DNA of 64,000 bases, from NCBI RefSeq assembly GCF_000013345.1, contig NC_007777.1, positions 1,302,001-1,366,000 of the forward strand, read 5' to 3'. Source of the stretch: Frankia casuarinae. GTDB lineage: Bacteria; Actinomycetota; Actinomycetes; Frankiales; Frankiaceae. A model generated the notes under the pieces. The model was not told where the DNA came from, searched no databases, and was given only the letters and a program-made list of their open reading frames with translations. Position numbers and translations under genes: made by a program. Below, in pieces: positions 1 through 64,000 of the stretch (position 1 is the stretch's first letter; each line of letters begins with the position of its first letter).

Positions 1-933
1 CTGCTGGGACGACACCACCCTGACCGACCCGACCGAGGTCGCCGCCGCCCGGGCCCGGCGGGAACGGGCCGCGATCCCCGACAAGGCGCGGCACCGGGAG
101 AAATGGCGGCTCGCCCTGGACATGATCGACGAACTGGCCGGCTGGGGCATGCCTGTGCGGCCGGTCGTGGCGGACGCCGGCTACGGCGACGCCGCTGCCT
201 TCCGCCAGGGGCTGACCGACCGGAACATCCCCTACGTGCTGGCGGTGAAGCCGACCGCGACCGCCTACCCGGCCGACGCGGTGCCGGTCACCGCCCCCTA
301 CCCGGGAAACAGCCGGCGGCCCACACCCGCCTACCCCGACCCGCCCCGCGATCTGAAATCCCTGGTCATGGCCGCCGGCCGCCGCGCCGGCCGGTCTGTG
401 ACCTGGCGTCACGGCACCCACCGGACCCCGGCCAACCCGACCGCGGGGATGCGGTCCCGCTTCCTCGCGCTCCGGGTCCGCCCCGCGGGCCGGAACATCA
501 CCCGTAACCCCGACCGGAGCCTGCCCGTCTGCTGGCTGCTCGCCGAATGGCCAGTCGGCCAGCCCGAACCCACCGATTACTGGCTGTCCACCCTGCCCAC
601 CGGCATCCCCCTGCGCGATCTTGTCCGTCTCGCGAAGATCCGCTGGCGGATCGAACACGACTACCGCGAGTTGAAAGACGGCCTCGGCCTCGACCACTTC
701 GAGGGCCGAACCTTCGCCGGCTGGCACCGTCACGTCACCCTCGTCAGGGTCGCCCAAGCCCTCTGCACCCAGCTGAGACGAACCCCAAAAGTCCCTGCGC
801 CGGCCTGACCCTCTACGGAGTCCTCCGCACCCTCCAGGCCCTGCTCGCCGTCTGGACCGGCGCCTGCCCCACCTGCCAACGACCCTTCAACCCCACACCC
901 AACGTCACACAACACCTATCCGGAGTCACCTAG
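1..933 (+). pseudogene. IS701-family transposase, C-terminal part, frameshifted
   Basis: The window opens inside this gene. The reading frame beginning at base 2 encodes the end of a DDE transposase of the IS701 family: an aspartate in ADAGYGD (about base 170-190) and the family's late motif WRIEHDYRELKDGLGLDH (about 640-700) carrying the catalytic glutamate. That frame stops at 806-808, but the usual C-terminal tail (LTLYGVLRTLQALLA then a CxxC motif) continues in frame 1 and stops at 931-933. The two frames must be joined by a single-base indel between about 770 and 806, so the protein is disrupted. The 5' part lies outside the window. IS701 assignment is from remembered family motifs; the frameshift is seen directly. 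Confidence 0.8.
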
Positions 934-940
934 CGAAGTC

Positions 941-1390
941 CTACTAGTATCGGCTAACGGACAGCGCGCCTCGCCCCGGGCTGATCCTCCTGGATCTCCG
1001 AGTCTGCCGTGAGGGGAAGGGTGCGCCCGGCGCGACGACGCCGGTGATGCGGCGGCCGAGCGGTGCAACTCGCGCAACACTCGCTGGTGGGCGAGGCATG
1101 GACCTTATGATCAAGCGCGGCTGGGGTCGACCCAACAAGACTCGAACCCACAGTCGCAGGTCGATGTACTGCAGCCATCGGCCTCGCTGGTTGCAGACCG
1201 CCCCATTGGGTAGTCAAGCCGCAGGTTATGGCATATGTCGATCTTCGTTGGCGTCGGTGAGTGCACCCAACCAGCACTAATGCGAACCTAAACCTGCAGG
1301 TCAACGGCCCGACCGTTTCCGTCGAGCCCGTCCACGCGAAGATCCGGCGGTCCGGCTACACGGCGATGCGAACGCCAAGAAGATCGGATA
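941..1390 (+). repeat. Dispersed repeat, copy A (about 450 bp)
   Basis: This stretch aligns along its whole length with 9916-10362 (copy C), by eye with scattered substitutions and small indels; its last 130 bases also match 5070-5200 (copy B). The shared core reads GTGCACCCAACC..., CTGCAGGTCAACGGCCCGACC and GCGAAGATCCG. In copies B and C the distal part is a small open frame from GTG; here a one-base loss near 1363 shifts the frame. It starts just after the IS701 remnant. I do not recognise it as a known IS, tRNA or rRNA. Confidence 0.75.
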
Positions 1391-1461
1391 GGAACCGGGC
1401 GTCGCGACCATGGCGCGAGTCCCGGCGGCGGTATCAGCGGTGATACCGTCGGGTGGTGGCG

Positions 1462-1659
1462 ATGACACTGCGCTTGACGGATGACGAGGCAGAGGCTTTG
1501 CGTCTGCGTTCGGAGTTGGAACAGCGGTCGATGCAGGAGATCGCCCGGGAGGCGATCCGGGAGTACATCGAGGCACACAGCCGGGCGGAACTGCTGGATC
1601 AGGTGCTGGACGAGGAGCTGCCGCGGTACGCCGAGGCGCTCCGCTGGCTCGGCGAATGA
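1462..1659 (+). CDS. Ribbon-helix-helix-like antitoxin of a Fic/Doc pair
   Basis: A 65-residue protein beginning MTLRLTDDEAEALR followed by a glutamate-rich helix with QEIAREAIREYIEAH, the pattern of ribbon-helix-helix (CopG/Arc-like) antitoxins: a short basic strand, then two amphipathic helices. The acidic C-terminal tail (about residues 45-65) would wrap the toxin. A GTG at 1453 in frame would add three residues; neither start has a clear Shine-Dalgarno site, and I prefer the ATG because the family usually starts at this strand. Its stop overlaps the start of the Doc gene by 4 nt, the usual translational coupling of type II toxin-antitoxin operons. By analogy it binds the toxin and represses its own promoter. 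Confidence 0.75.
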   Translation: MTLRLTDDEAEALRLRSELEQRSMQEIAREAIREYIEAHSRAELLDQVLDEELPRYAEALRWLGE

Positions 1660-2036
1660 TCTACCTGACGCTTCGCGAACTGCTGTACATCGCCGAGCGG
1701 GCCATCGGTTCCGATCCGGTGGTCAGGGACCACGGCCTGCTCGAATCCGCTCTCGCGCGCCCGCGGGCGACGGTGTTCGGCCGGGACGCCTATCCCTCTC
1801 TTGACGGCAAGGCCGCCGCGCTCCTGCATTCACTGGCTCGCAACCATGCCCTCGTCGACGGGAACAAGCGGCTCGCCCTTGCCGGTCTGATCGCCTTCTA
1901 CGGTGTCAACGGCCGTCGCCTGACGCTGACCAACGACGAGGCCTACGACCTCGTGATGAGCATCGCGTCCGGTGTCCACGATTCCGTCGAGGACATCACC
2001 AAGATCCTTGAAGGGGCGACCCGGAGCCGTCGGTGA
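1656..2036 (+). CDS. doc: Fic/Doc family toxin
   Basis: A 126-residue Fic/Doc protein, the usual Doc length. The active-site motif HALVDGNKRLA lies at residues 64-74 and keeps the histidine, acidic residue, asparagine, lysine and arginine of the Doc version (HxFxDANKR), although the usual phenylalanine after the histidine is leucine. Doc toxins phosphorylate elongation factor EF-Tu and stop translation; other Fic proteins add AMP. The gene starts at an ATGA overlap with the upstream antitoxin gene, so the two form a type II toxin-antitoxin module. It directly follows dispersed-repeat copy A, consistent with a mobile or defence-associated cassette. Family call is firm; the exact target is inferred. 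Confidence 0.88.
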   Translation: MIYLTLRELLYIAERAIGSDPVVRDHGLLESALARPRATVFGRDAYPSLDGKAAALLHSLARNHALVDGNKRLALAGLIAFYGVNGRRLTLTNDEAYDLVMSIASGVHDSVEDITKILEGATRSRR

Positions 2037-2056
2037 GGACCCATGGCCGTCCGGAA

Positions 2057-2079
2057 CTTGTCAAGATTTTTAGGACAAG
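2057..2079. repeat. Short inverted repeat after doc
   Basis: CTTGTC at 2057-2062 and GACAAG at 2074-2079 form a 6-bp perfect dyad around an AT-rich spacer with five T's, 20 bp after the doc stop. It could be a weak terminator, a protein-binding site or the scar of an insertion. The AT-rich patch stands out from the flanking GC-rich DNA. Confidence 0.3.
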
Positions 2080-2252
2080 ATTCTTTGTGAACTAGCCTGT
2101 GTTCCGTCCCTGTCGTGATCTCGGTCGAGGGATGACTTCTGATCGTTCGGGCACGCCGTCGGCTGGTTCGGCCTGGTCATCCGGCGTGTCATCCGGCCCG
2201 CCGGCCAGCACGCCGACGGGCTGTGATGATCAGCGGGGCACCGTAGTGCGCC

Positions 2253-2579
2253 ATGGCCTCCTACAGGGCAGGTGGACAGTCCATCCCGCGCATGCAGGAG
2301 CCCGCGCCTAGCGTCCGCGGGGTGTCCCGCCGACCACGTGACGAGATCGTCACTATCGGGGACCTGGAAGACGCCGTAGACATCGATCAGCTCCGCGATC
2401 TCCTCGGACGCGGTTCCCGAAGTGGCGAGCGAGTCTCGCGCGAGTACGCCAGCCGCATCGCGAACGCGAAGGGCTTCCCCGACCCGATCTTGGATCATCC
2501 CCGGCTACGACTCTGGCATCGGGCCGACGTGGAGGCGTGGCTGGATCGGAACCGCCCCGGGTGGAGGGGTGAGAAATGA
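2253..2579 (+). CDS. Small AlpA/excisionase-like winged HTH protein
   Basis: A 108-residue protein. After a poorly conserved N-terminus (about 1-30) it has IGDLEDAVDIDQLRDLL and then the winged-HTH pattern of AlpA/Xis-type DNA binders: an arginine/serine helix (SREYASRIANAKGFP), a short beta wing (PRLRLWHRADVEAWL) and a final DRNRPGW. Such proteins act as excisionases or regulators in mobile elements. Start taken at ATG 2253; an internal ATG at 2292 would remove 13 residues and is equally possible. It ends about 100 bp before the DUF433/PIN-like pair on the same strand, so it may regulate that pair or be a leftover of the element whose integrase is broken at 3.9-5 kb. Confidence 0.55.
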   Translation: MASYRAGGQSIPRMQEPAPSVRGVSRRPRDEIVTIGDLEDAVDIDQLRDLLGRGSRSGERVSREYASRIANAKGFPDPILDHPRLRLWHRADVEAWLDRNRPGWRGEK

Positions 2580-2676
2580 CGCTCGGACGCGCTGCGTGAG
2601 CAAATGTCCGATATGAGCTACCCCGTTGGCGCGTCGAAGCGGGGTACATGCGACCGGAGGAAGCCATGATGTCGAT

Positions 2677-3375
2677 GTGACTGTCACGGTGTTGGAACGT
2701 GAGATCTACTCGATGAGCGAGGCCGCTCACCTGCTCGCGGTGAAGCCTGCCCGGCTCCGGTCGTGGATCGACGGCTACACCCGTGGACAGACCCACTACG
2801 AGCCGGTGATCCGTCCCGAGCACACCGGCCGCGATCTGGTCACGTGGGGCGAGTTTGTCGAGGCCGGCTACCTGCATGAGTACCGCGTTCGCGGTGTTTC
2901 GCTACAGAGGATGCGGCTCGTCGTCCAGCGGCTACGGGAACGCTTCGGCGTGCCGTACCCGCTTGCGCACATGCACCCGTACGTCTTCGGCCGCGACGTG
3001 GTCATGGCGGTTCAGGAGGAAGTCGGCCTGGCGACCTCGCTGGAGATGGTCCGCGTCCACGACGGCCAGCTCGTGCTCGCGCCGAAGGCGCAGGACTTCT
3101 TTGCCAAGGTCGAGTTCGCTCCCGGCGACGGCAAGGGAGGTGAGGCTCTGCGGCTATACCCGGACCCCACCGGCCGGCAGGTGGTACTCGACCCGCTGCT
3201 CGGCTTCGGCGCGCCCGTCGTACGAAACACCCGCACCGCGAACCTGTACGAGCTGTGGGCTGCGGGCGACTCGATCGCAGGGATCGCCGAGGTCTACGAG
3301 CTCCCCGATGCTGATGTTGAGGCCGCGGTCCGCTATGAAGCGCGTCTCCGCGAGCAGGAAGAGACCGCAGCCTGA
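2677..3375 (+). CDS. DUF433-domain antitoxin-like protein
   Basis: A protein of about 230 residues with an N-terminal MerR-like HTH (EREIYSMSEAAHLLAVKPARL, then a helix to RGVSLQRMRLVVQRLRERF) and a C-terminal DUF433 region (residues about 185-225) with the typical G-P-V-V-R-N-T-R-T opening and AAGDSIAGIAEVYELP. DUF433 proteins are known as antitoxin-like partners of PIN-like ribonucleases, and such a gene follows 2 nt after this stop. The start is uncertain: GTG 2677 lies 16 nt after a GGAGG at 2656-2660, TTG 2626 is upstream, and ATG 2713 would still leave the whole HTH. The middle region (about 80-180) has no recognised domain. The pair is likely autoregulated by the HTH. Confidence 0.65.
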   Translation: MTVTVLEREIYSMSEAAHLLAVKPARLRSWIDGYTRGQTHYEPVIRPEHTGRDLVTWGEFVEAGYLHEYRVRGVSLQRMRLVVQRLRERFGVPYPLAHMHPYVFGRDVVMAVQEEVGLATSLEMVRVHDGQLVLAPKAQDFFAKVEFAPGDGKGGEALRLYPDPTGRQVVLDPLLGFGAPVVRNTRTANLYELWAAGDSIAGIAEVYELPDADVEAAVRYEARLREQEETAA

Positions 3376-3377
3376 GC

Positions 3378-3821
3378 ATGAACGCCGCCGCCGATCTCCA
3401 GGCGCGCTTCTTCGTCAACGAGAACACCCTGCCCCTGGGTAAGGCGCTCGCCGCGGTGCGAACCGACGTCATCCATCCCGGCCACAGACGTTGCCCGATC
3501 ACGCTGGGGACGAAGGACGTTCGCTGGCTGCCCTACGTCGGCGAGGAAGGCCTGCTGCTGATCACGCGCGACAACATGATCCGGTGTCGCGCCGTCGAGA
3601 AGCAGATCTTCCTGGCCAGCGAGGTGAAGGGCCTCTTCTTGACCAAGAGCGGCAGCATGTCCCGGTGGGACATGCTGCGCATGGTCGTCCAGCACTGGGG
3701 CAAGATCGAGCCGCTGGTCGAGGAGAAGGGGCCCTTCTTCTACTCGCTGACCCAGGCCGGCGTACGGAAGCTGACGCTCCCGGTCCCGCAGGACCTCAGA
3801 GGGCAGGAGGACGAGTCGTGA
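3378..3821 (+). CDS. PIN-like (VapC45-type) toxin
   Basis: A 147-residue protein matching the PIN-like fold that partners DUF433 proteins: an early acidic motif RFFVNENTLPLGKAL (about residues 10-24), a central GTKDVRWLPYVGEEGLLLITRD with two aspartates (about 45-65), and FLTKSGSMSRWDMLRMV. In these toxins the conserved acidic residues bind magnesium and cut RNA. It starts 2 nt after the DUF433 gene and ends at an acidic tail. The arrangement, antitoxin first and toxin second, supports a type II toxin-antitoxin module. Target RNA is unknown. Family membership is from pattern recognition; a profile search for PF18478 or DUF5615-like domains would settle which subfamily applies. Confidence 0.6.
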   Translation: MNAAADLQARFFVNENTLPLGKALAAVRTDVIHPGHRRCPITLGTKDVRWLPYVGEEGLLLITRDNMIRCRAVEKQIFLASEVKGLFLTKSGSMSRWDMLRMVVQHWGKIEPLVEEKGPFFYSLTQAGVRKLTLPVPQDLRGQEDES

Positions 3822-3923
3822 GGTGAGGCGTTTCCGCTGGTGTCGGCGTGAACTACCGCTCGTCGAAAGAGGACGAAGTCCTCGCATGGATCGCCGGGCA
3901 TCGGCACCCTCTGGACCCGCCGG

Positions 3924-4981
3924 CTAGCTGACGCGACGGGGGCTGATCAGCCGGCAGGCATCACCGAGGCCGAGGCGCTCGTGCTCGTTCTGAGCGCGCC
4001 GCGACCGGCCGGCGGCGCCGTAGCGGCGGACCATCTGCGTGGTGCTCCACCCCATGTGGTCGGCGAGGGTCTGCTCTCCGCCGCCGGCAAAGAGCCAGGC
4101 GTCGGCGAGCGCGTGGCGGAACAGGTGGGGGTGGACGTCGATGCCGGCCTCGCGGCCGCGGCGCCGTACCACCTGGTAGACGCCCGACGGTGTCATCGCG
4201 GTGCCTCGGCCGGCCAGCCACAGCGCGGGCAGAGTGGCATGTCGGTGGTGGCCGCGCCGCAGGTACCGGTTCAGGCTGAGCGCGGTCTGAGCGCCGATGG
4301 CGATGTGTCGCTGTCGGTCGCCCTTGCCGGTGACGAGCAGGCGCTTGCGGCCGAGGTCGACGTCGGCGACGGTCAGGCCGGCGACCTCGCTTCTACGGCC
4401 GCCCGAGTCCGCGAAGACGCGCACGAGCGCCTCGTCACGTCGACTGGTGAAATCCTTGCCCTTGCACACGGCGACGAGGGCGGACAGCTGGTCGAGTACG
4501 AGCAGCGGTTTCACCCGCTCGCCGATCTTGGGGGGCTCCATGCGCTCCATCGGCGAGGCGTCGAGCTCCTCCTCGGCGAGCAGCCACAAAAAAACTGCTG
4601 GAGCGAGCGGAACGCCTGATTCACCGTCGAGCCGGATCGTCCGTCCGGGCATCGCGGTGTCCGCTCGGTCGCGAAGGAGATCAGGAACTGTTCGACGTGC
4701 TGCCGGCTGATCTCGTCTGCCGCGCCCGGCCGGTATGTCGGCATCTGCTCGGCGCCGGCGTCCGCGGCCGCGCGCCGGGCCGCGCGCCGCTCGACGCCAG
4801 TCCGCGGCGGTGTCCAGCCGGCAGGCGCCGGCGGCAGTGCCGCGAGCCAGTTGACGAACGCCACGCCGGCCTTGCGCTACGCGGTCCGGGTCTCGACGCT
4901 GCGCCCGACGGTCTGCAGGCTCTGGTCCCATCCGTCGAGCAGGAGCCACCAGACGGGATCGACCCCAGAAATGATCTCCAC
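3924..4981 (-). pseudogene. Tyrosine site-specific integrase, broken
   Basis: The minus strand encodes a tyrosine recombinase. The catalytic half (about 3924-4590) is intact: GGRRSEVAGL with the first arginine, HPHLFRHALADAW with the HxxRH box, and MVRRYGAAG with the nucleophilic tyrosine. The N-terminal SAM-like domain lies in another frame from GTG 4981 (EIISGVDPVWWLLLDGW, then FVNWLAAL and RQHVEQFLISF). Two lesions separate them: an in-frame TAG at 4877-4879 where a tyrosine codon would be expected, and a frameshift at a run of seven A's (4588-4594, T7 on the coding strand). The gene cannot make a normal protein unless recoded twice, so the former element here is probably immobile. No tRNA is adjacent. 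Confidence 0.8.
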
Positions 4982-5069
4982 TATGACAAAACGTTACCAT
5001 CTCGGTCACCGCTGAGCTTGACGGATCAGACTGCAATTACTACGTTGCATGCCTGGTCAGTGCTGCGAT

Positions 5070-5207
5070 GTGCACCCAACCAGCACTAATGCGAACCTAA
5101 ACCTGCAGGTCAACGGCCCGACCGTGTCTGTCGAACCGGCCCACGCGAAGATCCGTCGAGCCGGCTACGCCGGCAACGCGAATGCCAAGACGACTGATAG
5201 AGGTTGA
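5070..5207 (+). repeat. Dispersed repeat, copy B (distal part only), with 45-codon micro-ORF
   Basis: Only the last 130 bp of the repeat are present. From GTG 5070 an open frame of 45 codons reads HPTSTNANLNLQVNGPTVSV and ends at TGA 5205-5207. Compared with copy C the differences fall largely at third codon positions (GTG/GTG, TCT/TCC, CCG/CCC, CGT/CGC, CGA/CGG). It lies just upstream of the broken integrase's start on the opposite strand. Confidence 0.65.
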
Positions 5208-5429
5208 TCGCTCCGGTCGCGCGGCACTCGGCGAATCCCGAACCCGACTCGGTTGCGATCACGGCTGCAAGGCGGCTCGTTGGTTGATCGAGTTCCGGTC
5301 CGTGCTTCGGATGTCTTGCTTCCCGTCGGTAATGCTACGAAACGCGCGCGAATACCCACGCACTGTCGGTACCGTACCGGCGCGACACCTAGATCCGAGG
5401 AGCGGCAGAGCCAGACGAGGAGGGCCGTC

Positions 5430-5954
5430 GTGGCGATGAAGGTCAAGGTGGGCAACTATGCCTATCTGTGGGACGGTGCTGAGCCCCTCGTGCCGGGGGA
5501 CCTTGTACTCCTGCCCGAGAACTGGCTCAGTCCCAAGATCCATGGTCCTGGACCCTTCGAAGGCACCGTGACTGCCGTCGGAAGTGACTATGACGGTCCG
5601 ATCTCGCGGATCATCGCCAAGATCGGGCACGATCCGGAGTGGAAGCCACCTGCGTCGTACATCCCACCCGCACCGCGTGTGTCCCTCATCCACGAGGGTC
5701 GGTATCGAGTGGCCCTGGCCGAGTACGAACGGCAGCGTGACGAGTGGCGCCAGCGCGCAGGCGGGTCCTCCTCTGATCCGGTGACCGTCGAGCGGGCCAG
5801 GCTCGTCGCGTGCCCAAAGTGTGGTGCTCCTGAGTCAAGCCCGTGCACAGACGCCACGAAGCCCCGAAAAGCGAACCATCAGGAGCGGGTCCGTCGCTTC
5901 CGCGAGTGGATGGAGGAGACCCATCCTCGATTTCCATGGCACGGAGCGCCGTAA
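5430..5954 (+). CDS. Unknown protein with C-terminal zinc finger
   Basis: About 174 residues. I do not recognise the N-terminal part, which has short beta-strand-like segments (KVKVGNYAYLWDGAEPLVPGD). Near the C-terminus is CPKCGAPESSPC followed by HQERVRRFREW, the CxxC...C...H pattern of a small zinc finger often found in actinobacterial phage and mobile-element proteins (C-x2-C-x-A-x2-x-PC ... HxxR). Start: GTG 5430 has GGAGG (5419-5423) at 6-nt spacing; ATG 5436 is the alternative. The gene sits just after repeat copy B and ends 7 bp before the convergent stop of the membrane-protein gene. Function unknown; nucleic-acid or protein binding through the finger is inferred. Confidence 0.6.
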   Translation: MAMKVKVGNYAYLWDGAEPLVPGDLVLLPENWLSPKIHGPGPFEGTVTAVGSDYDGPISRIIAKIGHDPEWKPPASYIPPAPRVSLIHEGRYRVALAEYERQRDEWRQRAGGSSSDPVTVERARLVACPKCGAPESSPCTDATKPRKANHQERVRRFREWMEETHPRFPWHGAP

Positions 5955-5961
5955 CTGCCAG

Positions 5962-7959
5962 TCATCGGCCTGATGAATTTTGCATGATGTGCGAATTCCG
6001 AGAATAGCAAGCGGACTCGATGCGGCGGATCCAATTTTTGCCGTCAGCGGCTACTCCTTCGAGAATATGGATCGTGTGTTGGAGGCCGCCGGCGTCCTGG
6101 GTGCGGTTGGCCACCGATGCCGCAGTTTCGTCCTCCGTTAATTCATCGGGTGCGGCTTCCGTCGTTTTCATCTGGATTTTTTGGCCGTTCATCAGGGCGA
6201 GCTGGAACTTCTGTACGTTGCCGGCGCTACGGTCGAGATGAAAGGATGCGATCGCATCGAAGCGGTAGTTCAGTCGCCCCTGGTCGGTGAAGGTGCCCGT
6301 TTCGAAGTCCAGAACCGAAAGGAAGTTCCGAACCCCGTCGGCTGTCAGGAGGAATACTGAGATCTCATATTTTTGATACCGCCATGGACCGAGGCGGATC
6401 CGGGCACGCTGGCTGGATTCCGCCTGTTTCTCGAGGAAGGCATGAGCGATGACCTCGCTCGCCGCCAGCCGATAGTGGCGTAGTGCACGGTCGAGCAGTA
6501 GTTTGCGATCGCAGTCCAGCCAGCGTGCCATTTCCTGGTCGCCCGGCTTGTCTGCGAGCTTGGCCCTCTGCCGCTCGAACCCTGCCGCCCGTGCCGCCAG
6601 TACCTGTTCGTACTGCTCGCGCTCGGCCTCATATCGCCGCGGCTCACGCTCCATGTCCAGTCGGGCGCGGACATGGACGGTGCTTCCCACAGCGACGACG
6701 AACGCGGTTTCGACGGCGAGGAGAACGTCGGCTGCGAAGGCTGCGGCAAGTATCCACAGGATTCCGCCTCCGAGTATCGCCATCCCACCCTGCCCGGAGG
6801 CGCTGAGTCCCGGCACCGCTCGCTGCTCCCGGGTGTAGGAGAGACTGGCCTGGCGCTTCCACAGTTTCCTGATCTCGCCTGCCTCGTGGCGCAGTAGCCA
6901 CTTCACCCGGCCGGCGTCGACTCTGGACTCCCGGTAGAGACCGATGATCTCTTTGCTGATGCTGTGCCGCGTCCCCTCGGTCTGCCGCATCCAGTCATCT
7001 GCGGTGACACCATTGGGGTGGTACTTGGCGACATAGAAGTCGAGATCGTGGCGGACCTCGCTCGCGAAGCCGCCGGAATGCTGTACCGCATCTGGGCTGA
7101 CCTGGAGGTATTCCAGGCGCCACCCCAAGCCACGTCGAAGTGTAACGAGGCCGACGGCAAAAACGAAGATGCATCCGAGCGGTTCCAATATCCGGCCGGC
7201 CGATGTCAGGCGCACAGCTACGTAGGCGGTCCAGGCTGCGAGGAACACCGCCGAGGCCTTGCCGCGTAACCGGGTTCCTTTGGGAAGGTCGGGCGGGTGA
7301 GGCTTCCGTGCCCGCGGTCCGATCGGCACGGGTGTGAAAAATTTCCAAACCCGTTCGCGGCGACCGTCGGCCATCTGATTATTGCGGGCCTGGGTGAGTG
7401 CACGATCCCACATCTCGTCTTCGAGGGGTCCCTCGATAAACTGTTCCAGATGACGCAGGATCATGGCTTGCTGCGGGTCAGGGAGGTTGTCGAGTTCCTT
7501 GAGTGGAACCGTGACACTGATGTTAGCTTCCCAAACCGCATCCAGTAGAAGGATCACCACGCGTAGTCCCTGCGCCCAGTGGTCAGGATCCGGCTCGGGT
7601 GACTCTGCATGCAGCTCGCGTAGCCACCTGAATTCCTCGTTCGACAGCTCGTCCCGCGATCGCCCGCTTACCAAGGCCAGCACCCAGTGAAAGAGCATCC
7701 GCTTGGATCTCCCGGGACTGACCACTGCCTCGCGCATTAGTTCTCGGGCCTGATCGGCCATCCCGCCATCCAGGTGATGAACTCCGGATTCGAACCTCTC
7801 GGCCGGCCCGGCATCGGGAGACATCGTGTAGAGGTAGACGTCGCCGTGGACCACGCCGGCCTGCATGTCGACGTGAGCGGAACCACTGGCCTCATTGGAG
7901 AACGAACCTGGCTTGGGCTGAGCGCCCGAGCCAGGCGAAGGGCGCCAGTCGTCGATCAC
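5962..7959 (-). CDS. Predicted membrane protein with N-terminal VVHGDV signalling motif
   Basis: A 665-residue protein, last gene of a three-gene operon; its ATG overlaps the nucleosidase stop by 4 nt. Residues 1-28 are low-complexity; residues 30-44 carry VDMQAGVVHGDVYLY, nearly the same motif as in the upstream nucleosidase. A helical, TPR-like region follows (about 55-215: FESGVHHLDGGMADQARELM, FHWVLALVSGRS). Four hydrophobic segments, in two hairpins at about 235-275 and 390-430, suggest membrane anchoring, with a soluble stretch between. A long charged helical segment (about 435-480) precedes a C-terminal beta-rich domain (about 530-650). I remember related uncharacterised proteins in Streptomyces with the same motif and helical region. 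No enzymatic motif is visible. A sensor or membrane-acting partner of the nucleosidase is my inference. Confidence 0.75.
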   Translation of the reverse strand: MIDDWRPSPGSGAQPKPGSFSNEASGSAHVDMQAGVVHGDVYLYTMSPDAGPAERFESGVHHLDGGMADQARELMREAVVSPGRSKRMLFHWVLALVSGRSRDELSNEEFRWLRELHAESPEPDPDHWAQGLRVVILLLDAVWEANISVTVPLKELDNLPDPQQAMILRHLEQFIEGPLEDEMWDRALTQARNNQMADGRRERVWKFFTPVPIGPRARKPHPPDLPKGTRLRGKASAVFLAAWTAYVAVRLTSAGRILEPLGCIFVFAVGLVTLRRGLGWRLEYLQVSPDAVQHSGGFASEVRHDLDFYVAKYHPNGVTADDWMRQTEGTRHSISKEIIGLYRESRVDAGRVKWLLRHEAGEIRKLWKRQASLSYTREQRAVPGLSASGQGGMAILGGGILWILAAAFAADVLLAVETAFVVAVGSTVHVRARLDMEREPRRYEAEREQYEQVLAARAAGFERQRAKLADKPGDQEMARWLDCDRKLLLDRALRHYRLAASEVIAHAFLEKQAESSQRARIRLGPWRYQKYEISVFLLTADGVRNFLSVLDFETGTFTDQGRLNYRFDAIASFHLDRSAGNVQKFQLALMNGQKIQMKTTEAAPDELTEDETAASVANRTQDAGGLQHTIHILEGVAADGKNWIRRIESACYSRNSHIMQNSSGR

Positions 7960-9128
7960 GACACGCCTTGAGCGAGCATGATCACCATGCCGATCTTCGC
8001 GGCGAGGTCGGCGACGTCGCCGACCAATCCGCGGACCTTCTTCAGCGCCATCAGCAGGGCGCCGCGAGTAGCGGGTGAATCCGCCTGGAGTGCTTTGTCG
8101 GCCTCGCGGAGCTCAGCCTCGGCGGCGGCATAAGTCTCAGCATCGACATCGCCGGCCGTGCGTGCATCGTCCAGACGAGCGCGGAAGCGGAGGAGTGCTG
8201 TCGGCAGGTCGACCCGAGCGCGCTCACCGGCGACGCCGATATGCACGTCACCGTGCACGACTCCGGTCTGCGCACCGACCTGCGCGCCTTCCGAAGCGAT
8301 GATGCGGATGTTCTGGTGCGGTGTCTGCATGATGGGTGTCCTCCCGATCCTGGGTTCCGCGGCATCGACCCGTCCGATGTCCGTTGACAGTTCCTCGGCC
8401 AGCGCTGCGGCGAACGCAGCGGCGTTTGCCACAGCGCGCTGCTGCCACAGCTGGCGGTCGGTCAATTCCTTGGTGCCATCGGCGTGGTCACTGATGCCGC
8501 GGACTACAACCACTGGCAGCGAGTCGTTCAGCAACCCGGCCTGGCTGGCTCCCGCGCCCTCCATCTCGATGGCGAGCGCGTCGTTGTAACGTTCGTGCAG
8601 CAAGCGGGCCAGAGCGGACACGGTGGAGTTCAGCACCACCTCCCCTGCCGCGATCGGCCCGAAGTGCACCTGTGGCAGAGACTCGGCTTCGACCGACGGT
8701 CGTGCCCACGACCTCGTCCGATAGAGGTGGCGGGCGATCTGGTCGGCCCGGTGCGACAGCGGCCAGGTGCGTGGTCGCCCCCAGAGCCCTTCGTCATCGT
8801 TGGTGGCGCCGTGGAAGGCGTACACATGGGTGGCCACCACGACGTCGCCCAGTGCGATATGGCGATGAAGCGCGCCTGCGACGCCGACAAAGAGCAGCGC
8901 CGCCGGCGTGAACTCGGCTATGGCTCGTTCAGCGAGTACCGCGGCCGACTGGTTTCCCACGCCGACATGTGCAAGCGCCACCCGGCACCGGCCGCGGGCC
9001 AGCCGGCCTACCTCGAAGCGGGTTCCCTGCGGATGGCGGTGCAGTCGTGCATCCGCCAGATGTTCGCGAACCGCCTGATACTCCAGGTCAAGGGCGGTCA
9101 AAACGACGATCGGGTGTGTTTTTCCCAT
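7956..9128 (-). CDS. MTAN-like nucleosidase fused to VVHGDV motif and helical tail
   Basis: A 390-residue fusion. Residues 1-235 are a PNP_UDP_1 domain of the 5'-methylthioadenosine/S-adenosylhomocysteine nucleosidase type: LTALDLEYQAVREHL, VGVAGALHRHIALGDVVVAT, the MEGAG motif with the substrate-binding glutamate, and VRGISDHADG with the general-acid aspartate. Residues about 280-297 carry GAQTGVVHGDVHIG, and a helical tail (about 305-390) ends the protein. Start ATG 9128 is preceded by GGGGAGA at good spacing inside the end of the NUDIX gene, 2 nt upstream. Housekeeping MTANs are about 230 residues without a tail, so this is a specialised form. PNP-fold effectors are known in antiphage defence (Detocs DtcC cleaves ATP); a similar role is inferred here. 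Confidence 0.85.
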   Translation of the reverse strand: MGKTHPIVVLTALDLEYQAVREHLADARLHRHPQGTRFEVGRLARGRCRVALAHVGVGNQSAAVLAERAIAEFTPAALLFVGVAGALHRHIALGDVVVATHVYAFHGATNDDEGLWGRPRTWPLSHRADQIARHLYRTRSWARPSVEAESLPQVHFGPIAAGEVVLNSTVSALARLLHERYNDALAIEMEGAGASQAGLLNDSLPVVVVRGISDHADGTKELTDRQLWQQRAVANAAAFAAALAEELSTDIGRVDAAEPRIGRTPIMQTPHQNIRIIASEGAQVGAQTGVVHGDVHIGVAGERARVDLPTALLRFRARLDDARTAGDVDAETYAAAEAELREADKALQADSPATRGALLMALKKVRGLVGDVADLAAKIGMVIMLAQGVS

Positions 9129-9130
9129 GA

Positions 9131-9880
9131 TTATTTCTCCCCTTCTTGGACAGGGGCACTGTCGGCGCTCGCCGTGTCGACGGGCCGGGTAATCGGCGGC
9201 GACAGAACGGCGCTCGGCCCGGCTCTGAACAGGCGGGCGGGTCGTCCGACAGTCGTCCGCTGCTCTCCGCCGGTCGGGACGATGAATCCGTCCACCTTCT
9301 GAACCTTTCGATAGAAGTTCCTGGGGTCTAGCCGCATTCCCCAGACGGTTTCGTAGACCGCCTGTAGCTCGCTGATGGTGAAAACGGGGCCGCAGAATGC
9401 GGTCGCAAGCGCTGAGTGTTCGAGTTTTGTTCGGGCACGCTCGACACCGTCCGCGATGATCCGACGGTGGTCGAAGCCAAGGGCCAGGTCACCCGATAGC
9501 ACGCATTCCGTCGGCTGCCAGCATGCAGCCGCGGCGTCCGTTCCCGCGACCGGCTCCGGAAGCCGCGGTGCGACAGCGAGGTAGGCCACCGAGACGACTC
9601 GACCCCGTGGGTCCCGCCCGGGTTTGCCATAGACCCCGAGCTGCTCTAGGTACAGGCCCTCGCCCTCCAAGCCCGCCTCCTCGGCAAGCTCCCGCCGCGC
9701 CGCCGCGCCGATGCCCTCCTCGGCGTGTGCGAGGAAGCCGCCTGGGAGCGCGAGCGCACCCCGGTGCGGCTCGATCCCGCGCTCGACCAGCAGGACCTGT
9801 AGGCGCGTCCCGCGAAGCGTCAGAATCACGAGGTCGACCGCGAGTAGGACGGCCGGCGGCTCCCAAGGATCCTCAATCAC
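9131..9880 (-). CDS. NrtR-like NUDIX/winged-helix transcriptional regulator
   Basis: A 249-residue protein. The NUDIX box is complete (G-x5-E-x7-REL-x-EE-x-GL, about residues 47-70), after LALPGGFL. The C-terminal half (about 150-215) has the winged helix of NrtR-type regulators: FTISELQAVYETVWG, RNFYRKVQKVDGFIVPTG. NrtR proteins sense ADP-ribose or related NAD metabolites through the NUDIX fold and bind DNA through the wing. The gene is first in an operon with the nucleosidase (2-nt gap) and membrane protein. A perfect dyad at 9908-9923 lies 27 bp before the GTG start and is the obvious operator. The last 35 residues are disordered. Whether it hydrolyses nucleotides, only senses them, or both cannot be told from sequence. 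Confidence 0.85.
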   Translation of the reverse strand: MIEDPWEPPAVLLAVDLVILTLRGTRLQVLLVERGIEPHRGALALPGGFLAHAEEGIGAAARRELAEEAGLEGEGLYLEQLGVYGKPGRDPRGRVVSVAYLAVAPRLPEPVAGTDAAAACWQPTECVLSGDLALGFDHRRIIADGVERARTKLEHSALATAFCGPVFTISELQAVYETVWGMRLDPRNFYRKVQKVDGFIVPTGGEQRTTVGRPARLFRAGPSAVLSPPITRPVDTASADSAPVQEGEK

Positions 9881-9907
9881 ACTGCGAGACTAGCTTTTTG
9901 TTCGAGT

Positions 9908-9923
9908 GACAGTAACTACTGTC
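9908..9923. promoter_or_regulatory. Perfect dyad operator upstream of the NUDIX regulator operon
   Basis: GACAGTA-AC-TACTGTC has two perfect 7-bp arms and a 2-bp spacer. It lies 27 bp before the GTG start (9880) of the NUDIX/winged-helix gene, where a repressor site would cover a promoter. The right arm touches the left edge of dispersed-repeat copy C. Autoregulation by the NrtR-like protein is inferred. Confidence 0.6.
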
Positions 9924-10362
9924 GGCTAGCGGACAGTGCGCCTCGCCCCGGGCTGATCCTCCTCGCTCTCCGAGATCGCCGTGAGGGAAGCGCGCCCGGC
10001 GCGACGACGCCGGTGATACGGCGGCCGAGCGGTACAACTCGCGCAACACCCGCTGGTGGACGAGGCGTGAACTTTATGATCAAGAATGGTTGGGTGCCGA
10101 CCCAACAAGACTCGAACCCAATGCCGCAGGTCGATGTACTGCAGCCATCGGCCTCGCCGGTTGCGGACCGCCCTGATGGGTAGTCAAGCCGCAGGTCACG
10201 GCATGTATCGATCTCCGTAGACATTGATGAGTGCACCCAACCGGCACTAGTGCGAGCCTAAACCTGCAGGTCAACGGCCCGACCGTGTCCATCGAACCCA
10301 CCCGCGCGAAGATCCGCCGGGCCGGCTACGTCGGCAACACGAACGCCAGGCAGATCGGATAA
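9916..10362 (+). repeat. Dispersed repeat, copy C, with 43-codon micro-ORF
   Basis: Full-length partner of copy A (941-1390). Its distal end holds an open frame from GTG 10231 to TAA 10360-10362 (43 codons) beginning HPTGTSASLNLQVNGPTVSI and ending AKIRRAGYVGNTNARQIG. A TGA stop immediately precedes this GTG in both A and C, so the frame either starts here or is a cut-off C-terminus. No Shine-Dalgarno site is evident. The proximal 300 bp have no convincing frame on either strand. Function unknown. Confidence 0.7.
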
Positions 10363-10683
10363 GGGGATTGGCTGGTGTGACCGTGCGACACCTGAATTTC
10401 AAGGAATCGAAATATGGCCCCACTTGATTGGCTACGTTGAGTAGAAGGCGCCACCATGGCGACCTCGGATGGCAGACGCTTGGTGTTCCCATCGCGCGGT
10501 TAGAGTACTAGTCAACAAATATCAAAACTATCAAGAATGGCCTTCTCGTTCTCCATGGAAGACGGTTATGTTGCAGATGTAGATCGAATGATTGCGTGCA
10601 TTATATTAAGGTTACATGATTCCCTGACCCTTTCGGGGGATGTCGGTTTTACGTTTTCCGCCGCATGTGCTAGGTATGGTCCC
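10363..10683. other. AT-richer intergenic region
   Basis: No gene is convincing here. The stretch 10500-10680 is clearly richer in A and T than its surroundings (for example around 10595-10620) and may hold the promoter of the gene at 10684 or be horizontally acquired. An open frame can be extended upstream to 10537, but that part looks non-coding. Confidence 0.4.
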
Positions 10684-11082
10684 ATGTCGATCCCGCACAT
10701 CGAGCTCACGGAATCACAGCATCGAATACTGGCTGAACTCATGGTCGCGGACCTGCCATCGCCGGATGGCGAGCTGGCGTCGGTCGAGGCACGTGGCTTG
10801 GCCGCCCAGGTCTTGGCCGCCGAGGTGCCCACGCTGAGATGGCTGAAGCTGATCACGGACACCGGTGGGGCGCTGTCGGTGACCATGCTCGGCGCGGCTA
10901 TCTTCCATCGCGCCCGGCAGGAGGAAGCCGAGGCCCGCCTCGCCGCGGTCGTGTCGTTCGCGGACGTCTTGGAGGCCGCCGCCGGATCCAGGCGGACCTG
11001 GCAGCAGGCGCCGCGTGCCCTGCGCCAGCTTGCACAGGGCACGATCTCGCGCGACCAGGCGGTCCGGCTTGTCCTGTCCTGA
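10684..11082 (+). CDS. Small unknown protein
   Basis: About 132 residues from ATG 10684 (MSIPHIELTESQHRILAELM). It is mainly alpha-helical by pattern: LTESQHRILAELMVADLP, a hydrophobic central stretch (TLRWLKLITDTGGALSVTML, about 55-75) and RALRQLAQGTISRDQAVRLV at the end. I do not recognise the family. It faces the restriction-methylation gene tail to tail with 41 bp between the stops, so it is not in that operon, though such small genes often accompany defence loci. An upstream start at 10537 would add an AT-rich, low-quality segment and is less likely. Confidence 0.5.
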   Translation: MSIPHIELTESQHRILAELMVADLPSPDGELASVEARGLAAQVLAAEVPTLRWLKLITDTGGALSVTMLGAAIFHRARQEEAEARLAAVVSFADVLEAAAGSRRTWQQAPRALRQLAQGTISRDQAVRLVLS

Positions 11083-11123
11083 ACCGGACCTCGCCTCGTC
11101 GCAGTTCCGCCCGTCAGCGTCGG

Positions 11124-14100
11124 TCAGGCGTCTCCGTCCACGAACAGCCCGACCGGGTTTTCATACCGCGGCTTCCGTGCGGCGGGACGCACAGGGAGCA
11201 CTCCCGCAACCGCGAGATCCTGCTGGGTCACCATGGGACCCGCCAGAACCTCGGCCAAAAGATCGCGCTGCGCCGGTGCCAGATCCACGAGGCGGCGTAG
11301 GGCCGACAGGAGCTCGACGAGTTCTGCGGCCCACTCACGGGGCCAGCTGTCGACGTGAATATCGTCGAGCGGGCTCGTCTTCTTGCTGTTGGGGGAAAAC
11401 TTGCGATATCCAAACCATTTCCTAACTACTGGCATCGCGCCGACGTTGAAGGTCAATACCTCCTCTGGAACGTTCCCAAAAGACCCTGCGCCAACATGTA
11501 GAGTGTTTGTTGTTGGGTCGTGGTGAAAATTCTCTGGGATCTGTTTCCGGATATTGGTCAAGTATCGGACCTGACGTGGATCCCCGCTCTTGAACCTGAC
11601 GTCGCGGGTGGGACGACCAGCATCCGGATCTGCACACCTTTCGCCGTAGGTCGAAGCCCACAGGATCTCGGCTCCGATCGACAACGCCTTTCGCCAGCTC
11701 TCGAGGTTCCGTGTGACAGGAAGTCGAACGCCGGGCGTGAGCAGTTCTTCCGCGAACTGCTCGGTGAAGGCCGAGTGCCCCGCGACTGCGACTGTATAAG
11801 CAGCCAGATCCAAGACGGTAACCTTCTCCAGTCCGAATGCGCTGGCAAGATAGGATAGCAGTCCGCCTGGAACGTTGGCTGAGCCATCCGGTTGCAGTAG
11901 CGGCAGAATTCTTCCACCCCGCCCATTAAAATGGTGGGTGTCTGGAAGTAATGCGGTCGCCACAACCGCCGGTCCGCTTTCGATCTCATGCGAGGACTGT
12001 TGGTTGAGGAAGATCTGGTCGTCGTGAAGTGAGGCCCACAGGTCTGGTCGGGCGAAATCCAGCACACGGGGGTCGGCAATCAGCCACTGTCGATCGAAGC
12101 TGCGGAACCCGACCCGGATCACAGGTGGGGTCAGGCTACTCTCCCGCCCGATAGGCACTCGAGGTCCAGAGTATCCGGGGAGCGGCGACACCGCACGTAG
12201 CAGCGTGCGGTCCCGAGTCTCCTTGAAAAGCTCCTCTTTCGCGTCCGGGTCGTCCTCGCGGACCAAACGCGCCCACCTGCGACGCAGGATCTCCGCGCTG
12301 GGAGCAGCCACCCAGGAGCGGTTTGCCTTTACTCCAGGACTTCCCCACGGATATATATCGGAAATCTCTGGAAAGTCCTCCCACGCCGATTGCGTAGTCG
12401 GCGTGAACGGACGAGATCGCTCGCGATGCGTATCCCTCCAGCCGCCGTCGTCAATCTCCACATGGGCCAGCTGTCTGAACTTCTCCTCGCGTCGGCCCGA
12501 GATCGAGCGGTAGTGGATCCGGGTCGAGCCGTCCGGAGAGCTCCCCGCGCGGCGTACGAAGATATAGATACCCAATGGCTGCGCGACTGCTGGAAAGACG
12601 CGGGTGGCAACATCCGCGCGCTGTCCCTCGGGAGAGAGGTTGATAACCCATCCTTCGTGACAGGTGCGACGGAGATAGTCGCGCAGGCCACGGCCGCCAG
12701 GGCCAGTGGAAAAGCCCGATGGCGTGATGAAACAGACCAATCCATGTTGGTCGGCCTCGTGGGCATCGAAGACCTTCCAAGTCGCCCAGCGCCAAAAGTA
12801 GATGTACATGTTCTTCAGTACGTGTTCGTACCGGCCGTTGCCGGGGTGACGGAAAGCGTCGAGCGGAGTCCTATTCTCTCCTGGAATTTTTTTCTCTGCC
12901 CATTTTCCGCGTTTCTTCGCCTTGTCGTCATAGGGGGGGTTGCCGATGACAACAGTCACGGGAACATTGCCCTTTACCTGATCGGCTCGCTGTCGGGAAG
13001 CCGCCAGTTCCCGATAGCCGAAGAGTGCTTTCTGCGTATCACTGAACGGCGAATCAAGCGTGTCTGTTAGGAAGAGATTGAGTCCCTCTCGCGGCGCTGG
13101 GATCTCCTCCGCTCTTAACAGGTCTGAGGTTCGGAGTTCGGCGACCGCGTAGGGACCTATCTGCAGCTCGAAGCCATACAGTCGTTCCGCGAGCTGCGCG
13201 ACCGCGTCGATTTCCATGCCTTCGCCCCCTCCTTCGGAGGCAGTTTCTGCGACTCTCTCGATGATCGCGTGAAGGAAAGTGCCGGTTCCCATCGCCGGGT
13301 CGACGATGCGAACGTCCGGATCGGCGTAACCATGGTCCTTGCCGAGCCGGGTGCGCAGCACATCCTCTGCCAACCGGACCATGTGCTCCACGACCTCTCG
13401 CGGCGTGTAGTACGAACCGCTCTGCTGTCGTAGCTGTGCGTCATACCTGGTCAGGAAGTTTTCGTAGAGATGTAGGTAGGCATCCCGGTTGCCGTTCCGG
13501 ATGGCAGGCCAATCGACACTGGAGATGGTGCGGGTCAGTAGATCGAGCGTCACCGAAAAACGCTCGTTTATATTGTCGGTGAGCAGTCGCAGCGCGCTGC
13601 CGATAAGTGCGTGGCCGGCGTTCAGCTTCCGGCCGATATCATGAAATCCGACCTGCAGGAGAGGAATTCCCTCCGTTTGTGCGAGCAGCAGCGCGAAGGT
13701 TACCGTCTGGGCGTATCCGTCGGCGAAGGTCCGGCTGTCTGCCTCGGGGAAGAGTAGCGTCCGCCAGTCGTTCTGGAGGCCGGTGAAGGGACGTGCGTGG
13801 CCGTCGTTCTCCGGTGCGTCCGACTTCGCTTCGGCGGTGAGCTGCTCCAGGACGGCAGCGCGGAGGAGGCGGCACAACGGTGCGATGTTCTGCACGAGCC
13901 TGCCAACGTTCTGGATTGGTGGCGGGCTCCAGACGAGGAACGTCGTGATCAGTGCGTCGAAGGCGGCCGGATCCGGTGGCCGAAGCCGCTCCCTGCTTGT
14001 CCGGAGAGTTCCGGTGAAGTGAATGGTCTCTCCTATCTGGATCCCGTCCCGAAAAAGCCGCCATTCGGTGCCGTTGGTGTAAAGTAGATTTGGAAGGTCT

Positions 14101-14426
14101 CGCAGCCGTTCCCATTGCTCCTTGTTGTGCCCGGTAAAATTCTGAGGGTCTACGGACAGGCCGGGCTTCTTGATTTCTATGTATCCGGTGACCAGGCCAC
14201 TCAGCCGGACTGCGTAGTCGGGCCGCACTCCGAGTTCGGGAAGCCTCACTTCGTCATGCCAGGTAAGTTCGGACAGCTTGTGATGTCTGCCAACTGCCGC
14301 CAGGAGCCCTTCCAGCGGGCTTCGTATCGAGGCTTCCGGGCTGCCACCTCCGGAGAGTTTGGTGCCACACGCCCGACCAAAATCCGATACTGCCTTCAGC
14401 AGCCAATGATCCGTTGCCGCGGACAT
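11124..14426 (-). CDS. Single-chain restriction-modification enzyme (type IIG/ISP-like N6-adenine methyltransferase)
   Basis: An 1100-residue protein. Near the N-terminus (about 68-90) RPDYAVRLSGLVTGYIEIKK gives a D...ExK nuclease motif. The amino-methyltransferase core follows: YYTPREVVEHMV, motif I DPAMGTGTFLHAI (about 375) for S-adenosylmethionine, and motif IV NPPYDDK (about 495). The remaining 550 residues are a specificity region resembling the C-terminal domain of type ISP/Eco57I-like enzymes. I see no Walker A or helicase block, so it is closer to type IIG than to true ISP translocases. One polypeptide would thus cut and methylate DNA, with no separate modification or specificity gene nearby. 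It faces the unknown gene at 10684 and is followed by IS elements. Confidence 0.85.
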   Translation of the reverse strand: MSAATDHWLLKAVSDFGRACGTKLSGGGSPEASIRSPLEGLLAAVGRHHKLSELTWHDEVRLPELGVRPDYAVRLSGLVTGYIEIKKPGLSVDPQNFTGHNKEQWERLRDLPNLLYTNGTEWRLFRDGIQIGETIHFTGTLRTSRERLRPPDPAAFDALITTFLVWSPPPIQNVGRLVQNIAPLCRLLRAAVLEQLTAEAKSDAPENDGHARPFTGLQNDWRTLLFPEADSRTFADGYAQTVTFALLLAQTEGIPLLQVGFHDIGRKLNAGHALIGSALRLLTDNINERFSVTLDLLTRTISSVDWPAIRNGNRDAYLHLYENFLTRYDAQLRQQSGSYYTPREVVEHMVRLAEDVLRTRLGKDHGYADPDVRIVDPAMGTGTFLHAIIERVAETASEGGGEGMEIDAVAQLAERLYGFELQIGPYAVAELRTSDLLRAEEIPAPREGLNLFLTDTLDSPFSDTQKALFGYRELAASRQRADQVKGNVPVTVVIGNPPYDDKAKKRGKWAEKKIPGENRTPLDAFRHPGNGRYEHVLKNMYIYFWRWATWKVFDAHEADQHGLVCFITPSGFSTGPGGRGLRDYLRRTCHEGWVINLSPEGQRADVATRVFPAVAQPLGIYIFVRRAGSSPDGSTRIHYRSISGRREEKFRQLAHVEIDDGGWRDTHRERSRPFTPTTQSAWEDFPEISDIYPWGSPGVKANRSWVAAPSAEILRRRWARLVREDDPDAKEELFKETRDRTLLRAVSPLPGYSGPRVPIGRESSLTPPVIRVGFRSFDRQWLIADPRVLDFARPDLWASLHDDQIFLNQQSSHEIESGPAVVATALLPDTHHFNGRGGRILPLLQPDGSANVPGGLLSYLASAFGLEKVTVLDLAAYTVAVAGHSAFTEQFAEELLTPGVRLPVTRNLESWRKALSIGAEILWASTYGERCADPDAGRPTRDVRFKSGDPRQVRYLTNIRKQIPENFHHDPTTNTLHVGAGSFGNVPEEVLTFNVGAMPVVRKWFGYRKFSPNSKKTSPLDDIHVDSWPREWAAELVELLSALRRLVDLAPAQRDLLAEVLAGPMVTQQDLAVAGVLPVRPAARKPRYENPVGLFVDGDA

Positions 14427-14760
14427 CGCGCCCCCCCAGGGTCATAGAGGCGAGAACGATAACAAATCGGGAAGCCGGTGATCTGCGCTTCTGTGATTCA
14501 TCAAAATATAGGACGATATGGGTCGATTGGCTGGAACGTCGGAAATTTGCTTCGAAGCTGCGGATCTGGCACTTCAAAGGCGGGGAGCGGAGGCCCTACC
14601 GACATCGGGCCAAGCCAGGTGCCGGCCGCCGAGAGGCAGGCCTCGTGGTCAGAGCTGACCTGGGAGTGTGCCGGTGCCGCGTTCTCAAGGCGGTCCGGGA
14701 TGATCTCGTTATGGAACCCGGTGAGGTTTGGGGCTATCGAGCTCGCAGCGTCGACAGGCT
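14427..14760. other. Upstream region of the restriction-modification gene
   Basis: No credible gene. The part next to the ATG at 14426 is AT-richer (14455-14520) and probably carries the enzyme's promoter on the minus strand; I cannot fix -10/-35 boxes. The IS66 left terminus begins at 14761. Confidence 0.4.
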
Positions 14761-16920
14761 GTAAGTATTCGCAAATCGTGGGGGTTGCTGGTTTGACGGT
14801 GGCCGGCGCCTGACAGCGGGGGTCGCTGTGCGTGACGGCGGGTTGGGGTCCGCGTGGTGGCCGGGGTCCCGGCTGCTGATGGCAGAGTGTGCCGGGCTGG
14901 TGTGCTGGGTCGCTGGTTGGCGTCGCCGCGCACGGCCGTGTGCGACCGGGGATCTTGTGGTGGGTGGCTGGTTGGCCCGGGTCGACAGGGTGGACAGCGT
15001 CGGAAAAAGGCCGCGGCCCTCCCCCCGAAAACCTTTGGCCGGGAACTCGGGGAAGGGCCGCGTCGCGCACGGAGGCGCTGGTTTCCAGGGTAACGGGCAC
15101 GGCCCTCGAGGCTGTGCGGGGTCCGGACGCGGCCGGCGGGCGGGTGCCCGTGCCGGACGTCGCGGTGGCCGCGTGGCTGTGGCTGTCGGCGCTGCTGGTC
15201 GAGGTCGCCCAGCAGCGCCGCGCGCTGGCCGTGGCCTTGGCGGAGCTCGCCGAGTCGCGGGCCCAGGTGGCGCTGCTCCAGCATCTTCTGTTCGGCGAGT
15301 CCTCCGAGCGGGCCGCGCCCGGCGCGCCGCCGGACGGGCCGTGCGACCGCGCCTCCCACGGCGGCGGCGCGGCTGGTGACGGCGGCCCTGGTCAGGAAGG
15401 CGATGCCGCCGGTGACGGCGGCGCTGGCCAGGGCCGCGGGTCGGCGGGTCGGCGGGCGGGCGGCCCCGGCGGGGACCGGGCGCGCGGGCCGGCCGGCGGA
15501 ACTACTCCGGCCTGCCCGACGACGACGGCGGCACGTGGGACTTCCCCGAGCGCGGCTACGCGTGCCCGTGCTGCGGGGCGCCGTTCACCGCCAACGGCGA
15601 GGACGTCTCCTGGCGGCTCGAGTGGGTCGTGCGGGTCGTACGGCGGACGACCCGACGACGCCGCTACCGGCGGGCCTGCGCCTGCTACGGCCCGGCGACG
15701 GTCATGGCGCCGGGCGAACCGCGGGCACTCGGCAAGGGGCTGTGGACGAACCGGTCGCTCGCGCTGCTGCTCGTCGAGCGCTACGGCGCGGGCCGGTCCC
15801 TGAACTCGCTGGTGGCGGGCCTGGCCCGGCACGGCGCGGTGCTGGCGGCCCCGACCCTGGTGGGTGCGTGCGCCCAGGCCGGCGTGCTGCTCGCCCCGCT
15901 GGTCGAGGCGATCCGCCAACGGTCCCAGGCATCGTGGCACCTGCACGCCGACGAGACGAGCTGGAAGGTGTTCACCCCGAACGGCGGCGGGAAGCCGCAG
16001 CGCTGGTGGCTGTGGGTCTCCCTCGGCGAGGACACGGTGTGCTTCGTGATCGACCAGACCCGGGCCAGTTCGGTGCTCACCGGCCACCTCGGCCTCACCG
16101 AGCAGGCGGACGGCACGCTCACCGCCCCCGGCGGCGGCGAGCGGGTATTGTCCTCCGACTTCTACGCGGTCTACGTCTCCGTCGGCCGCCGCCGCGCCGG
16201 CCTCGTCAACCTCTACCGCGTCGCCCACCTTCGCCGCTACTTCCCGCGGGCGAGGCTGTCGAACCCGGTCCAGCTGGAGTACTGGGAGAAGGCCTGGCTC
16301 GACCGGTTCCGCGCGCTCTACACAGCCCACCGGGAACTGGCCACGGCGTGGGCGCGAGCGCGCGACACCCCCGGCCCCGACGCCGACACCCGGCTGGCCG
16401 AGGCCTACACCGCCTGGGACGGCGCGATCGAGGCGATCGACACCGCCCGCCGCGAGCAGCAGGCCTCCCCAGGGCTACAGCCCGCGGCGAAGGACGCCCT
16501 CGCCACCCTCGAACGCGAGTGGGACGGGGTCGTCGCGCACCGCGACTACCCCATGGTAGATCTTGACAACAACGCCGCGGAGCGCGCCCCGCGCCGCCCG
16601 GTCGTGACCCGCAAGAACGCCTACGGCTCCCGCACCGACGACGCCGCGGCCCTCGCCGCCGCCGTCTGGACCGTCCTGGGCACCGCCGAGAAGCACGGAC
16701 TGAACACGCTGACCTACCTGACCGCCTACCTCGACGCCTGCGGCCGAGCCGGCGGCAAACCCCCACAGGGAACCGACCTCGACCGGTTCCTGCCCTGGCT
16801 GGCCAGCCCCGACGACCTCGCCACGTGGAAACAGCCACCCGGCTGACCACCACCCGGCGCGGCGTGACCCACAGTCACGCCGCCCACAACCATGCCCTCA
16901 CACGACTTCCGAATACTTAC
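14761..16920 (+). mobile_element. IS66-family insertion sequence, tnpC only
   Basis: Terminal inverted repeats are visible: GTAAGTATTCGCAAATCGTG at 14761-14780 and, reversed, GTAAGTATTCGGAAGTCGTG ending at 16920. IS66 ends characteristically begin GTAAG. The element holds one disrupted tnpC and no tnpA/tnpB. The flanks (GACAGGCT left, CTCGGTAG right) are not an 8-bp duplication, so it has been rearranged or is old. Confidence 0.8.
15114..16846 (+). pseudogene. tnpC: IS66 transposase TnpC, frameshifted
   Basis: The N-terminal leucine-rich coiled coil (LLVEVAQQRRALAVALAELA, then LLQHLLFGESSER) is in frame 3 from about 15114. The zinc-finger and catalytic parts are in frame 2: RRNYSGLPDDDGG, YACPCCGAPF, HLHADETSWKVF (first aspartate), SSDFYAVYVSVGRRR (second aspartate) and VDLDNNAAERAPRRPVVTRK (glutamate). 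Frame 2 is closed upstream by TGA at 15377 and 15413, so the frames must join between about 15413 and 15498, in the arginine/glycine-rich linker. IS66 TnpC is not known to be recoded, so I call it a pseudogene; a sequencing error in this extremely GC-rich linker is possible. GTG 15114 is the most reasonable start. Confidence 0.75.
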
Positions 16921-16990
16921 CTCGGTAGATGGTGAAAATCCTTTTCGGCAGATCGACTCCTCCAGCGGCCCGCTCGTCTCAGCTTGATTT

Positions 16991-18433
16991 TTAACCTGTG
17001 CGGTGTTGGTGGGCGGTCATGGTGAGGTCCCGTCGGATGGTTTTTCCGACGTCGTGGTGGGGTGCGGGTCTGCGGTTGCGTGAGCCGGGAGGGCGGCCGG
17101 GGCCAGCCTTGGTGGGTTTCGGTGCGCTGGCGGGGAGGGGCATGATCGCGCGGATGTTCCGGAATCCTCGTCGGACTCGGGCGGGCGTGAGTCGTCCTGG
17201 TGGGGCGGGTTTCTCCCAGGGGCGGCGTAGGTCGCGGGCCAGGGGTCGGGCGAGGCGGAGCTGGGTGTGGACGGTGATGATCAGCCAGGTCCAGCGGTCC
17301 GCGGCCTGCGGGGTTCGGATCTTCGGGCGGGTCCAGCCGAGGGTCTGTTTGAACAGTCGGAAGGTGTGTTCCAGGTCGAACCTGCGCAGGAACGCCTGCC
17401 AGGCGCGGTCGATGTCGGTGGCGGTGGCGTCAACCGCGGAGGACCACAGCCAGACGGGCCTGGGGTCGCGGTCGCCGGGGAGGTGGTCGACCTGCAGGCG
17501 GATGAGGGTCCCTTCGATGATCGGTAGGTCTCCGGGGTGGTCGAGCCAGCAGGTGCGGTGGGTGAGCCGGGGGTGTAGCCGGTTCCAGCTGGTCGCGGTG
17601 GCGGTGCCGTAGCGGCTGGTGTTGGTGGTCGTGGTGTGCTGCAGTTCGGGCCAAGTCGCGGGCCTGTCGAGGGCGAACTCGGGGCCGTGCTTGGGCGGAC
17701 GGCCGTTGGTACCCGGCTGTCTCGGTGGTTTGGCCAGGCGCAGGACACGGTCGGAACGGATCCGGCCGAGCACCTCGACAGGCAGGTCGGCCAGGACGAA
17801 CGCCAGCCGGGTCACGTCGTACCCGGCGTCCATCACGATCAGGATGTTCGGGTCTCCGTCGTGCCAGTGCCCGGCGGCGATCAGCCGGCCCACGACCGCC
17901 CGGAGCTGGTCGGCGGTCACCGCTGTGGCGTCGTCGGTGGGGCCGAGGCGAACTGCGTCCAAGAGCGCGGTCCACGACGTCCGGCCGGACTCGAGGGCCG
18001 CGACGAACGAGTACGGCCAGCCAGGAATCAGCTGGGACTGGTTCTTCGCGCGACCATGAACATGGCAGAACAGCCGCTCCGCGCTGGTCGAGGCGTCCGA
18101 GCGCAGCCATGGGCTGACATCGACGGCCAGCACGAGTCGTCCGTCAGCGGCCGCGGGCAGCGGAAGGTCCGCGAGCGCACGTCGCAGCCGGGCGATCTCT
18201 AATCGGCCGCTGTTCAGCCCGTCGTACAAGGCTCCATGGCCGCGACGGTGCTCCGGGGCCAGTGTCAGGTCGACCAGCGTCCGGACCGGGCCGTCGGTGC
18301 ACAGCACCGCCTCCGCCGTTTCGAACAGCGCGTCCGCTCGGCGGGTCAGGCAGTCGTAGAACTCCAGCCGGAAGCGACACAGCCGTCCCAGAGCCTCGAC
18401 GCGTCCTGGTTCGTCCTGCACACTGCCCATCAC
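16991..18433 (-). CDS. IS4-like DDE transposase (NF041680-type)
   Basis: A 480-residue transposase. Catalytic features: LVLAVDVSPWLRSDASTS (first aspartate, about residue 105), ILIVMDAGYDVTRLAF (second aspartate, about 205) and the late RRFDLEHTFRLFKQTLGWTR (glutamate, about 355), the pattern of IS4/IS701-related DDE enzymes. It agrees with a family common in Streptomyces and Frankia that I recall as NF041680. The C-terminus is basic (GRPPGSRNRRPAPHH). It appears intact. The surrounding DNA (about 16925-16990 and 18434-18570) must hold its ends, but I cannot identify the inverted repeats. It lies between the IS66 element and an IS5 fragment. Confidence 0.75.
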   Translation of the reverse strand: MMGSVQDEPGRVEALGRLCRFRLEFYDCLTRRADALFETAEAVLCTDGPVRTLVDLTLAPEHRRGHGALYDGLNSGRLEIARLRRALADLPLPAAADGRLVLAVDVSPWLRSDASTSAERLFCHVHGRAKNQSQLIPGWPYSFVAALESGRTSWTALLDAVRLGPTDDATAVTADQLRAVVGRLIAAGHWHDGDPNILIVMDAGYDVTRLAFVLADLPVEVLGRIRSDRVLRLAKPPRQPGTNGRPPKHGPEFALDRPATWPELQHTTTTNTSRYGTATATSWNRLHPRLTHRTCWLDHPGDLPIIEGTLIRLQVDHLPGDRDPRPVWLWSSAVDATATDIDRAWQAFLRRFDLEHTFRLFKQTLGWTRPKIRTPQAADRWTWLIITVHTQLRLARPLARDLRRPWEKPAPPGRLTPARVRRGFRNIRAIMPLPASAPKPTKAGPGRPPGSRNRRPAPHHDVGKTIRRDLTMTAHQHRTG

Positions 18434-18594
18434 GACCTTCGGCTTGATCCGGCTTCTTTGGCGAGAGCACGATCTTCCGAAGGTCGTCCCATGTCACGAG
18501 GACACGCCGACCCGCCCCACAACACCAGCAGGTATCGCGCAGCGTGACACCCGGCGGTTAAACGACAAGCTCAGAGCCTGTTTGGAATCTTGAT

Positions 18595-18930
18595 CTATTG
18601 GGGGTCGGGGGTGGATCCAGGTCGCCAGCGGGGTACGGGTGTCCCTCGTACGATGCGGCGGGCCATCGTGCGGATCAGTGCCCAGCGGAAGAAGGACTCC
18701 GAATGCGCGGTGCGGCGTTCGTAGTCGCGCGCGAGTCGACGGTGGGCGGTCGTCCAGGCGAACGTGCGCTCGACGACCCACCGTCGCGGGAGTGCCTCGA
18801 AGGTCTTCTGGCCGGGTTTCTTCTTCACGACCTCGACCGTGGTGGCGAGGACGTCTTTCGCCCACCCGACGAGGGTGCCGGAAAAGCCCGCGTCGGTGAA
18901 CAGGTGCCGGCAGCGGCGGTGATCGAATAG
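18595..18930 (-). pseudogene. IS5-family transposase, C-terminal fragment
   Basis: About 110 codons on the minus strand encode only the end of an IS5 (IS1647-like) transposase: LFTDAGFSGTLVGWAKDVL, VEVVKKKPGQKTFEALPRRW, VVERTFAWTTAHRRLARDYE and SFFRWALIRTMARRI. The stop is at 18595-18597. The element's terminal repeat GAGCCTGTTTGGAA starts at 18574. The rest of the gene is missing upstream; the ISAzo13 element begins a few hundred bases away, so a later insertion or deletion removed it. The 18931-19203 stretch has no gene I can support. Confidence 0.75.
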
Positions 18931-19239
18931 CGGGTCACCCGGCTGTCGCGTCGGCGACAGGACGCAGGCGGCGTTCGGACAGGTGCACCGCCATGCGTCG
19001 TCTGGCCTGGTTGCCAGGGCAGGCCAGGCCCGCGTCCCGGCGGCCGGGCCTGTGCCCAGCGGGTGTCGGGGAACCGGTCGGTCGCGTCGGCGAGCTGGCG
19101 GGCGTAGGCGAGCGCGTCCGCACTCGACTTTCACGGCCTCCCCCCGACAGCCCTGGCAGGCCACCCCCACCCCCTGGGAGTCGCCGGAAAATAACTCCGG
19201 TCTTTGATCTACGCGGGAGATCGTGGGACGCTCCGGCGT

Positions 19240-20889
19240 GTGGAGCGGATCAACGAGGTGGTGCTCGCGGAGAAGTTCGCGGTGCTGTTGCCGCATCTGG
19301 ATGAGCGGCAGCGCCGGCTGGTGCTGGGTGCGGACGCGCGGGCGTTCGGGCATGGCGGGATCCGTCTGGTGGCCCGGGCGGCCGGGGTATCGGTGGACAC
19401 GGTCTCGCGTGGTGTCGCCGAGCTGGGGGCGGGCGCAGCCTCGACGGGCCGGGTGCGCGCGCCGGGTGGGGGTCGTAAGGCGTTGCGGGAGAAGGATCCG
19501 GAGCTGGTGGCGGCGCTGCTGGCGCTGGTCGAGCCCGACCAGCGGGGGGCTCCGGAGTCGCCGTTGCGGTGGACGGTGAAGTCCACCCGCCGGCTCGCCG
19601 AGCAGCTCACCGCACGTGGGCATCCGGTCGGCGCGGATACGGTCGGTGGGCTGCTGCGGGCGGAGGGGTTCAGCCTGCAGGGCACCTCACGCACGACCGA
19701 GGGCGCACGTCACCCTGACCGGGACGACCAGTTTCGCTATATCAACGAACGGGTCAAGGAGTTCACCGCGGGCGGGCAGCCGGTCGTCAGTGTGGACACG
19801 AAGAAAAAGGAAGTCCTCGGTGACTACGCCGTCGCCGGACGGGAGTGGCACCGTAAGGGGCAGCCGGTGCGGGTCCGCGCCCATGACTTTCCCGAGAAGG
19901 GCGCGCAGAAGGCAGTGCCCTACGGGGTCTACGATCTGGCCGCCGACACCGGCTGGGTGTCGGTCGGCTGCGACGGGGACACCGCCGCGTTCGCGGTCGC
20001 GACCCTGCGTCGCTGGTGGGACGGGGAAGGCCGTCACCGCTACCCGACCGCGACCCGGCTGCTGATCACCGCGGACGTCGGCGGGGCCAACGGCTACCGG
20101 GTACGTGCCTGGAAGAAGGAACTCGCCGACCTCGCCCGCACGACCGGCCTGCAGATCACCGTGTGCCACTTCCCGCCGGGCACGTCGAAATGGAACAAGA
20201 TCGAGCACCGGTTGTTCTCCCGGATCAGTACGAACTGGCGTGGCCGGCCGTTGACCAGCCACGAGGTCGTGGTCAACACGATCGGCGCGACGACGACTCG
20301 CACCGGGCTGAGCGTCCACGCCGAACTCGACCCCGGCTCCTACCCGACCGGGCTGACCGTGCCCGACGAGGTCATGGACGCCCTACCACTGACCGCCCAC
20401 GACTGGCACGGCCCGTGGAACTACACCCTCGCCCCGGCGCCACCCCGCGCCGTCTCGACGCCGGCGTCCCGGTACGTCGAGACCGGCCAGCCCGACGACC
20501 GGGCCCCGGACTGGCTACACCATCCGACGATCACCGGGATGAACGGCGGCGAGTACGCCACCCTGCTCGCCTCCGTCGAGCAGTACATCCTCGACCACCC
20601 GCCCATCAGCCTGCACCCCAAGCGCGCCCGTCACCGGGTCCTGCGACGCGGGCCCCTGTCGCTGTCCGACCGGCTGCTGGTCACCGTGATCCACCACCGG
20701 TGGACCACCCAGCAGCAGGCCCTCACCCGTCTGCTGGGCTCACCCCGCGGAGCCGTCGGCGACGCGATCCACGAGATGACCCCAGTCCTGGACGGCCTCG
20801 ACCGGCGGATCCAACCCGCGCCGATCACCGCGCCCACCGTCCAGGACCTCACCACCCTGATCCACAACATCAAGAACGGACCTTATTAA
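19240..20889 (+). CDS. ISAzo13-family transposase with C-terminal extension
   Basis: A transposase of about 550 residues. The first 400 match ISAzo13: LPHLDERQRRLVLGADARAF, a HTH (GIRLVARAAGVSVDTVSRGV), VVSVDTKKKEVLGDY (first aspartate), LLITADVGGANGYRVRAWKK (second aspartate) and FPPGTSKWNKIEHRLFS (glutamate). The usual end motif DWHGPWNYTL is followed by about 145 further residues with a predicted helix-turn-helix (HHRWTTQQQALTRLLG) and QDLTTLIHNIKN. Many ISAzo13 transposases end near WNYT, so this is the long form. GTG 19240 fits the family start; TTG 19204 would add 12 residues. It appears intact and possibly active. Confidence 0.82.
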   Translation: MERINEVVLAEKFAVLLPHLDERQRRLVLGADARAFGHGGIRLVARAAGVSVDTVSRGVAELGAGAASTGRVRAPGGGRKALREKDPELVAALLALVEPDQRGAPESPLRWTVKSTRRLAEQLTARGHPVGADTVGGLLRAEGFSLQGTSRTTEGARHPDRDDQFRYINERVKEFTAGGQPVVSVDTKKKEVLGDYAVAGREWHRKGQPVRVRAHDFPEKGAQKAVPYGVYDLAADTGWVSVGCDGDTAAFAVATLRRWWDGEGRHRYPTATRLLITADVGGANGYRVRAWKKELADLARTTGLQITVCHFPPGTSKWNKIEHRLFSRISTNWRGRPLTSHEVVVNTIGATTTRTGLSVHAELDPGSYPTGLTVPDEVMDALPLTAHDWHGPWNYTLAPAPPRAVSTPASRYVETGQPDDRAPDWLHHPTITGMNGGEYATLLASVEQYILDHPPISLHPKRARHRVLRRGPLSLSDRLLVTVIHHRWTTQQQALTRLLGSPRGAVGDAIHEMTPVLDGLDRRIQPAPITAPTVQDLTTLIHNIKNGPY

Positions 20890-20973
20890 TCGGCAAGTCC
20901 CAGGGCTCCGGCACGCTCGCGTTCTGATCGGTTCTGTCGGTAGATCGTCGGTGGCGGTGGTCTGTCCGGGTTG

Positions 20974-22188
20974 TCAGGGGAAGCCGTGAAGGTCGAGGGC
21001 GGCGGTGGCGGTCTTGTGGGCGCGGCGGCAGGCGGGAACGCTGCGATGACCGGCGCGACGCAGGGTATCGGCGACGGTGGCCCGGAACAGCGCGAGGACG
21101 GCGGGACCGCGGCCGGTCCGGCTGGTGCTGGAGTCCTCCCCGAAGGTCACGTCGCGGACGTAGTGCTGTTTGACCTCGATGTGCCACTGGCCGCGGGCGA
21201 GATCGGCCAGCAGCGCGGGGCTGGCCTGGTCCGCGGTCGCATCAGTGATCGCGTAGATCGTCTCGTGGCTGGCTGGCTGGCCTTTCTGCCGGCGCCAGCG
21301 TCTGATCCGGATGGCCTGGGCCGCGTGTGGGAAGTCGAGGTGGGTGACGGTGGCGACCTTCAGGGTGCGGGTCTCCTCCCGGCCATGACCCCGGTCGCGG
21401 GTGAGGTCCGCGGTCGGGATCTCCGTCCACGGCAACGCGGCCAGGAACGCCCGTAGCTTCGGCTGGTTGTGTTTCGCGACCGCCAGGTAGTGGGCGTTCT
21501 TCCGGACGACGAGCCAGTCGAGGTTGGACCGCACCGTGTGCAGGGCATCGAACGACACGAACGCCCCGGCCAGCTCCAGGGGTGCCAGCAGCGCACGGAA
21601 CTCGGTGGTCTCGTTGCTTTTCGCGTCGATCTCCCGCTGGCCGAGGAGCGCCCCGGCGCCGTGGGCGGCGACCCCGAGCAGGTGGACCTGGCTCCCGTCC
21701 GCGCGTTTCGCGCCTCGGCTGGTCTTCCCGTCCACCGCATACGCCCGCACTGGCACCGCCTGGTCCCCGGCAGGCGGACGAACCGGGGCGGACGGGACCG
21801 CATCGGTGAGGTCAGCCGGGGTGTCGGCCAGCGGCGGATCAAGCAACGCGGTGGCGAGCGCCTGGTCATCGACGGTGTTGAGGAACCGGCGGATCGTGGC
21901 CTCGTCCGGCAGCAGGTGCCCGTCCCACGGATTCCACGGCAGCCGTAACCGGACTCGTTCCGTCCAGCTCGTCGCCGCCAGCCACTCGGTCACCGCCGCG
22001 ACCCGGTCATGCCCGGCCGCGGTCACCGCGCACAACCAGACCGCTGCCAGCACCGGAAGCGGATAGACCAGCCCTCGGGCGGACCGATGATCCGGTATCG
22101 CCGCCAACCGTTCCCAGATCCCCGCACGCGACACGGCCCCGGCTCCCACCACCACGGCCGCGGCACGGGACAATGCGCCCACAGACAC
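20974..22188 (-). CDS. ISAs1-family transposase
   Basis: A 404-residue ISAs1 transposase: IPDHRSARGLVYPLPVLAAV at the N-terminus, VRAYAVDGKTSRGAKR (first aspartate), VSFDALHTVRSNLDWLV (second aspartate) and the end block ARGQWHIEVKQHYVRDVTFG with the catalytic glutamate. The 3' terminus ends in ...TGCCGGAGCCCTGG on the minus strand (20898-20911), the same end sequence as the second ISAs1 at 30-31 kb. On the 5' side only 27 bp separate the ATG from the IS5 left end at 22216, so the ISAs1 left terminus was probably lost when IS5 inserted. The transposase frame is intact. Confidence 0.85.
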   Translation of the reverse strand: MSVGALSRAAAVVVGAGAVSRAGIWERLAAIPDHRSARGLVYPLPVLAAVWLCAVTAAGHDRVAAVTEWLAATSWTERVRLRLPWNPWDGHLLPDEATIRRFLNTVDDQALATALLDPPLADTPADLTDAVPSAPVRPPAGDQAVPVRAYAVDGKTSRGAKRADGSQVHLLGVAAHGAGALLGQREIDAKSNETTEFRALLAPLELAGAFVSFDALHTVRSNLDWLVVRKNAHYLAVAKHNQPKLRAFLAALPWTEIPTADLTRDRGHGREETRTLKVATVTHLDFPHAAQAIRIRRWRRQKGQPASHETIYAITDATADQASPALLADLARGQWHIEVKQHYVRDVTFGEDSSTSRTGRGPAVLALFRATVADTLRRAGHRSVPACRRAHKTATAALDLHGFP

Positions 22189-22318
22189 GCCGCACTCCAG
22201 ACCACGCAGACGTCAGTGGGCGTTCTGCACGCTTTCGCCGGGTCTCAGCTTGAGTTGATCTCTGGGGTGCGGAGTTGATCGTCTTGCGTTCGCCGGCTGG
22301 CGCGTTCTGCTGGAAGAC

Positions 22319-23155
22319 ATGGCAGAACGCAAGCCGTACCCCAGTGACCTGTCCGATGAGGCGTGGGACCTGATCCGCCCGGTCCTCACCGCGTGGAAGG
22401 CCCGGCACCCCTCGGCCAGCGGGCACGAGGGCGGCTACGACATGCGGGAGATCGTGAACGCGGTCCTCTACCAGGCCCGGACCGGCTGCCAGTGGCGCTA
22501 CCTGCCCCACGACCTGCCCCCGACGTCCGCGGTGTACTACTACTTCGGCCAGTGGCGCGACGACGGCACCACCGAGACGATCCACGACCTGCTGCGCTGG
22601 CTGGTCCGTGAGCACCACCGCAGGAAAGCCGACCCGAGCGCGGTCGTGCTGGACTCCCAGACCGTCCGGTCCTCCACCAACGCCCCGAAGGGCACGACCG
22701 GCCTGGACCCGGGAAAGAAAAGCCCGGGCCGTAAACGCGGGATCGCCGTCGACACGTTGGGACTGCTCATCGCCGTGGTCGTGGTCGCAGCCAGCGTGCA
22801 CGACAACACCATCGGCACCGCCCTGCTGGACCGGGTCGCCGCCGCCGCCCCGCCGGTGCGCAAGGCGTGGGTGGACGCCGGGTTCAAGACCACCGTCGTC
22901 GAGCACGGCGCCGGTCTGGGCATCGATGTCGAGGTCGTCGGACGCGAGCCGGGAGCGCGGGGGTTCACCCCGCTCCCGAAACGGTGGCGGGTCGAGCAGA
23001 CCCTGGGCACGTTGATGCTGCACCGGCGGCTGGCCCGGGACTACGAGGCGAAACCGGCCAGCGCGGTAGCGATGATCCACTGGTCGATGGTGGAGGTGAT
23101 GGCCCGCCGGCTGACCGGGGCGGCCACCCCGACCTGGCGTGACCCGCCGGTCTGA
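22319..23155 (+). CDS. IS5-family (IS1031-like) transposase
   Basis: A 278-residue transposase, normal family length: PSDLSDEAWDLIRPVL at the start, ARTGCQWRYLPHDLPP (DUF4096-type helix-turn-helix region), SAVVLDSQTVRSS (first aspartate), RKAWVDAGFKTTV (second aspartate) and KRWRVEQTLGTLMLHRRLAR with the late glutamate and YEAKPASAVAMIHWSM. All three catalytic residues are present, so the element may be active. It is followed after 9 bp by the accessory gene, likely on one transcript. Confidence 0.9.
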   Translation: MAERKPYPSDLSDEAWDLIRPVLTAWKARHPSASGHEGGYDMREIVNAVLYQARTGCQWRYLPHDLPPTSAVYYYFGQWRDDGTTETIHDLLRWLVREHHRRKADPSAVVLDSQTVRSSTNAPKGTTGLDPGKKSPGRKRGIAVDTLGLLIAVVVVAASVHDNTIGTALLDRVAAAAPPVRKAWVDAGFKTTVVEHGAGLGIDVEVVGREPGARGFTPLPKRWRVEQTLGTLMLHRRLARDYEAKPASAVAMIHWSMVEVMARRLTGAATPTWRDPPV

Positions 23156-23164
23156 CCGGCGGGA

Positions 23165-23617
23165 GTGTCGGGAATGACGAGCGGAGTGCCGGTGCGGGAG
23201 GTGCTGGAACAGATCGAGGCTCGGCGGGCCCGCGCCGGGCGGGCCGTCGAGGAGCTGCGGGAGGAGATCGCCCGGCTCACCGGGCAGCTCGCCGCCGCTG
23301 AACGTGCCCTGGAACGGTTGGAGATCACCCGGGAGACGGTGCTGGACCTGGCCGCCGAGAACGACGCCGCACCGGCCGAGCCGCTGCCGCCGGGGTATCG
23401 GGAGGTGCTGGCCGTGTTCACCCGGGGCGGGAACGGGCTGCACGCCAAGGACGTGTGCCGGGCGCTGGGTGGCGGCACCGAGCCCCGGCATGTCGAGAGC
23501 ATGCGGGCCCGGCTGAAACGGCTGGTAGAGCGGGGTGTTCTCACCGAGCCCGATCCCGGCCTGTTCGTCCTGCCCCAGCCCGACCCACCGGCCACCCCAG
23601 AGATCAACTCAAGCTGA
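23165..23617 (+). CDS. IS5-carried coiled-coil/winged-helix accessory protein
   Basis: A 150-residue protein wholly inside the IS. Residues 10-60 form a coiled coil (QIEARRARAGRAVEELREEI, LTGQLAAAERALERLEI); residues 75-130 look like a winged helix (GLHAKDVCRALG, RHVESMRARLKRLVERGVL, PGLFVLP). Its last codons and stop lie in the right inverted repeat, so it can contact the end sequence in cis. I do not know a function; a transposition regulator, or a host-interaction factor, is possible. GTG 23165 is used; ATG 23174 is an alternative start. Confidence 0.6.
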   Translation: MSGMTSGVPVREVLEQIEARRARAGRAVEELREEIARLTGQLAAAERALERLEITRETVLDLAAENDAAPAEPLPPGYREVLAVFTRGGNGLHAKDVCRALGGGTEPRHVESMRARLKRLVERGVLTEPDPGLFVLPQPDPPATPEINSS

Positions 23618-23646
23618 GGCCCGACGAAAGCGTGCAGAACGCCCAC

Positions 23647-24669
23647 TCAGACCTCCGCATGAGCTCGCGTGGCGACCTTCTGCGATCGCCCATCCCGCTG
23701 CCGATGGCAGGCGAACGCACCGAGCCGGCGCCGGGCATGTTCACCGCGATGGATCCTCCGGAGCACACCCGCTACCGGCGGCATATCGTCGAGTGGTTCT
23801 CGACGCGTCGGACCAGGTCCCTGGAGCCGCGGGTGATCGAGATCGTCGACCAGCACCTGGACGCGATGATCGCCGGTGGCGGTCCGGCCGACCTGGTGTC
23901 GGCGTTCGCCGAACCGGTGTCCGCGCTGGTGATTTGCGAACTGCTGGGAGTGCCCGTCGAGCAGCGTGAGGTGTTCGGCGCGGCTATCGCAGCGTTGTTC
24001 ACCGTTCACTCCAGCGCGGAGGAGGCCATCAGCGGCTGGCAGAACATCGGTGGACTGCTGATGGGTCTCATCCAGGCCAAGCGGGTCGCATCGGCGGACG
24101 ACCTGCTGGGCACGCTGGTGGCCCGGGGTGAGCTCAGCGACGAGGAGCTGATGACGATCGGCAGTGTGCTGCTGGTCGCCGGGCACGACACCAGCACCAA
24201 CATGATCGCGATGGGAACGTTCGCGCTGCTGGAACATCCCGAGCAGTATGCGGCGCTGGCCGCGGACCCGGGCCTGGCGCCCGGTGCTGTCGAGGAACTG
24301 CTTCGCTACCTGACGATCGTGCACGCCGGCTCGATCCGTGCGGTCTCCGCCGATCTGGAGTTCGACGGCCACCAGCTGACCGCGGGTGACGCGGTGTCGC
24401 TCTCCCTCGCCGCGGCCAATCGGGACCCCGCACTGTGCGACGCTCCCGACCGCCTCGACATCACGCGCGAGCCCGTGCCGCACCTGGCCTTCGGGCACGG
24501 CATCCACCAGTGCGTCGGACAGCAGCTATCCCGATTGGAGCTGCGCATCGCGTTCGAATCGTTGGCGCGCCGCCTGCCGAACCTTCACGTGGCGGTGCCG
24601 ACCAGCGAGATCCGTACCCGCTCCGAAATGATCATCTACGGTGTGCGAGAGCTGCCGGTGACCTGGTGA
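23647..24669 (+). pseudogene. Cytochrome P450, N-terminus removed by IS5
   Basis: About 340 codons of a bacterial P450. Present: PPEHTRYRRHI (C-helix region), the I-helix VAGHDTSTNM with the oxygen-activating acid/threonine pair, EELLRY (ExxR), and [18 protein letters not shown] with the heme cysteine. Full-length bacterial P450s have about 400 residues; the first 60 or so are missing, and the reading frame enters straight from the IS5 right end (SDLRMSSRG). An ATG at 23659 might restart translation, but the protein would lack the N-terminal beta domain. It is the first gene of the decayed biosynthetic locus and overlaps or abuts panD. Confidence 0.85.
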
Positions 24670-24674
24670 GTGTA

Positions 24675-25139
24675 ATGATCTACCGCGAGATGCTCAAATC
24701 CAAAATCCATCGTGCCGTCGTGCGACAGGCCGATCTTCACTATGTTGGTTCGATCACCATCGACGCCACCCTGATGGCGGCCGCCGGCCTGTGGCCGGGA
24801 GAAAAGGTCGACGTGCTGGACATCACCAACGGTGCGCGGCTCAGCACGTACGTCATCGAAGGTGAGGCGGACAGCGGGACCATCGGCATCAACGGCGCCG
24901 CCGCTCACCTGATCAGTCCAGGCGATCTGGTGATCATCGTCGGCTATGCGTTGATGGCCGAGGAGGACGCCCGCTCTTACCAGCCCAACGTCGTGTTCGT
25001 GAACGGCGACAACCAACTGGTGCGCATGGGCACCGACCCGGCCGAGGCGTACGACGGCGTCGGTCTGGTGCGCGGTGACACCAACAGCCCCCAGCCCTCC
25101 CTTTCCGAGCAGGCCGGAGACCCGCGGAGAGCGCAGTGA
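24675..25139 (+). CDS. panD: Aspartate 1-decarboxylase
   Basis: A 154-residue PanD (usual length about 125-140). It begins [16 protein letters not shown] and carries the self-cleavage site in [12 protein letters not shown]: cutting between the glycine and serine (residues about 24-25) makes the pyruvoyl cofactor. [13 protein letters not shown] and [20 protein letters not shown] complete the double-psi barrel. The C-terminal 30 residues are extra. PanD converts L-aspartate to beta-alanine. ATG 24675 matches the family start; a GTG at 24666 overlaps the P450 stop and would couple translation. Placed between a P450 and a methyltransferase, it probably supplied beta-alanine to a natural product rather than, or in addition to, pantothenate. 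Confidence 0.92.
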
Positions 25140-26095
25140 ACACTGCCGAGATCATGACCGCCTTCACCAGCGGCCTGGCCGACATCAATCTTGCTGAGCC
25201 TGACACGGCTCGCGGTGGTGAGAAGGCTGCGGAAAGAATGAAAACGGCCAGCTCGACAATCTATGACATGGCCGCCACCCTCTCGGCGAAGGGGGACCTG
25301 TGGAACTGGGGGATGTATGACCCTGAGATCGTCGACGAGATCCGGGCTCGGTTGCCAGGGTTCGGTGAGTTCGGCACGGACGGCTTCAGCGAGCAATTGT
25401 ACTTCCTGGCTCTGCGGGACCTGCCGATCGGTCTGGACGACTACGACGGTCGCACGGTGCTGGAAGTCGGCTGCGGCACCGGGGAAGGCCTGAACTTCCT
25501 TTCCCGTATCGCCCGTGGCGCACGGATGACCGGCCTGGACCTGTCGCCGCGAGCCATCGCCAGGGCTTCGGCGACCCTCGCGCGTGCGGACGTACTGGAG
25601 TTCGTGCACGGCGACGCCGAGAAACTGCCTTTCGTTGACGGCTCCGTGAACATACTCGTCAACATAGAGAGCTCGCACAACTATCCTGATCTCGGCAGAT
25701 TCCTCCGGGAGGTGGAACGTGTGCTCAGCCCCGGCGGCATCCTCACCCACATTGACGTCTTCACGCGTCAGCGTTACGCGGCGATGCGCCGGATGACCGC
25801 GGAGATCGACGGCCTGACCTGGGTCACCGACCACGACATCTCCGACCGGGTTCGCGCGGCGATCGGCCGCCGGATGGCGTCCGACAGCCATTTCCACGCC
25901 ACGCTCGCGCGGCAGCGGATGAACCCGATGGCGCGCAGGATCGCGGCACACAGCCAGATCCTGATGTTCGGCGGCATGTTCGCGGGATATCAGCCGCCCG
26001 CCGTGATCAGGCTGCTGAGCAGGATCGGGATCGTGCCCTGGGTGAGCGGCCTGCCGATGGAGAGCTACCGTCACCAGGTAGCCGTCCGCCGGTGA
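25136..26095 (+). CDS. Class I SAM-dependent methyltransferase
   Basis: A 319-residue methyltransferase whose GTG overlaps the panD stop. The SAM-binding motif [16 protein letters not shown] is at about residues 108-122, followed by [12 protein letters not shown] (motif II acidic residue), [20 protein letters not shown] (motif III/IV) and [14 protein letters not shown]. The N-terminal 90 residues ([24 protein letters not shown]) resemble natural-product methyltransferases of the polyketide/lipid type. Likely an O- or C-methyltransferase acting on the product of this locus; substrate not predictable. The frame is intact. Confidence 0.8.
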
Positions 26096-26149
26096 CCTCG
26101 ATCGGTGCCCGGACCAGGAGCGGGCGACGTGCGGCCTGATGGGGGAGAC

Positions 26150-27500
26150 GTGGACACACGATTGTTCGCTGTCGCGGCAGACACCGAGGACGGACTGGCG
26201 GAACTCCTGCGCACGCACCTTGACCGAGTGCGTGCGCGGGCGGGCCTGCCGGCGCTGGCCTGGTACTGGCATGACGCCGTGGTGCGTACCGCCGGAGCGG
26301 GGCACCGCCTGACCTTCGTTGTCGATTCGTACGCTGATCTCGCTGAACAACTGGCCGCCGCCCTCGCGGGAGAAACCGACCGCATTCCTCCCGATGTGAC
26401 GGCACGCCGGCCCGGCCTGGTGTTCGTCTTCGCCGGGCAGGGCGCCCAGTGGTACGGAATGGGCCGCGAGCTGCTGGCCGCTGAGCCGGCGTTCCGGGAG
26501 GCGCTCCTTCGCTGTGATCAGGAGGTTCGGCGTTTCGCCGAATTCTCGGTGGTCGAGCAGCTCGGTTTGGACCCGCCAGCGTCCCGGATGGACGAGATCG
26601 ACGTGCTGCAGCCGACCATGGTGTCGTTGCAGATCGCCCTGACGGCTTTGTGGCGCAGTTGGGGGATCGTGCCGGATGCCGTGGTCGGCCACAGCATGGG
26701 GGGAGATCGCGGCCGCGCATACCGCAGGCGCGCTGGGCCTCCGAGATGCGATAATGATCGCCTGCCGGCGCAGTGCGCTGCTGCGCCGGATCTCCGGTAG
26801 GGGGGCGTTGGCCACCACGGAGCTGTCCCCCGCCCAGGCGCATGCCGTCGCGGATGCCAGCGCCGGGCGCATCAGCGTCGCCGGCGAGAACAGCCCCCGG
26901 TCGACGGTGCTGGCCGGCGACGCGGCGTCACTCGCCAGGCTCGTCGATGATCTCACCCGGCGCGACGTCTACTGCCGCGTGATTACGGGAACCGTCGCCT
27001 CGCACAGCCACTACGTCGATGACCTGCGTGCGGATCTTGATCTGGCGTTACGGTCGCTGGCACCGGGACCTACGAGGATCGTGATGTACTCGACCGTGAC
27101 CGGCGAGCCCGTGCCAGGAACGAGCCTCGCCTCACAGTACTGGATGCGTAACCTGCGCGAGCCGGTCCGTTTCGCCGCCGCGGTCGAGCGGCTCGGTGAC
27201 ACCGGCCATGAGGTGTTTGTGGAGGTGAGCGCGCATCCTGTCCTGTTGAGCCCGGTGCGGCAGACGCTGGCGCACGCCGGACGGCCGGCGCATCTGCTGG
27301 CATCCGGTCGGCGGCAGGCGGAACGGCGCTCGGTCCTGGCGTCGCTCGGCATGTTGTACGGCTGCGGGCGGGAGCCGCGGTGGGCGGCGTTCGCCCTGTC
27401 GGAACCCGGAGCCACGCTCACCCCTTACCAGGCGGCCGTGCTCGGCGCGGTCCGCCTGACCCGGCCCGCCTCCCAGCTGGAGACGAGCCCGGCACTCTGA
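26150..27500 (+). pseudogene. Free-standing acyltransferase (PKS AT type), frameshifted at the active site
   Basis: A malonyl-CoA/ACP transacylase-like protein split in two frames. Frame 2 from GTG 26150 (GGGGGAG just upstream) encodes a linker region and LVFVFAGQGAQWYGMGREL, ending at the nucleophile motif GHSMG. A run of six G's (26698-26703) shifts the frame directly after the serine; the rest continues in frame 3: EIAAAHTAGALGLRDAI, RRDVYCRVITGTVASHSHYV (catalytic histidine in VASHS) and EVFVEVSAHPVLL. One G too many breaks it. Acyltransferases load acyl or aminoacyl units onto carrier proteins. VASH rather than HAFH argues against a simple malonyl selector. Sequencing error in the G run must be excluded. 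Confidence 0.8.
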
Positions 27501-27508
27501 TAGGCTCT

Positions 27509-27533
27509 TGTATCTGGATGCACCTCTGTATCT
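27509..27533. promoter_or_regulatory. Direct-repeat operator candidate before the TetR gene
   Basis: TGTATCT occurs at 27509-27515 and 27527-27533, 18 bp apart, in the short gap between the acyltransferase stop and the TetR gene's ribosome binding site (AGAAGGAG, 27534-27541). It is AT-rich against its surroundings. It may be the promoter or TetR site; evidence is only position and repetition. Confidence 0.35.
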
Positions 27534-27562
27534 AGAAGGAGCCTGTCATCGCGACCAGACGG

Positions 27563-28192
27563 TTGTCCCGAGAGGAGAGTCGGGAGCTGACCCGCGAGAA
27601 GCTGCTGCGCTCGGCGGCGGAGCTGTTCGCCGAGCGTGGCCTTGCCGGCACATCGGTCGAACAGATTGTCGAGCGTGCCGGTTTCACGCGAGGCGCCTTC
27701 TACGGCAACTTCGACGGCAAGCACGAGCTCGTGCTCGCCCTGCTGGAGAAGCGCACAGAGCGTGAGCTGGAGGAGCTGCGGGCGCTGGGCCGTGACGCCG
27801 GCTCGTTCGAGGGCATGGTCGAGCAGTTCCGGGCCTGGCATCGTGAGCGTGACCGTCACCTCGCGAGCTGGCTTGTGCTGCGCACCGAGCTGTGGCTCTA
27901 CGGCCTGCGCAACCCGGGCGTCCTGCCGACGCTGACCGACCGGGAGGCGCGGACGCGGACGATCATCGCGGAGGCGCTCGCCCGCGACTTCACGTCTCGT
28001 GACGCGTCCCCACCTGCTCCGGTCGAGGTGCTCGCGTTGATAGTGCACGCGCTTGACGACGGCCTGGCGATCCAACGGGTCCTGTCGCCCGAGAGCAGCC
28101 CGGACGACGCGGCAGTCGACGCGGTGGACTTGTTACTGCGGTCGTGGGTCGCGTTGGGTCGCGAAATAGCTGCGGAGAAAGGGAACGACTGA
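27563..28192 (+). CDS. TetR/AcrR-family transcriptional regulator
   Basis: About 209 residues. The HTH (residues about 10-55) is typical: LTREKLLRSAAELFAERGLAG, VEQIVERAGFTRGAFYGNFDGK. The ligand domain is helical and of normal size. The start is problematic: the strongest ribosome binding site (AGAAGGAG, 27534-27541) points to codon 27548, which is ATC in the same frame and would give the usual short basic leader; the only standard start is TTG 27563, which lacks a good site. It overlaps the next gene by ATGA. Such regulators usually control the exporter next door, here the disrupted MFS gene, and themselves. Confidence 0.85.
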   Translation: MSREESRELTREKLLRSAAELFAERGLAGTSVEQIVERAGFTRGAFYGNFDGKHELVLALLEKRTERELEELRALGRDAGSFEGMVEQFRAWHRERDRHLASWLVLRTELWLYGLRNPGVLPTLTDREARTRTIIAEALARDFTSRDASPPAPVEVLALIVHALDDGLAIQRVLSPESSPDDAAVDAVDLLLRSWVALGREIAAEKGND

Positions 28193-28536
28193 TGCCCGAG
28201 CACGTCTACCGGGTGCTGGTACGCGGACGGTTTGACAAACTTGACCCCCCGGCGCGGGAGAAGCTTCGCCGGAACGCCGACCAGCAGGATGTGCTCAACG
28301 CGTCGTTCACCGAAGAAGGAACGCTCGTCTACAACGAGTCCATCGTCGCCTTCACATTCCGCCTGGTCGTTCGAGTCGAGTTCGACGACAAGGCGGAGCA
28401 GCGGGCGCAGGATGCCGCCGAAGAACGGCTGATGGCAAGGTTCGACGAGATCGGCTGCGGCTATCGCGACCTCCGATTCGGAGTGACGGACATGGACAGT
28501 ATGAAGATCAACCGGCCAGCGCGGGAGCGGCGCTGA
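28192..28536 (+). CDS. DUF6204-like small protein
   Basis: A 114-residue protein starting at an ATGA overlap with the TetR gene. It opens EHVYRVLVRGRFDKLDPPAR and continues with FTEEGTLVYNESIVAFTFRL and GCGYRDLRFGVTDMDSMKI, which I recall as the DUF6204 family that commonly accompanies TetR regulators in actinomycetes. It looks like an alpha/beta ferredoxin-like fold, possibly a small ligand binder. No catalytic motif. Its operonic position suggests a link to the regulator or export system; function unknown. Confidence 0.6.
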   Translation: MPEHVYRVLVRGRFDKLDPPAREKLRRNADQQDVLNASFTEEGTLVYNESIVAFTFRLVVRVEFDDKAEQRAQDAAEERLMARFDEIGCGYRDLRFGVTDMDSMKINRPARERR

Positions 28537-28563
28537 GGCGGAATTCCGCAGAACAGGTAGATC

Positions 28564-29952
28564 ATGGTCGATACTGAGCGGACCACCTGGCCGTCCGAGC
28601 CGGTACTGCAGGTGGCCCAGCCCGCACCCGACCCGAGGCGTTGGTGGGCTCTCGCGGTCCTGCTCGTCGCCACGTTCATGGACCTGCTTGACAACAACAT
28701 CGTCACGGTGGCTATTCCGAACATCCAGCAGCATCTCGGGGCGTCGCCAACGTCCATCCAGTGGATGAACGCGGGCTATACTCTCGCCTTCGCTGTGATG
28801 CTGATAACCGGAGGTCGACTGGGAGATATTTTCGGTCGCAAGCGAATGTTCTTGACCGGTGTCGCCGGGTTTATGGCGGCGTCCGGAATGTGCGCGATTG
28901 CGCAGAGTCCGGAATTCCTCGTCGGCGCCCGGGTGGTCCAGGGGGGCGCTGCGGCCGTCATGGTGCCGCAGGTACTGGCGATCATCCACGTCAGCTTTGC
29001 TCGGGAAGAAGTCGGCAAGGTCGTCAGCCTATACGCGGGCATCGTGGGCCTGGCGATCGTCGCGGGACCGCTCGTCGGTGGTCTTCTGCTCCAGTGGAAC
29101 CCGTTCGGCCTCGAATGGCGCAGCATTTTTGCGGTCAACCTCCCCGTCGGCGCGGTAGCGTTGGTGGCAGTGTCGGCGTGGATGCGGGAATCCAGGTCCC
29201 CGAATGCTCGCCGGCCCGACGGGATAGGGATGATCCTCGTCGCCGTAGGGCTGCTGCTCGTGCTTTTTCCGCTTGTGCAGGGGCGCGAGCTGGGCTGGCC
29301 GATGTGGAGCATTGTCGCCATGGTAATCGCTGTCCCAGTGTTCGCGCTGTTCCTACGGTATGAACGGGAAAAGGTGCGCCGTGACGATTCGCCACTGTTG
29401 GCGCTGAACCTCTTCAAAACTGGCAGCTTTTCTGTCGGTGTCGGCACGCAACTGTTGTTCAGCTGCGTGCCGGCTGGATTCTTCATCACCTGGACGGTTT
29501 ATCTGCAGGGTGGTCTAGGCTGGTCGGCACTGCATACCGGTCTGACCACGATTCCATTCTCCGTCGCTGTTCCCGTGGCTGGCGGACTCGCGGTACGCTA
29601 CATTTTTCCGAAGTATGGCCGTCGCTGCCTCATGGTGGGAGTGGCGGTGATGACGTCGGGTGTTCTTTCCTACGTGTGGACGGCGCATCACTTCGCCACC
29701 ACCGTGACAGCATGGCATGCTGCCCCGTCTCTGCTGCTGATCGGTTCGGGCATGGGCCTGCTGGTCGCGCCACTGACCGGGATGATCCTGATCGATGTGC
29801 CGCCGCACGAAGCCGGCGCGGCCTCCGGAATCATCAACGCGACCGGCCAGCTTGGCGCGGCAGTGGGCGTCGCGCTGATCGGTGGGCTGTTCTTCTCCCA
29901 GGGCCTCGGCAAGTTTGCTGGTAAGCAGACTTTCGGCGTTGTGTGGGGCTTC
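28564..29952 (+). pseudogene. MFS drug exporter (DHA2, 14-TM), 5' part, split by ISAs1
   Basis: About 463 codons encode most of a DHA2-type major facilitator: the first transmembrane segment contains MDLLDNNIVTVAIPNIQ (antiporter motif D), then GGRLGDIFGRKRMFL (motif A), GARVVQGGAAAVMVPQV and GLAIVAGPLVGGLLL (motif C, antiporter signature). The protein is interrupted after VVWGF at 29952, where the ISAs1 left end (CAGTGGGGTTGCG) begins; a short foreign tail stops at 29979. The missing end is at 31261-31606. In its original form it would have exported the product of this locus under TetR control. Confidence 0.85.
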
Positions 29953-31260
29953 CAGTGGGGTTGCGTAGCGCGCTTCTGACGCGAGGCCGGGGGCGTCATG
30001 GGTGCGGGCACGGCTCCTGGAGATCATGGAGGTTCCTACACCGTCATGATCGTCTCGAGGTGCCATGCCCGCCGCACCAGTATTACCGCCTGCCCCTGTT
30101 CTCGATCGGCTGGCTGCCGTCGGCGCCGGCAACCAGCCTCCGTCGCCGGCGGGTCTGCTGGCGGTCTTCAACCAGCTACCGGACCCCCGGAAGCCCCGCG
30201 GCAGGCGGCACAGCCTGGCCGCTGTGCTGACGCTGGCGACCTGCGCGGTGCTCGCCGGGGCGCGGTCGTTCACCGCGATCGGTGAATGGTCCGCCGACGC
30301 CGGCCAGGCGGTCGCGGGCCTGCTCGGCGTCTCTCGAGTGCCCGAGGAGTCGACGTTTCGCCGGGTACTCGCCGCACTCGACGCCGACGCCCTGGATACG
30401 GCGCTGGGAGCATGGGCCGCCGCGGCGACCACCCCGCCGGCCGGGACGCGGCGGCGGCTCGCGGTCGACGGCAAGACGCTGCGCGGCTCCCGCACGCCTG
30501 ACAGTCCGGGCCGCCACCTGCTCGCCGCGCTCGACCACACCAGCGGTGTCGTGCTCGGCCAGGTCGCCGTCGACGCGAAGTCGAACGAGATCCCGGCGCT
30601 GCCCGTCCTGCTCGCCGACCTGGACCTGACCGATGTGATCGTGACCGCGGATGCTCTACACACCCAGCGACAGACCGCATCCTGGCTGGTCAGCCGGCAT
30701 GCGCACTACATCCTGACGGTGAAGGCCAACCAGCCGGCGCTATACGCCCAGCTCGCCGCCCTGCCCTGGCGCCGGGTGAAGACCGCCGCGCGCACCGTCG
30801 AACGCGGCCACGGCCGCCGCGAGCGGCGCACCGTGAAGACCACCGAGGTCCGCGCGGGACTACTCTTCCCGCACGCCGTGCAGGCAGTGCAGGTCACCCG
30901 CCGCCGCCAGCCGCTCGCCGACGGGCCGGCCACGACCGAGATCGTCTACCTTGTCACCAGCCTGCCGACCCACCAGGCCAGCCCCACGCTGCTGGCCACC
31001 TACGCCCGCGAGCACTGGCTCGTGGAGAACCGGCTGCACTGGGTCCGCGACGTCACCTTCGGGGAGGACCTCAGCCAGGTCCGGACCGGCCACGCTCCCC
31101 AGGTCATGGCCAGCCTGCGCAACCTGGCGATCGCGATCCTTCGCCTGACCGGCGCCACGAACATCGCCCAGGCAATCCGACACCACGCGCGGCGCCCCGA
31201 ACGACCACTAGAGACGATCAAGAGCCTTGCTTGCTAACCGACAACTTTGCCGGGGCCCTG
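29953..31260 (+). mobile_element. ISAs1-family element inserted in the MFS gene
   Basis: Boundaries come from the interrupted MFS gene: host sequence stops at 29952 and resumes at 31261. The right end TGCCGGGGCCCTG resembles the end of the other ISAs1 (TGCCGGAGCCCTG at 20.9 kb, reversed). Inverted similarity between left and right ends is weak, and I see no clean target duplication. Confidence 0.7.
30065..31237 (+). CDS. ISAs1-family transposase
   Basis: A 390-residue transposase, full family length: QLPDPRKPRGRRHSLAAVL, RRRLAVDGKTLRGSRTPDSP (first aspartate), DVIVTADALHTQRQTASWLV (second aspartate) and YAREHWLVENRLHWVRDVTF (glutamate). It is clearly diverged from the ISAs1 transposase at 20974-22188, so they are separate arrivals rather than copies. 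The frame is complete. Confidence 0.88.
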   Translation: MPAAPVLPPAPVLDRLAAVGAGNQPPSPAGLLAVFNQLPDPRKPRGRRHSLAAVLTLATCAVLAGARSFTAIGEWSADAGQAVAGLLGVSRVPEESTFRRVLAALDADALDTALGAWAAAATTPPAGTRRRLAVDGKTLRGSRTPDSPGRHLLAALDHTSGVVLGQVAVDAKSNEIPALPVLLADLDLTDVIVTADALHTQRQTASWLVSRHAHYILTVKANQPALYAQLAALPWRRVKTAARTVERGHGRRERRTVKTTEVRAGLLFPHAVQAVQVTRRRQPLADGPATTEIVYLVTSLPTHQASPTLLATYAREHWLVENRLHWVRDVTFGEDLSQVRTGHAPQVMASLRNLAIAILRLTGATNIAQAIRHHARRPERPLETIKSLAC

Positions 31261-31606
31261 GTTCTTCTCCGCCCTCGCCACCGGCGAGCCGGCCCGGACC
31301 GACCGGGTGACGTCGCAGGTCCAGCAGGCCCTGGTCAGCCAGGGGCACTCTTCCGGCGAGGTGACTCGGCTGATGGCCGAGCTGCGTCGGTGCGATATCC
31401 ACCAGCCTGACCTCAGTCTTGTCCCCGCTGACTGCGGCGGGCGGGTGAGCGTCACCGATCGTGGGAGTCTGACGAACGCCTTGGCCAAGGTGCGCGCGGA
31501 GGAATTCGTCTCCGGATTCGTCAAGACCCTGTGGTGGATCGTGGGTGCGCTCGCCGTCGTGCTCTGTCTGCTCTTCCTGCTACCCGCCCGGCGCGGCGGG
31601 CCCTGA
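31261..31606 (+). pseudogene. MFS exporter, 3' part
   Basis: Continues the interrupted MFS gene: FFSALATGEPARTDRVTSQV (the loop before the last segment), then FVSGFVKTLWWIVGALAVVL and LFLLPARRGGP, the last transmembrane helix of 14-TM exporters. It follows directly on the ISAs1 right end and has no start of its own. The 166 bp between its stop and the next gene are empty. Confidence 0.75.
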
Positions 31607-31772
31607 GAGCGGACGATCGGGCGTGTTGGCCAGGCGGGCCGCGGATTCGCCGACCCGGCGAATCCGCGGCCCGCCCGAGAGCCCCCGGGCACAGACCAGT
31701 TCCATCGGCCTCCGAACCAGAGCACCGCCGGCTGTCCGTGGCAGGTGCGGTCGATCCGCGGTCAGAGCCCGT

Positions 31773-32133
31773 TCACCGGACCACGCGGTCCATCAGCCGG
31801 TCCAGCTCTACCTCCGGTTTGGCAGTGATACCGCCATGCACGGCGCCGGGCTGAACGACTGTGCTGCGCGGCGCGGTGAGCCAGCCGAAGCGTGCCCGCG
31901 CCGATCTCGTGGCGGCCGGGCCGGCGGCGGGATCACCGGCACACACCATCTGGATAAAATTCAGCGCTGCCTGGATCAGCTCCACGTCGGCATTGGAGTC
32001 CAGCGCTCTGAGTCGTTCGGTATCAACGTTGATCGCCGCGGCCAAAAATTCCGCGGCAGGACTGTAGAGCAGTACACCGACGTTTATCCGCTCGCCCCGG
32101 TCGACCCTTGGGACAGCGAACAGAAGAGCATAG
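31773..32133 (-). pseudogene. DUF3037 protein, N-terminus removed by IS
   Basis: On the minus strand about 120 codons encode most of a DUF3037 protein (usual length about 130): YALLFAVPRVDRGERINVGV, LLYSPAAEFLAAAINVDTER and FGWLTAPRSTVVQPGAVHGG. The start is missing, because the IS left end at 32134 enters just before the tyrosine that normally follows a few leading residues. An open frame continues into the IS but that is accidental. DUF3037 proteins have no established function. Confidence 0.75.
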
Positions 32134-33176
32134 TGAGCCTTTCCCTGCAACGTTTGGTGACGCTCCGTGAGCGTCGCTGGGTGTGAGCGTCCCTGGGGGT
32201 GGAGACGATGAAGGCGCGGGGCTCCGGTAGGAAGTTGTTCCGACCAAAGAGCAACTCCGAAGGAACCCCACGCCTCGATGAGTTTCACATACACCGCCGA
32301 GCTGCCGTTCGGCGATCACACCGTTTTCCGTCTGGCGGGTCTTCTCGTGGCGGAGCGTCAACGTCGTGGTACCCGCAAGGGCACCCGGACGCTGTCCGCG
32401 TTGGAACAGGCCGTGATGGTCCTGCGCTGGTTCTGTGACGGCACCAGGGCCAGGCGGCTCTTCTCCGATCATGGGGTGTCCCGGTCGGTGGGCTACCGCT
32501 ACCTGCACGAGGGAGTCGCCGTGCTCGCCTGGCAGGCCCCGGACCTGCGTGAAGCGCTGATGCGGGCCAGGGTCGCCGGCTACGAGCATCTCATCGTTGA
32601 CGGCACGGTCATCGAGACCGACCGGCTACGCATGCCCGGCCCGACCGAAGGCGTGGACCTGTGGTGGTCCGGCACGATCTCCAACCACGGTGGCAACATC
32701 CAGGTGCTCTCCGCCCCGGACGACGGCTGGCCACTGTGGGTCTCCGACGTGCGGCCCGGCCGCGAGCACGACTCGACCGCCCTGAAAGCCTCCGGGGCGC
32801 TGCCGGTTCTCGCCGAGTGGACCGCCGACCTGCACGAGGTGCTGTTCGACCTCGGCTACGAAGGGCTGGGCAACCCGGCCGGGCCGCTCGCGACCGCGTA
32901 CAAGAAGCCCAAGGGCGGCACCCTCACCGACGAACAGAAAGCGCACAACCGGATCCACAACGCGCTACGCGCCGTCGGTGAACGCGCGAACGCCCTGCTC
33001 AAAGGCACCTTCCGACTCCTCCACAACATCACGATCGACCCCTGGAAGATCGGACTTGTCGTGAAAGCCGCCCTCGTCATCCTCCACACCGAGCACCGCA
33101 GAACCGCCTGACACCCAACACACCAACACACCATTGCGATCACGTCACGTGACGAATCGTTACCGGGAAAGGCTCA
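32134..33176 (+). mobile_element. IS5-family element (DDE_Tnp_4 type)
   Basis: Inverted termini TGAGCCTTTCCC (32134-32145) and GGGAAAGGCTCA (33165-33176), with further partial matching inward. The element truncates the start of a DUF3037 gene on its left and the end of a proline-rich-protein gene on its right, so it either joined two unrelated genes by deletion or inserted between overlapping ends. Confidence 0.75.
32278..33111 (+). CDS. IS5-family transposase with DDE_Tnp_4 domain
   Basis: A 277-residue protein. N-terminal helix-turn-helix region (TLSALEQAVMVLRWFCDGTR, VSRSVGYRYLHEGV), then EHLIVDGTVIETDRLR (first aspartate), LFDLGYEGLGNPAG (second aspartate) and NALRAVGERANALLKG (glutamate), the HARBI1-like DDE_Tnp_4 pattern. 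Complete and in frame between good inverted repeats, hence possibly active. Confidence 0.82.
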   Translation: MSFTYTAELPFGDHTVFRLAGLLVAERQRRGTRKGTRTLSALEQAVMVLRWFCDGTRARRLFSDHGVSRSVGYRYLHEGVAVLAWQAPDLREALMRARVAGYEHLIVDGTVIETDRLRMPGPTEGVDLWWSGTISNHGGNIQVLSAPDDGWPLWVSDVRPGREHDSTALKASGALPVLAEWTADLHEVLFDLGYEGLGNPAGPLATAYKKPKGGTLTDEQKAHNRIHNALRAVGERANALLKGTFRLLHNITIDPWKIGLVVKAALVILHTEHRRTA

Positions 33177-33457
33177 GTGATGCGAGCCATCAGCGCGGCG
33201 CTGTCGACCGGCATCTCGCTGGTCTCGGATCCGGATGACATGGATGCGCCTTCGAGCGAGAACTCCTGGACTCCGGGTTCCGATCGGATGAGAAGGTCGT
33301 CGCCGGTCCCGAGCGACGTGACGGTGGGCCCCGGAAGCCAGAGCTGCCATCCGTGGGGCGGCCTGGGCCAAGATGGGTCTGGAACCCAACCTGGTGGGGG
33401 AGTCCAGCCTTCGGGGGGTGTGGGCCAGCCTGGCGGTGGGTTGAACCGCATGGTCAC
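33177..33457 (-). pseudogene. Proline/tryptophan-rich N-terminus of an unknown protein, cut by IS
   Basis: The minus strand starts MTMRFNPPPGWPTPPEGWTP and repeats PPGW/PPEGW/PPHGW motifs, a common disordered N-terminus of actinobacterial membrane or restriction-associated proteins. After about 93 codons it runs into the IS right end at 33176. The start overlaps the stop of the 427-residue coiled-coil protein by 4 nt, so the two were one operon. The lost downstream domain cannot be named. Confidence 0.55.
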
Positions 33458-34737
33458 TGCCCACGCTGCCTGATGCCGCGGGAGGCGTCGGCGGGCTTGA
33501 GAGTGAACGGCGAAGGGGACAGCGCCGCGCCGAGGTACTCGAGGGTCTTCTGAGGGACGATCTCGTCCTGGTCGAGCCGGAACTTGCGGAACGTTGCGCG
33601 GTCTGCAGCGACGATCGCGAGCGGGATGGTCTCCGGAAGCCCGGTCGCAGGCGAGATCCGGTCGACCCCGACCGTCAGGGCAATCGAGTGGATCTTTCCT
33701 TGGCGGTCGGCGCCGAAGACGTCGTGCAGCGTGCGTACGGCGGTCTGGAAGACGGCGCTCGCGTAGCGGTCCTTCTGGACCGTCGCCGGCAGCTTGGTCG
33801 ACGAGATCTCGTCCTTCCTCGGGGCGTACTTGTACTCCTTGACCGAGGGGACTGCGGATGGTTCAGGGACAGCGGCTGCCAGACGCAGCTCCCTGCTGGA
33901 GAGATCGAACTCGTAGTCGTGAGTGACTGGAAATGCATCCGGGTAGGCGGAGTTCGACAGGACGATCCCGACGTACTCGCGGATCGCCGCCTCGACGTCG
34001 AAGGCGAGATCATTGATCAGTCTGGTGAGTCCCCGGTTCCGCTCGTCGGCGTCGGCGTCTCTCCGACGACACGCTTCGACGTGGACCGCCCGCGCCGCGG
34101 CGAGCTTCGCCAGGCGAGCGTCCTCGGCACGCTGCCGCTGCTCCAGAGCGGAGACATGCGCCGTCCGTATCGCTGACACCTGTTCCCGCCACCGCCGCAG
34201 CGCCTGCTCGTGCGTGGTCTGAGCTTGAGCGATCGCCTGGGCATGTTTTTTCTTCGCCCCGAATAGGACTCCCGGTACTTGCGGCTCCTGGTAGACGGGT
34301 TCCGCCGGGTACACAGGAGCAGCAACGGGCGGTGTCGGGACTGCGAGAGCACCGGGCTCGAACGGTGGATGCACGACGGTCGTGACTTTCAAGGCCTCGA
34401 GATCAACATAGCTGTCGACCAGGAGCGCCGTGGCCAGAATGCCGTCGATCTCTTCGAATGTGCTCGCGAGATCGGCATTCAGCGACCCGACCTCGCTCAA
34501 TCGCGCCGCGACGTACAGCAGGCCCGCTTCCTTCAGCAAGCGGGCCTGTTCTTTCGTGGACGCCTTGGCCGCCGCGGCGGCTGCGCGCTCAGCGGCCCGA
34601 GCCTTCTGCGCGGCTTCCTTTTCAGCGGCAAGGAGTGCACGGTGGGCCGCAGCCCTCTGCTGCCGCTGCCGCTTCTCGGCCTGCGCTGCCTGGTACTGCA
34701 ACTCGGCGAATAGCCCCCGCCGCGTGGCCACCGGCAC
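33454..34737 (-). CDS. Unknown coiled-coil protein
   Basis: A 427-residue protein I do not recognise. Residues 1-70 are an alanine/arginine/lysine-rich coiled coil (ELQYQAAQAEKRQRQQRAAA, EKEAAQKARAAERAAAAAAK); 85-115 are helical and acidic; a proline-rich linker follows; a second coiled coil (about 160-230) contains KKKHAQAIAQAQTTHEQALR; the C-terminal 180 residues form a globular domain (FDVEAAIREYVGIVLSNS, KEYKYAPRKDEISSTKLPAT, DVFGADRQGKIHSIALTVGV). The opposite-strand frame is an artefact of composition. It forms an operon with the truncated proline-rich gene. Proteins of this build often sit beside restriction-like genes in actinomycetes, so a defence role is conceivable but unproven. 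Confidence 0.65.
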   Translation of the reverse strand: MPVATRRGLFAELQYQAAQAEKRQRQQRAAAHRALLAAEKEAAQKARAAERAAAAAAKASTKEQARLLKEAGLLYVAARLSEVGSLNADLASTFEEIDGILATALLVDSYVDLEALKVTTVVHPPFEPGALAVPTPPVAAPVYPAEPVYQEPQVPGVLFGAKKKHAQAIAQAQTTHEQALRRWREQVSAIRTAHVSALEQRQRAEDARLAKLAAARAVHVEACRRRDADADERNRGLTRLINDLAFDVEAAIREYVGIVLSNSAYPDAFPVTHDYEFDLSSRELRLAAAVPEPSAVPSVKEYKYAPRKDEISSTKLPATVQKDRYASAVFQTAVRTLHDVFGADRQGKIHSIALTVGVDRISPATGLPETIPLAIVAADRATFRKFRLDQDEIVPQKTLEYLGAALSPSPFTLKPADASRGIRQRGQ

Positions 34738-35563
34738 CCCCTCCGAACCAGGAACAACCTTGCGCTCAGCTACCGTATCCTCACGTCCCGACGATTTCTC
34801 GCGGTCACGACAGATCGAGACTGGTTATCCCGCGAGGCTCCGGTGGACGCCGCCGCCCCTTCCGGCCCCGGACCGCCGCGTCTCCAGCACGCGTTGGAAT
34901 CCGGACAGTTCAGCGGGTCAACCGTCTTCGTAGCGGCCGGCATCTGGACAGTGCTGGCGCGCTGACCCTTGAGCACGGCGGGCCCGTCAGTGTCCTTGAA
35001 GACGGGAGGGCATCGACGGGTGCTGACAAGGAAGCCTGCCCAGATGGTCGTTGATCAGGCAGCATGCGAACCATCGACGGCGGACCGGCCCTCCGGGTGA
35101 CGCCCCTACTCGGTGATCTTCCTGGCCTCCGAGTGGAACATTCGAACTTCGCGGGCTCGGCGGACAGGTTGAGCTCGCCGGACCGGGCAAGCTTGGGACG
35201 ACGAGCCATCGTGGGTTGCGGAGGCTGTCCGGAGCGCAGCCACGGGGCAGATAGACCAGGGCCGTAGAGATCTGACGGTGATCTGACAGATGTTGCATAC
35301 ACAACAACAGTCAGATCGCCGTCAGGTCATTTTCGGCCCTGTGAGACCCTCCGTTGAATTGGCTTGCAGTCTCCGCCGGGTGTGGGGCAGCTGCACGTCC
35401 GGGCGCAGCGGCGATGAGAGCGTTCGTGGGCCTGTTCTGGCCAGTCCCGGGGTCCAGCGCCGTCTACCACCGCGCACAGGCGTAGGGGCAGGTGCCTTTG
35501 CCCCAACGCATGCCCGGAGCGCTGCCCAGCGGAGCTGTTTCCGAGCGTGGCCGTCTGCGCGGG
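34738..35563. other. 826-bp region without a supported gene
   Basis: No convincing gene on either strand. A minus-strand frame starting near 35215 with MARRPKLARSGELNLSAEPA looks like a protein N-terminus but soon degrades. The notable feature is the long hairpin at 35269-35328. The region separates the coiled-coil operon from the lanthipeptide locus and may be a scar of an excised element. Confidence 0.4.
35269..35328. repeat. 27-bp inverted repeat forming a strong hairpin
   Basis: Arms 35269-35295 and 35302-35328 match at 23 of 27 positions, two of the four differences being G-T wobbles, around a 6-base loop CATACA. Within each arm GATCTGAC-type octamers recur (two per arm), giving four related sites in alternating orientation. 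It could be a dimer-of-dimers operator, a terminator of the lanthipeptide operon (stop at 35564) or a transposon end pair. Confidence 0.65.
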
Positions 35564-36466
35564 TCATGTCTGTCCTGGCCTCGTGGCTGCGCCTTCTTGC
35601 TGGCGGGGTATGCCGCGGCGAAGAAGATGTGTGGCGCGTATGCGCAATAACCCCGCATGATCGATATCGAGGCCGGTCCCGGAGTGGACGGTGTCGAGTA
35701 GCTCGGCGATGACGGCCAGTTCGGCGTACCGGCCGCTCTCTGTGGAGAGTGCGTCTGCGAAACGCGCCTGAACCTGTGCGGCGAGCGTTGGCATGAACAG
35801 GCTGTGGCAGTAGAGGGTGGCGGCGTCATAGCCGGCGGGTGCCAGGCCCCAGCCTTCCCAGTCGAGCATGCAGAGGGTGGGGCCGCAGAGGTTGGCCCAG
35901 TGCAGGTCTCCGTGCGCGGTTACCCACGGTGCGGGCGAGGTGGTGGTGATCGGTTCGCCGAGAATCCTTGGCATGACGTCGTCGAGGTAGGACTGCTCGA
36001 TGGTGCGCCGGTCGGTGGAGACCGTGGCGAGGATGCGGAAGGAACGGCGCAGTGCCTGGAACCATTGCCCTTTCGGTGAGTCGGTGAGCCGCCGCGGCAC
36101 GGTCGTGACGGCGAGAGGTCGGACGTGGACGCGGTCGTATAGCTCGGCGCGGTAGTCCCAGCCGTCGTGGTGATGGTCGTGGATCGCGCGTAGCGCTGGG
36201 CGTGGGATGGATGCTGGCAGCGCCTGCTGTGCGGTGCGTCCGCCGTCCCAGAACGTGGTGATCTGCTGTCCGGCTTCGGTGGCGGCGATCCGTAGCCAGC
36301 CTGGGCTGTCGGGGGTCATTACCGGTCGGCCGAGGGTTCGTCCGGCGAAGCCCCACGCTTCCTCAGCCTGGGTCCGGTCGACCGTGACCCGGAGGGCGGC
36401 GCTGGCGCGCTCGTGCGCTGCGCGCATGCGGGTGACGGTGTCTGCGTCGTTCGGCGGCGGCCACAT
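35564..36466 (-). CDS. Aminoglycoside phosphotransferase (APH)-fold protein in lanthipeptide operon
   Basis: A 300-residue protein with the APH kinase core: VTAHGDLHWANLCGP (catalytic loop HGDLHxxN, about residues 190-204), CMLDWEGWGLAPAGYDAATL (metal-binding DWE, about 208-227). The N-terminal lobe (about 20-110) is kinase-like but lacks an obvious lysine motif. It is the last gene of the lanthipeptide operon, its start sharing one base with the preceding stop. APH-fold proteins are known both as antibiotic kinases and as tailoring or self-protection enzymes in peptide clusters; here a phosphorylating tailoring, regulatory or immunity role is inference. Start at the 36466 ATG; downstream frames reach 35564. 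Confidence 0.8.
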   Translation of the reverse strand: MWPPPNDADTVTRMRAAHERASAALRVTVDRTQAEEAWGFAGRTLGRPVMTPDSPGWLRIAATEAGQQITTFWDGGRTAQQALPASIPRPALRAIHDHHHDGWDYRAELYDRVHVRPLAVTTVPRRLTDSPKGQWFQALRRSFRILATVSTDRRTIEQSYLDDVMPRILGEPITTTSPAPWVTAHGDLHWANLCGPTLCMLDWEGWGLAPAGYDAATLYCHSLFMPTLAAQVQARFADALSTESGRYAELAVIAELLDTVHSGTGLDIDHAGLLRIRATHLLRRGIPRQQEGAATRPGQT

Positions 36467-37515
36467 CAGCGTGCCTGCGGCGTTAGCGCTTCGGGGAGTG
36501 CGGGAGCGCGGAGGATTGTCTCGCGCGCTGTGGCGGCGAGTACGCCCTGGGTCTCGGCATTCAGGCCGAGGCGGTTCCAGTGGAAGATCACATGGTGGCC
36601 GAGGACGTCGCGTAGCCCGCGGCGCAGGGTCCCGGCGTATGCGGCCTGGCCAAGGGCCCGACCGGCATTGTGAAAGGCGCTGGCCCAGATTCCCAGGTTG
36701 GCCAGCGGTCGGTCCGCGCCGAACAGGTCGCCTGCCGGGTCGGTGTCGGTGGTCAGCAGCCTGCGTAGAGCGGTGGCCAGCCGTTGAATTTCAGCAGCGG
36801 TGGGTGATGTTGCTGGTGGAGGGCGTAGGCGGCTGACACGGTTGAAGACGTCGCCGCGTTCGTACCAGTCCAGGCCCGCGGTGCGCAGCAGCGTGCCGAT
36901 CAACAGCATCGACAGTTCGCGGCGGCCGAGAGTCGGCGGGGTCCTGCTGGTGATCTCGCTGTGGATGCGGTCGAGGACGTGCCCGCTGTCAGCGGTGAAC
37001 AGCCGGTGCGCGACGTCGGTGCCGACCTCGCCGCCGAGGGCGTACTCCTCCGGCTCGTAGATCCCTTCCGCCCAGGTGGGGATCGTTCCGGCCGCGGTCA
37101 GGTCGTCGAAGGCGGAGCGGAGGGTGGCACGAAGATCCGCCACAGATTGGCCACTGGCTGGAGAGAGCCGTAGCCGCCAGTCGGGCGACTTGCGCACGAA
37201 CCACCAGGAGGCGACAGCGCCGGCGGCTTGGGCGTGGCGTAGGACAGGTGCCAGGTGGGTGGCTGCGACGGTCTCTGCGTCCGCTGGCTCGGGAAACGTG
37301 ACACGCACCTGGAACCAGGCAGCACCTTGGACTGCGAGCGCGGCGCGACCTGCCGCCTGGTAGGTGGCGACAGCTGCGGCGAGCTGGTCGGGAGGCAAGG
37401 CGGCATGGGCTGCCGCAGTGGGTAGCGGGATGCCGGCCAGCACCGCGAGTACGGCCTGTTCGGTGCCGATGTCTCGGCTGGGGACGGTCAGTGGATCAGC
37501 AGGCATCTGTCCCAT
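36466..37515 (-). CDS. Stand-alone SpaB_C-like (thiopeptide-type bacteriocin biosynthesis) protein
   Basis: A 349-residue protein of the TIGR03891-like/SpaB_C family: AWFQVRVTFPEPADAETVAA, APVLRHAQAAGAVASWWFVR, SPDWRLRLSP, then YEPEEYALGGEVGTDVAHRL and a helical end HVIFHWNRLGL. In class I LanB dehydratases this domain removes glutamate from glutamylated serine/threonine; as a separate protein it is the pyridine-forming cyclase in thiopeptide pathways. The LanB of this locus already contains its own C-terminal elimination domain, so this second copy must do something extra. It overlaps lanC by 28 nt, showing strict co-expression. Function beyond peptide tailoring is open. Confidence 0.82.
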   Translation of the reverse strand: MGQMPADPLTVPSRDIGTEQAVLAVLAGIPLPTAAAHAALPPDQLAAAVATYQAAGRAALAVQGAAWFQVRVTFPEPADAETVAATHLAPVLRHAQAAGAVASWWFVRKSPDWRLRLSPASGQSVADLRATLRSAFDDLTAAGTIPTWAEGIYEPEEYALGGEVGTDVAHRLFTADSGHVLDRIHSEITSRTPPTLGRRELSMLLIGTLLRTAGLDWYERGDVFNRVSRLRPPPATSPTAAEIQRLATALRRLLTTDTDPAGDLFGADRPLANLGIWASAFHNAGRALGQAAYAGTLRRGLRDVLGHHVIFHWNRLGLNAETQGVLAATARETILRAPALPEALTPQAR

Positions 37516-38705
37516 CCGGTGGCCGGTGCGCCGGTGGCGACGCTGTGGAGGACGAGGGCGATGCCGGCGTCTCCTTCGAGGAGCCCATCAGCCCGCCCGC
37601 TGCTCGAAAGGGCGCAGAGCAGGAGGGAAGCGGCGAGTGTCGGCAGGTGGCGGCTGAGGGTCTCGGTGGTGGCGTCGGCGGCGGCGCGGGCGACGGTTTG
37701 GTAGAGGCCTGCCCATCCGTGGCACAGTCCGGCTTCGGTGAGGTGGGCGAGTTGGGTGGAGTCGGTGAGGCAGGCTGCGAGTGCCTGTTCGGCGGCGTTC
37801 TGGCGGGTGGTGTCACCGGTGGCGATGCCGGCGAGTTGGAGGGCGCGGGCGATTCCGGGGGTGCCATAGCACCAGCTCGGACGGGCGGGGCCGGGCTGGG
37901 CCGGTCTCGCGGCCTGCTGATCGGCACGGGTGATCCACTGTGGCCAGGACGGACCGCTGGGGGAGTCGTGGCGCCATTGGTCATAGAAGGCGCACAGCGC
38001 GTTGATGGCGTTGGTCTGGCCGTGGACGCGTATCCCGGCGCGTGTGGCGAGCGAGAGCAGGGCCAGTGGGCCGGCGGCGCCGTGGGCCATGCCGAGGTTG
38101 GCGTGTCCACCGGCGAATTCGGCAGTGTTGCCCTGGGACGGGTCGTGGCTGCACCACCAGCCGGGGAGTTCCTCTCCGTCGAGGTTGAGAGGTGTGGTGA
38201 GGCGGACGAGGTAGGTGAGGATGCGGCCGAGGGCGTCGTCGCCGGGGGTGTGGGCGAGGAGGTGGGCGCCAATGCCGGTGAGCCCGCTGATGACGTCGTA
38301 CTCGGTGAACCGTCCCGGTTCCCCCTGGTCGATGCGGGCGTTGGCGGCGTCGACGAGGCGGTGGGCGATGGTGGCGACGGCCTGATCGAGCGCGGTGCGG
38401 GCGGCGGTGTAGCGGCGGGTCTGCCCGGCTGCGATGTGAACGGCGAAGGCGACCGCCGGGGCGCCGGCGTAGAGCGAGCTGTTCATCGCCACGCTGAGGT
38501 GGCCGGAGATGGCTGCGGTCAGCCACGCCTGGACGGGCTCCCAGCGCTCGGCGCTGGCGTGCGCTCGCTCGGCGTGCAGGAGGGCGATGCCGGCCGCTCC
38601 GTCGGCGAGCGACTGCGCAGTCTGCCCGAGTTCTCTGGGGGATGGGACGGTGAGGCGGGTGGCAAGGCTTGCTGCGGTGGCGGCGGCCTGATCGCAGGCG
38701 ATCAT
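37488..38705 (-). CDS. lanC: Lanthionine synthetase C (cyclase)
   Basis: A 405-residue LanC, usual length. The double alpha-barrel glycine motifs are visible (LADGAAGIALL, NSSLYAGAPAVAFA, GHANLGMAHGAAGPLALLSL) and the zinc site is complete: WCYGTPGIARAL (about residue 275) and LCHGWAG (about 327). LanC catalyses Michael addition of cysteine thiols onto dehydrated serine/threonine to form lanthionine rings. The start overlaps the LanB stop by 4 nt, so the two are coupled. The 461-codon plus-strand frame over the same DNA is a mirror of the GC-rich third positions, not a gene. Confidence 0.92.
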   Translation of the reverse strand: MIACDQAAATAASLATRLTVPSPRELGQTAQSLADGAAGIALLHAERAHASAERWEPVQAWLTAAISGHLSVAMNSSLYAGAPAVAFAVHIAAGQTRRYTAARTALDQAVATIAHRLVDAANARIDQGEPGRFTEYDVISGLTGIGAHLLAHTPGDDALGRILTYLVRLTTPLNLDGEELPGWWCSHDPSQGNTAEFAGGHANLGMAHGAAGPLALLSLATRAGIRVHGQTNAINALCAFYDQWRHDSPSGPSWPQWITRADQQAARPAQPGPARPSWCYGTPGIARALQLAGIATGDTTRQNAAEQALAACLTDSTQLAHLTEAGLCHGWAGLYQTVARAAADATTETLSRHLPTLAASLLLCALSSSGRADGLLEGDAGIALVLHSVATGAPATGWDRCLLIH

Positions 38706-41700
38706 GAGACGGTCGCTTCCGTGGTCGCGAGGGCGCGTGCGGCTGTGGCTCGGGCGAGGGCGATGCAGGTCTGTTCGGCGGCGGGGTTCAGGCCGAGGGT
38801 TCGGACGACGTGCAGGTGCAGCAGCGAGGCCAAGGCCTGGTCAGGCGGGCGCTGCGCGGCGAGGGCGTCGCGGTAGGCGGCCAGTGCTGTGGCCCGCGGC
38901 TGCCAGGCGGACAGCACGGCGTCCGCCCCGGGAACGGCCCGCAGATGAGCGAAGCTATCTGCGGGGTTGGCCAGGTGCAACGTGGTGGTGCGTTCCGCCC
39001 GTGGGACGCGGGCAGGCTCGTGGGGCAGCACGTCACGAAGCCACCGCATGCCGGTGGACAACGCGCCGGTGAAGGCGATGGCCATATCGACCAGGCCGGC
39101 GACGGTGAGCGCTCCGACGGACAGGCGGGCGCTGGCGGCGAGACGGCGGGCGGCGAGGGCAGCGGCGGAGTCGGCGGAGAAGACGCCTTCGGCGGCGGTC
39201 ATCGCCGGGCCATAGCCGTAGCGGCCGGTCTCCGGTTGGTAGGTGTCGAGGTGAAGGTGCGACAGCAGTCCGGCCTCGCGCTGTACCGCAGCCCAGGTTC
39301 CCAGCCGCGTGGCCGCCAGCCCGTAGCCGCCAGGTTCGTTGACGGCGAGGCGTAGCCGCAGGTGGGGCTCGGTGTCCCGGTACGGCAGGAACCACCACGC
39401 GGGCGGGTCGGGCCACGCGTCCAAGAGGTCGTGGAGGCGGGCGAGGAGATCGGTGGCCCGGTCGGGGTGGCCGTAGAGCCGGGCCGACAGCCACGGCGAC
39501 ACACCGGGTAGCTGGGCATCCGACCGAGCAGCGGGCACGGTTGCCGCGAGGCGCTCCGGTGCCGGCCCCGGCAGGGGTGCGGCGGTGGTGGCCAGCGGGA
39601 TGACCAGTTCGTGGGCGTGGCCGGCGAGCCAGCCGAAGGCTTCTGGAGCGGCGTCCTCGTCGAGCCGGGCGGAGCCGTGCCGGTGCAGGTGATCGCGTAG
39701 CAGGGCGAGATGGGCGTCGACGTGCAGATCGAGGCGCAATCGGTTGTCGGTCTCGACGAGCTGGACCCGCGTGGGCACTGGGATCGTGCCGCCCCAGCGG
39801 GCCAGCGCCTCGCGCCATTCCTGCGCCGACTCGGCGCGGCTGGGCAGGTCGGCAGCTGTGAGATTCCAGTGGGCCGGGGCGAGCACGGTGCGCCGATGGA
39901 CGAGTCGGGGAAGGAACGGCAGCCCACCGGCAGCGCCCCAGGAGAAGGGGATGGAGACGGCGACGCGGGCGGTGGGTAGCTCGCACAGGAACCGTGTCAG
40001 CGGGTGGGTGTGGTACTGGAACTCCACTGCGTGCGCGGCGGACGGCTCGACGAGACGCCGGTCGGGCAGCGACACCAGATACAGCCCCTCAGCGTCGGCA
40101 CCGACAGCCAGATCGGCTGGACGCAGCACGCACGGACCGGCGTCGTGATGCTCGGCAAGCGTGATCACCGTGTCGGTGAGCCGCGGTGATCGGGCCACGC
40201 CGACGGTGGCTGCGGGAAGCGGCGGACAGGACACCTGCGCGGCTGTCGCGCCGGCCCGCATGGTGGGTAGGGCGGCGTAGATGTCGCGGAACCGGTCGAA
40301 GGACGCGGGGTCGAGCAGGTGCAGGAAGCGGCCAGTGGTGGTTGCGGCGGCGCGTCCGCCTCCGGTCACACGCAGGGTGAACAGGCCGCGGGACAAGGCC
40401 GGCAGGTCGTTGGCGTGGACCTCGGCGATGAGTTCGGCGTGCGGTGGAACCCGGTCCGGTGCGGTGTCGCCGGCCAGAGCCGCGATGGCGGCGTCGCCGA
40501 GGCGTGCCTCGAGCGCGCCGTCCAGGGCCGCCCGCTGCGTGAGGGCGGCCAGGCGCTGATCGCGGGCCGCGTTCCCGCGGGGGCGGTGGGAGCGTGTGGA
40601 GCCGCGGAAGGTGGCGGGCAGACCGAGGCCGGTGTCAGGGTTGACGGCTTCCAGCAGTGGGACGAGGGCGGCGGGACCGTAGCGTTCCAGGAAGGCTTCG
40701 TGCCAGTCCGCCCACTCCGGGGGAACGGCGGTCGGCCCTGTGAGCCGGGCGAGCGCCCGAGCGGCGGCCCCAGCCTCCTCGGCGACAGCCGCCGGCAGGA
40801 CCACGTCCGCGTTCAACACGAGGCCTACGTCGAGGTCCGGGTCAGCGCTGGGAACAACGCGCCGTTGAAGCGTCTCTGCCTGCGTGCGCAGCGTGCGACG
40901 GTGCGAGGCGGAGCGCGTGTTGTCGTGGTGGGCGAGCAGGTCTTGTAGGTCGCGGATCACGTTGAGACGGCCGGCGAGTGGGGGCAGGTCGTCAATCCGG
41001 GCTGCGGCCAGCTGGTCGGCGACTTCACTGAGTGGATCGGTGATGGTTGTCGCCGGGCGTAGGGGCGTGTGCAGGAACCGGCGGCGGACCAACTCGATCA
41101 CCATAGTCTCGATCTGGCCGGCGGCGGGAGCGGGTTTGTCGGCGGCGAGGCGAGCGACCAGCTCGGGGACGGGCAGCGAGCTGACCGCGTGGAGCAACGC
41201 CGCCTCCACAGCCCGGGTGCGGCGCACCGACACCTCGACCACCGACTCCGGCCCGGCGTCGTCGCCGGACCGGGCGACAGGGCCGATGAACAGTCGGTCG
41301 CCTCGGGCGACTGGTATTCCGTCGGCGGTGACCGGCAGCCGTCGCAGCAGCGTGTCGAACGCTTCCAGGTCGTCGGCGAGCGCGGCGAGCCAGGCGCCGC
41401 CCGGCCGGGCGTGAACCCGATGGTCGTCGCCGAGCCGGACGCGGGCCCGCGGGCCGAAATCCGCGGGCCCGACACCGGCGAACAGGCCGAATGGAGTGGC
41501 GCGCCCGGTCATCCGCAGTACGTAGCGGGCTGTCGCAGTGACAGCCCGCCGGGCGGTCCGCCGATCGTGGCACTGCCCGTCGAAGACCGACGCGACCCGC
41601 GCGGCCAGCGACGGGCTGGCGAGCCTCATCGCGTCGGCGAACACGGGCCGTGCCCAGATGTCCCGCAGCCAATCCGTCCAGCCGGCTACGGCGCCGTCGG

Positions 41701-41794
41701 TGGTGTCGTCGAGGTCTGGCCATGGGGGCAGGTCGACATCGGTGGGGACCACGGCCATCCGTAGCAGCGGAACGTCAAGGCTGCGGTACATCAC
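38702..41794 (-). CDS. lanB: Class I lantibiotic dehydratase (LanB)
   Basis: A 1030-residue full-length LanB. The N-terminal glutamylation domain (about 1-720) opens with SLDVPLLRMAVVPTDVDLPP and contains RATPFGLFAGVGPADFG; the C-terminal SpaB_C elimination domain (about 765-1030) has SPWLSARLYGHPDRATDLLA, WWFLPYRDTEPHLRLRL and WQPRATALAAYRDAL. LanB uses glutamyl-tRNA to glutamylate serine/threonine of the precursor, then eliminates glutamate to give dehydroamino acids. It starts 21 bp after the precursor stop with GAGAGGTG as ribosome binding site. No sign of damage. Confidence 0.93.
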   Translation of the reverse strand: MMYRSLDVPLLRMAVVPTDVDLPPWPDLDDTTDGAVAGWTDWLRDIWARPVFADAMRLASPSLAARVASVFDGQCHDRRTARRAVTATARYVLRMTGRATPFGLFAGVGPADFGPRARVRLGDDHRVHARPGGAWLAALADDLEAFDTLLRRLPVTADGIPVARGDRLFIGPVARSGDDAGPESVVEVSVRRTRAVEAALLHAVSSLPVPELVARLAADKPAPAAGQIETMVIELVRRRFLHTPLRPATTITDPLSEVADQLAAARIDDLPPLAGRLNVIRDLQDLLAHHDNTRSASHRRTLRTQAETLQRRVVPSADPDLDVGLVLNADVVLPAAVAEEAGAAARALARLTGPTAVPPEWADWHEAFLERYGPAALVPLLEAVNPDTGLGLPATFRGSTRSHRPRGNAARDQRLAALTQRAALDGALEARLGDAAIAALAGDTAPDRVPPHAELIAEVHANDLPALSRGLFTLRVTGGGRAAATTTGRFLHLLDPASFDRFRDIYAALPTMRAGATAAQVSCPPLPAATVGVARSPRLTDTVITLAEHHDAGPCVLRPADLAVGADAEGLYLVSLPDRRLVEPSAAHAVEFQYHTHPLTRFLCELPTARVAVSIPFSWGAAGGLPFLPRLVHRRTVLAPAHWNLTAADLPSRAESAQEWREALARWGGTIPVPTRVQLVETDNRLRLDLHVDAHLALLRDHLHRHGSARLDEDAAPEAFGWLAGHAHELVIPLATTAAPLPGPAPERLAATVPAARSDAQLPGVSPWLSARLYGHPDRATDLLARLHDLLDAWPDPPAWWFLPYRDTEPHLRLRLAVNEPGGYGLAATRLGTWAAVQREAGLLSHLHLDTYQPETGRYGYGPAMTAAEGVFSADSAAALAARRLAASARLSVGALTVAGLVDMAIAFTGALSTGMRWLRDVLPHEPARVPRAERTTTLHLANPADSFAHLRAVPGADAVLSAWQPRATALAAYRDALAAQRPPDQALASLLHLHVVRTLGLNPAAEQTCIALARATAARALATTEATVS

Positions 41795-41815
41795 GCACCT
41801 CTCAGCGGCGGAGGT

Positions 41816-41986
41816 TCAGTTCTGCTTGCAGCTGGTGCAGGCCGACGAGCAGGTCTTGCCGCAGTTGTCGCTGGTGGAGCGCAGCAGCTCGGGGATGACG
41901 GGTCCGCCGTCGACGATCTCGACGTCTAGGTCGTAGTCGCCGGCGAGGGGGAGCGGGGCCGGGGCGGTTGTGTGGGCAGGAGTCAT
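41816..41986 (-). CDS. FxLD-type class I lanthipeptide precursor
   Basis: A 56-residue gene on the minus strand, ATG at 41984-41986, stop at 41816-41818. GGAAAGG about 8 nt before the ATG is a good ribosome binding site. The leader (about 1-36) contains YDLDVEIV at 18-25, the FxLD leader motif with tyrosine for phenylalanine, and PVIPELL at 29-35. The core (about 37-56) has four cysteines (42, 46, 50, 53) and serine/threonine at 37, 38, 39, 45, 47, 48, 51 and 52, enough for up to four rings, and one Asp-Asn pair (40-41) that could be the methyltransferase target. It lies between lanB (21 bp) and the FxLD methyltransferase (48 bp), same strand. Confidence 0.9.
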   Translation of the reverse strand: MTPAHTTAPAPLPLAGDYDLDVEIVDGGPVIPELLRSTSDNCGKTCSSACTSCKQN

Positions 41987-42034
41987 GGCGATGCCTTTCC
42001 TTCGGAAGGGGTGGTGAACGCGTCGCTGTGTTGG

Positions 42035-43201
42035 TCAGGACCAGCTCAGGACGACGATGCGGTGGCGCTTGGCGATCACCCGGCCGGGCGGAAGTGCCTC
42101 TGCCGGAGTTGTGGCCGGCCAGACGCTGATCGTGGCCGGCGACGCGTCGCGGTGGGTTCGGTTCCAGGCCTGGACCTGCGTGACGACCAGGCCGGCGAGG
42201 CGGGCGGCGTCGGGCCCGTGGGCGTAGGCGCCGAACTCGTAGGTGTCGTCGCCGTCCTCGACCTTTCGCAGGGTGAGGTAGGCGAAGCTGTCCGCTTCCA
42301 CGGCGGTGGGCGTGCCGATCGGGGAGACGGGGTCGACGAGCTCTCGAGCGGTCGGGGAACGGGCGCGGGAGAGCAAGCCGTAGTCGTCGAGGCTGCTGGC
42401 AAGCCACAGCAGCAGCCCGTCGAACGGTTCCATCCCGCCGAACCGCACTCCCGACCACGCCTCGACCCGCGGGGCGAGTAGCGCGGCCCGCAGTGCGGCG
42501 GCGTCGAGTTCGGGAGCCTGCTCGTCGAACCGCAGGCCCACGTCGGCATCGTGAAGCTGGACGAGGCGTTCGGGATGGGCGCCGTCGCCGCGCACGGGCA
42601 CGAAGCCGGCCATCTGATGGTCGAGACTGACCAGAACGCCGTCGCGGGGGGTGAGCGCGACCGTCCGGCTCAGCCCCCGCATCCGCAGGGGAACGACGAT
42701 CCGGCCGTCTGGGGCGAGCTGATCGGTCCAGGCGGGTGGGATGTCCCAGGCGCCCGCGGTGACGATGATCCGGTCGTAGGGCGCGTGCTCGGGGACGCCG
42801 TGCTCGGCGTCGGCCAGCACGACGTGGACCTGGTCGTAGCCTGCCGCTGCGAGGCAGTGGTGGGCTCGTTCGGTGACGTCGGCGTCGATGTCCATGGTCG
42901 TCACCGCACCGGTCGGGCCGACGAGTTCCGCGATCAGGGCGGCGTTGTAGCCCCCGGAGCCGACTTCGAGGACCCGCATGCCGGGGCTGATCCCGGCCTG
43001 TTCGAGCATCGTGGCCTGCAGCCAGGGAGCGGAGACCGAGCTGACGGTGATGCCGTGCTGGTCCTGCTTGGTCCGCACGATGTCGTCGGCGTAGGCGTCC
43101 TGGAGCGACACCTCGGGAGCGAACAGGTGCCGCGGCACCGCGCGGAACGCGGCCTCGACCTCCTTCGTTTTGATCGAACCCGCCGCGACGAGGTCATCCA
43201 C
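42035..43201 (-). CDS. FxLD-system protein O-methyltransferase (PIMT-like)
   Basis: A protein of at least 388 residues. The N-terminal half is the protein L-isoaspartate methyltransferase fold: FRAVPRHLFAPEV, SAPWLQATMLEQAGISPG, MRVLEVGSGGYNAALIAELV (SAM site, about 75-95), PYDRIIVTAGAWDIPPAWTD. The C-terminal 170 residues (LLLWLASSLDDYGLL, PTAVEADSFAYLTLRKVEDG) are specific to the FxLD family (TIGR04364, recalled). Related lanthipeptide enzymes methylate a core aspartate, leading to aspartimide or isoaspartate. GTG 43201 is the only start in frame, yet clear family-like residues (PEPTGKHAPEDLRARL) continue 25 codons upstream to a TGA; the ribosome binding site GAGAGGAG and TTG near 43279 are in another frame, suggesting a one-base frameshift at the 5' end. 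Confidence 0.85.
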   Translation of the reverse strand: MDDLVAAGSIKTKEVEAAFRAVPRHLFAPEVSLQDAYADDIVRTKQDQHGITVSSVSAPWLQATMLEQAGISPGMRVLEVGSGGYNAALIAELVGPTGAVTTMDIDADVTERAHHCLAAAGYDQVHVVLADAEHGVPEHAPYDRIIVTAGAWDIPPAWTDQLAPDGRIVVPLRMRGLSRTVALTPRDGVLVSLDHQMAGFVPVRGDGAHPERLVQLHDADVGLRFDEQAPELDAAALRAALLAPRVEAWSGVRFGGMEPFDGLLLWLASSLDDYGLLSRARSPTARELVDPVSPIGTPTAVEADSFAYLTLRKVEDGDDTYEFGAYAHGPDAARLAGLVVTQVQAWNRTHRDASPATISVWPATTPAEALPPGRVIAKRHRIVVLSWS

Positions 43202-43317
43202 GAGGCGGGCCCGCAGATCCTCAGGCGCGTGCTTCCCCGTCGGCTCCGGGCGGTCGATGATGCCCGTGCGCGTCGCTCAACACCGTTCTCCTCTCGCGAT
43301 CGTCGGATGGTGGGGTC

Positions 43318-44188
43318 TCAGCCCCAGGTGATCAGGAGCTGGGCTGATGGTTTCGTGAGGAGCCGTCCGGCCGGCGCCGAGGCGCGGCCGGCATCGGTGG
43401 GGTAGACGCGGATGGTGGGGTCCGGGCCACCGCGCCGCTCGGCGTCCCACACGCGGACGTCGTGGGTGAGCAGGTCCGCGAGCCGGTACCGGTCGGGGCC
43501 GTACGCGACAACCCCGATCTCCACGCCGGTCCCGCCCGTCGGGGTGAAGGCCAGGAAGGCGAGGCTGTCGTCCGACCAGCAGGCAGACACCCCGGCCGAC
43601 GCATCCGCAGGCAGTTCGGCTCCTGCGGATGCGTCGGTGCCGTGGAGCCGGCCGTAGGTGGGCTGCACGGTGGCCAGCCACAGGTCCAGGCTCGGCAGGT
43701 CATCTGCGGAGCCGGTCGTAGGGGGCGCGGAGCGGGAACCCGAAGTACCCGTCGTTGATCAGTGCCGTGACGTCGGTGTAGCCGGCTTTGTCCAGGCAGG
43801 CGTGGGTGCGGTGGACTACGGACTGGTCGATGTCGATGGTGGTGACGTGGCCGGTTGGCCCAGTCAGCTCAGCCAGCAGCGCCGCGGTGTAGCCACCGGA
43901 ACCGATCTCCAGGATCCGCTGGCCGGGTTCGACCCGGAGCTGCTCGAGCGTCGCCGCGACGGTGGAGGGCCGCGACACCGCGCTGAGCGGTGCCCCGTAG
44001 ACATCCCATTTCGTGACGACGGCGTCGTCCTTGTAGGCCTCCTCGGTGCCGGCGTCGGGCAGGAACAGGTCCCGGGGCACGGCCCTCAACGCGGCTACGA
44101 CCGGGGCGGAGACGGGCTCCTTCGCCAGGACAAGGTCGACCATGGCCGTGTGCAGCAGCGCGATCGACGCCTGCGTGGAAGCAGGCAT
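43318..44188 (-). pseudogene. Second FxLD-system methyltransferase, internally deleted
   Basis: A diverged paralogue of the preceding gene. From ATG 44188 the frame encodes the PIMT fold (VSAPVVAALRAVPRDLFLPD, VEPGQRILEIGSGGYTAALL, APYDRL) and stops at about 43700. The C-terminal FxLD domain follows in another frame (DLPSLDLWLATVQPTYGRLH, then SDDSLAFLAFTPTGGTGVEI) to 43318. Compared with the intact gene about 130 residues between the SAM domain and C-terminal domain are missing and the junction near 43705 is out of frame. It is therefore probably non-functional, unless the 163-residue SAM domain works alone. It overlaps the DUF397 stop by one base. Confidence 0.75.
43596..43637. repeat. 16-bp perfect inverted repeat inside the broken methyltransferase
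   Basis: CCGACGCATCCGCAGG (43596-43611) and its exact reverse complement (43622-43637) enclose a 10-base loop. It encodes a repeated ADASAG within the C-terminal fragment and has no counterpart in the intact paralogue, so it looks inserted. Confidence 0.7.
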
Positions 44189-44397
44189 CACGCCACCTCG
44201 CCGAGCAGGTCGTCGTACTCGCCCCGCTTGACCGCACGGACGAAGTCCCCGAACGCGCCGGGGGTGGTCCGCACCGACGGGCCCAGACTCGACCTGATCA
44301 ACACACGGTGCCCGTCGAGGGCGACTTCGACGGCATCGGGCACCGTCGGGTCGAGCGTGGACGGGCGCCGCCATCGTGGGACGGCCGGGACAGGCAT
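44188..44397 (-). CDS. DUF397-domain protein
   Basis: A 69-residue protein from ATG 44397: PDAVEVALDGHRVLIRSSLG and FGDFVRAVKRGEYDDLLGE match the short DUF397 fold, with the final aromatic/acidic EYDDL. DUF397 proteins typically accompany XRE regulators in actinomycetes and are thought to modulate them; an XRE regulator is encoded divergently 300 bp away. The next gene starts within its stop codon. Longer upstream frames look non-coding. Confidence 0.7.
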   Translation of the reverse strand: MPVPAVPRWRRPSTLDPTVPDAVEVALDGHRVLIRSSLGPSVRTTPGAFGDFVRAVKRGEYDDLLGEVA

Positions 44398-44620
44398 GCC
44401 GGTGGGCGCAACAGACACGGGTTCCTCGAAACGATGCGATCGGTGTGGACGGGTGGAGCCCGCCGAACCCGGGCCGCACGACTCGGCCCAGGCCCGGCGG
44501 GAGCAGAAGCGGCGACACGACACGACCCGGGGTTCATCCGCCCTGAGCTGGTGGAACGGACGGGACCGGATCGGCGTGTTCACCGCGCGCAGCACCCATG
44601 ACACACTGCGCCCAAACGGA

Positions 44621-44666
44621 GCAACAGAACGCAACGGCTCGTTGCGTGCATGCAACAGCTCGTTGC
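44621..44666. promoter_or_regulatory. Tandem dyad operator GCAAC-N5-GTTGC x2 plus half site
   Basis: GCAACGGCTCGTTGC (44631-44645) and GCAACAGCTCGTTGC (44652-44666) are two 15-bp dyads, 21 bp start to start (two helical turns), with an extra GCAAC half site at 44621. They lie 36 bp before the XRE gene's GTG 44702 and upstream of the divergent DUF397/methyltransferase genes. Binding by the XRE protein is the natural reading. Confidence 0.75.
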
Positions 44667-44701
44667 ACCCACCTGCGAAGGCGTCGACGGGGAGGCCGAA
44701 G

Positions 44702-45994
44702 GTGCAAGCTGGTCAGCGAAACGACGCACTCGCCAACCTGGCCGATCTGCTGCGGACACTGCGTGATCAGCATCGGACCAACAACAGCCGGCTCGAAGCC
44801 CGCACCGGCTTCAAACGCCAGCAGATCTCTCGGGCCGTCAACGGCCAGGAGATCCCGTCCGCGGACCTCGCGGACGCGCTGGACACGGCGTTGGCCGCAG
44901 CGGGAGCCATCCGGCGATTGCGGGACGAAGCTGTCAGGGAGAAGCGGGCCCGGGACCTGGGGCTCGACCCGAGCAGGCAGGAGGAACCCGTGGACGCCAA
45001 CCGTCGGCAGGCGTTCGAACTCGCCGCCGCGAGCCTCGTCGCCGCCCAGATGTACCGGGAGTGGACCTCGTCCGCCCCCGATGTGCTGACCCTCGACGAG
45101 ATCGACGACGCGATCAACGCGCACACCGTCGCGTTCACCGTCGAACCGCACCAGCGGCTCGCGCCGAAGGTGTGGAAGACGTGGAAGTCGGCGCACCACC
45201 ACCTGATGAACGGCAGTGGCCGGGCCCGCCCGCAGACCAGGCTCACCGTCGCCGCCGGCTACGCCTCCTACATGCTGTCGCGGCTGTCGTTCAACCTCGG
45301 AGACACCCTGGCTTCGCGCCGGTTCATCCGCCTCGCCGAAGACCACGCGAGCCAGACCGACGACGTGGTGCTGACCGCGTCGGTCGGGGAGATGGTGACG
45401 ACGCTGGCGTTCTACGGCCGCCGCTACCAGGAAGCCGCCGTCTCGGCTCGGAAGACCGCGGTCGTGGCGGACAACCCGTACACCCGGGCCCGGATCGCCA
45501 GCTACGAGGCGCGGGCCCTTGGCGCGCTCGGCGACGTCGAGGGCACCCGGGCGGCGTTGAACCGGATGCGCACGTCGGTCACGGACCTGCCGCTGCAGCC
45601 CGGGATCAGCCCGTTCGGCCCGGCCGCCGCCGAGATGATGTACGCCGGGGTCCTGACCCGGATCGGCGGTGGCGTCGAGGCCGAGCCGATAGCCCGAGCC
45701 GCGCTCGCCGCCTACGAAGGAGGCCAGGCGGGCGGGTTCGAGGACTACGGCCACGCGCTGCTCGCGCTCGCGGCCAGCCTCACCGCCCGCGAACAGCCCG
45801 AGATCGACGAAGCCGCGACCATGGCCGGGAAGGTCGTCGACATGCTCGACACCCGGCCCACCGCCTCGGTCTCCGACCGGGTCGCAGAGATCGCCATAGC
45901 GTTCACCGGCCACCCCACCGTCGAACCCGTCCGTGACTTCTGGGACCGCTGGCAGGCACGCCCCCGCCTCGAACTGACCACGGGCCAGGCGTGA
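44702..45994 (+). CDS. XRE-family regulator with TPR-like domain
   Basis: A 430-residue regulator. GTG 44702 follows GGGGAGG (44690-44696 area) at good spacing; the frame is open far upstream but without coding character. The HTH is at about residues 5-60 (LANLADLLRTLRDQHR, RLEARTGFKRQQISRAVNGQ, PSADLADALDTALAA). The rest is a TPR-like helical repeat (TRLTVAAGYASYMLSRLSFN, FIRLAEDHASQTDDVVLTAS, ARIASYEARALGALGDVEGT), as in regulators that respond to peptides or small signals. It is divergent from the lanthipeptide operon and probably controls it through the tandem dyads. Its stop overlaps the acetyltransferase gene. Confidence 0.88.
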   Translation: MQAGQRNDALANLADLLRTLRDQHRTNNSRLEARTGFKRQQISRAVNGQEIPSADLADALDTALAAAGAIRRLRDEAVREKRARDLGLDPSRQEEPVDANRRQAFELAAASLVAAQMYREWTSSAPDVLTLDEIDDAINAHTVAFTVEPHQRLAPKVWKTWKSAHHHLMNGSGRARPQTRLTVAAGYASYMLSRLSFNLGDTLASRRFIRLAEDHASQTDDVVLTASVGEMVTTLAFYGRRYQEAAVSARKTAVVADNPYTRARIASYEARALGALGDVEGTRAALNRMRTSVTDLPLQPGISPFGPAAAEMMYAGVLTRIGGGVEAEPIARAALAAYEGGQAGGFEDYGHALLALAASLTAREQPEIDEAATMAGKVVDMLDTRPTASVSDRVAEIAIAFTGHPTVEPVRDFWDRWQARPRLELTTGQA

Positions 45995-46569
45995 CCATGA
46001 CCCTCCACTACGGAACCCCGACCGTCGTCACCATCCCCACCGTGCTCACCGAACGGCTGGTGCTGCGCGGCTGGAAGGTCGTCGACCTCGACCCGTACGC
46101 GGCGATGAACGCGGACCCGGAGACGATGCGCTACCTGGACGGCACGTTCGACCGGGCCGGCACCGAGCGGCTGGTCACCCATCTGATCGGCATGTGGGCG
46201 ATCCGCGGGCACGGCATGTGGGCGGTCGAGGACCGGGCCAGCGGGGAGTTCCTCGGCCGCGCCGGCACCTACTTCGCCCAGGGCTGGCCAGGCGTGGAGG
46301 TCGCGGTGTCGATCCGCCGCGACCGCTGGGGCCAAGGCCTGGGCACCGAAGCGATCACGGCGGCGCTCGACTTCGGGTTCGCCCACCTCGACGTCGACGA
46401 GCTGATCACCGCAACGCATCAGGAGAACGCGGGCATGAACATGATTGCCCGCAAGCTCGGGATGACCTTCCGTGAGATCGCCGACGTCGGCCCGTGGAAG
46501 GCGAACAACGTCCACGCGATCAGCCGTGCCTCCTGGGCCGCCAACCGACCCGAGGAGAGCAAAGGCTGA
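45991..46569 (+). CDS. GNAT acetyltransferase (RimJ/RimL type)
   Basis: A 192-residue N-acetyltransferase: TERLVLRGWKVVDLDPYAAM, WAVEDRASGEFLGRAGTYF, VEVAVSIRRDRWGQGLGTEA (acetyl-CoA loop R-x-x-W-G-x-G-L/A) and the late QENAGMNMIARKLGMTFREI. RimJ-type enzymes acetylate N-terminal amines of proteins or small molecules. GTG 45991 overlaps the XRE stop (GTGA); ATG 45997 is an alternative. It may acetylate the lanthipeptide or confer resistance; co-transcription with the regulator is the only link. Confidence 0.85.
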   Translation: MTMTLHYGTPTVVTIPTVLTERLVLRGWKVVDLDPYAAMNADPETMRYLDGTFDRAGTERLVTHLIGMWAIRGHGMWAVEDRASGEFLGRAGTYFAQGWPGVEVAVSIRRDRWGQGLGTEAITAALDFGFAHLDVDELITATHQENAGMNMIARKLGMTFREIADVGPWKANNVHAISRASWAANRPEESKG

Positions 46570-47472
46570 CTTGCCCGCGGAACAGCTTCGTTGATCTCTG
46601 CGTCAGAGCGTCGCTGCTGTCATGGCGGTCGCGCCTGGCAGGGACAGCGCAGCGGTCCCGGCCGATGCGGTGCGCGGTGATGTTCATTTCCGTGAGCGAA
46701 ACTACGTCTTCATCCTGATAAGTCGCAAAGGCCGGATAGGTCGGTTATGCCCGCCGGAGGGGGTTGCGGGCCCGCGACCTGCGAGAACAGCGTCGCCGAA
46801 CGTCTCGTCCCTGGCTTTGAAGGCCTGTTCCGGGACGAATTGCGGGGGCGTGGGCGGGCTTGTCCCGGACGGCGGCATGGAGCTACGGTCGTATCCGCCC
46901 CCTTGACCGCCGGACACCGACCCGCTAGCGGGCGGCCGGTTCGGTGGGAGACGGGGTGGTGGTAGCAGCGAGGCGCTGGGACGCGTTTCCGGTCCACAGG
47001 ACTGGTGACGGAGCGAGAGGGTGTCGCTGTGAGTCGGGTGGCTTGCGAGCCGCGCCCGGGAGATGGTGTCAACGTCCGCGGTCGTTGCTACAGCGGTAGC
47101 TACACCTGGCGGGACTCCCGACCGTCCGATTACAAGATCGGTACCATCCGTCCGTGCGCGTTCGCGAAAGCCTATACAGGCTGCTTGACGACCTGGCCAC
47201 CTCGGCCTCCATCCGCTGACGTCCGTCGTTGTTCGCTGGCCCGGCTGTGTAGATGCCCATACCGCCGCCACTTCTCAGGAGTGGGCTGCGCTCCGCTGTC
47301 TCCACGAGTGCAGTGGCGTTCACGTTCGCTTGTGCCCGCAACGTCAGTCCCCAACTCCCGGCCTGGGAACGGACGCGGGCCATGCCGAGACGGTCGCCAC
47401 CCCGCGCGTACAGGGGAAGTCGCGCGACGTTCTAAGATCGTGTTATGCGAGTATCGGGGAGGGGTGCGCCGG
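46570..47472. other. About 900 bp without a supported gene
   Basis: Several overlapping frames exist on both strands but none shows consistent codon bias or a recognisable motif. The long frame that reaches the mrr gene from 47005 is open by composition only. A TAAGAT near 47433 may be the -10 element of the following gene. Confidence 0.4.
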
Positions 47473-48369
47473 GTGACGAGCCCTGACGTCGGTGTGCCGA
47501 CATACGATCAGCTGCTCTGGCCGACGATCAACGCACTGCGCGATCTTGGAGGGTCCGGCGCGATCTCGGAGATTAATGAACGAGTCATCGAGCTGGAGAA
47601 GTTTAGCCCAGAGCAGCAAGATCAGCTACATGGAGACGGGCCGCGGACGGAGATCGAGTATCGGTTGGCCTGGGCTCGTACCTATCTGAAGATGATGGGC
47701 TTGACCGACAATAGCAGTCGTGGCGTTTGGACGTTGTCGGAACCAGGGCGCTCCGTTGACAGGGCAGATATTCCCAAGATCCATGCTGAAGCCAAGCGTG
47801 CTTGGGCCGCTGAACGTGCCGAGAAGGCGCGCAAGCCGGCCGATTCAGAACCCAAGGCCACCTACGAACAGGCGACGTCGGACGACGGAGAAAAAGACCA
47901 GGAAATCGCCTGGAAAGAGGAATTGCTCGAAGCGGTGATGGCGATGCCGCCCGACGCATTCGAGCGCCTTGCTCGCCGGCTCCTCCGGGAGGCCGGGTTT
48001 ATCAGCGTCAATGTCACCGGCGGCACCGGCGATGGTGGCATCGATGGGCTGGGAATCTACCGTCTCTCGCTCGTCAGCTTCCCGGTATTCTTCCAATGTA
48101 AGCGGTACAAGGGAAGTGTTTCTCCGAGCGCTGTCCGAGATTTCCGGGGGGCGATGGCGGGCAGGGGAGATAAAGGGCTTCTGATCACGACGGGATCGTT
48201 CACCTCTGCCGCTCAAAAGGAGGCAACCCGCGACGGCGCTCCTCCGGTTGATCTGATCGACGGGGATAGACTCTGTGACCTCCTTCGTGAATACAACCTT
48301 GGAGTCAAGGTGGAGATCGTCCAGCACGAAAAGGCCATAGTTAACCGAAGATTCTTTGACGACATTTGA
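47473..48369 (+). CDS. mrr: Mrr-type restriction endonuclease
   Basis: About 298 residues. N-terminal winged-helix Mrr_N domain (VPTYDQLLWPTINALRDLGG, LAWARTYLKMMGLTDNSSRG, WTLSEPGRSV); C-terminal PD-(D/E)xK nuclease: FERLARRLLREAGFISVNVT, GTGDGGIDGLGIYR with the catalytic aspartate, FPVFFQCKRYKGSVSPSAVR with the QxK variant, and GDKGLLITTGSFTSAAQKEA. Mrr cuts methylated DNA (type IV restriction). GTG 47473 is preceded by GGGGAGGGG at 47456-47464; GTG 47464 is also in frame. The linker (about 95-155) is charged. It stands alone, with no methylase beside it. Confidence 0.88.
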   Translation: MTSPDVGVPTYDQLLWPTINALRDLGGSGAISEINERVIELEKFSPEQQDQLHGDGPRTEIEYRLAWARTYLKMMGLTDNSSRGVWTLSEPGRSVDRADIPKIHAEAKRAWAAERAEKARKPADSEPKATYEQATSDDGEKDQEIAWKEELLEAVMAMPPDAFERLARRLLREAGFISVNVTGGTGDGGIDGLGIYRLSLVSFPVFFQCKRYKGSVSPSAVRDFRGAMAGRGDKGLLITTGSFTSAAQKEATRDGAPPVDLIDGDRLCDLLREYNLGVKVEIVQHEKAIVNRRFFDDI

Positions 48370-48491
48370 ATTGAACTCGCAGAAAGCCGGCAGTCTGCGC
48401 TAACATCCGGCTCGTCCGTCGGCTCTGGATGGCGAAGTGAGTAACCCGCGGATAAGAGATCTTCGGTGGTTCGTCTGCCGGTGTCCGTGGT

Positions 48492-48610
48492 CGTCCGCCG
48501 GTGCCGGTCACAGGCTCGGTCTCGTCCGCCGAGTCCGTGACCGTCCGCCGGTGCCGGTCACAGGCTCGGTCTCGTCCGCCGAGTCCGTGACCGTCCGCTG
48601 GTGTTCGCGG
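48492..48610. repeat. 50-bp tandem repeat
   Basis: Two perfect 50-bp copies at 48492-48541 and 48542-48591, beginning CGTCCGCCGGTGCCGGTCAC, and a third partial copy (CGTCCGCTGGTG...) from 48592. It fills the gap between mrr and the convergent unknown gene. No protein uses it convincingly. Confidence 0.8.
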
Positions 48611-48706
48611 GCTTGGCTGCCACTCTGGCTGCCGTCCACTGCGGCCTGCTCCCTGACGGATGGAGGAAGTGCGCCCAAAAGAGCGCGGCCATCTCGGCAG
48701 CATCGA

Positions 48707-49036
48707 CTACGGCAGCAGCATCTCCTCCTGGGGGTCGTAGCAGACCAGACGCATTGATGCCGCGAGTTCGGCTGTGTAGGCGGACACCTCCTCGGCCATG
48801 CTCCACACGACGCAGAGGTAGAGGAATGGCCCGGACGGCTGGGGTGTGACCGACCACGGGGCGGTGTCGTCATCCGGCCACCGGTGCGTCAAAGCCTCAC
48901 AGTAGGCGGCGATGAGGTCCGTGGCGGGCGTCTCCGGGTCGTCGTCGTAGCGCTGGAACATCTCGTTGAACGCGGACCCTGCGGCCAGATTGTCTGCTGG
49001 TCGCTCGCCTTCCCAGCTCACAAGATCGAAACTCAC
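48707..49036 (-). CDS. Small unknown protein
   Basis: A 109-residue acidic protein beginning MSFDLVSWEGERPADNLAAG. It has a central PATDLIAAYCEALTHRWPDD, and GPFLYLCVVWSMAEEVSAYT near the end, closing with LVCYDPQEEMLLP. I recall similar lone actinobacterial proteins with the MSFDLxxWEG start and the CYDPQ end, some beside toxin genes as possible immunity proteins, but no function is established. It is convergent with mrr across the 50-bp tandem repeat. Confidence 0.6.
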   Translation of the reverse strand: MSFDLVSWEGERPADNLAAGSAFNEMFQRYDDDPETPATDLIAAYCEALTHRWPDDDTAPWSVTPQPSGPFLYLCVVWSMAEEVSAYTAELAASMRLVCYDPQEEMLLP

Positions 49037-49543
49037 GGGAGCAGTCTGCCATCTGGGTACGACATGTCAGGCCAAGGGCGGTGCCGCCCTCTGTAGGCGT
49101 CTAACGGCGTGGTGCGATCGGAAGCAACCTGGTCGAAGCCAAAACGATCTCGAATGGTGACCGCAGACAGGCTCGTCGCTGGCAGGCCGGGCGGGTCGGG
49201 CTGTCGGAGGAGCGAAGCGCCCTGGCACTGGTGATGGGGCTGTCGGCTGGCGTGCCCTCTGCTCGTTTTTTGCGGCTGCCCACCGGCGTGCGCGACGAAC
49301 GTCCGCAGAACCGCGTTCCGTGCCCCGGCTGGTTCACCCCACGCTGACGACCGGCGCCCTTCGTCGAACGCCTCGGATGGTCTACGCGGTGCGGGGTGCG
49401 ACGGGCCCGGCGAGCACGGCCGCCAGGCCGCGCGCAGGCGGTCGCGCGGCGCGGCCCGCACCGCGACTTGATCCTAACTCGGGTAATTCGGCAGTCTCGG
49501 GCTCTCGCTGACGGGCTGGTGGTGCTCGCCGTACCGTGATCGG
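49037..49543. other. About 500 bp without a supported gene
   Basis: Open frames exist on both strands but lack motifs and good starts. The region separates the unknown gene from the HD-domain gene and may mark the left edge of the AICE-derived block; I could not find a copy of the tRNA-Arg 3' end here. Confidence 0.35.
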
Positions 49544-50092
49544 GTGGAGGTAGCGGTTGCTGAGCGGTTGGCGAGCGAGCTGCTGACCCCGTTGGGGGAT
49601 CGGTGGCGGCATGTGCAGGCCGTGGCGGCGGCTGCTTGGGAGGTGTCCGCGGCCGTCGATCCGGAGGAGCGTGACCTGCTCGTCGCGGCGGCCTGGCTGC
49701 ATGACATCGGGTACGCCCCGCCGATCGGTCACCTACGGTTCCACCCCGTGGACGGCGCCCGGTTCCTCGAATCCCACGATGCGCCGAAGCGGCTGTGCGC
49801 GCTGGTCGCGCATCACTCGTGTGCCCGGTATGAAGCCGAGGAGCGGGGGCTGACGGCGGAGCTCTCCGCGTGGGAGCTGGAGGTGTCGCCGGTGATGGAC
49901 GCGCTGTGCGCCGCGGATATGACGACGGGGCCACAGGGCCAGCGGTTCACCTTCGACGAACGGATCGCGGAGATCCTGTCCCGCTACGGCGACGGCTCGA
50001 TCGTCCACCGGTCGGTCACCCGGGCTCGGGCGGACCTGCAAGCCACCGTGGAACGCACGACCGCACGGCTCGTGGCGGTTCAGCCGAGGTAG
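49544..50092 (+). CDS. HD-domain phosphohydrolase-like protein
   Basis: A 182-residue protein with the HD metal site: RWRHVQAVAAAAW (first histidine), LVAAAWLHDIGYAPPIGHLR (HD at about 53-54), FHPVDGARFLESH, ALVAHHSCARYEAE and MDALCAADMTTGPQG (distal aspartate). HD proteins hydrolyse phosphates of nucleotides or related compounds. GTG 49544 has little leader, and no clear ribosome binding site; a nearly leaderless mRNA is possible. Its 3' end overlaps the convergent NUDIX gene by 13 bp. HD proteins of this size are frequent in actinomycete integrative elements; substrate unknown. Confidence 0.8.
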   Translation: MEVAVAERLASELLTPLGDRWRHVQAVAAAAWEVSAAVDPEERDLLVAAAWLHDIGYAPPIGHLRFHPVDGARFLESHDAPKRLCALVAHHSCARYEAEERGLTAELSAWELEVSPVMDALCAADMTTGPQGQRFTFDERIAEILSRYGDGSIVHRSVTRARADLQATVERTTARLVAVQPR

Positions 50093-50550
50093 GGCGTGGC
50101 CCGGTTCTCCAGGTAGTGATCGATGCGGAGGCGCATCGATGGGTGGATGTTCAGCCCGTCCAGGTCCTCGGGCGCGACGAACTTGACCTCCTTCGTCTCG
50201 CTCGAGGTGCGTAGCTCTCCGCCAAGATTGCGGGTGGTGAAGCAGAGCGAGAACTGCTGGCGGACCTCGCCGTCGTCGTAGGCCAGGACATGCCGGGGGT
50301 TGGTGTAGACCCCGATGAGTCCGGTCACCTCGATGTCGATGCCGGTCTCTTCCTTGGTCTCGCGGACGGCGGCGTCGGTGATGGACTCGCCGAGGTCCAT
50401 GCCGCCGCCGGGCAGGGCCCACAGGTTGTTGTCGGTCTTGTGGACCATGAGGATCCGCCCGGCCTCGTCGGTGACCACGGCGGTGACGGACGGGACGACG
50501 CTGTTCGCCTTGGGGGCGTTCGGGTCGTTGAAGTAGTCGATCCGTGCCAA
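50080..50550 (-). CDS. NUDIX hydrolase (Pif-like, AICE)
   Basis: A 156-residue NUDIX protein. The NUDIX box G-x5-E-x7-RE-x2-EE-x-GI is complete (about residues 49-71, after LWALPGGGMDLGES). It lacks the DNA-binding domain of the other NUDIX gene in this window. Starts at TTG 50550, 5 nt after the upstream XRE stop; GAAGGAG spans the end of that gene. In the AICE pSAM2 the NUDIX protein Pif blocks redundant transfer between donors; a similar role is possible because the neighbouring genes are AICE type. Substrate unknown. Confidence 0.85.
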   Translation of the reverse strand: MARIDYFNDPNAPKANSVVPSVTAVVTDEAGRILMVHKTDNNLWALPGGGMDLGESITDAAVRETKEETGIDIEVTGLIGVYTNPRHVLAYDDGEVRQQFSLCFTTRNLGGELRTSSETKEVKFVAPEDLDGLNIHPSMRLRIDHYLENRATPYLG

Positions 50551-50555
50551 GAGGG

Positions 50556-51404
50556 TCAGGCTCCTTCGGTGGTGGCCCAGATGCGTTCGAAGCTGGCGGC
50601 GTAGTGGTCGAAGAGTCCGCCGGGCTGGGCGCGTAGGTGCATGACGGGGGAGTGCGCGGCGGGGGCGCCGTAGACGTGGGTGTTCACCAGCATGTCGCCG
50701 TCGAAACGGTAGATGGAGTTGTAGAGCGTGGTGGCGTGTAGCCGCAGCTCGATTCCGGGCGCGTCGCGCAACGATGCCAGGTAGGTGAGGGTGATCCGGG
50801 TTCGGGCGGCGAGTCCGTCACCGATGCCCTCCTCGTCGCCTCGCAGGGCGACGGCGGGGGAGTCCGGGTCCCCCAGGGCGTAGCGGATGTTCACGCCTTC
50901 GGCGCCTTTGCGGCGGAGAACGGCGGTGAAGTCGGCGTGCCCGTCGGGGAGGAACAGGCCAGCGATGACGAGGACGTCGACCTGGTGACGCGCACCGGCG
51001 AACAGCGTCCGCCACAGCTCGGCGGGAACGGCGGCGCGGCTGGGGTAGACGCGCACGACATCGCTCGGCACGTCCGCGGCCGGCGACCCGGGCTCGGTCC
51101 GGGGCTCGGGGACGGCGCCCGGTCTTTCGGCAAGCCCGATGCGTCCGCGGGGGATGCCGATGCCGTCGGCGATGCGCTCGAAGATCTCCAGGCTCGTGAC
51201 CTGGCGGCGGCCGTTCATGATGTCGCTGACGTGGGACTGCGGCAGGCCGCACACGGCGGCTATCTGCGTCTGGGTGGCGCCGGTCCACTGGCGGTAGATC
51301 TTGAAGACGGTGCCGATGTCGCGGCGGGCGAGTGCGTCGGCCATCTCGGGTCGCTCCCAGAGTCCCGGCGGGGTCTGGGGTAACGGACGACGGACGGACA
51401 CCAT
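50556..51404 (-). CDS. XRE-family regulator with PLD-like C-terminal domain
   Basis: A 282-residue protein from ATG 51404 (GGAGG at good spacing). HTH at about 20-75: RRDIGTVFKIYRQWTGATQT, IAAVCGLPQSHVSDIMNGRR. The C-terminal domain (about 120-280) has RTLFAGARHQVDVLVIAGLF, LRRKGAEGVNIRYALGDPDS, TTLYNSIYRFDGDMLVNTHV and HLRAQPGGLFDHYAASFERI, the fold pattern of phospholipase D-like proteins, but I see no HKD motif, so it is probably a ligand sensor. It is co-transcribed with the NUDIX gene, suggesting the NUDIX product or substrate is its signal, and may control AICE functions. Confidence 0.78.
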   Translation of the reverse strand: MVSVRRPLPQTPPGLWERPEMADALARRDIGTVFKIYRQWTGATQTQIAAVCGLPQSHVSDIMNGRRQVTSLEIFERIADGIGIPRGRIGLAERPGAVPEPRTEPGSPAADVPSDVVRVYPSRAAVPAELWRTLFAGARHQVDVLVIAGLFLPDGHADFTAVLRRKGAEGVNIRYALGDPDSPAVALRGDEEGIGDGLAARTRITLTYLASLRDAPGIELRLHATTLYNSIYRFDGDMLVNTHVYGAPAAHSPVMHLRAQPGGLFDHYAASFERIWATTEGA

Positions 51405-51632
51405 GGCGGCCTCCGGACGGTAGGTGCTCCGACCGTCTGTCCTCGATCGGGCGCGCAGAGCATATCCGGTCTCCGTATAGATCGGAAGTCTCGGTGTATA
51501 CGGCCGGCGGCCTTCCGTGACCGGCTGTCCGGTTGGACGGTGGGCGGGCGTCGGTTCCGCTGCGCGACGGACACCTGTTGCGGGCCGGTTCCGGCGCTTT
51601 GTCGCACGCCACCGACCAGTGGAGGACGGATC

Positions 51633-51911
51633 GTGATGTTCGACAGGGGGAGTGGAGGTGACCCGGGTCCGCCGCTGTTCGGCATCGTCCGCTTCGAGCC
51701 GGGCGGGGACCGCCGGGTACGGGACACGGTCATCACCTTCCCCGGGGCGACAGCGGCGGATCTGTTCGCGATCGAACAGGGCTGGCACGACTACCAGGTC
51801 ACCTCGCTCCGCTTCTTCGTCCACGACGTGCGGCCGGCGGCCGTCGACTGGACGAGGTATAGGTCCGATGATCTGGCGGCGCGCTTCGCGGACCGTCGGC
51901 GGTGGCCGTGA
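51633..51911 (+). CDS. Small unknown AICE protein
   Basis: A 92-residue protein from GTG 51633 (GGAGG at 51621-51625, 7-nt spacing; ATG 51636 alternative). GPPLFGIVRFEPGGDRRVRD, FPGATAADLFAIEQGWHDYQ and LRFFVHDVRPAAVDWTRYRS suggest a small beta-alpha fold. I do not recognise it. It is the first of two overlapping genes (GTGA junction) transcribed away from the XRE/NUDIX operon, sharing a 230-bp divergent promoter region. Confidence 0.6.
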   Translation: MMFDRGSGGDPGPPLFGIVRFEPGGDRRVRDTVITFPGATAADLFAIEQGWHDYQVTSLRFFVHDVRPAAVDWTRYRSDDLAARFADRRRWP

Positions 51912-52399
51912 GTGCGGCGGCCCGGTCGGGTCCGTTCCTTCCGCCGGTGCCCGCGGCCGGTGACGGCGCCGGTGGTGCGGGGGAGATGCTGTCGGCGGTC
52001 GTGATGATGCCGTGGGGGCCGGACGAGTGGGCGCTCGTCGTCCAGCCGGGCTCGGACTCGGCGGATCTCATGCGGGCCGTGTCCCGGATGCCGGGCGGGT
52101 TGAAGTACTCCGAATCGTTCGGCGATGTCGACGTGGTGCTCGTCTACCGGCTGCCGGATGGCGACAGTGCGGCGGCGGGAGTCGGGGGCGAGGATCCGGG
52201 CCCGTCCCGGCGGGGATGCGGAGGTGCGGCCGTGCGGACGGCGCTCGCCCTGGGCCTGACCCGGCCCGACTCGCGGTGGATGACCCGTGGGGAGCGGGCG
52301 GCCTTCCGGGCGGGGCAGGCCGAAGCCTTCGAAGCGGTCCGCCGGACCGTGCTCGACGCGATCGGAGTACCGGTGGCCAGCACCACAGCGCCGGGCTGA
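51902..52399 (+). CDS. Unknown AICE protein with PGxDxxDL domain
   Basis: A 165-residue protein overlapping the previous gene. After a low-complexity N-terminus, the segment at about 43-86 (WALVVQPGSDSADLMRAVSR, FGDVDVVLVYRLPDG) resembles a segment of the gene at 55262 (ELTIRPGADVGDLAAILANL, YGDVNAVLVFRQVPG), pointing to a shared small domain. The C-terminal half (GLTRPDSRWMTRGERAAFRA, QAEAFEAVRRTVLDAIG) is helical. No family name known. GTG 51902 or 51908 are both possible starts. Confidence 0.6.
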   Translation: MAVSAAARSGPFLPPVPAAGDGAGGAGEMLSAVVMMPWGPDEWALVVQPGSDSADLMRAVSRMPGGLKYSESFGDVDVVLVYRLPDGDSAAAGVGGEDPGPSRRGCGGAAVRTALALGLTRPDSRWMTRGERAAFRAGQAEAFEAVRRTVLDAIGVPVASTTAPG

Positions 52400-52446
52400 T
52401 TGACTCGGCGACGTTCCGGACCTCGACGGGCCGGCTCGGGCGGGAA

Positions 52447-52935
52447 CTACTCCGCCGGGGTCGGCCCGTCGTCGTTGCCTCGGGCGCGGCCGGGCTGGGT
52501 CGCTCCGGCTGCTCCGGCGGGCGCGATGCGCTCCGAGAGGTCGGCGAGACGCTGTTCGATCCGGAGCAGGACGGCGAGAATCTGCCGGTCGGTGCCGGTT
52601 CCTGCCCCTCCTCGGCCCGCGCGGCGGCCTGATGTCGCTGCTGCCGGCTGCTCCGGCTGCTTGCCGGGAACGAGCACGCGGACCAGGTGGTCGTCCGGCC
52701 AGTCCAGGGCGCGGGCGATGGCGGCCAGCGTGGCGTCCTGGACCCGGCGGCCGTGGGCTCCGCGCTGGAGTTGGCGAAGCGTCGCGACGGACACGCCGGA
52801 TGCGGTGGCGAGTGCTTGCTGTCCCATCCGCTTCTGGTTCATCCTGGCGTTGAGGGCGTCGGCGACAGCCTGCCAGTTCTCACCCTCGACCTTGCCTCGC
52901 GCCGTGTACGGCGGAACCCCCCGTTCGCTTGTCAC
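52447..52935 (-). CDS. XRE-family regulator of the AICE
   Basis: A 162-residue repressor-like protein: HTH at about 20-80 (WQAVADALNARMNQKRMGQQ, LATASGVSVATLRQLQRGAH, DATLAAIARALDWPDDHLVR), a disordered glycine/alanine linker, and a C-terminal coiled coil (DRQILAVLLRIEQRLADLSE). It is divergent from the Pra-like activator gene across an AT-richer 184-bp region (52936-53119), the usual position of a control switch in actinomycete integrative elements. It probably represses pra and transfer genes; DNA sites not identified. Confidence 0.75.
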   Translation of the reverse strand: MTSERGVPPYTARGKVEGENWQAVADALNARMNQKRMGQQALATASGVSVATLRQLQRGAHGRRVQDATLAAIARALDWPDDHLVRVLVPGKQPEQPAAATSGRRAGRGGAGTGTDRQILAVLLRIEQRLADLSERIAPAGAAGATQPGRARGNDDGPTPAE

Positions 52936-53119
52936 TCGTCAAAGATAACGTTGTCGTGGAAACGCATTCTAGACGGTCACCGGATAATTTCCATCCGCAC
53001 TCCGTATACATAGATACGAAAGCGCTTGGCGATCGGTTCGTGAGCGGTTCAGAGTAGGTGCTGCCCGACAGAAACCGGACTTCCGGTGGCGGGGCTGACC
53101 CTACGGAGGTAGACGGACT

Positions 53120-53524
53120 ATGGCGATACCGCGACGCATTCCGGTGCGTTTCGAGGACGTGTTCCCGGCGGGGGCGTTCGTCCTCGGCGTGGAGGCGGCG
53201 AACGACTACGACAAGGTAAAGGCGAACGCTCCCGATCCACAGGAGCGCGACCCGAACACCGGCGAGCGGGTCTGGGCGGTCCGCGTGCTGGACCCCGACC
53301 CGGCGGCCCGGCAGGCGGAGCTGAAGGTGAAGGTCGCCGCCGCGGTGCAGCCGGTCCTGCCGGAGGCGATGCCGGGCACGCCGTTCCGGCCGGTGCAGTT
53401 CGAGGGGCTGACGATCACACCGTGGGTGGACATCAACGGGAAGTTCCCCAAGCAGGGGTACGCCCTGCGCGCGGTGGGCCTGCGGCAGGTCGGCCCGCTG
53501 CGGCGGACGGGGGCGGCGGCGTGA
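53120..53524 (+). CDS. pra: Pra-like AICE replication/integration/excision activator
   Basis: A 134-residue protein that I recall as the pSAM2 Pra-type activator annotated widely in Streptomyces and Frankia AICEs: AIPRRIPVRFEDVFPAGAFV at the start, ERVWAVRVLDPDPAARQAEL, PGTPFRPVQFEGLTITPWVD and the end GYALRAVGLRQV. Pra switches on replication and excision genes. Here those genes (repSA, xis) are not visible, so its targets may be lost. ATG 53120 with GGAGG at 53106-53110. The next gene overlaps at GTGA. Confidence 0.8.
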   Translation: MAIPRRIPVRFEDVFPAGAFVLGVEAANDYDKVKANAPDPQERDPNTGERVWAVRVLDPDPAARQAELKVKVAAAVQPVLPEAMPGTPFRPVQFEGLTITPWVDINGKFPKQGYALRAVGLRQVGPLRRTGAAA

Positions 53525-53847
53525 GCGGCGAGCCGAAGCAGTCGTACGCGACGCTCGGCCTGTCCGTCGGCGCGGACTGGTTGGTGACCTGCCACACCTA
53601 CCCCGACCGCGCGCCGATCCTGGTCGTGGACGCGGGGCGGGTGAGCCTGAGCGTGTCGGCGCTGGGGCGGGAACCGGACGCCCGGCATGTCGACTTCGCG
53701 TACAAGCTGCTCGCGGCGGTCAACGACTACCTGATCGCCTACGAGAAGTTCCAGTTCGAATCCCAGGAAGCCACGGAATCCGCCGAAGCGGCGGCGGTGG
53801 CGGTAGCGGCTCCGGCTGACGACATGGCCGGGCCGCGCGCCGCGTAG
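53521..53847 (+). CDS. Small conserved AICE protein of unknown function
   Basis: A 108-residue protein starting GTG 53521 in the pra stop. SYATLGLSVGADWLVTCHTY and PDRAPILVVDAGRVSLSVSA look like beta strands; FAYKLLAAVNDYLIAYEKFQ is helical; the end is alanine-rich. Proteins of this kind often lie between pra and the FtsK-like gene in AICEs. No function known. Confidence 0.6.
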   Translation: MSGEPKQSYATLGLSVGADWLVTCHTYPDRAPILVVDAGRVSLSVSALGREPDARHVDFAYKLLAAVNDYLIAYEKFQFESQEATESAEAAAVAVAAPADDMAGPRAA

Positions 53848-53964
53848 TTTTCCCGCCGGTCGTCGGCATCACGAGGAAACGAATTCCCGTTTCTCGCCTT
53901 TCCCTCTTCGTTCGTCAATCCCGTCGGTCTGTGTTTCGTGCGCTCGAAAACAGGTGGTATTGCC

Positions 53965-55265
53965 ATGTCCAGAATCAACGGTGACCAGCGATTCCCGCGG
54001 GTTCCCTCGCGGGTCGACAAGGTGCGCGTGCCGGTGTGGATGCTGCTGGTGGCGGTGGCCGGCAAGCTGCTGTGGCTGGCGCGCGGGGCTGCTGGCGTCA
54101 CCGCGTCGCCGTGGCGTTCGTGGTCGGCCTGCTTCTGGTGGTGAACCGGGTGGGGCTCGTCGGCCTGGCCGTGCTCGTCGCGGCCTTGGTCCTGGTGGCG
54201 GTCGCGTGGTGGCGGGTGCATCCGCGGTCCTTCGGGCCAGTGGCCTGGTGGGTGTGGGGACGGGCGCGGCTGACGTTCGTCTACCGGTGGCGCTGGAAGC
54301 CGGCGATGGTGCACACCGACCTGGCGATCCGCATGCCGACGTCGACCGGTGATCAGGTGACGTTCGACGAGTACTTCCCGCGGATTCGGAAGATCCGTTC
54401 GTCGCGGTCGGTGGACGTGCTGCGGGTGGAGCTGCTGCCGGGGCAGACCCCTGCGGAGTGGGCGGAGCAGGCCGAAGCCTTGCGGCACGTGTTCCGGGCT
54501 CGGCGCTGCCAGGTGCGGGCGGAGACGTTTCGGTTCGTCCGGGTCTCCTTCCACCATCGGGATCCGCTGACCCGGCCGGTCACTCCGCCGGACCTGGACG
54601 ACACCACCGATCCGGACGACTCCGCCGACGATGCCGGCTCTGACCCTGCCGGCTCTGACCCTTCCGGAGCTGTTCCCTCCGCTCTCGTCCGCCGTGGCGG
54701 GCGTGCGTCGCGGCTGCTCGCCGGGCTGTCGGCGGTGCCCGTCGGACGGTGCGAGGACGGCCGTCCCTGGACGTTGCCGGTCCGGGGAACTCACGTGCTC
54801 GTCGCGGGGGCGACCGGGGCGGGTAAAGGCTCGGTGCTGTGGTCGCTCGTCCGCGGTCTCGGTCCGGCGGTGCGGGCGGGGCTGGTGGAGCTGTGGGTGT
54901 GCGACCCGAAGGGCGGGATGGAACTGGCGTTCGGGGAGCCGCTGTTCGCCCGGTTCGCGACCGACACCGACGCGATCGCGGATCTCCTCGACGACGCGGT
55001 GAGCGTCATGCGGGACCGGACCTTCCGGCTCGCGGGAACCACCCGGCTGCACGTCCCGACGGTCGGTGAGCCGCTGATCGTCGTGGTGGTCGATGAGATC
55101 GCTTCCCTGACGGCGTATGTGACCGACCGGGAGGTGAAGAAGCGGATCGGGGCGGCGTTGCCGCTGCTGCTTTCCCAGGGTCGGGCGCCCGGGGTTGTGG
55201 TGGTGGCGGTGCAGGACCCGCGTAAGGAGGTGTTGCCGCTCCGGGAAAGGAGAGAAGTCCTGTGA
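53965..55265 (+). pseudogene. FtsK/TraB-type conjugative DNA translocase, frameshifted and 3'-truncated
   Basis: ATG 53965 (AGGTGG upstream) starts RINGDQRFPRVPSRVDKVRV and the first transmembrane segment in frame 1. Near 54085-54095 (CGCGGGGCTGC) the frame moves to frame 3, which carries the second membrane segment (VAVAFVVGLLLVVNRVGLVG) and the motor: THVLVAGATGAGKGSVLWSL (Walker A, GATGAGKGS), LWVCDPKGGMELAF, PLIVVVVDEIASLTAYVTDR (Walker B). The protein stops soon after VVVAVQDPRKEVLPLR, where intact homologues continue for about 80-100 residues. Two lesions therefore: N-terminal frameshift and loss of the 3' end, the latter joining directly to the next small gene's ribosome binding site. 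Conjugative transfer is likely lost. Confidence 0.8.
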
Positions 55266-55561
55266 ACATCTTCTCGTCTGGCAACTTCGGCGCGTGGCGC
55301 ACCCCCGGCGGAGACTCCCCGCTCGTCGCGACCCACAAGACCAACACCGGTGACCACGAGCTGACGATCCGGCCCGGCGCGGACGTCGGCGACCTGGCGG
55401 CGATCCTCGCGAACCTTCCCGCGGATGCCTTCTTCACCGAGCACTACGGCGACGTGAACGCGGTGCTCGTGTTCCGCCAGGTGCCTGGACTTCCGGCAAT
55501 GGTCCCGGCGAACGGAAATCCATCGACGGATCCGGCGGCGGCGAACATCAGCCGTCCGTAA
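55262..55561 (+). CDS. Small AICE protein with PGxDxxDL domain
   Basis: A 99-residue protein from GTG 55262, overlapping the truncated ftsK stop; AAAGGAG lies about 11 nt upstream. It shares a short domain with the gene at 51902 (RPGADVGDLAAILANLPADA, YGDVNAVLVFRQVP). The tail is disordered. Probably an accessory AICE protein; function unknown. In intact elements replication genes would follow, but here the integrase comes next. Confidence 0.6.
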   Translation: MNIFSSGNFGAWRTPGGDSPLVATHKTNTGDHELTIRPGADVGDLAAILANLPADAFFTEHYGDVNAVLVFRQVPGLPAMVPANGNPSTDPAAANISRP

Positions 55562-55809
55562 CGGCAGTCCTGCCTGCTCTAACCACATTTTTCTTCCGTT
55601 CTCTGGTGGCGTTTCAAGCTGTCAGGGTGTCGGACGGGTCCAGGGTCGGCCGAAGGCCGATCGCGTAGCGACGCCGTAGGCGCCCTGGACGCGGCCGGCG
55701 CCCCGGCAGACCATTCCAACGCCAGAGAACGGAACGCCACCGGAACCGGGCAACGTCGCCCGCGGCCGGCGTGAACCTGTCCCGTTCTTCCGGCAAGGAG
55801 AAGTCACCC
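55562..55809. other. Non-coding region before int with inverted repeats
   Basis: CCGTTCTCTGG (55596-55606) recurs inverted at 55722-55732, and the adjoining GGTGGCGTT (55605-55613) recurs inverted at 55734-55742; between them are short palindromes (GGCCGAAGGCC). No xis-sized gene is seen. The layout suits a cis-acting transfer or recombination control locus. Confidence 0.45.
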
Positions 55810-57078
55810 ATGCCCAGTACCACCCCCGGCTCGTCGAACGGCCGGCGCAAGGAGCGCAGGAAGCGCGCCAACGGCCAGGGCTCCATCTACCAGCGCGGAG
55901 ACGGCCTGTGGGTCGGCGCGGCCTACGTCCTGATGCCTGACGGGACGACCAAGCGGCGGCCGGTCTACGGCAAGTCGGAAGAGATCGTCCGCGGCAAGCT
56001 CACGGAGCTTCAGGCCAACTCGGATCAGGGCATTCCGGCGGACGCCACCGGATGGACCGTCGAACGCTTCCTGACGGTCTGGCTCGCGCAGACGGTGAAG
56101 CCGAACCGTCAGCCGAACACCTATGTCACCTATGAGAAGGCGGTTCGGCTGTACCTCATCCCGGGGCTCGGGAAGAAGCGGCTGAACAGGCTGAGCGGTG
56201 CGGACGTCCGGCAGTTCATCCGGCGGACGGAAACCACCTGCCGGTGCTGCGAAATGGGCAGGGACAAGGCGCGGCCGGAACAGGAACGGCGCTGCTGCGC
56301 GGTCGGCCAGTGCTGCAACCGCCGTCCATCGAAGCGTCAGGTTCAGGTCGTGCATGCCGTGCTCCGCAACGCGCTCCAGGCGGCGGTGCGCGAGGAACTG
56401 ATCCGACGGAACGTGGCGAAGCTCGTCCAGGTCTCGACCCCTCGTTACAACGTCGACCGGGGTCTGACCGTCGAGCAGGCACACCGGCTTCTCGATGAAG
56501 CTGCCGGCAATCGGCTGTATGCGCTGCTGGTCCTGGCGCTGTTCCTCGGGATGCGCCGCGGGGAGCTGCTCGGGCTCCAGTGGTCGGACATCGACACCGA
56601 CCGGGAGACGCTGACGATTCGGCACACGCTCCAGCGGGTCGGCGGGGAGCTGCGGCTGCTGCCGCCGAAGACGGAGGACTCGGAGCGCACGCTGTCGCTC
56701 CTGGGCCTGGTGGCCGACGCACTCACCGAGCATCGCAAGCTCCAGCAGGCGGAACGGGACGCGGCCGGCGACCGCTGGGTGACGACGGACCACGTCTTCA
56801 CCACGAAGATCGGAACGGCGATCGAACCGGACAACCTGCGCCGCTTCTGGATGCCGCTGCGTCAGGCGGCCGGGCTCGACGGGGTCGTGTTCCACGGGCT
56901 GCGGCACACCTGCGTGACGCTGCTCCTGGACCTCGGCGTGCCGCCGCACATCGTCCGTGACATCGCGGGCCACTCGGCGATCGAGGTGACGATGACGATC
57001 TACGCGCACGCCTCGATGGGGGAGAAGCGGCGGGCTCTGGGCCGGCTCGACGGCCACCTGACCGGGCCCCGACCCTGA
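55810..57078 (+). CDS. int: AICE tyrosine integrase
   Basis: A 422-residue tyrosine recombinase, intact. ATG 55810 has AAGGAG at 55795-55800. N-terminal AP2-like arm-binding region (RANGQGSIYQRGDGLWVGAA), core-binding domain with a cysteine-rich insert typical of AICE integrases (TCRCCEMGRDKARPEQERRC), and the catalytic domain: GMRRGELLGLQWSDID (first arginine), VVFHGLRHTCVTLLLDLGVP (HxxR), IAGHSAIEVTMTIYAHASMG (histidine and nucleophilic tyrosine). It ends 107 bp from the 3' end of tRNA-Arg, the normal AICE geometry, so the tRNA 3' end is the likely attachment site. Integration could still work; excision would need an Xis not seen here. Confidence 0.93.
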   Translation: MPSTTPGSSNGRRKERRKRANGQGSIYQRGDGLWVGAAYVLMPDGTTKRRPVYGKSEEIVRGKLTELQANSDQGIPADATGWTVERFLTVWLAQTVKPNRQPNTYVTYEKAVRLYLIPGLGKKRLNRLSGADVRQFIRRTETTCRCCEMGRDKARPEQERRCCAVGQCCNRRPSKRQVQVVHAVLRNALQAAVREELIRRNVAKLVQVSTPRYNVDRGLTVEQAHRLLDEAAGNRLYALLVLALFLGMRRGELLGLQWSDIDTDRETLTIRHTLQRVGGELRLLPPKTEDSERTLSLLGLVADALTEHRKLQQAERDAAGDRWVTTDHVFTTKIGTAIEPDNLRRFWMPLRQAAGLDGVVFHGLRHTCVTLLLDLGVPPHIVRDIAGHSAIEVTMTIYAHASMGEKRRALGRLDGHLTGPRP

Positions 57079-57185
57079 CTCGTTGCTACACCGGTTGCTG
57101 CACGTGGGGGTGTCGGGGGGCTCGGCCCCCCGGCAGGCCTGACGAGGGGATCGAAAAGGCGCAGCATGCGAGCCTGATCCCCGAG

Positions 57186-57258
57186 TGCGCCCGGCAGGGA
57201 TCGAACCTGCGACCTGGTGCTTAGAAGGCACTCGCTCTATCCACTGAGCTACGGGCGC
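57186..57258 (-). tRNA. tRNA-Arg(TCT)
   Basis: The minus strand folds as a tRNA: acceptor GCGCCCG (57252-57258) pairs with CGGGCGC (57187-57193), discriminator A at 57186, D-arm GCTCAGTGGATAGAGC, anticodon loop CTTCTAA (anticodon TCT), T-arm GCAGGTTCGATCCCTGC. CCA is not encoded. The 3' end faces the integrase gene, so it is the probable integration target of the AICE. Confidence 0.95.
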
Positions 57259-57610
57259 GCTTGCAGGGGATGGGCCCACCGGGGAGCTACAACAGGGTAG
57301 CAAGGTTCGACCAGGCATCGAACACGCGGGGACGCGCCGTCTCCTGGGAAGGTCAAGCTCCTGGGAAGGCCGAGGTACGACGCTGAGGCGTCCGTGGCAG
57401 GTGGGCAGACGGGATGCGTCGCGGACCGGCGTGGGGTCCGAGCGTCGGCGTGCCGGTGCGCGTGGGTCCGTGGATGCGTGGCCTGTGGGCGAACCCTCGT
57501 TATCCACAGGCGACCAACCGAGGGTTTCCGAAGTCGCCGTGACGGCTCACTGTGGGAGAGGCCGTTCGCGGCCAGCCCGGCGGATCCGTCCCTGACCCGA
57601 GGAGCACGCC
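57259..57610. other. Upstream region of tRNA-Arg and ssb
   Basis: No gene. It must hold the tRNA promoter (minus strand) and the ssb promoter (plus strand), but I cannot fix boxes. CTCCTGGGAAG occurs twice within 57342-57370. Confidence 0.4.
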
Positions 57611-58288
57611 ATGCTCGAGACGACCATCACGCTTGTCGGCAACCTGGTCGACGATCCGGATCATCGGATGACGGCCAACGGTGCGTCGATATGCACCTTC
57701 CGCCTCGCATCGACGCCCCGCCGGTTCGATCGTTCCGAGAGCCGCTGGGTCGACGGAACCACGCTGTTCCTGCGGGTCTCCTGCTGGCGCCAGCTCGCGG
57801 ACAACGTCGCTGCCAGCCTCGTCCGGGGTGATCGCGCGCTCGTCTACGGCAGGCTGCGGCAGCGGTCGTTCGAGACGGGCGAAGGGGAACGGCGGGTTAC
57901 CTACGAGATCGACGCGGATGCGGTCGGAACCGAGCTCACCTGGCATGCGGCTCGCTCGGAGCGACTTGCCCGTCGCCCGGGCTCCGCGGTGGTGGCGGCG
58001 GCCGCGACGGATGTTCCCAGTGATCCGTCCGCTCTGGTGGGATCCGCTCTGGTGGGATCCGAGCACGGCGCTCTGGCCGGCTTCCCGGTCGCCGGTGCGG
58101 ATGCGGATGCGGATGCGGCCGGAGCGGCATCCGCCGCGACGGCCATGGCGTCGATGGCCGAGGGACCGCCGGAGGGTTCCGGGCGGCTCCAGGGCGCGGG
58201 TGCGGCGCCCGGCGAACCGCGCCCGTCCGCGGTGACGGTCGGCGATTCCCCCTGGCAGTCGTTTCCCTCCTCCCATGACCTGTCCTGA
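57611..58288 (+). CDS. ssb: Single-stranded DNA-binding protein
   Basis: A 225-residue SSB. The OB fold (about 1-115) is clear: LETTITLVGNLVDDPDHRMT, ASICTFRLASTPRRFDRSES, TTLFLRVSCWRQLADNVAAS, LVRGDRALVYGRLRQRSFET, RVTYEIDADAVGTELTWH. The rest is a long alanine/glycine-rich linker containing a duplicated SALVG and ADADADA stretch; the end (WQSFPSSHDLS) lacks the acidic DDxPF tip of housekeeping SSBs, so it may be a second, specialised SSB. GAGGAG before the ATG. First backbone gene right of the tRNA; no partner ribosomal genes rpsF/rpsR follow, also unlike the primary ssb. Confidence 0.88.
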   Translation: MLETTITLVGNLVDDPDHRMTANGASICTFRLASTPRRFDRSESRWVDGTTLFLRVSCWRQLADNVAASLVRGDRALVYGRLRQRSFETGEGERRVTYEIDADAVGTELTWHAARSERLARRPGSAVVAAAATDVPSDPSALVGSALVGSEHGALAGFPVAGADADADAAGAASAATAMASMAEGPPEGSGRLQGAGAAPGEPRPSAVTVGDSPWQSFPSSHDLS

Positions 58289-58374
58289 CCGTCCAGCCGA
58301 TGGTGGGGACCTGGAGGGCGAGTCGGACCGACCTGCGTCCGCTGCGGCCGAGGGCGCTGGGTACCGTGCCGTGG

Positions 58375-60795
58375 ATGAGCAGCCGGCACGAGATGGGGCA
58401 GACGGGGCCTGTCTCCGTCGAACCCGGGACAGAGCCGCAGGCGCCCTTCGACGTCATCGATGCGCAGGTTGTCGTGAGTCCCGGCTTGGAGAGCGGCCTT
58501 GCGCACGGGACACCCGGATCGGTGGTCGTCGCCGCGCCCAGGGGTGACGCCGTGCCCAGGGGTAACACTGGGCTCGGGGGTAACACTGGGCTCGGGGGTG
58601 ACGCCGAGCCCCGGAACGACACGCCGCGGTCCCGGCCGGACGGAGAACAACCGCCGGCCGGGCCGCCGGCCTCCGACGCCGCTCGCGGTCGGCGGACTCC
58701 CGTCCAGCGGCTGCGCGTTCGTCTCGCGAGCATCTCGGGGCCCGCTCGGTACGTGATGGTGCTCGCCGTTCTGAGCGCGGCGGTCGCCGTCGTCCTCCGG
58801 CACACCGTGTTCCCGTTCCTGTCGGTCAACAACGACGAGGGCATCTACCTCCTGCATGCCAGGACCCTCGCCGAGGGCCGCCTGTTCCCGCCCGCCCCGG
58901 ACCCGGCACGGTCCTACCTGCCGTGGCTGGGAACCGTTGTCGGCGATCACTACGTGTTGAAGTACACGCCCTTCGTACCCGCGATCTTCGCAATCGGCAT
59001 CGTGCTGACGGGAAGCATCGATCCGGCGCTTGCAATGATCGTCATGGCGGCGGTCGTCGTCACCTACCTGCTGGGCGTCGAGCTGTTCGGTAGCCGGCGG
59101 ACCGCGGCGTTGGCGGCGACCCTGCTCGCCCTCTCCCCGCTGGTGATCCTGCAGAGCGCGATGGTGCTGAGCTACTTGCCGACCCTGGTGCTGCTGCAGG
59201 TGACCGTTCTGGGGGTGTTGCGGGGACGGCGCCGCCGACGGGCGGCACCGGTGGTCGTCGCGGGCCTCGCCCTCGGCGTGGCGGCGGCGGTGCGGCCGTA
59301 TGACGTCGTCCTGCTCCTGGCTCCGCTCGCGATCTGGCTGCTCCTGACCTCCACGGGCGGGCGCTGCTGGCTGGGCCGGTGGCTGCTTTGCGGGCTCGCC
59401 GCGCCCGTGGCGCTTGTCCTGCTCAGCAACGCCGCTGCCACCGGTGACCCGTTGCGGCTGCCGTTCACGCTCCTTGAACCCGACGACAAGCTCGGCTTCG
59501 GGGTGCGCAAGCTGTATCCCGGCGACGGCAGGCACGACTTCGGCTTGCTCGAAGGGCTGCGGTCGGTCGGCGACCACCTGTGGCTGTTCGGCGGCTGGGC
59601 CTGCGGGGGAGTGGTGCTGGCCGGCTGCGCGATCGTCGTGGCGGCTCGGCGGCAGCTGTCCGCACCCGCCGCGCTCCTGGGTGCGGGTGGGCTGCTCTTC
59701 CTGGGCGGATACGTCGGCTTCTGGGGCGCGTGGAACGCGGCCGAGTTGTGGGGCGGCATCCGCTACGTCGGCCCTTTCTACCTGGTCCCGGTGCTCATCC
59801 CGCTCGTCCACCTCGGCGCGGAGGGCCTGGTCAGGGCCGGCGAAGCCGTCTTCGCCCGCGGGCGAAGACTCGGGCTCATCGCCGTCGCGGGGACCGGCGC
59901 CGCCATCCTGGCGCTCACGGCCGTCGTCCTGGTCGGGGCGGTGCGCGCCAACCTCACGCTCACCGGGCACGACCGTGACCTCAGCGCGATGCTGGACCGG
60001 CTGCCGGGCGATCCGCTCGTGTTCGTCGCGGCGAACCCGCCGTTTCTCGGGCATCCCACTCCGGTGACCGCGAACGGGCCGAAGCTCGAAGATCCTGTGC
60101 TGTTCGCCGTGTCGCGGGGGGTCGACGATCTCATCGTGGCCGCTGACCACGCGGACCGCCCGGCCTATCTGCTCCGCCTGGCATCGGCCTACGACCGCTC
60201 ACCCGCCTCGCCCTCCACCGCGCGGGTCGAACGGCTGGCGGTCAGGAGCGGCAGGCGGGTGGCGGTGACCCTGAGAGTGGATGCCGCGCCCGCGGGCGCC
60301 CGTTCCGCCCGCGTCGTGCTCACCGAGGGTGTCCGCCGCCTGTCGATTCCGGTCCATCCGCGGATCCCCACCTCGATGATCCTCACCGTCGACGCGGACG
60401 GCCTCGATACCACCGATGTCATCAGTATCACCAGTATTGCCAACATCGCTGGCGGCATGGACAGCACCGGAATCGTGACTGACCGCAACGACTCCGGTCG
60501 GTCCCGGGTGCATTCCGGATCCCTCGGCCGTCCGTCGGCAAGCACCGTGCGGGACGGTCGGGGCACCTCCATCACCGTGGCCTACTACGCGACGAGCCCT
60601 TCCGGACGGGAACATTTCCTCGATCAGCAGGTGTTGCCCGTGCGGCTGGCCGCACGGGACGGTTCCCGGCCGGACGGTTCCCGGCCGGCTGCCGGCCCGC
60701 CGGTCACCGTGCTCGGATCCCTCGGGGAGGTCGATGAGGTCGGCGAGGGACGTCGGCCGCCGCTGCGCATCATCATCGATGATCGTCGAGGCTGA
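58375..60795 (+). CDS. Large GT-C/PMT-like membrane glycosyltransferase
   Basis: About 806 residues. The cytoplasmic N-terminus (1-120) is disordered and has an 18-bp tandem repeat. From about residue 125 at least ten hydrophobic segments alternate with loops (VMVLAVLSAAVAVVLRHTVF, IVMAAVVVTYLLGVELFGSR, LVILQSAMVLSYLPTLVLLQ). The first loop after TM1 has LSVNNDEGIYLLHARTLAEG, an acidic pair (N-D-E) typical of dolichyl/polyprenyl-phosphate-mannose GT-C enzymes. The last 250 residues are a soluble extracytoplasmic domain. It would transfer a sugar from a lipid carrier outside the membrane; substrate unknown. ATG 58375 is preferred; GTG 58300 is possible. Its end overlaps the convergent gene by 23 bp. 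Confidence 0.72.
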   Translation: MSSRHEMGQTGPVSVEPGTEPQAPFDVIDAQVVVSPGLESGLAHGTPGSVVVAAPRGDAVPRGNTGLGGNTGLGGDAEPRNDTPRSRPDGEQPPAGPPASDAARGRRTPVQRLRVRLASISGPARYVMVLAVLSAAVAVVLRHTVFPFLSVNNDEGIYLLHARTLAEGRLFPPAPDPARSYLPWLGTVVGDHYVLKYTPFVPAIFAIGIVLTGSIDPALAMIVMAAVVVTYLLGVELFGSRRTAALAATLLALSPLVILQSAMVLSYLPTLVLLQVTVLGVLRGRRRRRAAPVVVAGLALGVAAAVRPYDVVLLLAPLAIWLLLTSTGGRCWLGRWLLCGLAAPVALVLLSNAAATGDPLRLPFTLLEPDDKLGFGVRKLYPGDGRHDFGLLEGLRSVGDHLWLFGGWACGGVVLAGCAIVVAARRQLSAPAALLGAGGLLFLGGYVGFWGAWNAAELWGGIRYVGPFYLVPVLIPLVHLGAEGLVRAGEAVFARGRRLGLIAVAGTGAAILALTAVVLVGAVRANLTLTGHDRDLSAMLDRLPGDPLVFVAANPPFLGHPTPVTANGPKLEDPVLFAVSRGVDDLIVAADHADRPAYLLRLASAYDRSPASPSTARVERLAVRSGRRVAVTLRVDAAPAGARSARVVLTEGVRRLSIPVHPRIPTSMILTVDADGLDTTDVISITSIANIAGGMDSTGIVTDRNDSGRSRVHSGSLGRPSASTVRDGRGTSITVAYYATSPSGREHFLDQQVLPVRLAARDGSRPDGSRPAAGPPVTVLGSLGEVDEVGEGRRPPLRIIIDDRRG
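58549..58620. repeat. 18-bp coding tandem repeat
   Basis: GGTAACACTGGGCTCGGG occurs twice in tandem (about 58561-58596), flanked by variant units starting GGTGACGCC. It encodes GNTGLG-type repeats in the disordered N-terminus of the glycosyltransferase-like protein. Confidence 0.7.
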
Positions 60796-62212
60796 CCTGC
60801 CCGCCCGGGTGACCTGCCTGCCCCGGCGCCCCGACGCCCCGGTGAACGGTCGTCCTGATGATCGGCTGGCCCGGTGATCGGTCGATGCGGCGGATGGGAG
60901 GGAGCACGTACGTTCCGTCGAGGACGTCGGCCCCCGGCTCGTAGATCCGTAGGACGGGCCGGAAATCGCCGACCGCCGCGGGCAGCCAGTTGTCAAGCGG
61001 CCCGCCGTCCTCCGGGGGATCACTCTGGAGCAGGATGCGCACCGAGCCGTCCGGACCGCGGCGCAGATCGCGGTCGCCGCTCCGCAGGGAATACCGGTGC
61101 AGGGGATTCTCGACGAGGTAGTACTCGGGCGCGTCGTACATCGTCAGCGACCAGAACGCGGCCTGCGGCGGCGGCACCAGCTCCAGCAGGTACCGGTGGG
61201 CCCCGCTCAGCTGGCGGCCGTCCGTGTCGATGGCACGGCTCGCCTGGATCTCCTCATAGCCGTGTGTCGCACCCCGCGGCAGTCGGGCGGCCATCGCCCG
61301 GGCGAGACGGGCCTGTGCCCGATCGCTTATCCGCCAGGCCGGATCGTCGATCGTGCCCGGTCCGAGTCGGTCCAGGTTGAAGTCGAGGGCATGCGGGGTG
61401 CTCACCCAGCCGTTCGTCAGCGCCCGGCCGGCGTGCGCCACCCGTTCGAGCTTGTCGCGGCCGGCGCGCAGCCCGGTGCGCAGGGACCAGGCGAGGCCCG
61501 GGTTGGGGTCGACGTACGGCGAAGGATCGTCGAGGATCCCGAGTGAGGTGAAGTGGCGGGCGTACTCGGCCTCGGCCCGCGACGGAGGATAGGCGCGCAG
61601 CCAGATGCGTAGCTCCTCCCAGAACCGGAGGTCGTCACAGACCCTCTTCGAGTGTTCCGGCGGTCCCTCCGCGCGGCGGGCCTCGGAATCCAGCGGGCTC
61701 AGGTCCAGTTCCTCCTGCAGCCGGGACACCGCCGCGATGTCCGCCGGGCCGTCGAAGCCGAACCGGTTGATCAGCGTCAGCAGCCGGGTCGGTGCCTCGA
61801 TGCGGGCCAGCGACGCGGGCGCGCTGCCCGTCCAGCCCGGCGGGACGAGCAGATAGCGCCCACCTCGTCCGCCGGTGGTTCGCCGTCCCACGTAGGCGAA
61901 GTTGTTCCGCCAGGCGTCCATGAAGATCATAACGCTGTAACGATCCGGCGTGTCGGGGATCCGCAGGACCAGCGGACCCGGCGTGAGGTCGACCTCGGCC
62001 ACCGAGCACAGGGCGTCGTTGTCGACGCTGACGAAGCAGGACAGTGGCGCGGGCGGTTCCGTCTCGTGAGCGAAGGCGTTGTACCCGGCGGGCCGGATTG
62101 GCCCGATTCCCTCAGCCGCCGTCCGTACGCTCAGCCGGACGTTGCTGACCAGGGGATATCCGAAGATGAACGCCTCGGCCGCCAGCCCGAGCCGATGGTC
62201 ACTCGCGAGCAT
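60773..62212 (-). CDS. DUF1254/DUF1214-domain protein
   Basis: A 479-residue protein. N-terminal DUF1254 part: LAAEAFIFGYPLVSNVRLSV, FVSVDNDALCSVAEVDLTPG, IPDTPDRYSVMIFMDAWRNN, YVGRRTTGGRGGRYLLVPPG. C-terminal DUF1214 part (about 340-450): HRYLLELVPPPQAAFWSLTM, YDAPEYYLVENPLHRYSLR, NWLPAAVGDFRPVLRIYEPG. Such proteins are often exported, but no signal peptide is seen here. The biochemical role is not established. The final 35 residues overlap the convergent glycosyltransferase-like gene and look family-unlike. Confidence 0.85.
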   Translation of the reverse strand: MLASDHRLGLAAEAFIFGYPLVSNVRLSVRTAAEGIGPIRPAGYNAFAHETEPPAPLSCFVSVDNDALCSVAEVDLTPGPLVLRIPDTPDRYSVMIFMDAWRNNFAYVGRRTTGGRGGRYLLVPPGWTGSAPASLARIEAPTRLLTLINRFGFDGPADIAAVSRLQEELDLSPLDSEARRAEGPPEHSKRVCDDLRFWEELRIWLRAYPPSRAEAEYARHFTSLGILDDPSPYVDPNPGLAWSLRTGLRAGRDKLERVAHAGRALTNGWVSTPHALDFNLDRLGPGTIDDPAWRISDRAQARLARAMAARLPRGATHGYEEIQASRAIDTDGRQLSGAHRYLLELVPPPQAAFWSLTMYDAPEYYLVENPLHRYSLRSGDRDLRRGPDGSVRILLQSDPPEDGGPLDNWLPAAVGDFRPVLRIYEPGADVLDGTYVLPPIRRIDRSPGQPIIRTTVHRGVGAPGQAGHPGGQVSLDDHR

Positions 62213-62243
62213 GCCGTCCTCCCCGTGCTCGTCATCTCCGTTT

Positions 62244-62320
62244 CAGTGGTCGCCTCCACGCCCCCACGTTTCAGTGGTCGCCCCCCACGCAGTGGTCGCC
62301 CCCCACAGTGGCCGCCTCCA
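62244..62320. repeat. Tandem CAGTGGTCGCCxCCAC repeats upstream of ettA
   Basis: Four copies at 62244, 62272, 62290 and 62306 (CAGTGGTCGCCTCCACG and variants; the last has CAGTGGCCGCC). They lie between the divergent DUF1254 gene and ettA, 150 bp before the ettA start. Could be slippage-born or a multi-site operator. Confidence 0.7.
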
Positions 62321-62470
62321 CAGTCCGTGCCCTTCTTTGTGGTGTGGTACCCACCGGATGCCGTCCGGGGGCCGGACGGCATCCGATGATCCGCCGGTCC
62401 CCGACGTCGGCCGACGGGCCACCGATCACCGCTGTGAGGAACGCGGGCGCGATGCCCTAGGGTTGATGGC

Positions 62471-64000
62471 ATGGCGCAGTACGTCTTCCAGATGCGCAAA
62501 GCGCGCAAGGCCCATGGCGACAAGGTCATCCTCGATGATGTGACCCTGTCGTTCCTCCCCGGAGCCAAGATCGGGGTAGTCGGCCCGAACGGCGCGGGGA
62601 AGTCGTCCCTGCTCAAGATCATGGCCGGCCTCGATCAGCCGAGTAACGGCGAGGCGACCCTGAGCCCCGGCTACACGGTCGGCATGCTCGCCCAGGAACC
62701 CCCGCTGGACGAGACCAAGGACGTCCGCGGCAACGTCGAGGACGGCGTGCGCGAGATCCGCCGGGTGCTCGCCCGCTACGAGGAGATCAACGAGAAGATG
62801 TCCGCGCCCGACGCGGACTTCGACTCCCTCCTCGCCGAGCAGGCCGAGCTTATCGACAAGATCGAGGCCGCGAACGCCTGGGAGCTCGACAGCCAGCTCG
62901 ACCAGGCCATGGACGCGCTGCGGCTGCCGCCCGGCGATGCCGACGTCACCCTGCTCTCCGGCGGTGAGCGCCGCCGGGTCGCGCTGTGCAAGCTCCTGCT
63001 TGAGGCTCCCGACCTACTCCTGCTCGACGAGCCGACCAACCACCTCGACGCCGAGAGCGTCGCCTGGCTGGAGCAGCACCTCGCCCGCTATGCGGGCGCC
63101 GTGCTGGCCGTCACCCACGACCGGTACTTCCTGGACAACGTCGCCGGCTGGATCCTCGAGCTCGACCGGGGCCGTGCCTTGCCCTACGAGGGCAACTACA
63201 CCACCTACCTGGAGAACAAGGCGGCCCGGCTGAAGGTCGAAGGCCAGAAGGACGCCAAGCGGCGCCGGGTGCTCGCCCAGGAACTCGAGTGGGTCCGGTC
63301 CAACCCGAAGGCCCGCCAGACCAAGAGCAAGTCGCGTCTCGCCCGCTACGAGGAGCTGGCCGCCGAGGCGGACCGGGCGCGCCCGCGCGACTTCGAGGAC
63401 ATCCAGATCCCGCCCGGCCCCCGGCTCGGCAACCAGGTCATCGAGGCCAAGGGGCTCACCAAGGGCTTCGATGACCGGCTTCTCATCGACAACCTGTCGT
63501 TCACCCTGCCGCGCGGCGGCATCATCGGCGTGATCGGCCCCAACGGCATCGGTAAGACGACCCTGTTCAAGATGTTGACCGGCCAGGAGGCGCCGGACGC
63601 CGGAGAGCTCGTCATCGGCGACACCGTCGACATCGCCTATGTCGACCAGACCCGCTCGGGCCTGGACCCGAAGAAGAACGTCTGGCAGGTCGTCTCCGAC
63701 GGCCTCGACCACATCGTCGTCGGCAAGGTCGACTTCCCGAGCCGGGCGTACGTGTCGTCATTCGGGTTCAAGGGGCCGGACCAGCAGAAGCCCGTCGGTG
63801 TGCTGTCCGGTGGGGAGCGTAACCGGCTGAACCTCGCGCTCACCCTCAAGCGTGGCGGCAACGTCCTGCTTCTCGACGAGCCCACCAACGACCTCGACGT
63901 GGAGACGCTGCGCTCCCTGGAGGACGCGCTGCTGGAGTTCGCCGGCTGCGCCGTGGTCATCTCCCACGACCGCTGGTTCCTCGACCGGGTCGCCACCCAC
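62471..64000 (+). CDS. ettA: ABC-F ATPase, energy-dependent translational throttle (EttA), 3' end outside window
   Basis: Open from ATG 62471 to the window end (510 codons of about 555-560). Two ABC cassettes: Walker A GPNGAGKSSL (about 39-48) and GPNGIGKTTL (about 356-365); signatures LSGGERRRVALCKLLL and LSGGERNRLNLALTLK; Walker B DLLLLDEPTNHLD and VLLLDEPTNDLD. The EttA start AQYVFQMRKARKAHGDKVIL and its arm region (about 95-140) fit EttA rather than other ABC-F proteins. EttA binds the ribosomal E site and gates the first peptide bond according to ATP/ADP. It is a conserved housekeeping gene, showing that the accessory block ends before this point. Confidence 0.95.
   Translation, partial: MAQYVFQMRKARKAHGDKVILDDVTLSFLPGAKIGVVGPNGAGKSSLLKIMAGLDQPSNGEATLSPGYTVGMLAQEPPLDETKDVRGNVEDGVREIRRVLARYEEINEKMSAPDADFDSLLAEQAELIDKIEAANAWELDSQLDQAMDALRLPPGDADVTLLSGGERRRVALCKLLLEAPDLLLLDEPTNHLDAESVAWLEQHLARYAGAVLAVTHDRYFLDNVAGWILELDRGRALPYEGNYTTYLENKAARLKVEGQKDAKRRRVLAQELEWVRSNPKARQTKSKSRLARYEELAAEADRARPRDFEDIQIPPGPRLGNQVIEAKGLTKGFDDRLLIDNLSFTLPRGGIIGVIGPNGIGKTTLFKMLTGQEAPDAGELVIGDTVDIAYVDQTRSGLDPKKNVWQVVSDGLDHIVVGKVDFPSRAYVSSFGFKGPDQQKPVGVLSGGERNRLNLALTLKRGGNVLLLDEPTNDLDVETLRSLEDALLEFAGCAVVISHDRWFLDRVATH

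Follow-up and report, generated by a model that had tools for sequence, protein, structure and literature searches.

The window, a 64,000-nucleotide stretch of Frankia casuarinae (NC_007777.1, positions 1,302,001 to 1,366,000; coordinates below count from its first letter), carries what is very probably, at close to nine chances in ten, a coi-type class I lanthipeptide ('lanthimiditide') operon of the FxLD family, whose enzymes are predicted to act along the pathway proposed below. The genome is that of a strain which we take to be CcI3. The locus is an ordinary member of the FxLD/coi-olv family, and its one new point is that it belongs to a small, kinase-bearing variety of that family.

The precursor and its operon

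The genes of the locus and their neighbours are listed by position in the window.

35564–36466, minus strand: APH-fold kinase-like protein (PF01636, predicted fold)
36466–37515, minus strand: stand-alone SpaB_C protein, predicted syn-glutamyl lyase (TIGR03891, 216 bits)
37488–38705, minus strand: LanC cyclase (PF05147, WCYG and CHG motifs)
38702–41794, minus strand: full-length LanB dehydratase with glutamylation domain and anti-type elimination domain (PF04738, PF14028)
41816–41986, minus strand: FxLD lanthipeptide precursor, 56 residues (translation, TIGR04363)
42035–43201, minus strand: intact PIMT-like O-methyltransferase with a C-terminal extension (LanSA/FxLD methyltransferase; TIGR04364, PCMT domain)
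about 43310–44150, minus strand: remains of a further FxLD methyltransferase gene, split into two pieces that lie in different frames and lack the middle (TIGR04364 pieces, blastn)
44738–45994, plus strand: divergent NsdA-like HTH/TPR regulator (NF053720, 73.9 bits, just under the cut-off of 75)
45991–46569, plus strand: GNAT acetyltransferase at the edge of the block shared with Protofrankia (block comparison)

The precursor reading frame translates to MTPAHTTAPAPLPLAGDYDLDVEIVDGGPVIPELLRSTSDNCGKTCSSACTSCKQN, with the leader DYDLDVEIVDGG and a core written here as ...RSTSDNCGKTCSSACTSCKQN; by eye, a AAGGAAAGG stretch lies 5' of its ATG. As an earlier note made from the letters had described it, this short frame encodes 56 residues with a YDLD leader, four cysteines (positions 42, 46, 50 and 53), eight serine or threonine residues in the core and an Asp-Asn pair, D40-N41. 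The same note's assignment to FxLD lanthipeptides with a PIMT-like methyltransferase is borne out by the NCBIfam models. The precursor matches TIGR04363 ('FxLD family lanthipeptide') at 60.6 bits against a cut-off of 30 (E 1.1e-16), a profile that has matches in none of 14 control genomes, and the methyltransferase matches TIGR04364 ('methyltransferase, FxLD system') at 532 bits against a cut-off of 320; the latter profile has matches in all 14 controls, over its cut-off in none. The first position of the leader motif holds Tyr and no literal Phe; the model permits other residues there, and we keep the precursor in the FxLD family because TIGR04363's own cut-off is passed despite the Tyr. The description of the peptide as uncatalogued-looking has to be given up, since this curated model exists and matches far above its cut-off, and three further precursors of this kind occur in the genome.

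Features that seem unusual in this precursor are common among its relatives. From the T-x-D-x-C motif to the end, the cysteines number four in 26 of 89 parsed precursors (three in 52, two in 11), and the residue after the motif's Asp is Asn in 29 of the 89 (Gly in 49, Thr in 7, others in 4); Gly is described as usual at this position, with Thr, Asn and Asp also found (PMC13001092). Among 93 distinct precursors the leader motif is FxLD in 52, WxLD in 8, YxLD in 6, YxLN in 5 and other in 15, with 7 unparsed, which makes 11 of 93 with YxLD or YxLN, the 7 unparsed counted in the denominator. TIGR04363 has matches in 27 of the 35 genomes of the window's family; the window's own genome has four precursors, five methyltransferases over the TIGR04364 cut-off, and four long LanB matches plus fragments. 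A near-identical precursor occurs in three genomes from three genera of the family, counted among the 44 of 62 TIGR04363 rows that were read with locus sequence. Those 44 come from 48 rows taken up, the window's own included; for the other four no locus sequence was retrieved, and two of them were added later as L216 and L217. The core is the same in Protofrankia coriariae, where the gene differs by six synonymous codon changes and a single non-synonymous one, in the leader. It is near-identical in Parafrankia colletiae, where six changes are synonymous and five non-synonymous, two of the latter in the core (S47A and N56D), with one codon unreadable.

The operon content and the hallmarks of the enzymes can be read directly. 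The LanB, LanC, SpaB_C and APH-like genes all lie downstream of the precursor on its strand, and their ends overlap. LanB matches PF04738 (674 bits) and PF14028 (137 bits), keeps the equivalent of Arg826 (NisB numbering), and aligns over residues 53–1017 of 1030 with PDB entry 5ehk ('Lantibiotic dehydratase', E 1.6e-70), which we take to be MibB. LanC matches PF05147 (148 bits); its WCYG and CHG motifs, which supply the zinc ligands of LanC, are in place in the alignment with 8byk, and NisC (2g02) is also matched. The PIMT structures 1jg1 and 1dl5 are among the structure matches of the methyltransferase. A full-length LanB and a separate LanC beside a precursor rich in Ser, Thr and Cys define a class I lanthipeptide locus. 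The note had called LanB, LanC and the methyltransferase intact, and we agree: the reading frames are open and the family matches span their length. Its statement that the locus encodes no transporter or leader protease agrees with our result, none having been found among the Pfam-scanned reading frames around it. An MFS gene (28564–29979) lies past two transposase genes, outside the block common with Protofrankia. According to the part of PMC9486935 used here, the coi and olv clusters encode no protease either. The earlier description had passed over the SpaB_C lyase gene, the APH-like kinase gene and the broken second methyltransferase.

Predicted maturation of the peptide

The stand-alone SpaB_C protein is predicted to be a syn-glutamyl lyase, because it carries both sequence marks reported for such enzymes, stand-alone ones included: replacement of Arg826 by a hydrophobic residue and of a Tyr by Lys (PMC9486935). 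In NisB, the mutants R786A, R826A and H961A glutamylate without eliminating (PMC4979651). Our alignment, drawn from FxLD loci, comprised 69 C-domains of LanB proteins and 65 stand-alone ones, where 'stand-alone' denotes a reading frame with the C-domain and no match to the LanB N-domain, so that a few may be pieces of broken LanB proteins. All 69 LanB C-domains have Arg at the position aligned with NisB Arg826, against a single one of the 65 stand-alone domains (L064), which is probably such a piece. For the second mark, 49 of the 69 LanB C-domains carry Tyr, and Lys is present in 63 of the 65 stand-alone domains; we infer that this column corresponds to the published position (PMC9486935). 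The window protein has Ala at the first position and Lys at the second. A pyridine-forming or other new role had been raised as a possibility for stand-alone SpaB_C proteins (PMC7268733); we dropped it for this protein, which bears both syn-lyase marks of the later work. The predicted extra syn-glutamyl lyase is the trait of the coi type, and it sets the locus apart from the olv type, which is defined by having no extra glutamyl lyase.

In the proposed pathway, LanB would glutamylate Ser and Thr residues of the core and then eliminate glutamate, the stand-alone lyase would take over elimination at one or more positions, and LanC would close the thioether rings. Gapless mapping to CoiA1 suggests the rings T38-C42 (enclosing S39, D40 and N41), T45-C50, and C46 with S52 or T51, while C53 is perhaps joined to S37. 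The equivalent of CoiA1 Thr57, the proposed site of syn-lyase dehydration, is Ser52 here; at a Ser the two modes of elimination, syn and anti, lead to one and the same product, so this equivalence does not point to the target of the lyase in the window. D40 falls in the family's T-x-D-x-C motif, which is that of LanSA-type clusters (PMC13001092), and an Asp in this motif together with a PIMT homologue with a C-terminal extension is what characterizes lanthimiditides. The PIMT-like enzyme would methylate D40 in the closed ring, leading to an aspartimide and on to isoaspartate, much as in OlvA, where the methyl ester gives an aspartimide that is hydrolysed to isoAsp or Asp (PMC13001092). The mass shift of +14 that the note offered as a check fits the methyl-ester step of this sequence, but it is incomplete: because the ester passes through the aspartimide to isoAsp or Asp (PMC13001092), an OlvA-type end product has no net mass change.

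Two characterized systems frame this proposal. The coi cluster of Streptomyces coelicolor A3(2), which yields mCoiA1, has in common with the window LanB, LanC, a PIMT-type methyltransferase, an extra syn-glutamyl lyase, a similar precursor and the lack of a protease. It differs in that CoiSA is a fusion of lyase and methyltransferase, whereas the two are separate in the window; in that its precursor has Thr57 where the window peptide has Ser; and in that it encodes CoiH, of unknown function, with no APH kinase mentioned in the part of the source used here (PMC9486935). The olv cluster of Streptomyces olivaceus (OlvA/OlvSA) shares the precursor type, LanB, LanC and the methyltransferase, and its ring Asp is converted; it lacks the extra glutamyl lyase that the window has (PMC13001092, PMC9486935). 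As of 2022, no native product of coi- or olv-type clusters had been reported, according to the part of PMC9486935 used here.

The second methyltransferase and the history of the locus

The methyltransferase remnant lies upstream of the operon on the same strand. At the same place in Protofrankia coriariae (L092) and Parafrankia colletiae (L093) the second methyltransferase is full-length, 43% and 42% identical, respectively, to the intact enzyme of the window. The blastn breakpoints at the remnant differ by 335 bases, fewer in the window than in Protofrankia and Parafrankia, and since the difference is the same in both comparisons, one deletion accounts for the damage. This deletion could be taken to mean that the locus is decaying and makes no product, one of its two methyltransferases being already lost. 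We consider decay very unlikely: the remaining genes of the operon are open, the core protein sequence is unchanged relative to Protofrankia, and the intact methyltransferase is of the kind that a Micromonospora locus (L094) has as its only one, at 67% identity. The broken second methyltransferase set against the full-length ones of two relatives offers a natural comparison for the function of two-methyltransferase loci.

The block at 35218–46567 is shared with Protofrankia at 93% DNA identity over 35218–43711 and 96% over 43709–46567, and two transposase genes lie at 30–33 kb of the window. This shared block and the transposase genes, together with the near-identical precursor in three genera, suggest that the locus was transferred between genera. 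A megablast search of 35500–44500 against a plasmid collection returned three records with short matches only. The NsdA-like regulator was considered as a marker of kinase-bearing loci and rejected: matches to it lie beside 8 of 89 FxLD loci and are strong in three, the window and its two near relatives. A wide neighbour cluster was a product of loose linkage in the grouping.

Marsh et al. (2010) described in Frankia sp. CcI3 three clusters (I–III), each of which combines two O-methyltransferase genes with LanA, LanB and LanC; in clusters I and III lanA had gone unannotated until then, and cluster II contains Francci3_1820 (PMC3091789). The window locus is most likely cluster I, as it comes first in order, at 1.34 Mb, and locus-tag spacing puts cluster II at 2.16 Mb. 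It shares with cluster I the unannotated lanA and the two O-methyltransferase genes; the lyase type, the broken methyltransferase and the kinase are not discussed in the part of that paper used here (PMC3091789). Elsewhere in the genome, the 2.16-Mb locus (L042) has a second, shortened precursor-like reading frame (NPLMDPEYELNLRLVDAG...) beside its intact precursor. A clear FxLD precursor (L043, 2393823–2393927, 57.9 bits) lies in a cluster at 2.39 Mb that may be cluster IV of the survey, listed there with LanB and LanC and without LanA (PMC3091789). At 5339211–5340386 (L045) a lyase-like sequence adjoins a methyltransferase sequence; the 19.9 kb read there gave no match to LanB, LanC or a precursor, and the pair may be an orphan or a single fused gene of the CoiSA type. 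Fragments of LanB and methyltransferase genes scattered at about 4217645–4223097 are probably the decayed cluster V of Marsh et al.

The kinase gene and the ring sequence

The last gene of the operon encodes a protein with an APH-type kinase fold, as judged from its predicted structure. Its PF01636 score, 23.2 bits, is exactly the gathering score; it keeps the motifs HGDLHWAN and LDWEGW, and all 25 aligned sequences have the residues H185, D187, N192 and D202. Searches of the PDB with the sequence gave no match, either with a profile (E up to 0.01) or with the single sequence (E up to 1). An AlphaFold2 model built on the 25 sequences has a mean pLDDT of 91.4. Foldseek ranks TvaE with TvaLP first against the PDB (E 2.5e-6), closely followed by aminopropanol kinase (3.2e-6), LicA and APH(9). 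VIA-align places APH(4)-Ia first (Z 17.1, 3.3 Å, 245 aligned residues), with a chain of the lexapeptide LxmKY complex, taken as LxmK, at Z 15.7 (4.0 Å, 248 residues); APH(2'')-IIIa, macrolide kinases and corramycin kinase are also matched, and absence from either list does not count as exclusion. On this model, the structural ranking does not choose between a peptide and a small molecule as substrate. Assignment to the kinase-fold cyclases of the LanX/TvaE type is contradicted by the retention of all four residues in the 25 sequences, since that group has lost the canonical ones; TvaE and RosX lack them (PMC12291118). Class V kinases (CaoK, LxmK) share the APH family and fold with the window protein, which keeps the catalytic residues; class V dehydration uses LanK with the lyase LanY instead of LanB (PMC9486802). 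No HopA1/LanY lyase (PF17914) was matched in the whole genome, by a search that finds matches in 1 of 14 control genomes. The locus thus lacks the LanY partner of class V, and so no phosphate would be taken off by the class V route. Our literature search, which covered paper listings and passages of main text, turned up no report of an APH kinase in a cluster for a class I lanthipeptide. Four distant relatives of the kinase (L146, L150, L151 and L152) adjoin what by eye appears to be a cupin-type hydroxylase, L146 and L150 an apparent aldo-keto reductase too, and these possibly belong to another small pathway.

Presence of this gene follows the sequence of the first ring. All 11 sampled loci with a T-S-D-[N/G]-C ring that has no Cys two positions ahead of the Thr carry it, and none of the 144 other precursors has it alongside; to be counted, a kinase had to score above 200 bits and share the strand of the precursor. 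These counts exclude the duplicate loci L053 and L056 and eight precursors whose contigs end too soon. The first set held 85 usable precursors: six kinase loci, all T-S-D-N-C without the Cys, and 79 kinase-less precursors, none of that form and ten with C-x-T-S-D. A kinase profile search of 341 genomes of another family (f17) then gave 23 matches, of which 15 were fetched, two were already known and six were left out. Five of the 15 regions hold a whole FxLD locus, four with T-S-D-N-C and one with T-S-D-G-C; two (L239, L243) have lyase and kinase and no precursor within the stretch read, and eight have a kinase homologue without FxLD genes. Among 65 further kinase-less precursors of f17 the form occurs in none, and C-x-T-S-D in 2 of 25 and 7 of 40, one of the 40 (L302) being without a T-x-D-x-C motif. 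Kinase absence for these 65 is taken from the profile search, at E up to 1e-60 with seven candidates scored per genome. Some kinase-less f17 genomes carry a kinase on another contig. The pattern was refined after the first set, so that only the 40 later precursors were read once the refined form was fixed, with no exception among them. A simpler pairing, T-S-D-N-C only with the kinase, proved too narrow, as L240 has T-S-D-G-C with a kinase and L274 has C-S-T-S-D-N-C without one. On the opposite strand L207 carries an APH homologue of lower score (128 bits).

The gene holds a constant place, just downstream of the lyase in all 11 precursor-bearing kinase loci; its start overlaps the lyase stop by one base in the window and begins at the lyase's last base in Protofrankia coriariae. 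Mapped on a LanC tree of 80 loci, presence of the kinase requires four changes or more, two of them forced by well-supported branches. There are two independent contrasts of kinase and ring on supported branches (four on all); a sign test, which can reach 0.05 only from six contrasts upwards, is not significant on so few.

The kinase probably acts on the operon's own peptide, for tailoring or for self-protection, though its function we infer. It is possible, and we hold it tentatively, that it is a LanK-like peptide kinase that phosphorylates Ser39, or a neighbouring Ser or Thr, of the TSDN ring, the phosphate, without LanY, staying on or tuning the aspartimide step. The strict pairing with the ring, the kept catalytic residues, the absence of a LanY match and the likeness of class V kinases to APH proteins (PMC9486802) argue for this, as do the first Foldseek rank of a RiPP enzyme and the LxmKY chain among the VIA matches. 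The differences in rank are, however, tiny, APH(4) scores above the LxmKY chain, and TvaE itself lacks kinase residues, which makes fold likeness weak evidence (PMC12291118). The T-S-D cores without the kinase, each with a Cys two before the Thr (10 of 79, 2 of 25 and 7 of 40), also count against it, as do the small number of contrasts on the LanC tree and the other kinase-like reading frames within the stretches of nine loci without this gene (L052, L060, L062, L069, L180, L184, L191, L197 and L207), the latter from a loose motif scan that is incomplete, missing the window's own kinase, and some of whose matches are protein-kinase-like.

The top VIA matches, with APH(4)-Ia rows first, are drug kinases, and no transporter was found among the scanned neighbours inside the shared block; both would suit an enzyme that, in the way of aminoglycoside, macrolide and corramycin kinases, protects the producer by inactivating the product, whether mature or only partly made. 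We regard that role as doubtful, a tailoring enzyme giving strict pairing with one ring sequence equally well. We are likewise doubtful that the gene is unrelated to the pathway and carried along by descent. Its relatives turn up often, in 44 of the 393 genomes searched within the class at E up to 1e-20, and sit mostly in other settings, only L144 of 20 fetched regions having an FxLD locus, and the strong homologue L145 does not adjoin one. Against this stand the same slot after the lyase in two separately supported LanC clades and a start that overlaps or abuts the lyase stop wherever examined. The most specific form of the peptide-kinase reading, a hybrid FxLD branch whose class I LanB/LanC pathway includes a class V-like APH-fold kinase that phosphorylates the Ser before the Asp of the T-S-D-N ring, seems to us unlikely. 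If it were true, kinase, methyltransferase and ring formation would act on adjacent residues, and the product would carry a phosphoserine next to an isoaspartate. The pairing of the kinase gene with one ring predicts a modification of which we found no description among class I lanthipeptides, and it points to the residue that deserves examination.
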